Below are positions 1-36,870 of a stretch of DNA of 36,870 bases, in pieces. The notes beneath the pieces were generated by a model. It had not been told where the DNA came from. It ran no database searches and saw only the letters and a program-made list of their open reading frames with translations. The stretch's first letter is position 1; each line of letters opens with the position of its first letter. Position numbers and translations under genes: made by a program. This DNA is from Gemmatimonadaceae bacterium (lineage in GTDB: Bacteria > Gemmatimonadota > Gemmatimonadetes > Gemmatimonadales > Gemmatimonadaceae). Location of the stretch: contig JAIETI010000021.1 in the NCBI GenBank assembly GCA_019745365.1, forward strand, positions 1-36,870. Reading direction: 5' to 3'.

Positions 1-337
1 TCCCGAGCGCGGGAAGGAGCTCGGCGACGACCTGAACCGGCACCAGCAAGCTGCCGTCACGTGCGCGACTCGGGGCACCCGCGATCGAGACATAGCGATC
101 ACCGAGCCGAGCGTAGGGCACCCCTTCGACGAGTTCGATCGCGTGGCCCGCGAGCGCGAGCATCCAGTGGCCGTTCGCGAGCCGCTGCGCAGTCCCACCG
201 ACCGCGCCGAGCAGCGGCTCGACGCGGACCCGTGCCCCCTCAACGCTGACGCTCGACGACGCGACCGGTCCGCGCGCGCGCACGGAATCGCTCGCCTGCG
301 CGAGGAGGAGTGCGGGGAGGCACGCGATGGCGATCAT
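1..337 (-). CDS. Probable N-acetylmuramoyl-L-alanine amidase, N-terminal part (runs off window)
   Basis: An open frame enters from the left edge and begins with ATG at 337, giving 112 residues. The ATG overlaps the smpB stop in an ATGA junction, which supports this start and co-transcription. The N-terminus is a short hydrophobic signal-like stretch ([15 protein letters not shown]). After it comes a domain with the pattern of copper-amine-oxidase N-terminal-like repeats ([12 protein letters not shown], then [14 protein letters not shown] and [13 protein letters not shown]). In related bacteria this domain often precedes an amidase_3 catalytic domain acting on periplasmic peptidoglycan. The catalytic part lies outside the window, so the amidase call is inference. 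It could be another secreted protein carrying the same N-terminal module. Confidence 0.6.
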
Positions 338-849
338 CGCTTGCGGAACACCCGCGCGACTTCGCGCATCGCGTCCTTCTCCTTGAGATCCTGTCGCTTG
401 TCGTGGAGCTGTTTGCCCTTGGCGAGTGCGAGCTTCACCTTCGCGCGCCCGTCCTTGAAGTAGAGCTCGAGCGGGACGAGGGTCAGCCCCTGACGCTCGA
501 CAGACCCGATGAGGCGGCGGATCTCCTTCTTGTGCAGGAGGAGCTTCCGCGTGCGCGTCGGCTCATGATTGAACTGGTTCCCCTGCGCATAGGGCGCGAT
601 GTGGAGGTTCAGCAACCAGATCTCGCCGTCCTTCACGATGCCATAGCTGTCGGTGAGTTGCGCCTTGCCATCGCGCAGTGACTTCACCTCCGTCCCGGTC
701 AGGACGATCCCGGCCTCCCACGTCTCGAGCACGGCGTAGTCGAAGCGCGCGCGACGGTTGGTCGCGATCGTCTCGGACGTGGAGGACTGCGGAGGACGTT
801 CCGGCGGCACAGGCGAAGGGTCAGGGGAGCTGGGGTGCGCGCACCCCAT
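334..849 (-). CDS. smpB: SsrA-binding protein SmpB
   Basis: 171 residues matching the SmpB family throughout. It has the core [19 protein letters not shown], then [16 protein letters not shown], the [21 protein letters not shown] segment and the basic tail [18 protein letters not shown]. SmpB binds tmRNA and delivers it to stalled ribosomes for trans-translation in the cytoplasm. The first about 28 residues are proline/serine-rich and are not conserved in the family. A -10-like TAATAT lies only 4 bases upstream of the ATG at 849, so the real start may be further in, for example GTG at 810. No good ribosome-binding site settles this. The gene overlaps the downstream amidase-like gene by 4 bases. 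Confidence 0.95.
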
Positions 850-870
850 TCCATATTAGACGACCGCGCG

Positions 871-899
871 TTGACTTGGGTATCCACGACCGATACGTT
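871..899 (+). promoter_or_regulatory. Sigma70-like promoter of tRNA-Leu
   Basis: TTGACT at 871-876, a 17-base spacer, then TACGTT at 894-899. The -35 matches consensus at five of six positions and the -10 at three. Predicted transcription starts just before the tRNA at 910, implying a very short leader. This was read by eye only. Confidence 0.4.
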
Positions 900-909
900 C
901 CGGGTTCCT

Positions 910-993
910 GCCGAAGTGGTGGAATTGGTAGACGCGCTGCATTCAGGGTGCAGTGGGCGATAGCCCGTCCGGGTTCGAGTCCCGGCTTCGGCA
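910..993 (+). tRNA. tRNA-Leu (anticodon CAG)
   Basis: An 84-base class II tRNA. The acceptor stem GCCGAAG (910-916) pairs with CTTCGGC (986-992), and the discriminator is A993. The anticodon stem CTGCA/TGCAG closes the loop TTCAGGG, giving anticodon CAG, which reads CUG leucine codons. There is a long variable arm (TGGGCGATAGCCCG), as expected for leucine, and a T arm with loop TTCGAGT. No CCA is encoded. It is the only plus-strand gene in a minus-strand block. Confidence 0.97.
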
Positions 994-996
994 CTG

Positions 997-1015
997 GGCG
1001 GCCCGCAGGGCCGCC
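997..1015. other. GC-rich hairpin just after tRNA-Leu
   Basis: GGCGGCCC (997-1004) and GGGCCGCC (1008-1015) form an 8-bp stem with loop GCA, 3 bases beyond the tRNA discriminator. No T tract follows. It may help define the tRNA 3' end before the stronger terminator downstream. Confidence 0.5.
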
Positions 1016-1020
1016 GGACG

Positions 1021-1047
1021 CACAGGAACGACAGGCACGACAGGGAT
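1021..1047 (+). repeat. Degenerate 9-bp tandem repeat, three units
   Basis: Three consecutive 9-base units, CACAGGAAC, GACAGGCAC and GACAGGGAT, lie between tRNA-Leu and its terminator. The same unit, in inverse orientation, recurs at 5972-6007. Function is unknown. Confidence 0.55.
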
Positions 1048-1056
1048 CATCAGACG

Positions 1057-1092
1057 GGGGACGCGGCTTCGGCCGGCGTCCCCTGTTTCCTT
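1057..1092 (+). terminator. Intrinsic terminator of tRNA-Leu
   Basis: The stem GGGGACGC...GCGTCCCC (1057-1064 with 1076-1083) continues inward as GGC-TTCG-GCC with one bulged G. It is followed by the T-rich stretch TGTTTCCTTT. On the plus strand this has the form of a Rho-independent terminator. On the minus strand no T run follows, so it probably serves the tRNA. Confidence 0.6.
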
Positions 1093-1097
1093 TGGGC

Positions 1098-1655
1098 CTA
1101 CCGCGCCTCTGACGGCGGAAGGTGTTCCGGGAGCGAGGCGGTGCCGTAGCTCTCTCGGAGCGCACCGTTCACCTCCGCGAGGTAGCCGCTCAGGAGTTGG
1201 ACCGCGCGGGCGAGTGGCGCACCGGCGCTGCGGGCACCGTTCGATGCGAAGGCGAGCAGCACGCGTCCGAGCCGTTCGCCACTCCCCACGTCGCCACCGC
1301 GGCGCGTGAGCGCCTCGCGATAGGCGGACAGGCGGTCACCGTACTGAGTCGCCGCGAGGCCGCGCGCGTCGGCCGCGATCCGCGGATCGTGATCGATCGC
1401 GTCGCGCACCCCTTCGGCGACCTCCGAGGCGGTGCGGTCGTCCAGCGCATCCCGCTCGGCGGTGAGCTGCGCGAGTACGAGCCGCGCGTAGCGCAACTCC
1501 CAGCGTGCGTGATCGCTATCCCCCTGCGCGGCCGCCTCCGCAAGCCACACAACATCAGCCTCCGCGGGCTCCAGCAACGCGGTCGAGAGGAAGCGCGTCA
1601 CGCGCTGCTCGCTCCGACGGTTCCCGAGCAGGCGGTCGAGGATCGGCACGTTCAT
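1098..1655 (-). CDS. Hypothetical protein, helical, 185 aa
   Basis: Starts at ATG 1655 and ends just before the tRNA terminator. Not recognised. The sequence is mostly helical and rich in Ala, Arg and Leu, with no signal peptide or membrane segment, so it is probably cytoplasmic. The N-terminus MNVPILDRLLGNRRSEQRVTR resembles a short amphipathic helix. Codon use and GC-rich third positions match the neighbouring genes, which supports a real gene over the overlapping plus-strand frames. It lies 40 bases downstream of aspA on the same strand and may be the last gene of that operon. Confidence 0.7.
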   Translation of the reverse strand: MNVPILDRLLGNRRSEQRVTRFLSTALLEPAEADVVWLAEAAAQGDSDHARWELRYARLVLAQLTAERDALDDRTASEVAEGVRDAIDHDPRIAADARGLAATQYGDRLSAYREALTRRGGDVGSGERLGRVLLAFASNGARSAGAPLARAVQLLSGYLAEVNGALRESYGTASLPEHLPPSEAR

Positions 1656-1695
1656 GCGGAGAGGTTACCGCCCGCCACGCACGACGACAAGGCAC

Positions 1696-3108
1696 TCACG
1701 CGTCGCGCCCTGGGACGCCAAGGCGCGTGAGCCGCGCGAGGTCGAGGATCCGGTCGGCATCCGCCGCCGAGAGGACCCCCTCACGGACGACGAGCGTGCG
1801 GATCGCGACGTCCTCTTCGACGGCGCGCTTCGCGAGCGATGCCGCGCGTGCGTACCCGATCGCGGGGGCGAGCGCCGTGACGAGCGCGGTGGAGCGCTCC
1901 ACCCAATACGCGTTCTGCGCCGCGTTCGCGGTGATGCCGACGAGGCATCGGTCCGTCAGCACGGTGAGGGCGTTGGTGAGCCAGCTGAGAGAATGCAGCA
2001 CGTCATGCGCGATCACAGGCATCATCACATTGAGCTCCAGCTGTCCGTGCTCGGCCGCCGCGCTCACCACGTGGTCGTGCCCCATCACCTGCAGGCAGAC
2101 CTGATTCACCATCTCAAGAATCGACGGATTGACCTTCCCCGGCATGATACTCGAGCCCGGCTGCACCGCAGGGAGTCGGAGTTCGTCGAGTCCGGTGCGC
2201 GGCCCGCTCGCGATAAGGCGGAGGTCGCTCGCGATCCGTGACAGTTCGACCGCGAAGACGCGCAGCATCGCATGCATCGCCGCGACGTCACCCATCGACT
2301 GCATCGCCTGCACCCGATCGGGGTGCATCGTCAGCGCGAGCCCGGTGTCGCGCGCGAGTTCCGCGACCATCGCCGCTGGGTACGCCGGCTCGACGTTCAC
2401 TCCGGTGCCGACCGCAGACCCGCCGATCCCGAGTTCGTGCAACGGCGCACTCGCCTCGGTGATACGCGCTTCGGCGCGAGCGAGTGACCCGGCCCATGCG
2501 CCGAACTCCTGTCCCAAGCGGATGGGCATCGCATCCTGCAGATGGGTGCGCCCCGCCTTCACGATCCCATCGAAGTCGCGCGCCTTCGCGTCGAGCGCGG
2601 CGACCGCGCGCGCGGCCGCGTCGTGGAACGACGCGAGCCCCGCGAGCGCCGCGAGCCGGATCGCCGTCGGGATCACGTCGTTGGTCGACTGCGCCATGTT
2701 GACGTGATCGTTCGGATGCACGGGCGCGTAGGCGCCGAGGGGGGCACCGAGCGCACGGTTCGCGAGGTTCGCGAGCACCTCGTTCACGTTCATGTTGTGC
2801 GAGGTCCCCGCGCCGGCTTGGAACGGGTCGACGACGAACTGGTCCCGATGCGCCCCGTCGAGGATCGCGGTCGCGGCGCCGATGATCGCGTCGGCGAGCG
2901 GTGCCTCAAGTCGCCCGGTGCCGCGATGCACGATCGCTGCGGCGCGCTTGATCCGCACCACGGCGTCGACGAACGCGGGGTGTGGACGCAGCCCACTGAT
3001 GGGGAAGTTCTCCTGTGCCCGCAGCGTCTGAATCCCCCAGAGCGCGTGTGCGGGCACCTCGCGCTCGCCGAGCGGGTCGCGTTCGCGCCGCACGGCGTCG
3101 GCGCTCAC
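1696..3108 (-). CDS. aspA: Aspartate ammonia-lyase
   Basis: 470 residues of the fumarase/aspartase superfamily. It has PAHALWGIQTLRAQENFPIS near the N-terminus, QAGAGTSHNMNVNEVLANLA, HPNDHVNMAQSTND, and the signature loop GSSIMPGKVNPS around residues 317-328, which carries the catalytic serine. The GIQTLRAQENF segment is typical of AspA; class II fumarases differ here. AspA reversibly converts aspartate to fumarate and ammonia in the cytoplasm. The start is GTG at 3108, overlapping the upstream lipoprotein stop by 4 bases (GTGA), so translation is probably coupled. A class II fumarase is the main alternative. Confidence 0.88.
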   Translation of the reverse strand: MSADAVRRERDPLGEREVPAHALWGIQTLRAQENFPISGLRPHPAFVDAVVRIKRAAAIVHRGTGRLEAPLADAIIGAATAILDGAHRDQFVVDPFQAGAGTSHNMNVNEVLANLANRALGAPLGAYAPVHPNDHVNMAQSTNDVIPTAIRLAALAGLASFHDAAARAVAALDAKARDFDGIVKAGRTHLQDAMPIRLGQEFGAWAGSLARAEARITEASAPLHELGIGGSAVGTGVNVEPAYPAAMVAELARDTGLALTMHPDRVQAMQSMGDVAAMHAMLRVFAVELSRIASDLRLIASGPRTGLDELRLPAVQPGSSIMPGKVNPSILEMVNQVCLQVMGHDHVVSAAAEHGQLELNVMMPVIAHDVLHSLSWLTNALTVLTDRCLVGITANAAQNAYWVERSTALVTALAPAIGYARAASLAKRAVEEDVAIRTLVVREGVLSAADADRILDLARLTRLGVPGRDA

Positions 3109-3893
3109 GGCGTCGGCACCGTGAACGTCGAGAGGATCCCGATCCGTGAGATCGGACCGGTCGCGATGCTCGCGCTGCGGAGCCGGGTAGCGCGCACGGC
3201 CCGCTGGGTGGCGGGGACCGCGGACCAGTTCGTCAGGTAGCGCGCCCGGATGATCGCACTCCCGGTGTCCTTGAACTTGCAGTTGATCTCCTCATCGACG
3301 GTCCCCTGCTCGGTCGCGTACCGCAGACGGAAGATCATCATCGACGTCGCGTTCCCCGCGGGCGACCAGGTCACCGGAAGATCCTGCCCCGGCGTGACGA
3401 TCGGCATCGGGCCGAGCGTGAACCCCTCGGCAGTGCGCGCGCTCACGTTCGCCAGCGGGAAGCCACCGTTCTTGCCGGGGATGTTGATCCGGATGGAATC
3501 GCCCGGCGCATAGGGAATACCCTCGCCGCGCACGACGTACGCGCGATCACCGTCCTGGAAGTCCACGGGGCGCAGTTGATGCGACGACCCGTTCACGTCG
3601 ATGGTGATCAGGTCACCGGCGCTGATCACGGGACCGGGAAGCGGCTCCGTTCCCGGGATGGGGCCGATGGTGCAGCTATCGGTCGGTGCGCGACTGTCGG
3701 TGATCGAGGTGCTGCGGCTCGAGTAGAAGCTCGCCGAGGGGAGCAGGACGAACCCACTCGGCGACGACGCGAGCGACGTCGTCTTTCGCGCCTCGAGGAA
3801 GACGACACCGAACGGGAGCGCCGTCGGAGCGGCCGGGGAGTCCGGGTTGCACGCGGCAAGCGCTAGCACGGGCAGAACTCGAAAGGCCTTCAT
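3105..3893 (-). CDS. Lipoprotein of unknown function
   Basis: 262 residues from ATG 3893. The N-terminus MKAFRVLPVLALAAC is a lipoprotein signal with lipobox LAAC. The start is chosen because GAGG lies 9 bases upstream; an in-frame ATG at 3908 overlaps the preceding stop but has no ribosome-binding site. The mature part looks beta-rich (SAGDLITIDVNGS, YAPGDSIRINIPG, LPVTWSPAGNATSMMIFRLRY), as in extracytoplasmic beta-sandwich domains. No known family was recognised. It is probably anchored to a membrane facing the periplasm. It is coupled to aspA downstream, but a functional link to aspartate metabolism is not evident. Confidence 0.8.
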   Translation of the reverse strand: MKAFRVLPVLALAACNPDSPAAPTALPFGVVFLEARKTTSLASSPSGFVLLPSASFYSSRSTSITDSRAPTDSCTIGPIPGTEPLPGPVISAGDLITIDVNGSSHQLRPVDFQDGDRAYVVRGEGIPYAPGDSIRINIPGKNGGFPLANVSARTAEGFTLGPMPIVTPGQDLPVTWSPAGNATSMMIFRLRYATEQGTVDEEINCKFKDTGSAIIRARYLTNWSAVPATQRAVRATRLRSASIATGPISRIGILSTFTVPTP

Positions 3894-3904
3894 CAGCGCG
3901 TGCC

Positions 3905-4357
3905 TCATCGTGGAGCGGGGGGACGTCGGGCGATGACGATCAGCGCGGTCGCGGCGGCCGCCATCGCGACGCCAAGGGCGAGCACGCTCGCCACATGCCA
4001 CGCACCGAAGAGCGCGCGACGCGGGTCCTGTGGCAAGAGGGCGTCCACCGGCATCCCTAAGGACGCGCGGAGGAGCGAGAGCCGGCGATCGATGACGAAC
4101 ACACTCAACCACGCCGTGATCGGCATGCACACCGCGAGCAGCGCGATCACGCGCCCGGATCCGCGGTAGAGCCACGCGACCACGAGTCCAACCAGCGCGG
4201 CGCTGTGGAAGACGACAGGAAGGACCGCGCCGACGAGATCACCCGCGAGGGATCGCGTGGGAAGCACGCGGAACGCCGCGGGCGCCACGACGGCGACCGC
4301 GAGGAGTGCGGCGCCGAACCAGAGCGTGAGCAGGAGCGTCGCGACGCGGTCGCGCAT
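3905..4357 (-). CDS. DUF4149-like integral membrane protein
   Basis: 150 residues from ATG 4357, which shares one base with the upstream stop (TGATG). Four hydrophobic segments are visible: LLLTLWFGAALLAVAVVAPAAF, GAVLPVVFHSAALVGLVVAWL, VIALLAVCMPITAWLSVFVI and ALFGAWHVASVLALGVAMAAAATALIVI (each written in part). The loop RDPRRALFGAWH-like segment and overall layout fit DUF4149/TMEM205-like proteins. Function of that family is not established. A longer frame reaching 4678 is antisense noise inside the hydrolase gene. It sits between a glyoxalase II-like gene and a lipoprotein gene in an apparent operon. Confidence 0.75.
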   Translation of the reverse strand: MRDRVATLLLTLWFGAALLAVAVVAPAAFRVLPTRSLAGDLVGAVLPVVFHSAALVGLVVAWLYRGSGRVIALLAVCMPITAWLSVFVIDRRLSLLRASLGMPVDALLPQDPRRALFGAWHVASVLALGVAMAAAATALIVIARRPPAPR

Positions 4358-4980
4358 CAGCCGAGGAAGGGATTCGTGGCACGTTCCCGACCGATCGTCG
4401 TGGCGGGACCGTGGCCGGGGAGGACGTGCAAGCGATCGTCGAGCGTGAGGACGCGCGCCAGCGAACGCTCCATCGCGGCGGGATCGCACCCCGGTAGGTC
4501 GGTCCGCCCGATCGACCCCGCGAAGAGGAGGTCGCCGCCGACGAAGTGTGTCTCGTTGATGAACGCCACGTGGCCGGGCGCGTGACCCGGGAGGTGCCAC
4601 ACCGCGAACTGGTGCACACCGAGACGCACGGTGTCCCCCTCGGCGAGCGCGACGTCCGGAGGGGGCGGCTCGTCCCACGCGATGCCGAACATCGGCGCGA
4701 TCGTCCCCGCGCGATCATACAACTGGCGGTCGGCAGGATGCAGGTGGATCGGAACCTCCCAGATCCTCCGTATACCCGCGATCCCCCCGATATGATCCAC
4801 ATGGGCATGCGTGAGCCAGATCGCTTCGAGCCGTGCGCCCGCGCGTTCGATCGCGACGAGCAGGCGCTGCGGCTCATCCCCGGGATCGACCAGCACCGCG
4901 CCACCACTCGCGAGGTCGTGCAGGAGATAGCAGTTCTCCTGCAACGGCCCCACGGTGTGGACGCCGATCTGGAGCGTCAC
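4357..4980 (-). CDS. Glyoxalase II-like MBL-fold metallo-hydrolase
   Basis: 207 residues with a complete metallo-beta-lactamase fold signature. The metal motif is THAHVDH (H58, H60, D62, H63), followed by H133 in LPGHAPGH, D150 in FVGGDLLF and H190 in VLPGHGP. Length and motifs match the short hydroxyacylglutathione hydrolase-like family that hydrolyses thioesters with two metal ions. The exact substrate cannot be told from sequence. The start is GTG 4980, overlapping the trxB stop by 4 bases. The pairing with thioredoxin reductase suggests a role in thiol or aldehyde handling, which is inference. Confidence 0.88.
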   Translation of the reverse strand: MTLQIGVHTVGPLQENCYLLHDLASGGAVLVDPGDEPQRLLVAIERAGARLEAIWLTHAHVDHIGGIAGIRRIWEVPIHLHPADRQLYDRAGTIAPMFGIAWDEPPPPDVALAEGDTVRLGVHQFAVWHLPGHAPGHVAFINETHFVGGDLLFAGSIGRTDLPGCDPAAMERSLARVLTLDDRLHVLPGHGPATTIGRERATNPFLG

Positions 4981-5945
4981 CCCACCGCCGCAGCGGCGCG
5001 CTGCGCGTCCTTCCGCGCCGTGAGATACTTCTCAGCGGCGATCGCCGCCGTTGTCGCATCGCCGACGGCGGTCGTCACCTGGCGGGTGAGTTGGACCCGC
5101 ACATCCCCCGCGGCGAAGAGGCCGGGGATCGTGGTCTGCATGTTCATGTCGGTCACGATGTAGCCGGTCGCGTCATGCTCGAAGTGCCCGTCGATCACGC
5201 CGGTGTTCGGCTTGAAGCCCACGAAGATGAAGATCCCGGTGGCGATGAGATCGCGCGCGGCGCCCGTCTTCACGTTGCGGATCGCCGCGTGCGTCATCAG
5301 GCCGTCCGCGCCGCCGTGGATGCTGTCGACGACCGTGTCCCAGATGACCTCGATCTTCGGATTCTCGAACACGCGCTTCTGCACGATCTTCGAGGCGCGG
5401 AACGCATCGCGCCGATGCACGAGGTACACCTTGTCGGCGTAGCGCGTGAGGAAGTCCGCCTCCTCGCACGCGGCGTCGCCACCGCCGACCACCATGATGG
5501 TGTGGCCACGATAGAAGTGGCCGTCACAGATGGCGCAGTAGGAGACGCCCTTCCCCGCGTACTCGAACTCGCCGGGGATGTCGAGCTTGATCGGGGTGCC
5601 GCCGGCCGTGACGATGACCGTCGGCGACAGGAAGATGTCCCCGTCCTCGACGCGCGTCTCGAACATCCCGTCCTCGCGCTTGGACACCTTCTCCACACGC
5701 ACCGAGGTCCGGATCTCCGCACCGAACTTCAGCGCATGGTTATTGAACTTCTCGGCGAGCTCGTGGCCGAGGATATGCTCGAAGCCGATGTAGTCCTCGA
5801 TGACCTCGGTGTTGAGGAGCTCCCCGCCGGGGAACCCTTGCTCCAACACCACCGCTTTGAGCATCGAGCGCCCGGTGTACATCCCCGCACACATCCCGGC
5901 CGGGCCCGCACCGATGATCACGACGTCGTATTCGTGTACCGCCAC
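4977..5945 (-). CDS. trxB: Thioredoxin reductase
   Basis: 322 residues. The FAD-binding motif GAGPAG is at residues 12-17, the redox-active CAIC at C137 and C140, the NADPH-binding VVGGGDAACEEA near 155, and the C-terminal FAD motif GLFAAGDVR. The enzyme passes electrons from NADPH to thioredoxin in the cytoplasm. The start is GTG 5945, because GGAG lies 5 bases upstream and the protein then begins directly at the Rossmann strand HEYDVVIIGAG. The longer open frame upstream to 6305 crosses another gene antisense and is not conserved. It is followed by the MBL hydrolase with a 4-base overlap. Confidence 0.95.
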   Translation of the reverse strand: MAVHEYDVVIIGAGPAGMCAGMYTGRSMLKAVVLEQGFPGGELLNTEVIEDYIGFEHILGHELAEKFNNHALKFGAEIRTSVRVEKVSKREDGMFETRVEDGDIFLSPTVIVTAGGTPIKLDIPGEFEYAGKGVSYCAICDGHFYRGHTIMVVGGGDAACEEADFLTRYADKVYLVHRRDAFRASKIVQKRVFENPKIEVIWDTVVDSIHGGADGLMTHAAIRNVKTGAARDLIATGIFIFVGFKPNTGVIDGHFEHDATGYIVTDMNMQTTIPGLFAAGDVRVQLTRQVTTAVGDATTAAIAAEKYLTARKDAQRAAAAVG

Positions 5946-5971
5946 TATCTCTCCGGAATAATGGAAGCGTA

Positions 5972-6007
5972 GTTCCTGTGGTTCCTGTTCTTCCTGTCGT
6001 TCCCCCA
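5972..6007 (-). repeat. Degenerate 9-bp tandem repeat, four units
   Basis: On the plus strand the units are GTTCCTGTG, GTTCCTGTT, CTTCCTGTC and GTTCCCCCA, exactly 9 bases apart. Their complement gives CACAGGAAC-type units identical in kind to those at 1021-1047. They fill the short gap between the Cys-motif gene stop and trxB. A role as a terminator or binding site cannot be judged. Confidence 0.55.
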
Positions 6008-6016
6008 ATCTACTCT

Positions 6017-6766
6017 CTACGCCGGCGCTGGACCCACCCGCAACACCGCCACCGCCCCGTGACAGTGACTGGCCGACACCACCGCCACTTCCCCTGGTCC
6101 GGCCTCGGCGATGGCGCGATCGCCCGCCAGCAGGGGCGCGACATCGAACATCCCGACGCCGTACGCCCGATGAGACGTATGTAGAAAAATCGCCGGGCGT
6201 TCCCACTGGCGGCCACGCGCACGCGTGAGGTGGACCGGGAGTGACCAGTCGCGCGCGTCCCTCGTGTGCGGGCAGGTCATCGGCTCGATGCAGTTGATCG
6301 GGCACATCCAGGTGGCGAAGGAGGCGTAGCGTGTGCCGTCGTCACCGTCGCGTTCCCACGGGGTCGCCAGCGAGCCCTCGACGGGAACGAGCGTGACCGA
6401 CTGGTCTGGCCAGCGCGCTTCGGCGCGCGCCTTGAGCCAGCGGAAGGTGAGATGCGGCATCAGCGGCGACGGAACAACCGCCGCGTCGGCGGCCAGCACG
6501 GGATCATCGGCCGCGTCGGCGAGGTAGCGGGCGAAGAACGCTTCCCACTCCTCGACGATCATGGTGAGGTCGTCGCCGCCGGCGCAAAAGACGGCGCATG
6601 CCGGGTCGCGGTCGACGACGAGAAGTCTCCGCCAGGTGATCGCTCCGGCCTGCGCCGCCCGGCGGAGCTGCCGCACGTAGTACCCACCGTAGCAGCCGCC
6701 TCCGACGACGATGACGTCGCCGTAGCGCTGCGGCGCGCGCTCAGACACCGAGGTGGCGACCGCCAT
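6017..6766 (-). CDS. Unnamed Rossmann-type protein with CPxxCxEPxxCP motif
   Basis: 249 residues from ATG 6766, or 243 from GTG 6748. The second start overlaps the SDR stop by only 8 bases. Neither has a clear ribosome-binding site. The N-terminus has a dinucleotide-fold glycine motif (VIVVGGGCYGGYYVRQL, residues 18-34) and an acidic end of strand two (LLVVDRDP). A cysteine cluster CPINCIEPMTCP (C155, C159, C165) and a second motif SHCHGAVAVL (C235, H236) follow. These could bind a metal or iron-sulfur centre. The layout resembles an uncharacterised family I recall from delta-proteobacteria, but no function is established. Confidence 0.75.
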   Translation of the reverse strand: MAVATSVSERAPQRYGDVIVVGGGCYGGYYVRQLRRAAQAGAITWRRLLVVDRDPACAVFCAGGDDLTMIVEEWEAFFARYLADAADDPVLAADAAVVPSPLMPHLTFRWLKARAEARWPDQSVTLVPVEGSLATPWERDGDDGTRYASFATWMCPINCIEPMTCPHTRDARDWSLPVHLTRARGRQWERPAIFLHTSHRAYGVGMFDVAPLLAGDRAIAEAGPGEVAVVSASHCHGAVAVLRVGPAPA

Positions 6767-7481
6767 CGACGGGGAGCACGACGCCCGTGACGTACGGCGC
6801 AGTCGCCAACGCGAGCACCGCCGCCACCACGTCCTCCACGGCGCCGTTGCGCTGCAGCGGCGTGGTCGAGGCGAAGTGGGCGATCGTCGCCTCCGACATT
6901 CCCGGCGGCGCGAGGATGAACCCCGGCGCGATCGCGTTGATCCGCACCTGCGGCGCGAACTGACGCGCGAGCTGCCGCGTCATCGCCTCGACCACACTCT
7001 TGCTGAGCCCGTGCACGAGATATGCCTCGGAGGTCTCGTGTGCGAGATGATCGCTCAGCGAGATGATCGCGCCGCCCTCAGCGCCCATCGCTCGCGCGGC
7101 TGCGACCGCGAGCAGGAACGGCGCGCGTGCGTTCACGGCGAAGGCACGGTCCCACGCGGCCGCGTCCACCGCGTCCAACGGCACGCGCTCGAACGCCGCC
7201 GCCGAGTTCACGAGTAGATCGAGGCGCCCCGCGGTCGCGACCACCTCGGTGATGAGCGGCGCAGCCGCCGCGCCGTCGGCGAGGTCGGCGCGCACCAGGA
7301 ATCCGTCGCTGCCCACCTCGCGCACGGCCGCCAGCGTCGCCTCCGCACCGGAACGGCTCTCGCGATAGTGGATCGCCACGCGCGCCCCCGCCGCCGCGAG
7401 CGCGATCGCGATCGCCTGCCCCACGCGCTGCCCTGCCCCGGTGACCAGTGCGACCGCACCCGGACGCAGCCCGATGCTCAT
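6741..7481 (-). CDS. Atypical SDR-family protein, pteridine-reductase-like
   Basis: 246 residues from ATG 7481, which overlaps the PHP gene stop as ATGA. The cofactor motif TGAGQRVG (T14-G21) is intact, and LVNSAAAF stands for the NNAG region. The C-terminal IAPGFI and GVVLPVDGG motifs are normal for SDRs. The catalytic triad is unusual. The serine position holds D144 (SLSDH), as in pteridine reductases, and the tyrosine of YxxxK is H157 in HGLSK, with K161 kept. A Tyr at 154 is out of register. The protein may have altered or no reductase activity. The substrate is unknown; a pterin is one possibility. Confidence 0.82.
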   Translation of the reverse strand: MSIGLRPGAVALVTGAGQRVGQAIAIALAAAGARVAIHYRESRSGAEATLAAVREVGSDGFLVRADLADGAAAAPLITEVVATAGRLDLLVNSAAAFERVPLDAVDAAAWDRAFAVNARAPFLLAVAAARAMGAEGGAIISLSDHLAHETSEAYLVHGLSKSVVEAMTRQLARQFAPQVRINAIAPGFILAPPGMSEATIAHFASTTPLQRNGAVEDVVAAVLALATAPYVTGVVLPVDGGRHLGV

Positions 7482-8335
7482 CGCCCCGCGCCCCGATGCG
7501 CGATCGCGCGCTGTTCCTGACGCTCCATCCACTCGAGCGGGACGTGCATCGACCCCATCACGCGGTATCCCTGCATCGCCCCGTGCCAGTCCGACCCGCC
7601 GCTCGGTAGCAGACCGAAGTGGTCGGCCAGCGCCGTCAGACGGAGCTCATCTTCCTTTGAGTGGCTCGGGTGCTTGAGTTCGAGGCCGTCGAGCCCCGCG
7701 GCGATCAGTGGCTCCAACCGCTCGCGCCGACCATCACCCGCTGGATGCGCCCAGATCGCGACGCCGCCAGCCTCGTGGATCAGGCCGATCCCTTCACCGA
7801 CGTCCAGCCGCCGCTTCTCCACGCACGCCGGTCGGCCGTTGCCGAGGTACTTGTCGAAGGCCTCGCGCAGATCGCGCGCGCCCCCGGCATCCACGACCGC
7901 GCGGGCCACGTGCGGGCGTCCCACCGCGCCGCGCGCGGCGTGCGCAGCCACCGCCTCCCACGTCACGGCGACTCCAAGCCGGTTGAGCGCTTCGACCATC
8001 CGCTGCGCGCGTTCGGTGCGCCCCTCGCGCAGCGACGCGAAGGTCGCGTCGAGCACAGCGAGATCCTTGAGGTGAAGCCCGAGGATGTGCACCTCGCCGA
8101 TCGCATCGAAGAGCGAGAGCTCGGTTCCAGCGATCAGTCGGACGCCCAGCGCCTCCGCGCCGGCCCGCGCCGCCGCGATCCCATCGATCGTGTCGTGGTC
8201 CGTCAGCGCGAGCGCAGTGAGCCCAGCGCCGAGCGCGATCGCCCCGATCGCCTCCGGGGCGCAGGTCCCGTCTGACGCGGTCGAATGCGCGTGCAGGTCG
8301 ACGAAGCCCGCGTCACGCGCATCGAGCGTGGTCAC
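7478..8335 (-). CDS. PHP-domain phosphoesterase (TrpH/YciV-like)
   Basis: 285 residues. The PHP metal motifs are all present: DLHAHSTASDG (H15, H17), LTDHDT (D45, H46, D47), the AGTELSL glutamate, the WAHPAG histidine and the terminal GGSDWHG. This layout matches the YciV/RNase AM group, which hydrolyses 3',5'-nucleoside bisphosphates or trims RNA 5' ends. Which of these activities applies cannot be told from sequence. The start is GTG 8335, overlapping the upstream small gene by 4 bases. Length fits the family, about 280-290 residues. Confidence 0.88.
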   Translation of the reverse strand: MTTLDARDAGFVDLHAHSTASDGTCAPEAIGAIALGAGLTALALTDHDTIDGIAAARAGAEALGVRLIAGTELSLFDAIGEVHILGLHLKDLAVLDATFASLREGRTERAQRMVEALNRLGVAVTWEAVAAHAARGAVGRPHVARAVVDAGGARDLREAFDKYLGNGRPACVEKRRLDVGEGIGLIHEAGGVAIWAHPAGDGRRERLEPLIAAGLDGLELKHPSHSKEDELRLTALADHFGLLPSGGSDWHGAMQGYRVMGSMHVPLEWMERQEQRAIAHRGAGR

Positions 8336-8598
8336 GAGCGGTAGCCGGCCTCCGGCGAGCGCACACTGGGTTGCGAGGTCGCGAAGAGCGCGCGGAGATC
8401 CGCGTCGGTGAGGTCGGCGAGCGACTGCTCGCGCGAGCGCACGCCTTGCGGGGAGTAGCGCGTCACCCGCTCTTCCTTCCCCTCGCCTTCGCCCTTCACG
8501 AAGCGGAGCGCGAATTCATCGGCGTCATACTGCGTGACGAAGCCGGAGGGGTACACGCGCCAAGCGGCGCCATCGATGAGGATCGAACGGGAGGGCAT
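8332..8598 (-). CDS. Small hypothetical protein, 88 aa
   Basis: ATG 8598 lies 2 bases after the stop of the preceding small gene, and the end overlaps the PHP gene start by 4 bases. The tight packing supports reality. The first half looks beta-stranded and aromatic (ILIDGAAWRVYPSGFVTQYDADEFALRFV). The second half is basic and helical and contains SLADLTDADLRALFA. No signal peptide or known motif is present. Probably cytoplasmic and of unknown function. Confidence 0.65.
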   Translation of the reverse strand: MPSRSILIDGAAWRVYPSGFVTQYDADEFALRFVKGEGEGKEERVTRYSPQGVRSREQSLADLTDADLRALFATSQPSVRSPEAGYRS

Positions 8599-8600
8599 GG

Positions 8601-8822
8601 CTAGACCATCTCGGTGAAAAGGGACTCAGTCGACGGGAGCGCCGCCACCGTGGCGGCCTCACAGAACTCCACCACGCGATTCGGATCGGTGGCAGACTCG
8701 AACACCCAAAAACTGCACGCGCGTTCGGCCAGCACCGCACGACGCGACGCGACCTCGGCGAGATACGCGGCCCGATCTTCGGGTGCGATCCGACGTTCGG
8801 TCATCGTCAACGCGCGTGGCAT
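8601..8822 (-). CDS. Small hypothetical protein, possible ABM-like fold, 73 aa
   Basis: ATG 8822 lies 3 bases after the E2 stop codon region and the stop is 2 bases before the next small gene. ATG 8804 is an alternative start. The pattern of a helix with paired arginines (RAAYLAEVASRRAVLAE), then strands CSFWVFESATDPNRVVEFCEAA, resembles half of a dimeric alpha-beta barrel such as the antibiotic-biosynthesis-monooxygenase superfamily. That likeness is weak. No catalytic claim is made. Confidence 0.6.
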   Translation of the reverse strand: MPRALTMTERRIAPEDRAAYLAEVASRRAVLAERACSFWVFESATDPNRVVEFCEAATVAALPSTESLFTEMV

Positions 8823-8825
8823 GGG

Positions 8826-10100
8826 CTAGAAGCCGGTCTCGGGGATCGTCTCGAGCGTCTTCTTCAGATCCGCCATGAAGCGGTCGGCGTCCGCGCCATC
8901 GACCACGCGGTGATCGAAGGAGCAGGAGAAGTAGGCGCAGGTGCGGATCGCGATCGTGTCCTCGCCATCCGGCCCCGTGATCACCTTCGGGCGCTTCTCG
9001 ATCGCGCCCAACCCGAGGATCGTCGTCATGCCCACCGGGATGATCGGCGTGCCGAACAGGGAACCGAAAACGCCCGGGTTCGTGATCGAGAAGGTCGCGT
9101 CGGCGACCTCGGCCGGGTTGAGCTTCTTCGAGCGCGCGCGCGTCGCGAGGTCGATGGCCGCCTTCGCGATCCCCGAGAGTGACAGATCCTCGGCGTGCTT
9201 GATGACGGGGACGATGAGCCCGGTCGGCTCGAGCGCGACAGCGAGACCGATGTTGTAGCGCTTACGGAGGATCACATCCGTGCCGCTCACCGCCGCGTTC
9301 ATCATCGGATGGCGCTTGAGATTCTGCACCACAGCTTGGATGATGAACGGGAGATAGGTGAGCTTGAGCCCCGTCTGCGCCTCGAAGTCCGCGCGCATCT
9401 TGGCCCGCACGCGCGACACGCGGGTGAGGTCGATCTCGAAGAAGCTCGTCACGTGCGCCGCGACCTGACGCGCCTGGCGCATGTGATCGGCGGTGAGCCG
9501 GCGCATCTTGCTCATCGGCTCGACGACGTCGCCCGGCCAGGCGTGGAAGATCGGGTCCGCGCTGTGCGCGACCGCCGGCGTCACGATCTGCGCCGGGAGG
9601 CCGGCGGGCATCGCCGGCGCGGCGGGCGCCGGTGCACCACTCTCGATGAAGGCCTCGAGATCACGCTTGGTCACGCGCCCTGCGATGCCGGAGCCCTGCA
9701 GCCCGGCGATCTCGATCCCGCGCTCGGCGGCGATGCGACGCACGAGCGGCGAGCTCTTGGTGCGGATGCGATCTTCGAACCCGTTCCCCGTCGGCTTCGA
9801 CGCAGCGGGCGCCGCCGCAGGCGCGGGCGCCGCGGCGACCGGCGCGATCGACGCCCCCTTCTCCGTCTCAAGGCGAGCGACCACGGTCTGCACCGCGACC
9901 GTCGTCCCCTCGTGCACAAGAATCTCCGCCAGCACCCCTGACGTGGGCGCAGGGATCTCCGCGTCCACCTTATCGGTGGAGATCTCGAAGATCGGTTCGT
10001 CGCGCTTCACCTCGTCGCCGACCTTCTTGAGCCAGCGCGAGAGCGTTCCTTCAGCGATCGATTCCCCCATCTGGGGCATCACGACATCGACACGGGCCAC
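8826..10100 (-). CDS. 2-oxoacid dehydrogenase complex E2, dihydrolipoyl acyltransferase
   Basis: 424 residues. The lipoyl domain (residues 1-75) carries the lipoylated lysine K44 in STDKVDAEIP. An alanine/proline-rich linker leads to the peripheral-subunit-binding domain (SPLVRRIAAERGI...GRVTKRDL). The C-terminal catalytic domain ends with FDHRVVDGADA, with H397 and D401 as active-site residues. E2 transfers the acyl group from lipoamide to CoA. It lies downstream of E1-alpha and E1-beta. Whether the complex uses pyruvate, branched-chain oxoacids or acetoin is not decidable here. No E3 (lipoamide dehydrogenase) is in the window. Confidence 0.93.
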   Translation of the reverse strand: MARVDVVMPQMGESIAEGTLSRWLKKVGDEVKRDEPIFEISTDKVDAEIPAPTSGVLAEILVHEGTTVAVQTVVARLETEKGASIAPVAAAPAPAAAPAASKPTGNGFEDRIRTKSSPLVRRIAAERGIEIAGLQGSGIAGRVTKRDLEAFIESGAPAPAAPAMPAGLPAQIVTPAVAHSADPIFHAWPGDVVEPMSKMRRLTADHMRQARQVAAHVTSFFEIDLTRVSRVRAKMRADFEAQTGLKLTYLPFIIQAVVQNLKRHPMMNAAVSGTDVILRKRYNIGLAVALEPTGLIVPVIKHAEDLSLSGIAKAAIDLATRARSKKLNPAEVADATFSITNPGVFGSLFGTPIIPVGMTTILGLGAIEKRPKVITGPDGEDTIAIRTCAYFSCSFDHRVVDGADADRFMADLKKTLETIPETGF

Positions 10101-10114
10101 GGTCGGTTCCTCAG

Positions 10115-10387
10115 TCAGGACTCAGTGCGCTTCGCCGGCTGGCGAAGTGCCCACACCACGAGCGTGGGAAGCGTCAACGCGCCGAGCGCGCCTCCCACGA
10201 GCATATAGACGTACCAGTTGCACGATGGGATCCCGTCGCACGCCGGCGCCTTGGTCGCAAAGGCGACCGTCTTGGCGATCAGCGTGCCGATCATCCCACC
10301 GGAGAAGAAACCTAACGGCAGCATGAAGCACCCGATCGCGAGCTGTCTCGCGAGGGGGGCTCCGGCGGCCGGACGTTCGTCGGTCAC
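10115..10387 (-). CDS. Small membrane protein between E1-beta and E2
   Basis: 90 residues from GTG 10387, which overlaps the E1-beta stop by 4 bases (GTGA). GTG 10390 is one codon longer. Two hydrophobic segments, LAIGCFMLPLGFFSGGMIGTLIA and MLVGGALGALTLPTLVVWAL (written in part), flank a loop with two cysteines (APACDGIPSCNW) that could form a disulfide outside the cytoplasm. No known family was recognised. It is embedded 14 bases ahead of the E2 gene, so it is surely co-transcribed. A functional tie to the dehydrogenase complex is not shown. Confidence 0.72.
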   Translation of the reverse strand: MTDERPAAGAPLARQLAIGCFMLPLGFFSGGMIGTLIAKTVAFATKAPACDGIPSCNWYVYMLVGGALGALTLPTLVVWALRQPAKRTES

Positions 10388-11361
10388 CACGCCGCCAGTC
10401 GCCGCGCGGCGAGGACGATGTCGGGCACCTGCGGGAGCACGAAGTCCTCGAGCGGCGGCGCGTACGGAAGCGGGATGTCGTGCGCCGTCACACGGAGCAC
10501 CGGCGCGTCGAGATACGCGAAGCAGCTCTCGTTGATCCGCGCGGTGATCTCGCCCGCGATGCCTCCGGTGCGGGTGTCCTCATGCACGATGAGCACCCGG
10601 TTCGTCTTCTTCACCGTGTCGAAGATCGCCTGATCATCGAGCGGAGCGAGCGTGCGCAGGTCGATCACCTCGACGCTGAGCCCGTCCTCGCGCTGCAACT
10701 GCTCGGCGGCTTCGACCGCCTTATGCACCGTCGCCGCGTAGGTGATGATCGAGAGATCCTCTCCCCCGCGCGCGGTGCGCGCCTTCCCGATCGGGACCAC
10801 ATGGTCGCCGGCGGGCATGACGCCCTTGATGCGACGATAGAGGTATTTGTGCTCGAAGAAGAGCACGCAATCGTCGTCGCGGATCGCGGCCTTCATCAAT
10901 CCCTTCGCGTCCTCGGCGGTCGCCGGATAGACGACCTTGAGCCCCGGCGTGTGGATGAAGCCCGCCTCGGGGTTCTGCGAGTGGAAGGGGCCGCCGCGCA
11001 CATACCCGCCCGAGGGGCCACGCACAACCATCGGGCACGGCAGGAAGGCGCGATAGCGCGCCGTCGCGACGTAGTTGGTCAGCATGTCGTACGCGTTCGC
11101 GAGGAAGTCGATGAACTGCATTTCGACGACCGGACGCATCCCCATGTGCCCCGCGCCCGCGGCCGCGCCGACGATCGCGATCTCGGAGATCGGCGAATCG
11201 ATGACGCGCGCCTCACCGTACTTCGCGAGCAAACCTTCCGTGACCTTGAATGCCCCGCCGAACGCGCCGATGTCCTCGCCGAGCATGAAGACGTTCTCGT
11301 CGCGCGCCATCTCCTCGAAGAGCGCCTCGCGGATGGCCTCGAGATAGGTGATCTCCGCCAT
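10384..11361 (-). CDS. 2-oxoacid dehydrogenase E1 component, beta subunit
   Basis: 325 residues from ATG 11361, which shares a base with the E1-alpha stop (TGATG). The longer frame adds ten residues of no family likeness. It has the transketolase-like pyrimidine domain (YLEAIREALFEEMARDENVFMLGED, IDSPISEIAIVGAAAGA, QFIDFLANAYD, GPSGGYVRGGPFHSQ) and the C-terminal domain with VEVIDLRTLAPLD and LIVHEDTRTGGIAGEI. The beta subunit completes the thiamine diphosphate site with E1-alpha. Substrate class is undetermined. Confidence 0.93.
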   Translation of the reverse strand: MAEITYLEAIREALFEEMARDENVFMLGEDIGAFGGAFKVTEGLLAKYGEARVIDSPISEIAIVGAAAGAGHMGMRPVVEMQFIDFLANAYDMLTNYVATARYRAFLPCPMVVRGPSGGYVRGGPFHSQNPEAGFIHTPGLKVVYPATAEDAKGLMKAAIRDDDCVLFFEHKYLYRRIKGVMPAGDHVVPIGKARTARGGEDLSIITYAATVHKAVEAAEQLQREDGLSVEVIDLRTLAPLDDQAIFDTVKKTNRVLIVHEDTRTGGIAGEITARINESCFAYLDAPVLRVTAHDIPLPYAPPLEDFVLPQVPDIVLAARRLAAW

Positions 11362-12470
11362 CAGACGTGCCCCGTGTCGTAGGTGCCCCACCCTTGGGCG
11401 CGCTCGTGCTCAGTGAGCGCGGCGCCGCCTTCGCGGAACCAGAGTGGTTTCTCCGCAGCCGGCTCGCCGTACACGCCGATGAGCGCGTCGAGCGCCTCAG
11501 GCGGCGGGCTCGCTTCGGCGATGTCGGTCGCGGCGTCGATCTCCTGGTGCACCCGCGCGTCGATCGCGGCGATCTCGTCCGGGCTCACCCCTTCGCGGTC
11601 CCGAAGCATCGCGGCGCACCGATCGAACGGGTCGTTCTCCGCCGCCCATCGTTCGATCTCTCCCTCGGGGACATACGACTGGCTGTCGTGCTCGGCGTGT
11701 CCTTTACGACGGTAGGTCATCAACTCGATCAGCGAGACGCCGCCACCCGCGCGCGCGCGATCCACGGCGCGCTTCGTCACGTCGTACACCGCGAGCACAT
11801 CGTTGCCATCCGCCTGCTCACCATAGACGCCGTAGCCGATCGCCTTGTCGACGAACTGCGCCGCCGCCGTCTGCTTGTGCGTCGGCGTCGAATACGCGTA
11901 GCCGTTGTTCTCGACCACGACCACGAGCGGGAGCTTTTGCACCGCGGCGAAGTTGATCCCCTCATGGAACGCACCGGTGCTCGTCGCGCCGTCCCCGACG
12001 AAGACGAGCCCGACGCGGTCCTGGCCGCGCATCTTGAAGGTCATCGTCACACCGGCCATCACCGGGACCATGTCGCCGAGCGGCGAGATCTGACCGATGA
12101 AGCCGCGCTCGGTGTCGCCGAAGTGGATGTTCAACTCACGCCCGCGCGTGGGCGAATCGCCCTTGGCCATGTACTGCTTGAGGATCTCGACCGGCGTCGC
12201 GCCCTTCACCAGCATCGCGCCCATGTTCCGGATCAGCGGCGACATGATGTCGCGCCGCTCCAGCGCGTAGCAGGCCCCGACCGCGTCGGCTTCCTGCCCG
12301 AGCGAACGGAAGAGTCCGCCGACGACCTTGGTCTGCCGATACAGCGCCACGAGCCGCTCTTCGAGCGTGCGCGTCATCCGCATCCAGTAGTAGAGCTCGA
12401 GCTTCTGGGCGCGCGTGAGCTGTGCGGCGGCGCTCCCGACGGCCGCCGCCTTGCTGCTCTTTCCCTTCAC
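11361..12470 (-). CDS. 2-oxoacid dehydrogenase E1 component, alpha subunit
   Basis: 369 residues. The thiamine diphosphate motif runs from GDG (159-161, VGDGATSTGAFHEGI) to NN (188-189, VVVENNGYAYSTP), the standard spacing. The phosphorylation-loop region YRRKGHAEHDSQSY is also present. E1-alpha decarboxylates the 2-oxoacid and passes the acyl group to E2 lipoamide. The start is GTG 12470, overlapping the upstream TAG by one base. About 20 extra N-terminal residues rich in Lys/Ala precede the conserved region. A pyruvate, branched-chain or acetoin substrate is possible. Confidence 0.92.
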   Translation of the reverse strand: MKGKSSKAAAVGSAAAQLTRAQKLELYYWMRMTRTLEERLVALYRQTKVVGGLFRSLGQEADAVGACYALERRDIMSPLIRNMGAMLVKGATPVEILKQYMAKGDSPTRGRELNIHFGDTERGFIGQISPLGDMVPVMAGVTMTFKMRGQDRVGLVFVGDGATSTGAFHEGINFAAVQKLPLVVVVENNGYAYSTPTHKQTAAAQFVDKAIGYGVYGEQADGNDVLAVYDVTKRAVDRARAGGGVSLIELMTYRRKGHAEHDSQSYVPEGEIERWAAENDPFDRCAAMLRDREGVSPDEIAAIDARVHQEIDAATDIAEASPPPEALDALIGVYGEPAAEKPLWFREGGAALTEHERAQGWGTYDTGHV

Positions 12471-12781
12471 TAGTAGGCCGCTCCCATCGCGTGGGTGGCG
12501 TCTTCCTGCTGGTGCACCCGCACGAAGAACTTCTTCACGTTGCGGTCCAAGCGGCTCTCACCCATCTGGTCGGTGTGCGCTTCGATGAAGGTGTAGTGTC
12601 CCCCCTCCATCTTCACGCTCAGCTGCAACGTCATCGGCACCTCCGGGGTGCCGACGGTGCCGCTATACGTGCGCGTGCGCGCCGCGCCCGCGCTCTTCTT
12701 CATCCCGATCGTCGGGAAGAACGCGTCCGCGATCTCGAGCACGCGGTCCGGCATCAGGTGTGAACGGTGGAAATGGCGCAT
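12470..12781 (-). CDS. Hypothetical protein upstream of E1-alpha, 103 aa
   Basis: ATG 12781 follows the TAG of the lipoprotein gene directly, and its own TAG overlaps the E1-alpha GTG by one base. An in-frame ATG ten codons in (MPDRVLEIADAFFPTIG) is a second possible start. The central part alternates as beta strands (TYSGTVGTPEVPMTLQLSVKMEGGHYTFIEAH). No signal peptide and no known motif were seen. Probably a soluble cytoplasmic protein. The tight linkage suggests co-expression with the dehydrogenase, with no functional evidence beyond that. Confidence 0.72.
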   Translation of the reverse strand: MRHFHRSHLMPDRVLEIADAFFPTIGMKKSAGAARTRTYSGTVGTPEVPMTLQLSVKMEGGHYTFIEAHTDQMGESRLDRNVKKFFVRVHQQEDATHAMGAAY

Positions 12782-13215
12782 CTACTTGCTCCCCGGCTCA
12801 GCGGCCGCGCGAACGATCTGCTTCCAATCCTCGGTCTTCTGCAGCGGGAGGGTGCTGTCGCGACGGAACTGGATCGCCATCGCCCACTCCCCGGCCGCCG
12901 GATACATGAAAGTGGCGCGATACATGCCCACCTCCGGCCCGTACCTGAACCCGTCCCACTTCGTCACGCCATCCGCGTTCGTCGCGAAGATCCGCCCCTG
13001 CCCGTTGGCGATCGGCTGGCGGGTCTTCTTATCCGTCACGATGAGCGTCCACGTGATCGGTTCGAGCGAACGCGGTGGCACGACGTTGGGCCATGCTCGG
13101 ATCGCGAACTCCTGCGTCCAGAGTCGCATATCCGTGTTGGGACGCGACGGTCCGCTGCACCCGGCAACGATGGCGAGCGCCACCGCCACCCCGCGGACCA
13201 TCACGCCCCGCGCGG

Positions 13216-13219
<4 letters not shown>
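12782..13219 (-). CDS. Lipoprotein of unknown function, 145 aa
   Basis: The N-terminus MTARGVMVRGVAVALAIVAGC is a lipoprotein signal with lipobox IVAGC. The mature part has the rhythm of a small beta-sandwich (ITWTLIVTDKKTRQPIANGQGRIFATNADGV, then VGMYRATFMYPAAGEWAMAIQF). This resembles the YtkA/FixH-like layout of secreted domains in which a helper phrase GxYxAxxxxPxxGxWxMxI occurs. The start is GTG 13219, overlapping the inositol-phosphate synthase stop by 4 bases. In-frame ATG at codon 7 is an alternative. Its job in the periplasm is unknown. Confidence 0.75.
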
Positions 13220-14537
<1,318 letters not shown>

Positions 14538-14541
<4 letters not shown>

Positions 14542-15194
14542 GAAGCAGGTTCTCCAGAAGGAGGAGGAAGGGGAGTGCCGCCAGTCACCCGGGCGACGTG
14601 CAGGATGCGTTGACCGGCGGTGATGACCGCGGCGACGCAGAGGAAGGTGATGATCACTCGGAGGACCCAGCCGTTCAGCGCGAGTCCGAAGAACGCCTGC
14701 GGCGCGGAGAGCAACACGATCCGCTCCGCGCGCTCCATCATCCCCACGCCCTTCATCGGCACGCCGAGCGTCTCGGCGCGCGAGCGGGTGTAGGAGGTGA
14801 CGAAGGTGCCGAGGAGTCCTGCGAGGAGGATCACGACCATCACCAACGAGTGATGGACCGTATTCGATGCGTAGAAGAAGGTCAGGCCGCCGAGCACGAA
14901 TCCGTCAGCGATGCGATCCAAGGTGGAGTCGTAGAACGCGCCGAACACGGTGCTCTGCCCCGTCCGGCGCGCGACCTCCCCATCGAAGAAGTCCATCGTC
15001 GCCGTGAGTCCGAGGGTCCATCCCGCGATCGAGATGTGCCCGGTGGCGAAGATGATCCCGGCCGTGCACGCGCAGAGCGTCCCCACCGTGGTGAGGACAT
15101 TCGGATTCACCCGTCGCGCGACGAGATAATCCGACAGGGGGGCGATGACACGCCGGAACCCCTGCTCTGTGGCAGCCCAGACCGACTTGGACAT
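14538..15194 (-). CDS. CDP-alcohol phosphatidyltransferase, probable phosphatidylinositol-phosphate synthase
   Basis: 218 residues from ATG 15194. The complete family signature is D68-x2-D71-G72-x2-A75-R76-x8-G85-x3-D89-x3-D93. At least four hydrophobic segments place it in the inner membrane. These enzymes transfer a phosphoalcohol to CDP-diacylglycerol using divalent metal. Coupling to inositol-phosphate synthase points to inositol-1-phosphate as acceptor, giving phosphatidylinositol phosphate. That is inference; phosphatidylglycerophosphate synthase is the alternative. It is the first gene of the long minus-strand run, with a possible promoter at 15283-15312. Confidence 0.88.
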
Positions 15195-15282
15195 CGAGGT
15201 GCGTGAGGGGGACGAAAGGGGGCCTAACCGATTGCGGCACCACGGGCTAGCGGAAGCGAGCCCACAGGATCGCAAGCCCAGC

Positions 15283-15312
15283 AATTTACCCGTCCGGAGA
15301 CCCTCCGAGCAA
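15283..15312 (-). promoter_or_regulatory. Possible sigma70 promoter for the inositol-lipid/dehydrogenase operon
   Basis: On the minus strand TTGCTC (15312-15307), an 18-base spacer and TAAATT (15288-15283). The match is moderate: three of six at -35 and four of six at -10. It would give a leader of about 80 bases before the ATG at 15194. The divergent 209-base gap must also hold the promoter of the GH3 gene, for which only TACATT at 15359-15364 was seen, without a good -35. Confidence 0.35.
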
Positions 15313-15403
15313 CTATTGGGGGGCAGACGCGTCGCATTCCGTGCGCCGAGCGGTAGGGGTACATTGCGCCCGGGTGCCGCCCCCTCCTCTCCGCCCCGCT
15401 CCT

Positions 15404-18307
15404 ATGCTCCGTTCTCTGCTTCGGTTCACGGCTGTAGCCGCCCTTCTTGGCTGCGTCCCAGGCGGTGTCCGCACCGCGCCCGCGACCGCCGCGATGCCGG
15501 CGCCCCGCTGGGAACCGTCGATGACGGCGCCGTTGAACGCGGACGCCACCGCGTGGATCGAAGGGACGTTGAGCTCCCTCACGCTCCGCGAGCGCGTCGC
15601 GCAGATGGTGACCGTCTGGCTGCTCGGGGACTACACCTCGACCACCGACCCGTCGTACGTGGAAGCGGTGGACTGGGTGGTGAAGGACCGCGTGGGCGGA
15701 ATCGTGATGTCGCTTGGGACGCCGATCGAGGTCGCGGCGAAGGTCAACGACCTCCAGCGGCTCGCGAAGGTCCCGCTGCTGATCTCGTCGGATCTCGAGC
15801 CGGGTCTTGGGCGCCTCGAAGGCGGGGTGTTCACCCCGTACACGTATCGCGCGGGGAGCGCGACGATGATCCCGAGCAACATGGCGATCGGCGCGACGGG
15901 TGACGCGCAGCTCGCGGCGGCGGCGGGGCGGATCACCGGCGCGGAAGCGCGTGCCGTGGGGATCCACATGGCCTTCGCGCCGACGATCGACGTGAACAAC
16001 AATCCGTCGAACCCGGTGATCAACACACGCTCCTTCGGCGAGGACCCGGCCGCGGTCGCGCGATTGGCGACCGCCTTCGTTCGTGGCGTGCAGGCCGAAG
16101 GAACGCTGGCCACCCTGAAGCACTTCCCTGGGCACGGCGACACCGACACGGACAGCCACCTCGCCCTCCCGGTGGTCCGCAGCGATCGGGCGCGGTTGGA
16201 TGCGATGGAGTTGGTGCCCTACCGCGACGCGATCGCCGCGGGCGCGGCGGGGGTGATGACCGCGCACATCGCGCTCCCCGCGATCGGCGGCGACAGCACG
16301 CCGGCCACGCTGCGCACGGAGATCGTGACCGCGCTGCTGCGCGACACGTTGCAGTTCCGCGGACTGACGAGCACGGACGCGCTCTCGATGGAAGGGATCG
16401 GCGCAGGGTTCACGGTCGAGAAGAGCGCGGTGCTCTCGGTGCTCGCGGGTGCGGACATCCTGCTCAAGCCGACCGATCCGACCAAGGCGATTGATGCGGT
16501 GGTCGCGGCGGTCGAGCGCGGTGAGATCACTCGGGCGCGCATCGATCAGTCGGTGCGCCGATTGCTCGAGTGGAAGTTGCGTGCGGGGGCGATCCACCGG
16601 CCGCTCGTGCCGCTCGACACGTTGCGTATGGTCGTCGGCGCGCAGGCACACCGCGACACCGCCGCGCTCATCGCGACGCGTGCCATCACGCTCATCCGTG
16701 ATCAGGCGTCGCTCGTTCCGCTCGCGCCGGGGCCCGCCACCCTGCACGTCGCCTACGCGCAGGAGGTGGATGTCGACGCGGGCACCGCGCTCGCCGCGGA
16801 ACTGCGTCGCACGCTGAAGGGGATGCGTTTCGTGCGCGTCGGCCCGCGCACCTCGCGCACGGAGCTCGACTCCATCGCACGCACCGCAGAGCGGGTGATC
16901 TTCTCCACGCATGGCCGCGCGATCGAGGGTGAGGGGCGTCCGGCGATCTCCGTGGTCGCCGGGCAGTGGATCGACTCACTGTCCACGGTGAAGCCAGTCG
17001 TCGCGGTGGCCCATGGCAATCCGTACATGCTGCGCCAATTCCCGCGCGTCGGGAGTTATCTCGTCACGTATGGCACTGGTGCGGTGCTCGAGCGCGCGGC
17101 CGCCCGCGCGATCGTCGGCACAAGCGCAATCACGGGGCGCGCGCCAATCTCGCTCCCAGGGCTCTTCTCCATCGGCGACGGACAACAGCGCCGAGCGCGC
17201 GCCGTCACCCCGAACGATCAGGATGGCGACATGCCGCTCGCCCGCGATCCGCTCACGGATTCGCTCACACAGCTCCTCGCGCGCGCCGTCGCCGATAGCG
17301 CCTTTCCTGGGGCGATCGCCGTGGTCGGGCGACGCGACCGCGTGCTCGCGACCGCGACCGCGGGCCATATCGACTGGGCGTCCGGGAGTCCCGCGCCCAC
17401 CGATCGTACGGTGTGGGACCTCGCGTCGCTCACGAAGGTCGTTGCCCTCACGAGCGCGATGATGCAACTCGTTGAACAGGGAAAGGTCGACCTCGATGCC
17501 CCGGTGCAGCGGTATCTCCCCGAGTGGCGTGGTGCCTACAAGGACCGTGTTCGCGTGCGCGATCTCCTCACACACTCCTCAGGGCTCCCCGGGTGGCGTC
17601 CGCTCTACAAGGAAGCCACGACCCCGGACTCCGCACTCGCGCTCGTCTTCAGTCAGCCGCTCGACACCGTCCCCGGCGCCCGGATGGTCTACAGCGACCT
17701 CGGCGCGATCCTCCTCGGGCAGATCGCGGTGCGCGTGAGCGGCGAGCGATTCGACCGCTACGTCGATCAGCATGTCTTCGCGCCCTTGGGGATGACCGAG
17801 ACACGTTTTCTCCCTCCGTCCTCCTGGCACGACCGCATCGCCCCGACCGAGATCGATCCGTGGCGCCAGCGGCATCTTCGTGGTGAGGTGCACGACGAGA
17901 ACGCCGCCGCGCTCGGTGGGGTCTCCTCGCACGCGGGACTCTTCAGCACGGCGCACGACCTCACACGATTCGCACAGATGTACCTCAGCGCCGGCGCACT
18001 CGGCGGCGCCCGAGTATTCGCGCCCGCGACGGTCGCGCGATTCACCGCCGTGCAGGACAGCACCTTCTCGCATCGCGCGCTCGGCTGGGAGACGCCCACT
18101 GGCTCCAACTCCGCGGGACGCCTCATGACGCGTCCCGCGTTCGGGCACACCGGCTTCACCGGCACCTCGCTCTGGATCGATCCCGCGCACGACCTCTTCG
18201 TCCTCCTCCTCACGAATCGGGTGAATCCCACGCGGCAGAACACGCGCATCGGCGCCGTGCGTCAGGCCGTGGCGGATCTCGCGGAGCGCGTCGCTGGCGC
18301 ACGCTGA
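15404..18307 (+). CDS. Lipoprotein GH3 beta-N-acetylhexosaminidase (NagZ-like) fused to a serine beta-lactamase-like domain
   Basis: 967 residues from ATG 15404. The N-terminus MLRSLLRFTAVAALLGC is a lipoprotein signal; the longer GTG frame at 15341 adds non-signal sequence. The GH3 domain (about 50-380) carries the NagZ signature KHFPGHG (239-245) with D250-S-H252, and the nucleophile D325 in STDALSMEG. A linking domain follows. From about 620 comes a serine hydrolase domain of the class C beta-lactamase/DD-peptidase fold with SLTK (S675, K678), YSD (Y763) and HTG (915-917). NagZ-type enzymes cut GlcNAc from muropeptides. The second domain may trim stem peptides. This fusion is also known from Bacteroidetes. 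Confidence 0.92.
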   Translation: MLRSLLRFTAVAALLGCVPGGVRTAPATAAMPAPRWEPSMTAPLNADATAWIEGTLSSLTLRERVAQMVTVWLLGDYTSTTDPSYVEAVDWVVKDRVGGIVMSLGTPIEVAAKVNDLQRLAKVPLLISSDLEPGLGRLEGGVFTPYTYRAGSATMIPSNMAIGATGDAQLAAAAGRITGAEARAVGIHMAFAPTIDVNNNPSNPVINTRSFGEDPAAVARLATAFVRGVQAEGTLATLKHFPGHGDTDTDSHLALPVVRSDRARLDAMELVPYRDAIAAGAAGVMTAHIALPAIGGDSTPATLRTEIVTALLRDTLQFRGLTSTDALSMEGIGAGFTVEKSAVLSVLAGADILLKPTDPTKAIDAVVAAVERGEITRARIDQSVRRLLEWKLRAGAIHRPLVPLDTLRMVVGAQAHRDTAALIATRAITLIRDQASLVPLAPGPATLHVAYAQEVDVDAGTALAAELRRTLKGMRFVRVGPRTSRTELDSIARTAERVIFSTHGRAIEGEGRPAISVVAGQWIDSLSTVKPVVAVAHGNPYMLRQFPRVGSYLVTYGTGAVLERAAARAIVGTSAITGRAPISLPGLFSIGDGQQRRARAVTPNDQDGDMPLARDPLTDSLTQLLARAVADSAFPGAIAVVGRRDRVLATATAGHIDWASGSPAPTDRTVWDLASLTKVVALTSAMMQLVEQGKVDLDAPVQRYLPEWRGAYKDRVRVRDLLTHSSGLPGWRPLYKEATTPDSALALVFSQPLDTVPGARMVYSDLGAILLGQIAVRVSGERFDRYVDQHVFAPLGMTETRFLPPSSWHDRIAPTEIDPWRQRHLRGEVHDENAAALGGVSSHAGLFSTAHDLTRFAQMYLSAGALGGARVFAPATVARFTAVQDSTFSHRALGWETPTGSNSAGRLMTRPAFGHTGFTGTSLWIDPAHDLFVLLLTNRVNPTRQNTRIGAVRQAVADLAERVAGAR

Positions 18308-18311
18308 CGCG

Positions 18312-19436
18312 GTGCGCGTGGCGCGGCCGTCCGAGCTCCCCGCGCTGACCGGGCTGCGCTTCTTCGCCGCGCTCTGGGTCGTGCTCTTCCACACGATGCC
18401 GCGCGCGTCGATGCCAGCACCGGTCGCGCAGTTCTTCGCGCACGGATGGAGTGGCGTCACGCTCTTCTTCATCTTGAGCGGGTTCATCCTCGCGCACGTC
18501 TACGATCGCAGCGATCGGGTGTCGGCCGCGCGGTTCTATCGTGCGCGCGCCGCCCGCGTCTACCCCGCGTACGCAGCCGCGCTCCTCTTTGCGCTCCCGC
18601 TCTTCCTCCGCGATGCGAGGGTCGCCGCACCACCCCTCGGGACGGGGCAGACGGTCGCGATCGGTGCGAGCGCGATCGCGATGCTCCAAGCATGGGTCCC
18701 AGGGTGGGGGTGCTGGTGGAACTGCCCCGGCTGGTCGCTCTCGGTGGAGGCGTTCTACTACCTCCTCTTCCCCGTCCTGCTTCCACTGATCGTTCGGCGA
18801 GCGACGCGTGACTGCGTGCTCATCGCGGGCGCATGTCTGCTCGCGGCGATCGCCATCGGACTCCTTGACCAAGGGGGCGGCACCGAGTGGTCCGCTGGTG
18901 CGACGACGCCGCTCGCACGGTGGGGACTCTCCGGGTGGTCGCCGATCGTTCGACTTCCCGAGTTCATCCTCGGGATCGCCGCGGCGCGACTGATGCGCGG
19001 GCGTGCGCTCTCGCGCGTCGCTCGGCGCGTCGCGGCGGGGAGCGGGATCGTCGCGGCCATCGCGATCACCGCGTTCACCCCTCCATGGGCGACCGGGCTT
19101 CTCCTCTCGGCGCTCCTCCTTGTCCCCTTCACCGCGTTGATCGTCGGGTGGGCGTCAAGCGATCCCACAGGCTGGGCGTCGCGTCCGCTGGTGGTGCGGC
19201 TCGGCGAGGCATCGTACGCACTCTACCTGTTCCACGCCCCGCTCCACAGCTACCTGCTTGCCGTTGCCACGCGCGTCGGCCTCTCGGCGTGGATCGAGGG
19301 CTGGGCGCTGTTCGGCGTGTATCTCGCCCTCGCGTTCCTGCTCGCGACGGCCGTGCACCGATGGATCGAGCGACCCGCGCGCGAGCGCTGGCGGCCGCGA
19401 GGAATGGGGAACGAGCCCCCCCTCCCCATCAGTTGA
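18312..19436 (+). CDS. Acyltransferase family 3 integral membrane protein
   Basis: 374 residues from GTG 18312, 4 bases after the GH3 fusion stop; GTG 18318 is an alternative. The N-terminal block LPALTGLRFFAALWVVLFH with its conserved histidine, then GWSGVTLFFILSGFILAHVY and RFYRARAARVYPAYAAAL, is the hallmark of acyltransferase 3. About ten hydrophobic segments follow, including WSLSVEAFYYLLFP. These enzymes O-acylate sugars of lipopolysaccharide, peptidoglycan or secreted glycans at the inner membrane. Coupling to the wall hydrolase suggests a cell-envelope glycan target. That is inference. Confidence 0.9.
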   Translation: MRVARPSELPALTGLRFFAALWVVLFHTMPRASMPAPVAQFFAHGWSGVTLFFILSGFILAHVYDRSDRVSAARFYRARAARVYPAYAAALLFALPLFLRDARVAAPPLGTGQTVAIGASAIAMLQAWVPGWGCWWNCPGWSLSVEAFYYLLFPVLLPLIVRRATRDCVLIAGACLLAAIAIGLLDQGGGTEWSAGATTPLARWGLSGWSPIVRLPEFILGIAAARLMRGRALSRVARRVAAGSGIVAAIAITAFTPPWATGLLLSALLLVPFTALIVGWASSDPTGWASRPLVVRLGEASYALYLFHAPLHSYLLAVATRVGLSAWIEGWALFGVYLALAFLLATAVHRWIERPARERWRPRGMGNEPPLPIS

Positions 19437-19476
19437 TCCGGTACGCCCCGGGAGTCCCCATCAGGGCGAGTCGATG

Positions 19477-19501
19477 TATATTGAAGGGTCGGCGCGACCC
19501 T
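19477..19501 (+). promoter_or_regulatory. -10-like box and leader hairpin ahead of the IscA/ErpA gene
   Basis: TATATT at 19477-19482 has no convincing -35. Directly after it AGGGTCG (19485-19491) and CGACCCT (19495-19501) form a 7-bp hairpin with loop GCG. It would sit at the very 5' end of the mRNA, where it could affect stability or regulation. Confidence 0.35.
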
Positions 19502-19518
19502 CTTCCGCGCCAGAATCC

Positions 19519-19523
19519 GGAGG
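19519..19523 (+). promoter_or_regulatory. Ribosome-binding site of the IscA/ErpA gene
   Basis: GGAGG 6 bases before the ATG at 19530, one of the strongest in the window. It fixes the start at MSTMNAP and not at the second methionine. Confidence 0.7.
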
Positions 19524-19529
19524 ATCCCA

Positions 19530-19886
19530 ATGAGCACGATGAATGCCCCCGAAGTCGCGGTCGTCATCAGTCCGGCCGCCGCAGTCGAAGTCCAGAAGTT
19601 CATGGTCGCTGAGAACGTGACGCCGGAAGTCGGCGGTCTGCGCGTCTCGGTGCAGCCCGGCGGATGCTCGGGCTTCAAGTACTCGCTCCTCATCGAGGAC
19701 AAGGCCGCCGATGACGACACCATCCTCCCGCAGGATGGCTTCAACGTCTTCGTCGATCCGTTCTCGTTCCAGTACCTCAACGGCGTCCAGATCGACTACG
19801 TGACGTCGATGCAGGGGTCGGGCTTCACCTTCAAGAATCCGAACGCGACCGGCGGCTGCGGCTGCGGCAGTTCGTTCTCGGCGTAA
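19530..19886 (+). CDS. erpA: A-type iron-sulfur carrier (IscA/ErpA family)
   Basis: 118 residues with the HesB/IscA fold: VVISPAAAVEVQKFM, the first cysteine in QPGGCSGFKYSL, and the C-terminal pair in GGCGCGSSF. The three cysteines (CxnCGC) bind an iron or [2Fe-2S] unit that is passed to apoproteins in the cytoplasm. Which subtype (IscA, ErpA or SufA) cannot be separated from sequence alone, so the symbol is tentative. The gene appears to have its own promoter and a strong hairpin behind it. It probably forms its own unit inside the amino-sugar block. Confidence 0.92.
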   Translation: MSTMNAPEVAVVISPAAAVEVQKFMVAENVTPEVGGLRVSVQPGGCSGFKYSLLIEDKAADDDTILPQDGFNVFVDPFSFQYLNGVQIDYVTSMQGSGFTFKNPNATGGCGCGSSFSA

Positions 19887-19893
19887 GACGCGC

Positions 19894-21822
19894 GTGCATC
19901 GCGCGTCCGCTGCCGGGACCGCATTGAAGGCCCGTGCTTCCCTCGGGGAGCGCGGGCCTTCGCTCGTTCCCCCAGCCCTGACCCAACGCGAGCGGATCCC
20001 GACGCTCGTCTTCGCGGACCACGACGCGCTAGCGGTGCATGTCGCGCAGCGCATCGCGACGATCATCCGGGAGCGGAACGCCGCGGGACGTGCTGCCGTG
20101 CTGGGGCTCGCGACCGGCTCGACGCCGATCGGCGTGTATCGCGAGCTGATCCGCCTCCACCGCGAGGAAGGGCTCAGCTTCGCCCGCGTGATCACGTTCA
20201 ATCTCGACGAGTACTGGCCTATGCCGCCGGACTCGATCCACGCGTATCACCGCTTCATGTGGGAAAACCTTTTCTCCCATGTCGACATCGACGCCGCGAA
20301 CGTGCATCTGCCGAGTGGGACGGTCGCGCGCAGTGAGGTGGACGCAGCCTGCGCCGCGTATGAGGCCGCGATCGTCGCCGCCGGCGGCATCGACTTCCAG
20401 CTCCTGGGCATCGGCAAGACCGGGCACATCGGCTTCAACGAACCCGGCTCGGGCGCCGAGAGCCGCACGCGACTCATCCATCTCGACCACATCACACGTC
20501 GCGATGCAGCGGCGGACTTCTTCGGCGAGGACAATGTCCCGCGCGAAGCGCTCACCATGGGGGTCGCCACGATCCTCGATGCGCGCGAGATCGCGATCCT
20601 TGCGACGGGTGAACACAAGTCGTCGGTCGTGCGACGCGCGGTCGAAGGCGAGATCGATGTGCAGGTCGCCGCCACCTTCTTGCAGCGGCACCCGAACACC
20701 ACGTTCTACGTCGACGCCGCCGCGGCCGATCGCCTGACGCGCATCGAAGCGCCCTGGCTGCTCGACGAGGTGAAGTGGACCCCGGCGCTCGCCATCAAGG
20801 CGGTCGTCTGGCTCTCGGCGCAGACGGGGCGCGGGATCCTGAAGCTCACGCAGGCGGACTACGCCGACCACGGACTCTCATCACTGGTGGCGCGCTACGG
20901 CTCGCCCGGCGCGGTGAACGGCGAGGTCTTCAACGCGCTCGGCGCGAAGATCCGCGGCAAGAGCAAGCTCCCCAAGGGAAAGCGCATCGTCTGTTTCTCA
21001 CCTCACCCGGATGACGACGTCATCTCGATGGGTGGGATCCTGCACAAGTTGCACTTGAACGAGAACGCGATCACCGTCGCGTACCAGACGAGCGGGAACA
21101 TCGCCGTCTTCGATCACGACGTGCGCCGCTACGTGGACTTCCTCGCGCGTCTCGCAGACGTGCGCGGCACCGATGCCGCCGGCGCCCACGCCTACGAGGC
21201 GCGCGTTCGCGCCTTCCTCGATGCGAAGCATCCCGGCGACGTCGACATCGCCGAGGTGCAGGACATCAAGCGCATCATCCGCGAGGCCGAGGCGGTCAGT
21301 GGGATCGAGACGCTGGGGCTCACCTCGTCGCAGGGCGTCTTCCTCAACCTCCCCTTCTATCAGACGGGGAAGGTGAAGAAGGACGAGATCGGTCCGGCCG
21401 ACGTCGCGATCGTGCGGCGCCTACTCGACGAGAAGCAGCCCGAGATCATCTTCGTCGCGGGCGACCTCTCCGATCCGCACGGGACGCACCGGATGTGCAA
21501 GGAAGCGATCGATCTCGCCGTCGCCGAGGCGGTCGCCGCGGGCACGCTCCCGGCTCCGGAGATCTGGCTCTATCGCGGGGCGTGGCAGGAGTGGCCGGTC
21601 ACCGAGGCCACATGGCTCGTGCCCCTCTCACAAGAAGAGCTGCGCCTCAAGATCCAGGCGATCTTCAAGCACCAATCGCAGAAGGACTCGATGCCCTTCC
21701 CGGGCGCTGACGACCGCGAGTTCTGGCAGCGCGTGGACCAACGCAACAAGGACACCGCCGCGGAGCTCGACCGCCTCGGCCTCGCCGAGTACTTCGCCAT
21801 GGAGGCGTACGTCGTTGTCTGA
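19894..21822 (+). CDS. nagB: Glucosamine-6-phosphate deaminase fused to a PIG-L deacetylase-like domain
   Basis: Up to 642 residues. The N-terminal NagB domain shows GLATGSTPIGVY, the NLDEYW motif, and LLGIGKTGHIGFNEPG with the catalytic region. The C-terminal domain begins with KRIVCFSPHPDDDVISMGG (H371-P-D-D-D), the zinc motif of PIG-L/LmbE N-deacetylases, and has GDLSDPHGTH further on. NagB converts GlcN-6-P to fructose-6-P and ammonia. The PIG-L half may deacetylate GlcNAc-6-P, replacing NagA; this is inference. The same fusion occurs in Bacteroidetes. The start is unsure: GTG 19894 and TTG 19924 lie before or at a strong hairpin, while family similarity begins near 19990. Confidence 0.9.
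   Translation: MHRASAAGTALKARASLGERGPSLVPPALTQRERIPTLVFADHDALAVHVAQRIATIIRERNAAGRAAVLGLATGSTPIGVYRELIRLHREEGLSFARVITFNLDEYWPMPPDSIHAYHRFMWENLFSHVDIDAANVHLPSGTVARSEVDAACAAYEAAIVAAGGIDFQLLGIGKTGHIGFNEPGSGAESRTRLIHLDHITRRDAAADFFGEDNVPREALTMGVATILDAREIAILATGEHKSSVVRRAVEGEIDVQVAATFLQRHPNTTFYVDAAAADRLTRIEAPWLLDEVKWTPALAIKAVVWLSAQTGRGILKLTQADYADHGLSSLVARYGSPGAVNGEVFNALGAKIRGKSKLPKGKRIVCFSPHPDDDVISMGGILHKLHLNENAITVAYQTSGNIAVFDHDVRRYVDFLARLADVRGTDAAGAHAYEARVRAFLDAKHPGDVDIAEVQDIKRIIREAEAVSGIETLGLTSSQGVFLNLPFYQTGKVKKDEIGPADVAIVRRLLDEKQPEIIFVAGDLSDPHGTHRMCKEAIDLAVAEAVAAGTLPAPEIWLYRGAWQEWPVTEATWLVPLSQEELRLKIQAIFKHQSQKDSMPFPGADDREFWQRVDQRNKDTAAELDRLGLAEYFAMEAYVVV
19927..19960. terminator. Strong hairpin between the erpA gene and nagB homology
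   Basis: A stem of about 15 bp (19927-19941 with 19946-19960, AAGGCCCG pairing with CGGGCCTT at its base, two G-T wobbles) closes on loop CTCG. It looks like an intrinsic terminator for the iron-sulfur carrier gene but has no T tract after it. It lies inside the nagB frame if GTG 19894 is used. Confidence 0.5.
21801..21805 (+). promoter_or_regulatory. Ribosome-binding site choosing a TTG start for the symporter
   Basis: GGAGG ends 9 bases before TTG 21815. The in-frame ATG 21833 would be 27 bases away from it, so the TTG is preferred. The site lies within the last codons of the upstream deaminase gene. Confidence 0.6.
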
Positions 21823-23326
21823 GTCCACCGGGATGGGACCGATCGACTTTCTCGTCCTGATCGCCTACCTCGGCGGGACGACGATCTTCGGCGTCTGGAT
21901 GGGGCGAGGCCAGACGAGTGCGCGGGACTACTTCGTCGCGGACCGGTCCATCCCTTGGTGGGCGGTGATGTTCTCCGTGGTCGCGTCGGAGACGAGCGCG
22001 CTGACCTTTATCTCGATCCCGGGGCTCGCGTACCTCGGCGACCTCGGCTTTCTGCAGGTGGTGGCGGGCTACATCCTCGGTCGGTTCGTGGTCGCGAGCG
22101 TGCTCCTGCCGCGCTACTTCGACGGCGAGCTGGTCACGGCGTACACGCTGTTGGAGAAGCGATTCGGCTCGGCCACGCGCCGCTTCACGTCGATCGTGTT
22201 CATGGCGACGCGCGCGATGGCCGACGCGGTGCGCGTGTTCGCGACGGCGATCCCGATCGCGTTGATCATGGGCCCGGTGTTGCCGCGTCAGTATCTCATG
22301 CCGGTCGCGGTGTTGACGCTTGGGTTGCTCACCGTACTCTACACCTATCGCGGCGGGATGCGCGCGGTGGTGTGGACGGAGCTCGTGCAAGCCGGCATCT
22401 ACATCACCGGTGGGATCGCCGCGATCACGCTGATCGGTGTGCACACGCCCGGCGGGTGGAGTGAGATCCTCTCACAGGCGGGCGCCGCCGGCAAGCTGCG
22501 ATTGATCGATACCAGCACCACACTCACCAAGCCACACACGATCTTCGCGGGGCTGATCGGTGGCGCATTCCTCGCGATGGCGTCGCACGGTGCGGACCAG
22601 CTCATCGTGCAGCGCCTCCTCTCGTCGAAGTCATTGAAGGACGCGCAGCGCGCGATCATCGGGAGCGGATTCGTGGTGTTCGCGCAGTTCACGCTCTTCC
22701 TGATGGTCGGCCTCGGACTCTGGGCGTACTACGGCGGCCGCGTGTTCGACACGCCTGACGCGATCTTCCCGACCTTCATCGTCGAGCGGATGCCGCACGG
22801 GCTGCTCGGCTTAATCGTGGCAGCGATCGTCGCGGCCACCATGAGCACGCACTCGGGAGCGATCAACTCGCTCGCGGCGACGACGACGCACGACATCTAC
22901 CTCCCGCTCACGGGGCGCTCCGCGGACGACCCGGCCACTTTCCGCTTCGGGAAGCTCGCGGCGCTCGCGTGGGGCGTGGTGCTCACCTTCGGCGCTCTGC
23001 TCTTCCCTGAGGGGCGCACGCCAGTCGTCGTCATCGCGCTCAGCATCGCCTCGTTCACCTACGGCGCCCTGCTGGGCGGCTTCTTCCTCGGCATCTATGT
23101 GAAGCGTGCTCAGCAACGCGATGCGCTCGTTGGGATGAGCGTGGGGCTGGTCGTGATGGCGCTCGTGGTGTTCGCGAAACTCGTCACCGGCGCGGTGCCC
23201 GCCCTCAAGCCGGTGCTGGGCCCCGTCGAAGGGATCGCCTTCCCGTGGTTCGTGCTGATCGGCACCACGGTGACGGTCACCACGGGGACGCTCGCCAGCT
23301 ATCTCGTCCCGCGCTCGCGCGCGTAA
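21815..23326 (+). CDS. Sodium/solute symporter, SSS family
   Basis: 503 residues from TTG 21815, overlapping the nagB stop by 8 bases; ATG 21833 is the alternative. About thirteen hydrophobic segments are visible. The SSS-type features are the N-terminal YFVADRSIPWWAVMFSVVASETSALTFI block (written in part), YTLLEKRFG, and MSTHSGAINSLAATTTHDIY in the second repeat. These transporters import sugars, amino acids or sialic acid with sodium across the inner membrane. Neighbours suggest N-acetylglucosamine or a muropeptide sugar as cargo, which is inference. Confidence 0.9.
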   Translation: MSESTGMGPIDFLVLIAYLGGTTIFGVWMGRGQTSARDYFVADRSIPWWAVMFSVVASETSALTFISIPGLAYLGDLGFLQVVAGYILGRFVVASVLLPRYFDGELVTAYTLLEKRFGSATRRFTSIVFMATRAMADAVRVFATAIPIALIMGPVLPRQYLMPVAVLTLGLLTVLYTYRGGMRAVVWTELVQAGIYITGGIAAITLIGVHTPGGWSEILSQAGAAGKLRLIDTSTTLTKPHTIFAGLIGGAFLAMASHGADQLIVQRLLSSKSLKDAQRAIIGSGFVVFAQFTLFLMVGLGLWAYYGGRVFDTPDAIFPTFIVERMPHGLLGLIVAAIVAATMSTHSGAINSLAATTTHDIYLPLTGRSADDPATFRFGKLAALAWGVVLTFGALLFPEGRTPVVVIALSIASFTYGALLGGFFLGIYVKRAQQRDALVGMSVGLVVMALVVFAKLVTGAVPALKPVLGPVEGIAFPWFVLIGTTVTVTTGTLASYLVPRSRA

Positions 23327-23340
23327 CCTTTTCCCCCTTG

Positions 23341-23362
23341 TCTCCCGCGTGCGCGCGGGAGA
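23341..23362. other. Hairpin between symporter and kinase genes
   Basis: TCTCCCGCG (23341-23349) and CGCGGGAGA (23354-23362) form a perfect 9-bp stem with loop TGCG in the 48-base gap. The T-rich part lies on its 5' side, so it is not a plus-strand terminator of the usual kind. It may tune or process the mRNA. Confidence 0.5.
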
Positions 23363-23374
23363 GACTCCGCTCTT

Positions 23375-24301
23375 ATGACAGCTCTCCTGATCGGCGTTGA
23401 TGGCGGCGGGTCGAAGACCCGCGTGGTGGTGACCGATGAACACGGCACCGAACTGAGCAGCGCGACGGGTGGGCCGAGTGCGGTCCGTCCGGGGCAGGCG
23501 GTGGAGAGCGCGGATGTGATCGCGACGCTCGCACGGCAGGCGCTGCTCGCTGGTGATCATGAAGGGTCGCCAGTCAAGGCGATCTGCGTGGGTGTTGCGG
23601 GGGTCGGTCGCGAGCCGGAGCGCGAGGCGCTGCGGCGCGCGCTGGTGAACGAGGCGATCGCCGAAGAAGTGATCGTCGAGCCCGATGCGTTGGTTGCGCT
23701 CGAGGACGCCTTCGGCGACGGCGCGGGGGTTCTGTTGGTGTGTGGGACCGGGAGCGTGGCGTTCGGTCGGAGCCCGGCAGGGCAGTTCGAACGTTGCGGC
23801 GGCTGGGGCCCCGTGTGTGGCGACGAGGGGAGCGGCCAGTGGATCGGGCGGCGCGCTCTGAGCGTGATCACCGCGAGCCATGATGGACGCGAGCCAATGA
23901 CCTCGCTCGAAGGGGCGGTGCTCACGTCGTTGCAGCTCGAACACGCGGAGGAGTTGATCGCGTGGGCTGCCGATGCGACGAACGCGCAGTTCGCGCAGCT
24001 CGCGACCCCGGTGATGGCGGTCGCGGCCACAGGCGATCTGCGGGCGAACTCACTCCTCGCGATGGCGGCGGAGGAGCTGGTGTTGCATGTCCGCACCTTG
24101 GCGCGTGCGCTGTTCATGGATGAACGCGCCGCGGTGCCGCTCGCGCTCACGGGTGGGCTGATGGCGCGAGGCACATTGTTGCGGCAGCTCGTCGAGCGGC
24201 GATTGAAGAGCGCGGTGCCGGGCGGGACGATCCGTCCTGATGAGGTGAAGCCGGCGCGTGGTGCGGTACGATTGGCGCGGCGGCTGCTAGGCGTGGCGTA
24301 G
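23375..24301 (+). CDS. BadF/BadG-type kinase, probable N-acetylglucosamine kinase
   Basis: 308 residues with the ASKHA fold. The phosphate-1 motif is LLIGVDGGGSKTRVVV, the phosphate-2 motif is VCGTGSVAFGR, then CGGWGPVCGDEGSGQWIG and the adenosine motif LALTGGLMARG. The GDEGSG segment and length match GlcNAc kinases of the mammalian NAGK/BadF group that phosphorylate GlcNAc at O6. It follows the SSS symporter by 48 bases. Together with the deaminase/deacetylase fusion it completes a GlcNAc salvage route. Glucosamine or MurNAc as substrate cannot be excluded. Confidence 0.87.
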   Translation: MTALLIGVDGGGSKTRVVVTDEHGTELSSATGGPSAVRPGQAVESADVIATLARQALLAGDHEGSPVKAICVGVAGVGREPEREALRRALVNEAIAEEVIVEPDALVALEDAFGDGAGVLLVCGTGSVAFGRSPAGQFERCGGWGPVCGDEGSGQWIGRRALSVITASHDGREPMTSLEGAVLTSLQLEHAEELIAWAADATNAQFAQLATPVMAVAATGDLRANSLLAMAAEELVLHVRTLARALFMDERAAVPLALTGGLMARGTLLRQLVERRLKSAVPGGTIRPDEVKPARGAVRLARRLLGVA

Positions 24302-24335
24302 AACTGACCGCTTCTGTGGCGGTAGCGCACTCGCG

Positions 24336-24354
24336 ATAGGATGCCCTATGTTTT
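24336..24354 (+). terminator. Weak terminator-like hairpin after the kinase gene
   Basis: ATAGG (24336-24340) and CCTAT (24345-24349) flank the loop ATGC and are followed by GTTTT. The stem is only 5 bp, so this is a weak candidate for the end of the amino-sugar unit. Confidence 0.3.
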
Positions 24355-24399
24355 GCCCCATGCGCGGAACTGAATCGACTCGCAGCGTACCGGTTCACC

Positions 24400-24428
24400 G
24401 TGGGCTCCGGCCCACACTGCGAAAGGAG
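24400..24428 (+). promoter_or_regulatory. Leader hairpin and ribosome-binding site of the poly-C lipoprotein
   Basis: GTGGGC (24400-24405) and GCCCAC (24410-24415) form a tight 6-bp hairpin with loop TCCG. AAGGAG at 24423-24428 lies 5 bases before the ATG at 24434. The strong ribosome-binding site fixes the start. The hairpin 7 bases ahead of it could influence access. Confidence 0.5.
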
Positions 24429-24433
24429 TTTCG

Positions 24434-25168
24434 ATGAACCGTCTTTCCCGCACGACCATCGTCAGCCTCGGGGCGCTTGCCGTGTTCGCTTGCTCCGATG
24501 CCCCCCCCCCCCTCGCGACTGATTCGCTCACACAGTCTCACGAGGCCTTGCAGGTCACGGCAACCATGCGCACCGCCGAACGGCTGGCGAGTGCCAGCGC
24601 GCGATCGTTGTCTCTCCCCGCCGCCCGAACCGGCGCCGCGCGAACGCCGCAGGCGGAGCAGATTGAGAAGATCGCGTCCGATGCCGCGCGGGGAGACTCC
24701 GCACTCGCGCCTTTCTTCGCTCGATTCGCGGGGTCGCGGAAGAGTATCGACCGGGTGGCGTCGCACCTCCGCGCGGGCGGGAAGCTACCGACGTATGCGC
24801 TGGTACACGCGTCGCTGACCTCTGCCCCAACGAGCGCTCCGTCGGCAGCTCTGCTTGCGACCGACGGTGGACTCTCTTTCGCCCCGCGCCGGATCGCCCG
24901 CTTGGATCCCGAGTACTGTCAGGCGGTGGCGATCAACATCTATGTGACTACCCTTGCCTACAATGACGCGCGGGACATTTTCGCACAGACCGCTGATGAT
25001 CTCGCGAGCGCCGCTGACGACTACACATCCAACCCATCGCCCTCGAACCTCGCGGATCTGGAGAACGCGGCGTTCAACTACTCTACGGCGGGCCTCGAAG
25101 TCATTATGATCCGGACCGATCTCAACATCATGGCGACGCAATACGCCGCTGGTAACTGCTGGCAGTGA
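24434..25168 (+). CDS. Lipoprotein of unknown function with an 11-C tract
   Basis: 244 residues. The signal MNRLSRTTIVSLGALAVFAC has lipobox AVFAC. Directly after it the codons of SDAPPPLATD contain eleven consecutive C bases (24501-24511). The middle is helical and Ala/Ser/Arg-rich. The C-terminal 80 residues are bounded by two cysteines (EYCQAVAIN and AAGNCWQ), which could form a disulfide. No known family was recognised. A small exported protein follows with a 4-base overlap. Slippage in the C tract would shift the frame right after the signal peptide, so expression could be switchable. Confidence 0.75.
   Translation: MNRLSRTTIVSLGALAVFACSDAPPPLATDSLTQSHEALQVTATMRTAERLASASARSLSLPAARTGAARTPQAEQIEKIASDAARGDSALAPFFARFAGSRKSIDRVASHLRAGGKLPTYALVHASLTSAPTSAPSAALLATDGGLSFAPRRIARLDPEYCQAVAINIYVTTLAYNDARDIFAQTADDLASAADDYTSNPSPSNLADLENAAFNYSTAGLEVIMIRTDLNIMATQYAAGNCWQ
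24501..24511 (+). repeat. Homopolymer tract of 11 C within a lipoprotein gene
   Basis: Eleven C bases in a row at codons 23-27 of the lipoprotein gene. Tracts of this length slip during replication in many bacteria and act as on/off switches. No evidence of variation is available from one sequence. Confidence 0.9.
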
Positions 25169-25509
25169 CATCCCAACGCCCGTGGGAGATTCTCGGTCTG
25201 CTGCTTGTGATGAGCAGTATTCATTCCGTACCCGCGCAAGCGAGACCTCCGGCGCAGGGGGCCACCGCCCGGCTCGTGGCCGACACGATGTTCCTGACAC
25301 GTGCCGGGACTCCACCCGAAACTACCAGAGTCTTTTTCGGACGCGATACCGTCAGAGTGGCACGGGGTGGGCGGATGGTTGTCGTGCCGCCGATGATGGC
25401 GGCCGCCATGCGCATGACGCGGTCGTTCCTGTTGGCGAGAGAGGAGTCCGACCGCGAAGATGCCGCGCTCAAGGCCAAGCTCAAGAAGCTCGAGCCGCCG
25501 CAGCGGTAG
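25165..25509 (+). CDS. Small exported protein of unknown function, 114 aa
   Basis: Starts at GTG 25165, overlapping the lipoprotein stop by 4 bases, which supports coupling. The N-terminus WEILGLLLVMSSIHSVPAQA is a Sec signal with probable cleavage after AQA. The mature protein has LVADTMFLTRAG, a short stretch VFFGRDTVRVARGGRMVVVPP, then a basic and acidic C-terminal helix (LAREESDREDAALKAKLKKLE). No known family was recognised. It is probably periplasmic and a partner of the lipoprotein upstream. The hairpin at 25522-25549 probably ends the transcript. Confidence 0.65.
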   Translation: MTSQRPWEILGLLLVMSSIHSVPAQARPPAQGATARLVADTMFLTRAGTPPETTRVFFGRDTVRVARGGRMVVVPPMMAAAMRMTRSFLLAREESDREDAALKAKLKKLEPPQR

Positions 25510-25521
25510 TGCTGGCTGGAT

Positions 25522-25549
25522 GGGCGGTACCAGAGAACCGGTACCGCCC
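25522..25549 (+). terminator. Hairpin after the small exported protein
   Basis: A perfect 10-bp inverted repeat, GGGCGGTACC (25522-25531) and GGTACCGCCC (25540-25549), with loop AGAGAACC. It starts 12 bases after the stop codon. Only a short GTTC follows, so termination without a T tract or with Rho is possible. Confidence 0.5.
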
Positions 25550-25581
25550 GTTCATCGACTCGCGCAAGGAAGACTCTCACG

Positions 25582-25716
25582 ATGAAGTACCCTAGGCAAC
25601 TCCGGCCAATTCACGGGATCGCCCCCGTCGCGCTCCTCACAGCCTTCGCGATTGTCGTTGCAACCGCTTGGGCCCCCGACCTCCCCGTCAGCGCGCTGCG
25701 CGCGGAATGGGCGCCC
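25582..25716 (+). pseudogene. Out-of-frame N-terminal anchor of the alpha/beta hydrolase
   Basis: ATG 25582 has AAGGA 11 bases upstream and encodes a positively charged start, then the hydrophobic segment IAPVALLTAFAIVVATAW, then PDLPVSALRAEWAP. In related membrane-anchored hydrolases this leads directly into PPSQFRVVDGL. Here that sequence is in another frame, joining at the C run 25714-25717. Adding one C would fuse the two frames cleanly. This is a frameshift mutation or a sequencing error. The window does not tell which. Confidence 0.7.
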
Positions 25717-26540
25717 CGCCCTCGCAGTTTCGCGTGGTCGACGGGCTCGATGCGCACCTCCGCGACGAGGGGCCCCGCGACGACACACTGCCGATCCTGC
25801 TACTCCACGGGACGAGCTCGAGCCTGCACACGTGGGAGTGGTGGACCGCCGACCTCTCGCGGTCTCGACGCGTCATCACCGTCGACATGCCTGGCTTCGG
25901 GCTCACGGGCCCTGATGCACACGATGACTACCGTGCCGCGCGCTACACGCGCTTTGCCGCGGCGCTACTCGACTCGCTCCGCATCGCACGCGCGATCGTC
26001 GGCGGGAACTCCTTCGGTGGCGGCGTGGCGTGGAGTCTCGCGCTCGACCATCCGGCCAAGGTCGCCGCACTCATCCTCGTCGATGCCACCGGGTATCCTA
26101 CACCGAGCGTGTCGGTGCCGATCGGATTCCGACTGGCGCGCAATCGGGTGCTTGCGCCGCTGCTGCGGTCGATCCTGCCGCGCCGCATCGTCCGCTCGAG
26201 CATCGAGAACACCTACGGCGACCCCGCACGCGTCACCGAGCGTCAGGTCGAACGCTATGAGGCGATCACGCGTCGTGCCGGAAACCGCCGCGCACTCTCG
26301 ATCCGATTCTCGCAGGCGAACTACGCCGCCCGAATCGACGAGGTGAGCCGGATCCACGTGCCGACGCTGATCCTCTGGGGCGACCGCGACCGACTCATCC
26401 CCGTCGAGTCCAGTGAGCGCCTCCACACGGCCATCGCGGGGAGCACCCTCGTGCGCTTTCCTTCCCTCGGGCACATCCCGCAGGAAGAGGACCCAGCCGC
26501 GACGCTCGTCCCCGTCCGACGCTTCCTCGGCCTCCCGTAG
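25668..26540 (+). CDS. Alpha/beta hydrolase, body in a shifted frame
   Basis: The frame is open from 25668, but the first about 15 residues are probably not native; conserved sequence starts at PPSQFRVVDGL (about 25716). It has LLLHGTSSSLHTW, the oxyanion region, the nucleophile elbow GGNSFGGG, ILWGDRDRLIP with the acid, and LGHIPQEE with the catalytic histidine. The fold and length match epoxide-hydrolase/esterase-like hydrolases of unknown substrate. Together with the anchor at 25582 it would form a protein of about 320 residues tethered to the inner membrane. Confidence 0.82.
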   Translation: MGPRPPRQRAARGMGAPPSQFRVVDGLDAHLRDEGPRDDTLPILLLHGTSSSLHTWEWWTADLSRSRRVITVDMPGFGLTGPDAHDDYRAARYTRFAAALLDSLRIARAIVGGNSFGGGVAWSLALDHPAKVAALILVDATGYPTPSVSVPIGFRLARNRVLAPLLRSILPRRIVRSSIENTYGDPARVTERQVERYEAITRRAGNRRALSIRFSQANYAARIDEVSRIHVPTLILWGDRDRLIPVESSERLHTAIAGSTLVRFPSLGHIPQEEDPAATLVPVRRFLGLP

Positions 26541-26598
26541 CGCCAACAGCCGAGCCGCGTTGGGCGTAGGTTGGAGTGGACCCTTACCCCTCCACGCG

Positions 26599-28881
26599 AT
26601 GCGCCTCTCTCGCTCCTTCGCACTCGCTCTGCTCGCGCCGCTCGCGCTTACCGCCCAGCAGAAGCCGACCGTCGCGCAGTTCCTCTCCCCCGCCTCCCCG
26701 CTCGAGATCACGACCGCCGCGAAGGCGGATCGGGTCGCGTGGATGGCGTACGACAAGGGACTGCGCAACGTGTACACCGCCGCCGCTCCCGCCTTCAAGC
26801 CGATCCGCGTCACCGCCTTTCTCAAGGACGATGGGACCAACCTCACCGACGTCACGCTTTCTGACGACGGCGCGTTGATCGTCTTCGTGCGCGGCTCCGC
26901 GCCGAACAGCGTGGGGTGGATCGCCAACCCGAACCACTCACCGGACGGCGCGCGTCGCGAGATCTGGGCGGTGAAGTCCGCCGGCGGCGCCGCGTGGCGC
27001 GTGGCCGAGGGGGCCGCACCCGAGCTCTCCCCCGACGGCCGCTGGGTGCTCTATCTGCGCGACGGACAGATCTATCGCGCACCGACAACGATGGGTGCCG
27101 CGAAGAGCGCAATGGATCGCGGTGAGCAGCCGTTCATCAAGGCGTGGGGTCGCCAAGGCACGCCGCGCTGGTCGCCGAACGGTCGCTACATCGCCTTCTC
27201 GAGCGATCGGGAGAATCACGCCTTCATCGCGCTCTACGACGTGGCCGCGCGGTCGCTCGACTACATCGCGCCGAGTGTGGACTGTGATGTGAGCCCGGTG
27301 TGGACCGCCGACTCAAAGCAGATCGCCTTCATCCGGCGGCCAGGCACGCCCTTCGGCGCGCAGGCACAGCAGGGGACGAACGGGATCGGGAATCCGGTGG
27401 GGCCTGCCTTCAATCCGAACAACGCGGCGCAGGCCGCGCGCGCACGCGCGTTCGGCTTCGGCGGCGGCTGCGGTGGTGGCGGCGGATTCGGAGGGGGCGG
27501 TGGCGGCGGGGGCGCCGGGGCGCGTCCGGACACCGTGCGGCGCTCGCCGGGGCTCTATACGGCGACGTTCAGCGGCGGCTACACGACCTCGCTCATGCTC
27601 GCGGATGTCGCCACGAAACAGGCAAAGGAAGTCTGGCATAACGCGCCGGGCGATCGCGTCTTCGCGAACATCAACGGGCTCCGCATGGGTGCTGGGCATG
27701 TCGTGTTCGCACTGAACCGACCAGGCGATGATTGGGATCGGTGGTGGTCGATCCCGCTGGCGGGGAGCAGCGCAGCGCCCACTCTCCTCACCACCACCGA
27801 CGGCCTCATCGAAGGGCCGACCTCGGCGGCGCTCTCGGCGGACGGGCGCACGCTCTACTACACCACCAACGCGACCGACATCGAGCGGCGGCATCTCTGG
27901 GGCGTCCCCGTCGCGGGTGGCACGCCCACACGCATCTCGACGGGGAACGGGATCGAGACGCACCCTGCCCCGCTCGCGAGCGGCACGCAGCTCGCGCATC
28001 TCTACTTCGACGCGAGCACGTCGGCTTCGATCGGGCTCGTCGCGACGAAGGGCGGCGCGCCACGCACGATCTTCCCCACGCTGGGGAAGGAGTTCCCGAA
28101 GAGCGCGCATGTCACGCCGGAGATCGTCTGGACCAAGGCCGCCGACGGCACCTCGGTGAGCAACCAGCTCTTCCTCCCCAAGGACATGAAACCCGGAGAG
28201 AAGCGCCCGGCGCTCGTGTTCGTGCATGGCGGCCCGGTGCGGCAGATGCTTCCCGGCTACCACTACATGCAGTTCTACCACTGGGCGTACGCGGTGAACC
28301 AGTGGCTCGCCGATCAGGGGTACGTCGTCCTCTCGATCAACTACCGCGGCGGTATCGGCTACGGGCGCGCCTTCCAGACTGCGGCGGGCACGAACGCGCG
28401 AGGGAATTCCGAGTATCAGGACGTGCTCGCGGGTGCCAAGTATCTCCAGGGCCGTGCAGATGTCGATGCCACCCGACTCGGCATTTGGGGGCTCTCATAC
28501 GGCGGCCTCCTCACGTCGCAGGCACTCGCTCGCAACTCGGACATCTTCCGCGCGGGCGTCGATCTCGCCGGGGTGCACCTCTATGGCAACTCGCTCGATT
28601 CCACCAATCTCGCGTACCGCTCGTCGGCAATCTCCGCGATCGACGGATGGAAGTCGCCGGTACTGCTCGTGCACGGCGATGATGACCGGAACGTCGATTT
28701 CGCGCAGACCGTGGGGCTCGTCCAGCTCCTCCGCGCGCGCAAGGTCTATCACGAACTCATCGTGGTCCCCGACGATCTGCACGAGTCGATGATCGACAAG
28801 AACTGGATCGACACCTGGAACCAGATGGGGCGCTTCCTCAAACGGTTCGTTTGGGACAAAGAGGCGCCGCCGGCGCCGTGA
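26599..28881 (+). CDS. S9-family (prolyl oligopeptidase-type) peptidase
   Basis: 760 residues from ATG 26599. The signal MRLSRSFALALLAPLALTAQQ suggests export to the periplasm. A beta-propeller of TolB/DPP-like repeats (APELSPDGRWVLYLRDG, TPRWSPNGRYIAFSSD, SPVWTADSKQIAFIRRPG) spans about 80-540. The catalytic domain has S633 in GLSYGG, the acid in HGDDDRN (D694-D696) and H728 in DDLHES. S9 enzymes cleave oligopeptides. A run of about 20 residues that is nearly all glycine (about 288-308) sits inside the propeller. The 3' end overlaps the convergent regulator by 44 bases and is copied at 31601-31759. Confidence 0.9.
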   Translation: MRLSRSFALALLAPLALTAQQKPTVAQFLSPASPLEITTAAKADRVAWMAYDKGLRNVYTAAAPAFKPIRVTAFLKDDGTNLTDVTLSDDGALIVFVRGSAPNSVGWIANPNHSPDGARREIWAVKSAGGAAWRVAEGAAPELSPDGRWVLYLRDGQIYRAPTTMGAAKSAMDRGEQPFIKAWGRQGTPRWSPNGRYIAFSSDRENHAFIALYDVAARSLDYIAPSVDCDVSPVWTADSKQIAFIRRPGTPFGAQAQQGTNGIGNPVGPAFNPNNAAQAARARAFGFGGGCGGGGGFGGGGGGGGAGARPDTVRRSPGLYTATFSGGYTTSLMLADVATKQAKEVWHNAPGDRVFANINGLRMGAGHVVFALNRPGDDWDRWWSIPLAGSSAAPTLLTTTDGLIEGPTSAALSADGRTLYYTTNATDIERRHLWGVPVAGGTPTRISTGNGIETHPAPLASGTQLAHLYFDASTSASIGLVATKGGAPRTIFPTLGKEFPKSAHVTPEIVWTKAADGTSVSNQLFLPKDMKPGEKRPALVFVHGGPVRQMLPGYHYMQFYHWAYAVNQWLADQGYVVLSINYRGGIGYGRAFQTAAGTNARGNSEYQDVLAGAKYLQGRADVDATRLGIWGLSYGGLLTSQALARNSDIFRAGVDLAGVHLYGNSLDSTNLAYRSSAISAIDGWKSPVLLVHGDDDRNVDFAQTVGLVQLLRARKVYHELIVVPDDLHESMIDKNWIDTWNQMGRFLKRFVWDKEAPPAP
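28723..28881 (+). repeat. Duplicated 159-bp peptidase 3' end, intact copy
   Basis: These 159 bases, the final codons of the S9 peptidase, recur at 31601-31759 with 13 mismatches and no gap, about 92 percent identity by hand count. Both copies end convergently inside a paralogous regulator gene. Confidence 0.9.
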
Positions 28882-29638
28882 GGTACAGTTGCTTGGATGC
28901 GATCTGAAAGAGCCGATTCAACTCACGTTCGACGATGTGTGCTGGCTTTTCCGGCTCCTTCGCGCCGCACGCGAGCAGCATCCGTCGGAGCGTTCGCGGC
29001 GTTACGCCCACCAGCCGCGCCGCGTCGCTCCAACTGGTCGCGGCGCCGCGATGGCATGCCGCGCGCAGCACCACCCCCCAGCGCACCAGCGTGCTCAACG
29101 TGGCGAAGGTCCGCTGGGCTTGGAGCCGCCAGCGTCGTTCCATCGCATCTGGTCCGATTCCGAACTGCCGCGCCAGTTCCGATACGGTTGTCACCGCACG
29201 CGGCCGTCGTAGCCCGTCGCTGATAGCGTCGCACAGTCCGCGGTCGCTGCAGCCACGCAAGGCTCGCTGCAGCGAGCGCACCGACCGATCGATCTCGGCC
29301 CGTCGCCGCGACGCGCCAATCGCCTCAACCAGGGTTCGACCCTCGAGTTCATCCACCCAGAGCACCTGCGTGCTTCCGATAGTCGCCGCGCGACGAACCG
29401 ACGCCCGCGAGTCATCAATCAGTGCCAGCCACGCGCAGCTCTTGCGTCCAAACAGCCCCTGTGCGCGTTCCATGCGGTCCGCGGCAAACGCTGATCGGCA
29501 GTCCACGAGCACACAGCGCACCATCCGGTGACTCAGCTCACGCGTGCCATCGACGAAGTGGACTATTTGTGCTCCCCCGCCAACGACTTCGTGAAGTCGC
29601 TCGGCAAGTGCGCTGTCCTCCGAGATCAGAGCGATCAT
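28838..29638 (-). CDS. AraC-type regulator with degenerate receiver-like domain, copy 1
   Basis: 266 residues from ATG 29638 with AGGG 6 bases upstream. Residues 1-115 have the rhythm of a response-regulator receiver (IALISEDSALAERL, VRCVLVDCRS with D46 at the phosphoacceptor position, AWLALIDDSRASVRRAATIG), but the usual switch lysine is absent. Residues 145-240 hold two helix-turn-helix units (TVSELARQFGIGPDAMERRW and SWSDAARLVGVTPRTLRRML), like an AraC DNA-binding domain. The last 14 residues are read antisense through the peptidase 3' end. It follows a small membrane gene by 6 bases. Its paralog is at 31716-32510. Confidence 0.8.
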   Translation of the reverse strand: MIALISEDSALAERLHEVVGGGAQIVHFVDGTRELSHRMVRCVLVDCRSAFAADRMERAQGLFGRKSCAWLALIDDSRASVRRAATIGSTQVLWVDELEGRTLVEAIGASRRRAEIDRSVRSLQRALRGCSDRGLCDAISDGLRRPRAVTTVSELARQFGIGPDAMERRWRLQAQRTFATLSTLVRWGVVLRAACHRGAATSWSDAARLVGVTPRTLRRMLLACGAKEPEKPAHIVERELNRLFQIASKQLYLTAPAAPLCPKRTV

Positions 29639-29644
29639 GGAACC

Positions 29645-29959
29645 CTACATCGGACCCGATGGCGGAGACGCTTCGTCTGAGTGGCGGTCTCGCTGCGCAT
29701 CCTGATGTCGTGCACGCTTGAGACGCCGCTCGAAAACGCTTGTCGCGATTCCGATGGCGTAGAGACTGCCGAGCACTACCCAGCGGAGCAGCCCCGCATC
29801 GAGCGCCCCGAGCGCAACGGGGGCGAAACCCAAGATCAGAAGAAAGCGCAGGTTGTTTAGCGTCTCAACTTGGTCGCGCGCTGCGATGCTCCCCCTCAGT
29901 AGCAGTGCGCCGTAGGCGCACGCGGCCGCTCCAACGTAGACAACCAGTGAATTCACCAT
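29645..29959 (-). CDS. Small three-helix membrane protein
   Basis: 104 residues from ATG 29959. The start is chosen for the near-perfect ribosome-binding site at 29966-29973; the longer frame to 30028 lacks one. Three hydrophobic segments are visible: SLVVYVGAAACAYGALLL, FLLILGFAPVALGALDAG and VVLGSLYAIGIATSVF. A basic, then polar tail (RRLKRARHQDAQRDRHSDE) probably lies in the cytoplasm. No family was recognised. It is 6 bases ahead of regulator copy 1, so the two are probably co-expressed. It may sense or anchor something for the regulator, which is speculation. Confidence 0.68.
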   Translation of the reverse strand: MVNSLVVYVGAAACAYGALLLRGSIAARDQVETLNNLRFLLILGFAPVALGALDAGLLRWVVLGSLYAIGIATSVFERRLKRARHQDAQRDRHSDEASPPSGPM

Positions 29960-29965
29960 TCGCGT

Positions 29966-29973
29966 CCTCCTTT
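29966..29973 (-). promoter_or_regulatory. Ribosome-binding site of the three-helix protein
   Basis: On the minus strand AAAGGAGG, 6 bases before ATG 29959. It is the strongest Shine-Dalgarno match noticed here and decides the start. Confidence 0.7.
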
Positions 29974-30204
29974 CGTTCGAGTGGACCAGCTTTCGTTCCG
30001 CGCTCAGCACGCAACGGCACCTCACCACGCCGCGCTACGCCGCGCCGCGCCGCGCCGCTTGCTTCACCACAACACTGGAGGTGCAGGTACTCTGGTTCTG
30101 CAACTGCACCCCACACGTTTCACCCCGCTCCTAGACACACCAAACCCGTTCGACTGCGTGCCGAGCGACGCGTCGGCACGGCTGGATTGGCGAGTAGTGC
30201 TCAG
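29974..30204. other. Intergenic stretch with GCGCC tandem repeats and an inverted repeat
   Basis: Between the lipoprotein stop and the small membrane gene. It has imperfect 5-base repeats of the GCGCC kind at about 30028-30058 and the inverted repeat GGTGCAG/CTGCACC (30080-30086, 30104-30110) with a 17-base loop. No gene was seen. It may contain a terminator or promoter that separates the two minus-strand genes. Confidence 0.4.
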
Positions 30205-31296
30205 CTATGACGCGTAGCAGTTGATAGCCGAACCAATCCCCCACCCAATCAGGAAGGCGCCAGTAATCAACTTCCCCTGCGTAGATTTGAAGGCGATGCT
30301 CGCTACCCTTGCTCCAAGCCCCTTGAAGCCGGCTGCTTCCTGAATCCAGTAGACGGCACCGCCGACGGCCGCGACAGCGCCGTCGATGCAGTCCTTTCGG
30401 TTCGCGGGCACCGCCGCCTCTTGTAACGCCTCATCGCCGATGCCGCACCCAGGTGCGGGTGCGTCTCCGTAGGCGGCGAACAGGGAAGAGGAAAGCGCCC
30501 CTTGCCCAGCCGTCAGAGGTGAGCCGAGGCTACCAGCTTGCTCTTCCGCGTCGTAGCACGTGCCTCCGCAGAGCGCGCTAAGTTCAGCGACGTCAGCGGA
30601 CAGCTCGGCGCTCAACGCGTCGAGCTCGGCGTGAAAAGCAAGCACCTCCGCCTCATCTGCGCACTCGTCTACGTGCGTCTCGCCTTGCCAGAAGGTTGTA
30701 CAGGTTTCGCTGGACAGGGCGGACAGCACAAACGTGCTCTCGCACTCCGAAGGAACTTCCGAGCCTTCGCGAACCGTCATACATGCCACTCCGTCAGCGC
30801 CGGACGACGATTCTGACGCCGCGCGCACGTCAAACCCTGCCGTGGCGTGGAGGCCTTCAGTTTCGGCACCCATAACGTCCGCTCGCCCGCCCCCACCACG
30901 TCGATCGTGGAACGGTTTCATCACCCTACGATACTCCGCTCGCGTCGGCGCCGCCATCGCCTGAAGAAGCAGACGCCTAAATTCTACGGCCTTCTCTCCG
31001 CGAGGAGAGTGCTTCGCAATCAAGTCGAGCGATCGACTGTACTTGTTCCTCTGCTCGACGCTCAATGGAACGTAGTCGTCGCTCCCGGCGATCGTCTGCG
31101 ATTCAGACCCACGATCGCGCTTCATTGGCGGCTGACCAGCCTGCGGCGGCAATTGCAGTCGAGCTACGACCGGAGCAACGGCATCGGCTTCGTCCGAGCG
31201 CACCGGCGACACGGAGGAATCCGCAGTACACGCTGCCGCAGCCAGCGAACTCAACACAACACACAGCTCGAGCGTCCTTCGCGACGTCCAACGCAT
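30205..31296 (-). CDS. Cysteine-rich lipoprotein of unknown function
   Basis: 363 residues from ATG 31296. The signal MRWTSRRTLELCVVLSSLAAAAC has lipobox AAAAC. A polar helical middle (residues about 70-130) is followed by a cysteine-rich acidic domain with about eight cysteines (among them CMTVREG, CESTF, CTTFW, CADEAE and CGGTCYD). The C-terminal 60 residues run from DCIDGAVAAVGGAVYW to GWGIGSAINCYAS. They are Gly/Ala-rich and hydrophobic, bounded by two cysteines, and recall small membrane-active peptides, but nothing identifies them as such. No ribosome-binding site was seen. No family was recognised. It lies between the two duplicated peptidase/regulator modules. Confidence 0.72.
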   Translation of the reverse strand: MRWTSRRTLELCVVLSSLAAAACTADSSVSPVRSDEADAVAPVVARLQLPPQAGQPPMKRDRGSESQTIAGSDDYVPLSVEQRNKYSRSLDLIAKHSPRGEKAVEFRRLLLQAMAAPTRAEYRRVMKPFHDRRGGGGRADVMGAETEGLHATAGFDVRAASESSSGADGVACMTVREGSEVPSECESTFVLSALSSETCTTFWQGETHVDECADEAEVLAFHAELDALSAELSADVAELSALCGGTCYDAEEQAGSLGSPLTAGQGALSSSLFAAYGDAPAPGCGIGDEALQEAAVPANRKDCIDGAVAAVGGAVYWIQEAAGFKGLGARVASIAFKSTQGKLITGAFLIGWGIGSAINCYAS

Positions 31297-31600
31297 CTAC
31301 GGGTACGCCGAGTTCAGGGTTAAGGGGATGCTCCTCGGGCACGAGGTAGCCCCGAGAGTTGCTGCCGAGAGAAGGCGTTCGGCGTGATACGATACCCCCC
31401 CCCCCCCCCCGCACTCGCACTAGCGCCAATATCCGACCCAACAGCGCCAATTCCCGATCCGCCGACCACGAAGCACTCCGTCGCCCTGCACCATGGTTCC
31501 TCAGCACTTCCGCTCCCTCCGATCCGCGCGTCCGTCTTTCGCGCATCGACGCGTCGCTCTGTGGTAGTACCGCAATAGAGTTGGGCGCGGCGGTGGTACG
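31297..31600. other. Intergenic stretch with a 16-C tract and a possible kinase remnant
   Basis: About 300 bases with no intact gene. It contains the poly-C run 31395-31410 and, at 31542-31560, a short stretch (RIDASL in one frame) like the start of the Ser/Thr kinase at 36467. Any promoter of the lipoprotein must be here. On the minus strand the G run is directly followed by TATCGTAT, a possible -10. Confidence 0.5.
31395..31410 (+). repeat. Homopolymer tract of 16 C
   Basis: Sixteen C bases in a row (G on the minus strand), about 100 bases upstream of the cysteine-rich lipoprotein start. Such a tract in a promoter region could change spacing between promoter elements when it slips. The true length may be uncertain in the assembly. 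Confidence 0.9.
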
Positions 31601-31759
31601 CAGCTCCTCCGCGCCCGCAAGGTCTATCACGAGTTGATCGTGGTCCCCGACGACCTGCACGAGTCGATGATCGACAAGAACTGGATCGATACCTGGAACC
31701 AGATGGGACGCTTCCTCACGCGGTTCGTCTGGGACAAGGAGGCGACGCCGGCGCCCTGA
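31601..31759 (+). pseudogene. Truncated S9 peptidase 3' end (53 codons)
   Basis: A copy of 28723-28881 without indels. Thirteen differences change only two residues (K to T and P to T), and the stop codon is kept. Nothing upstream continues the reading frame, and no start is present, so it cannot make the enzyme. The mostly silent changes imply it was coding, or came from a coding paralog, until shortly before it was cut off. It overlaps the end of regulator copy 2 by 44 bases, exactly as the intact gene overlaps copy 1. Confidence 0.88.
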
Positions 31760-32510
31760 TGCGCGCCTTCTTCGCCGCACGCAGCAGGAATGCTCGTAGT
31801 TCCGTCTCAACTGCGCGCGGTGGTCGGGTCAGATCGTGGATGCCGCACTTCGCGAGTGTACGCTGAAGCGTACGCGGCGACACGCCGACGACCTGCGCGG
31901 CCGCCGACCAACTCGTCGTCGCCCCACGAAGGCAGGCCGCGCGCATCGCCGTTGCCCAGCGTACGACTCCGCTGACACTACGCGGTGTCCTCGTCAGCTG
32001 CCGTCGCCACCTTCGCTCAAGCGTATCTGCGGCGACGCCAAGTCGTCGCGCTAACTGAGCTACGGAGGCTACACTGGCATCGGCCTCCATGGCCACGCAG
32101 ATTGCGTCGCAGAGTGCGCGATCACTGCAGTTCCTGAGGGCGCGTCGAATGACTTGGAGCGCGCGAGAGAGCTCCGCGCGCCGACGCGCCTCGCCGATGA
32201 CACGAATGAACGGCCCGGCTTCTATCTCATCGGACCACAATAGCTGGGCACTCCCCGACGCGGCGGCGCGCCGAGCTGCCTCGCGCGACTCGTCGACAAG
32301 CGCGATCCAAGCCGTCCGATCCACTCGAAAGATCCCTTGAGCGCGTTCGAGGCAGACCTGCGGAAGCGAAGAACGGCAATCCAGCACCACGCATCTCACC
32401 TCACGATAGGCGTTGGCTGGCGCGGTGCCATCGAACCGCATGACCGAGTCGCGCGCACCCGTAGCCAGCCTCGCGGCAAGGGCCGCGTCGAACGAGATTA
32501 GTGCGATCAT
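31716..32510 (-). CDS. AraC-type regulator with degenerate receiver-like domain, copy 2
   Basis: 264 residues from ATG 32510 with GGGGAG upstream. It is a clear paralog of the protein at 28838-29638, roughly half identical by eye. It has MIALISFDAALAARL, VRCVVLDCRS (D44), TAWIALVDESREAARRAA, NCSDRALCDAI, then HTH units SVAQLARRLGVAADTLERRW and SWSAAAQVVGVSPRTLQRTL. It lies 60 bases downstream of the TonB-dependent receptor gene on the same strand, so it may be co-transcribed with it. Its C-terminus is read antisense through the peptidase fragment. Confidence 0.8.
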   Translation of the reverse strand: MIALISFDAALAARLATGARDSVMRFDGTAPANAYREVRCVVLDCRSSLPQVCLERAQGIFRVDRTAWIALVDESREAARRAAASGSAQLLWSDEIEAGPFIRVIGEARRRAELSRALQVIRRALRNCSDRALCDAICVAMEADASVASVAQLARRLGVAADTLERRWRRQLTRTPRSVSGVVRWATAMRAACLRGATTSWSAAAQVVGVSPRTLQRTLAKCGIHDLTRPPRAVETELRAFLLRAAKKARIRAPASPPCPRRTA

Positions 32511-32570
32511 GTCGCGCTCCCCACGACATGCTGGCCTGTGGGCAGCCTGTGCACTCCAACCACATCGGCG

Positions 32571-35500
32571 CTAGTAGACATACGTTCGCCCGAGCCCGCG
32601 GATCGGCACCGCACTCCGCCAAAGCAGCCCCGCCGGATACGGAAGCAGACGCAGCTGCTCTGGTAGGAGCAGCTCGGCGAGGGTGCGCTGCACATGAAGT
32701 CGACCCTCCTCCCAGGCGGCGTCGATCTCGGCCTGCATATGCTTAATCAACTCGCCCTTCTTGTACGCGTCAGGCTGCTCGGCCAAGAATGCGCCGAGCC
32801 GCGCCCAGCGCGGCTGCAATCGCGTCGTCAACTCGGCACTCGCGCTCGCCAGCGCCCGCAGTTGCGAGGTAGTGAGAAAGAGCGAATCGCTCAGCACGGC
32901 GATCGCTGAATACGGATCGGGGAGCGCACGCGCGTAGCGGCGAGCAAGGTCGGCCGCGGGGAGTCTTGGTTGGCGATCGCCCGCGCGGCCGGGACGGAGG
33001 AACCGATCGATCTGCTGCGACGGGACGGACGCACCGAGTGGGATAGACAGCTCGACACTCACGCGCGCGGTGGAGCGGAACCCGGTCGCCAGTGGTCGCG
33101 TGCTCCCAAACCCCGGATTGACATCGTACAGGAATCGACGGGCGCTCGGGTCGAACGCGCGTACCACGAGCAAGGCAGGGTCGGGTTCGCCGCTTCCGTC
33201 CCAGCCGCGCGGTGCGCCTCGATGAGCGATCGCGTCGATTCCCGCCACGAGATTCTCGATATTGAGCACGACACTCGTGCCGGGACGAGTGCGCCAACGG
33301 CTGAGGTCGAACGCGACCTGCGCATTCGATCCCGTCGTCCACGGTCGCTCGCACTGCTGGCCGACGCCTGCGGCGCGAAGGAGGCGCGCGATGCACGTTC
33401 GAACGTGCGGCTGTGCCTCGGTGCGCAGCACGTCGACCGCTCGTCGCGCGCCGTCGCCCTCGGCCCGAACAATGGCAGAGAGATCAACGAGGTCGTTCAC
33501 GAATCCGTCGCCGTTCACATCGCTATCCACACGCGGAGTGAACGGTTGTCCGGACTCGATGCGCGTGAAGAGCGACGCCGTGATGCCGCGCCCCGATATG
33601 CCCGCCTGCAGCGTAAACTGATGGCGCGCATCGAACGAACCGCGGAGCCACTGCCACCGCGTGGGGTCTCCGAGGGTTCCGCTCTCGAAGCCGCGCTGGC
33701 GCACCGTCGCCGAGCGCCACGAGTAGCCGAGTGTCCACAGCAAGGGCGACCGTCGTTCGCGAAAGTTCGGTTGTAGCAGCAGGTTCACCTGCGCCGCACG
33801 CGAGCGACCGTCTGAGCGGAGTTCCAGTACCCGCCCAAGAGCTCCGACCGTGCGGCTGTCGGCCACCGCGACGCGCCCGCTCCGCGGATCGATCGCGGTC
33901 GGAGCGACGTAGATTGCGCGTGCATCATCGGCGGCGGAGAATACGCGAGTGTCGGCGAAGTTGGCATCGATGAGACTTGGCTGACGCTCGTTCAGTGATC
34001 CGATCGCCTCCACGGTATACGCGATCGACCGAATCCGAGAGGTCCAGGATAGGTTCGACCGCCACGACTGCGGCGCGGAGAAACTGGCTCCCAACACGCG
34101 CGCCTCGCGGAGCGACGAACTGAACGCGGATGCGGTTCCGTCGCGACAGGACAGGGGCGCGGACATCCCGCCGCTCAGATACGCGTCCCAGCTCGGGGAC
34201 GGAACTCGATCACCAAGGCAGACGAGCTCTCGAGGAAGTCGCCCGAGGTCCGAGTCGGCGAAGGTCGCGATCACATCCGACGGCCCGAGCAAGTTGCGAA
34301 ATCGGCCGATACCTCCACGGAGCGCGCCGAACTGCGGAGTAACGAACGAGCCAACTGGTCCGAGCCTCGATGAGGCACCGGTGACGCGCCGTCGAGGGGT
34401 CCACGAGAATCCGAGGCGAGGGCTGACGACGACGCTTCCGTTCACGGAAGCGCCGCCGGCCGACGGCCCTGCAAGGAGCGCGCCTGCGGGCAGGAGTTCC
34501 GCCGTCGGAATTGCCGTCCCTTCGACGCGCAGCCCACCCAATACACTCAAACGCTCAGACACGCGCCAAGAGTCTCCGAGCGATCCGAACCAGTTCAACG
34601 CGGGCAGTCGGCGATCGACCTCGCCCGTGGTTCGTGCAAATCGACTCGGCGCATTCCGACTCCATGCCTCGAGAGAGGGATACTCGAAGGTGCCAGGCGC
34701 GACGAGGCTGGTGCGTTCCCGCGCGTGATCGAGGCGCAACGCGACGCTCCCCTTCAGGCGATGCGCGCTGAGCCCCGGGAAGAAGGTCAGATCGGACATC
34801 GTCTCCCATGTGACCGTCGATGCGCGGCTCTCGTGTGTCCCGCCGCCGAAACCGATCCGCCCCGAACCGTCGGAAAGGCCGTCGCTCGCGGTGGCCCCCA
34901 CGAGGATCGACGCCGCCGGGAGACGTCCTTCCGCATCCGCGCCGCGACGCCGTGCGGCCAGCACGGACCTTGTCTCGACGAGGAAGTACCCCGAGCGCCC
35001 GAGGAACGCGGAATGCTCGAGCGTGAGCGATGCCGCATCACTCCGTTGTCTCCTGGCGGGATCCGCGAACCAGAGGGCGCGCCCCGCCCCGCCGCGCGCT
35101 TGTTCTGCCGATAGGTAGGCAGTGATGTTTAACGTCCGAGTGGAGGGGCGTCGGTTGACGGCGTCATACCAGTCGTGGTCGAGACGAAGCAGGAACACGC
35201 CCCGGTCTCGTCCGATGGTGGCAGCCGGGGGAGCACCCGCGGGAACGACGCCGAGCCCGCGCGCAATTGCGAGCGCACGCGTCAGCGAATCAAGAGACAC
35301 CCCACCCCACACGCGCGGCGAGGTCGCGTCCGCATCGAACGGCTCGCGCGGCGACTCCAACCGCTCAAGCTGCGCACCCCCACTCCATGCCCATCGCTCG
35401 CCGCGAAGCATCCCGCTCCCGGCCGCGGAGAGCAGCTGCTGTCGCTGTTGGGCGCCGCTGAAACGCCCAACGGCGTCGGTTGACTGCGTGACCGCGGGCA

Positions 35501-36281
35501 CGATCGTCGTCCGAGCACTCAGGTCGGTGTAGATGTCGCCGGGGTCGATGGTGATCGCGAGCTGAGCGCCGCTGGCCCAACCGCGCGATGGTTCCCACTG
35601 CGTACCGGAGACCCGCAGTTGCGTGCTCATCCCGCGCGGAATCGCGCCCCCGACAAACGCGACGCCGTTCATGGTCACGTTGTTCTGGCCGGGCCCGAGT
35701 CCCTGGAAGGTGAGCCCGCCATCCGACACGCCGAAGCCCGGAGCCGTCGCCGCGAGCTGCGTGAGGTCTCCCTCACTCGCGGGGGAAAGCGCCGCGCGCA
35801 TCCCGCCGACCAGCTGCGCCGCACTTCCCACTGGCTCAGCAAGTCGGTCCACTGCCGCGTCGCCCCGCTTGGGCCGCCGGCGCTCCGCCGAAACGCGAAC
35901 AGTTGCGAGCTCCTGCGGGGCATCCTCGCGCATCAGCACGAAGTCGGCCCGGAATTCTCCCGAACTGCCAGCCTCATTGAGCCGACGTCGGACGGCGCGG
36001 CGACCGGCAGCACTGACGTGCACCAAGTAGTCGCCGGTTCCGCTGTCGACCACAATGCGCCAGCTCCCCGCAGAGTCAGTTTGGGAGGTATAGAGCTTTC
36101 GGTCCGGCCCGCGGGTCACCGAGACTCGCGCCCCTCGGACGGGCGCTCCATCATCCTGCGTGACACGGCCGCGAAGGACATCGCGCTGCGGGCGCTGCTG
36201 CGCGTCCGTGGAGGCGACCGCGAGGGCAACGGCCGCGACCCGTGCGGCACGGGGCCACGATTGTGCGGTGGTGCTGAACAC
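32571..36281 (-). CDS. TonB-dependent receptor with N-terminal carboxypeptidase-regulatory-like domain
   Basis: 1236 residues. The signal (AARVAAVALAVASTDAQQ) is followed by a carboxypeptidase-regulatory-like domain (VLRGRVTQDDGAPVRGARVSVTR, about 38-115). Then comes a plug-like region (LTQLAATAPGFGVSDGGLTFQGLG, NNVTMNGVAF) and a long outer-membrane beta-barrel with a calcium-like loop DVNGDGFVNDLVD. This is the Oar/SusC-like layout that imports bulky nutrients with TonB energy. The last about 125 residues do not look like a barrel end. They are helical (LTTSQLRALASASAEL, LLPEQLRLLP), like Spy/LTXXQ segments. The ligand is unknown. Confidence 0.87.
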   Translation of the reverse strand: MFSTTAQSWPRAARVAAVALAVASTDAQQRPQRDVLRGRVTQDDGAPVRGARVSVTRGPDRKLYTSQTDSAGSWRIVVDSGTGDYLVHVSAAGRRAVRRRLNEAGSSGEFRADFVLMREDAPQELATVRVSAERRRPKRGDAAVDRLAEPVGSAAQLVGGMRAALSPASEGDLTQLAATAPGFGVSDGGLTFQGLGPGQNNVTMNGVAFVGGAIPRGMSTQLRVSGTQWEPSRGWASGAQLAITIDPGDIYTDLSARTTIVPAVTQSTDAVGRFSGAQQRQQLLSAAGSGMLRGERWAWSGGAQLERLESPREPFDADATSPRVWGGVSLDSLTRALAIARGLGVVPAGAPPAATIGRDRGVFLLRLDHDWYDAVNRRPSTRTLNITAYLSAEQARGGAGRALWFADPARRQRSDAASLTLEHSAFLGRSGYFLVETRSVLAARRRGADAEGRLPAASILVGATASDGLSDGSGRIGFGGGTHESRASTVTWETMSDLTFFPGLSAHRLKGSVALRLDHARERTSLVAPGTFEYPSLEAWSRNAPSRFARTTGEVDRRLPALNWFGSLGDSWRVSERLSVLGGLRVEGTAIPTAELLPAGALLAGPSAGGASVNGSVVVSPRLGFSWTPRRRVTGASSRLGPVGSFVTPQFGALRGGIGRFRNLLGPSDVIATFADSDLGRLPRELVCLGDRVPSPSWDAYLSGGMSAPLSCRDGTASAFSSSLREARVLGASFSAPQSWRSNLSWTSRIRSIAYTVEAIGSLNERQPSLIDANFADTRVFSAADDARAIYVAPTAIDPRSGRVAVADSRTVGALGRVLELRSDGRSRAAQVNLLLQPNFRERRSPLLWTLGYSWRSATVRQRGFESGTLGDPTRWQWLRGSFDARHQFTLQAGISGRGITASLFTRIESGQPFTPRVDSDVNGDGFVNDLVDLSAIVRAEGDGARRAVDVLRTEAQPHVRTCIARLLRAAGVGQQCERPWTTGSNAQVAFDLSRWRTRPGTSVVLNIENLVAGIDAIAHRGAPRGWDGSGEPDPALLVVRAFDPSARRFLYDVNPGFGSTRPLATGFRSTARVSVELSIPLGASVPSQQIDRFLRPGRAGDRQPRLPAADLARRYARALPDPYSAIAVLSDSLFLTTSQLRALASASAELTTRLQPRWARLGAFLAEQPDAYKKGELIKHMQAEIDAAWEEGRLHVQRTLAELLLPEQLRLLPYPAGLLWRSAVPIRGLGRTYVY

Positions 36282-36389
36282 GACGACTCCTCTCGACCCG
36301 CAACGGACACCGCGCCGCTCTCGCCTGAGTGTCGCTACCCTGGGCCGACGTCCTCAAGGTGCCTATGGGGGTCGCGCACAGCAAGTCGG

Positions 36390-36418
36390 TTACCACCGCC
36401 CCGTCAGACCCGCATATT
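36390..36418 (+). promoter_or_regulatory. Possible sigma70 promoter of the Ser/Thr kinase gene
   Basis: TTACCA (36390-36395), a 17-base spacer and CATATT (36413-36418), each matching consensus at four of six positions. It gives a leader of about 23 bases to the ATG at 36449. It lies in the 167-base divergent gap with the receptor gene; no minus-strand promoter was seen. Confidence 0.4.
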
Positions 36419-36448
36419 TCCTTGGTACGCCCACCCCCTCCCGCCCGC

Positions 36449-36870
36449 ATGTCCGACTTCCGTTCACGCATCGACGCATCGCTCGCTGGTCAGTACGTCA
36501 TCGATCGTGAGCTCGGCGGCGGCGGCATGTCGCGCACCTTCGTCGCGACGGAGCGCGCGCTCAATCGCCGCGTGGTCGTGAAGGTGCTCGCGCCTGAGCT
36601 CCTCGCCGGCGTGAGTGTGGAACGGTTCAATCGCGAGATCCTCCTCGCGGCTCAGCTCCAGCATCCGCATATCGTGCCGGTGCTGAGCGCGGGCGATGCC
36701 GATGGGCTCCCCTGGTTCACGATGCCCTACGTCGAGGGTGAATCGGTCCGCGCGCGGCTCGGCCAGGGACCGCTCCCGATCGGCGAGATCATCTCGATCC
36801 TGCGCGATGTGGCCCGCGCGCTCGCCTTCGCGCACGCGCACGGTGTGGTCCACCGCGACATCAAGCCCGA
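36449..36870 (+). CDS. Serine/threonine protein kinase, N-terminal part (runs off window)
   Basis: 140 residues up to the window edge. The kinase starts at once: SLAGQYVIDRELGGGGMSRTFVATERAL (written in part) is the glycine loop, RRVVVKVLAPELL carries the ATP-binding lysine, and HGVVHRDIKP at the edge is the catalytic loop with its aspartate. This is the bacterial Hanks-type (PknB-like) family, often followed by a transmembrane segment and TPR, PASTA or WD domains, which are outside the window. Targets are unknown. It is divergent from the receptor gene. Confidence 0.92.
   Translation, partial: MSDFRSRIDASLAGQYVIDRELGGGGMSRTFVATERALNRRVVVKVLAPELLAGVSVERFNREILLAAQLQHPHIVPVLSAGDADGLPWFTMPYVEGESVRARLGQGPLPIGEIISILRDVARALAFAHAHGVVHRDIKP

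What the first reader, a model, noticed from the sequence alone, without database searches (positions are those of the whole stretch)
28723..32510. Duplicated module: S9 peptidase 3' end plus convergent AraC-like regulator, with cargo between the copies
The last 159 bp of the peptidase gene recur at 31601-31759 (13 mismatches, no indel). Each copy runs into a paralogous regulator with the same 44-bp convergent overlap. Differences in the truncated copy are almost all silent, while the regulators are only about half identical. The second module was therefore probably joined from a diverged relative and not copied recently in place. The lipoprotein and three-helix gene between the copies look like exchanged cargo. 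This may be a recombination hotspot that swaps regulator-plus-cargo units behind a conserved peptidase.
Basis: partly seen in the sequence, partly recalled or inferred. Interest (0 to 1): 0.75.

Follow-up and report, generated by a model that had tools for sequence, protein, structure and literature searches.

The report
Two stacked regulator modules behind peptidase
In a bacterium of the phylum Gemmatimonadota, two related regulator genes with different partner genes sit one behind the other, each attached to the tail end of the same peptidase gene, most likely because DNA from a related strain recombined into the peptidase and pushed the older module downstream; the scar is clear, but no other genome searched shows that this place is a general swapping hotspot.

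Summary
The last 159 bp of an S9 peptidase (28723-28881) recur at 31601-31759 (13 mismatches, no indel, blastn E about 1e-62), and each copy overlaps a convergent paralogous regulator by exactly 44 bp. Nine of the 11 changed codons are silent (dN 0.025, dS 0.39), which neutral decay in place does not give. The regulators are far older (dN 0.48, dS saturated). Best reading: two old, divergent modules (lipoprotein-small protein-regulator 1; TonB-like protein-regulator 2) both end at the peptidase stop codon. A recent import, anchored in the peptidase and joined illegitimately at its other end, stacked them and left a displaced peptidase tail, as in the orphan arrays of Rhs and T6SS loci. The regulators have a pseudo-receiver fold plus an AraC-like double HTH; distant relatives occur in 47 of 394 class genomes. 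The general 'peptidase hotspot' is not supported: none of 74 peptidase-orthologue loci has the regulator or a remnant, and 9 of 10 sister-genus loci lack any such island; the tenth has a different TonB/AraC island on the peptidase's other side. No same-genus genome was available, and a 16-C run between the modules leaves an assembly caveat.

The parts
26599..28881 (+). Intact S9 (prolyl-oligopeptidase-type) peptidase with a beta-propeller N-terminal part and signal peptide; its 3' end is the anchor
   Evidence: Pfam Peptidase_S9 5e-34, PD40; orthologues 52-69% in many Gemmatimonadota and some Acidobacteriota
28723..28881 (+). Repeat copy 1: last 159 bp of the intact peptidase gene
28838..29638 (-). 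Regulator 1: pseudo-receiver plus AraC-like double HTH, 266 aa; last gene of a minus-strand gene set; 44-bp convergent overlap with the peptidase
   Evidence: AlphaFold2 pLDDT 82, receiver-like (beta-alpha)5 then AraC-like helices, residues 259-266 (within the overlap-encoded tail) unstructured; Foldseek FixJ, AmiR, receiver domains
29645..30028 (-). Small hydrophobic protein (127 aa as called), 6 bp upstream of regulator 1
   Evidence: no Pfam family; only one weak relative in the class
30205..31296 (-). Lipoprotein, 363 aa, Cys-containing middle and hydrophobic Gly-rich C-terminal end; no family
   Evidence: one weak relative in 393 other genomes; single-sequence model uninformative, pLDDT 40
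31297..31600 (.). Non-coding joint between the modules, with a run of 16 C at 31395-31410
   Evidence: sequence, homopolymer scan
31601..31759 (+). Repeat copy 2: displaced 3' end of a peptidase gene (remnant), sharp left edge at 31601
31716..32510 (-). Regulator 2, 264 aa, paralogue of regulator 1, same 44-bp overlap with the remnant; 60 bp downstream of the TonB-like gene
32571..36281 (-). CarboxypepD_reg plus outer-membrane beta-barrel (TonB-receptor-like) protein, 1236 aa; cargo of module 2
   Evidence: Pfam PF13620 4.8e-11, PF25183 9.4e-6, the latter under the curated cut-off; relatives at 30-36% in 171 of 179 family genomes

Best explanation
Two divergent modules of one kind, each a minus-strand gene set ending in a pseudo-receiver/AraC-like regulator that faces the 3' end of the same S9 peptidase, have been stacked in tandem. 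The shared 44-bp overlap and equal tail length suggest that the peptidase-regulator junction was already in place before the two regulators diverged (inferred). The regulators then behaved as old alternative versions of one locus, while the peptidase side stayed similar by ordinary homologous recombination between related strains, which must stop where homology stops, at the stop codon (inferred). Recently a fragment carrying peptidase tail plus one module entered by homologous exchange inside the peptidase and by an illegitimate joint at its far end. This left the resident peptidase tail (159 bp) and its regulator-TonB module displaced downstream (inferred; the scar itself is shown). Each regulator probably controls its own operon of surface proteins; because the receiver lacks the usual lysine and most of its acidic pocket, it probably works without phosphorylation (inferred from sequence and fold).
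For: Tail identity 92%, ending at the stop codon in both copies. dN/dS 0.06 for the tails, and only silent changes outside the overlap. Regulators saturated, dS 2.1, dN 0.48, against peptidase dS about 1.0, dN about 0.28 between genera: so tails look younger, and regulators older, than the genus split. Same overlap and same 41-residue stretch from second HTH to stop in both regulators. Low third-position GC (0.68-0.76) across 28.8-36.3 kb against mostly 0.81-0.93 for the neighbouring genes, fitting acquired DNA. Nine of 10 sister-genus loci lack such an island. Precedent for the mechanism: PMC5361080, PMC3240628.
Against: No strain with only one module has been seen, so neither parent is known. 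The direction (which module arrived last) cannot be told. A slower synonymous rate in the peptidase than in the regulators would weaken the age contrast, and dS for the regulators is beyond the useful range of the method. The run of 16 C between the modules could mark a faulty assembly joint.
Confidence: 0.6

Rival explanations
1. Old duplication in place of peptidase tail plus regulator, followed by divergence of the regulators, with gene conversion from the intact peptidase keeping the truncated tail similar.
For: The junction is identical in both copies; both copies are in one genome and close together.
Against: Differences that arise in a truncated copy should mostly change amino acids: about 9 expected, 2 seen, 0 of 4000 simulations. 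It needs conversion followed by replacement of the intact tail from elsewhere, which is the import model again.
Confidence: 0.13
2. Integrative element with its attachment site in the peptidase 3' end: integration duplicates the gene end and leaves a displaced copy, with regulator 1, the small protein and the lipoprotein as element cargo.
For: Gene-end target, restored 3' end and displaced copy downstream are the classical anatomy of such elements (general knowledge).
Against: No integrase, recombinase or excisionase among the genes in 28.8-36.3 kb (only weak HTH matches); 2.7 kb of cargo only; a second copy of the regulator lies outside the would-be element; the two ends are 8% diverged with silent changes, where att cores are normally near-identical; no relative in phage or plasmid records.
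Confidence: 0.07
3. Assembly chimera: two strains or two loci were joined at the run of 16 C, so the modules are not truly in tandem.
For: C16 at 31395-31410 lies between the modules; of the other runs of 14 or more C in this genome, those in contigs 17 and 86 lie within about 130 bp of a contig end, so such runs may trouble this draft assembly.
Against: The remnant starts at 31601, 190 bp beyond the run, so a truncated peptidase tail in front of regulator 2 exists whatever happened at the run; low third-position GC is seen on both sides of it.
Confidence: 0.12
4. Species-level recombination hotspot: many strains carry different regulator-plus-cargo modules behind this peptidase. This is an extension of the best explanation, not exclusive with it.
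For: Two divergent modules in one genome; a separate low-GC3 TonB-DsbA-Cys peptide-AraC island beside the same peptidase in one sister-genus genome.
Against: 0 of 74 orthologue loci with regulator or remnant; 9 of 10 sister-genus loci without an island. TonB-like genes are numerous, so one island beside this peptidase among ten genomes is not surprising (my rough estimate about 0.14). The sister-genus regulator shows no detectable relation to the two here.
Confidence: 0.15

Closest known systems
Displaced effector-immunity arrays in T6SS clusters of Vibrio cholerae (PMC5361080), explained by homology-facilitated illegitimate recombination
   Same: A conserved upstream stretch serves as anchor; the new module sits next to the anchor; the old module is pushed downstream with a leftover 3' end of the displaced gene
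   Different: Here the units are regulator plus surface-protein operons and no toxin-immunity pair is recognised; only one displacement is seen; the anchor is a peptidase gene and the module is convergent to it
Rhs/CDI loci with orphan C-terminal modules (discussed in PMC5361080)
   Same: Conserved core, variable downstream module, displaced orphan copies
   Different: No toxin domain or immunity gene found; the variable part is not fused to the core gene
AraC-type and FixJ/AmiR-type response regulators
   Same: Receiver-like N-terminal domain and AraC-like pair of HTH in the predicted fold; best Foldseek matches FixJ and AmiR
   Different: No Pfam receiver match and AraC HTH only sub-threshold; no histidine kinase gene beside it; receiver active-site residues largely missing
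Integrative elements that target gene 3' ends
   Same: Gene-end repeat flanking cargo
   Different: No integrase; repeat copies 8% diverged with silent changes

Membership tests
Displaced-module array formed by homology-facilitated illegitimate recombination | Truncated copy of the conserved anchor gene in front of the displaced module | tested here: met
   159-bp peptidase tail at 31601-31759 abutting regulator 2
Displaced-module array formed by homology-facilitated illegitimate recombination | Modules are diverged homologues, anchor copies close to each other | tested here: met
   Regulators 49% identical, tails 92% with dN/dS 0.06
Displaced-module array formed by homology-facilitated illegitimate recombination | Related strains show single modules or other modules at the same place | not testable with these tools
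   No other same-genus genome held; more distant genomes lack the module
Displaced-module array formed by homology-facilitated illegitimate recombination | Illegitimate joint at the far end of the import | tested here: inconclusive
   Sharp edge at 31600/31601, but no parental sequence to compare
Polymorphic toxin/immunity (Rhs, CDI, T6SS) | Toxin domain and cognate immunity gene in the module | tested here: not met
   No such family in Pfam, NCBIfam or PHROGs for the module genes
Integrative element in a gene 3' end | Integrase/recombinase gene between the repeats | tested here: not met
   Three genes between the repeats, none a recombinase
AraC-type regulators | Tandem HTH in a seven-helix arrangement | tested here: met
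   Predicted helices 133-249, block pLDDT 76-94 over most of the HTH part; Pfam HTH_18 only 6.8e-4 in regulator 2, under its cut-off
Phosphorylation-dependent response regulators | Receiver domain with acidic pair, phospho-Asp and conserved Lys | tested here: not met
   (beta-alpha)5 fold predicted and an Asp at the end of strand 3 in both copies, but Asp in place of the Lys and no Pfam receiver match; distant relatives lose the Asp too

The most novel reading that the evidence does not exclude
An exchange locus outside the known toxin systems: in natural populations of this Gemmatimonadota genus, strains carry one of many ancient, highly divergent regulator-plus-surface-protein modules behind a conserved secreted peptidase, exchanged by recombination in the peptidase, with displaced older modules kept in arrays.
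Probability: 0.15. Interest if true: 0.7.

Novelty: new variant of a known kind. Interest (0 to 1): 0.4.

Why it matters
Stacked modules with a leftover anchor gene end are known from toxin-immunity loci, where selection for diversity drives them. The same scar at a regulator/surface-protein locus of an almost uncultured phylum suggests that surface-protein operons with their own regulators may also exist as old interchangeable versions. It also shows that the age of a flank and the age of the cassette beside it can be told apart from a single genome. The claim is directly testable with strain-level data.

Tried and rejected
Close relatives of the regulators by degenerate-pattern scan of genome contigs and viral contigs: none. 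Plasmids and phages by tblastn: none. Pfam, NCBIfam, PHROGs for the cargo: no family for the lipoprotein or the small protein. Shared operator between the two operons: longest common stretches no longer than in shuffled sequence. RNA families near the joint: none; the only tRNA in the window is at 910-994. Structure of the lipoprotein: uninformative. Lower GC3 of genes adjacent to the distant regulator homologues: trend only, p 0.08. Association of the regulator family with S9 peptidases: 3 of about 20 loci have some S9 gene within about 6 kb, which I judge to be near chance for genomes rich in S9 genes, and none abuts convergently.

Full report
Setting. The window is one contig (36,870 bp) of a 2.83-Mb draft genome in 193 contigs. 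The closest peptidase relatives are Gemmatimonadaceae. The first 24 kb carry housekeeping-type genes with mostly high third-position GC (GC3 about 0.8-0.93). From the peptidase stop codon to 36.3 kb GC3 falls to 0.68-0.76 and returns to 0.83 in a protein-kinase gene that runs off the contig end.

The last 159 bp of the S9 peptidase recur at 31601-31759 with 13 mismatches and no indel; the genome has no third copy. The identity stops at the peptidase stop codon in both places. Regulator 1 (28838-29638) and regulator 2 (31716-32510), 48-50% identical, each run 44 bp into their peptidase copy from the other strand.

Operon anatomy. Each regulator is the last gene of a minus-strand set: lipoprotein, small protein (6 bp gap), regulator 1; and TonB-receptor-like protein (60 bp gap), regulator 2. 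So the unit next to the peptidase is probably a whole operon with its regulator at the peptidase side, and the TonB-like gene belongs to module 2.

Ages. The 13 differences fall in 11 codons and change two amino acids, both inside the 44-bp overlap. Random placement of 13 changes gives about 9 amino-acid changes and never 2 or fewer in 4000 trials per setting. The tails have dN 0.025 and dS 0.39. The same peptidase compared with the syntenic sister genus has dN about 0.28 and dS about 1.0. The regulators have dN 0.48 and saturated dS. The tails therefore seem to have parted well after the genus split, under selection for a working peptidase, while the regulators parted much earlier. Both regulators have the same number of residues from second HTH to stop and end at the same base of the peptidase, so the junction is probably older than the regulators' divergence (inference). 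The two facts fit together if the regulators are old alternative versions at one locus and the peptidase flank is kept similar by recombination, which cannot pass the stop codon because homology ends there (inference).

How the tandem arose. One homologous exchange inside the peptidase and one illegitimate joint at 31600/31601 would place the incoming module next to the intact gene and leave the resident tail and module downstream. Kirchberger et al. (PMC5361080) proposed this for T6SS effector-immunity arrays, and note the same idea for Rhs. The mechanism has been described in several bacteria but is rare (PMC3240628; PMC5361080). No integrase lies among the genes between the copies.

What the regulators are. 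Sequence libraries give only weak HTH matches. AlphaFold2 with 20 sequences predicts a (beta-alpha)5 receiver-like domain and an AraC-like pair of HTH, pLDDT 82; the last 8 residues, inside the overlap-encoded tail, are unstructured. Foldseek's best matches are FixJ, AmiR and receiver domains. An Asp is kept at the end of strand 3 but the usual Lys is Asp, so phosphorylation control is unlikely (inference). Distant relatives occur in 47 of 394 class genomes. Some of them lie next to small Cys-rich exported proteins, 6-bladed beta-propeller proteins, lipoproteins or TonB-like genes. A third, distant member lies in the same genome (contig 77) and overlaps a convergent ABC-transporter gene by 17 bp.

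Is it a hotspot? Of 74 loci with peptidase orthologues (52-69% identity), none holds a regulator relative or a repeated peptidase tail within the sequence held, up to 10 kb downstream. In the sister genus with the same upstream order, nine of ten loci have no island of this kind on either side. One (G322; locus L093/L206) has a low-GC3 island of TonB-like protein, DsbA-like thioredoxin, Cys-rich small protein and an AraC-HTH regulator between the BadF-type ATPase gene and the peptidase, that is, on the other side. That regulator is not detectably related to the two in the window. Given how common such TonB-like genes are (about 20 first-look candidates per genome), one such neighbour in ten genomes is not striking (my estimate about 0.14). 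No other genome of the same genus is held, so exchange within the species remains open.

Caveat. A run of 16 C at 31395-31410 lies between the modules; similar runs in this draft are found near contig ends. A faulty joint there would separate the modules, but the truncated tail beside regulator 2 would stay.

Verdict. A well-supported recombination scar that stacked two divergent regulator-operon modules behind one peptidase; the wider hotspot claim is not supported at genus level and is untested below it.

Noticed in passing
window 31395-31410: Run of 16 C about 100 bp upstream of the lipoprotein gene (poly-G on its strand): a possible phase-variable promoter tract, or an assembly artefact.
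   Followed up: partly
window 24501-24512: Run of 12 C inside the lipoprotein gene 24434-25168, directly after the probable lipobox cysteine: a typical place for a phase-variable contingency tract.
   Followed up: no
L093 / L206 (G322 contig 88), about 2.8-9.9 kb of L206: Low-GC3 island with TonB-like protein, DsbA-like thioredoxin, Cys-rich small exported protein and AraC-HTH regulator inserted between a BadF-type ATPase gene and the same S9 peptidase; absent from 9 genus-mates.
   Followed up: yes
G000 contig 77, 744-1457 (L056): Third, distant member of the regulator family in the same genome; its 3' end overlaps a convergent ABC-transporter ATPase gene by 17 bp.
   Followed up: partly
L073, 6840-8384 (G158): Regulator-family member followed by two small exported Cys-containing peptides, lipoproteins and a TonB-like gene, all of low GC3: looks like a recurrent Gemmatimonadota peptide/propeller/TonB cluster without a described family.
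   Followed up: partly
L207, about 3.7-10.6 kb (G013): TonB-like gene in a low-GC3 cluster with a receiver-like small regulator, a small exported protein, a lipoprotein and what looks like a dedicated signal peptidase I: similar cluster logic to L073 (names from reading the translations only).
   Followed up: no
window 25668-28881: An alpha/beta hydrolase gene lies directly upstream of the S9 peptidase, as also in L086, L090 and L126, but not in the sister genus.
   Followed up: no
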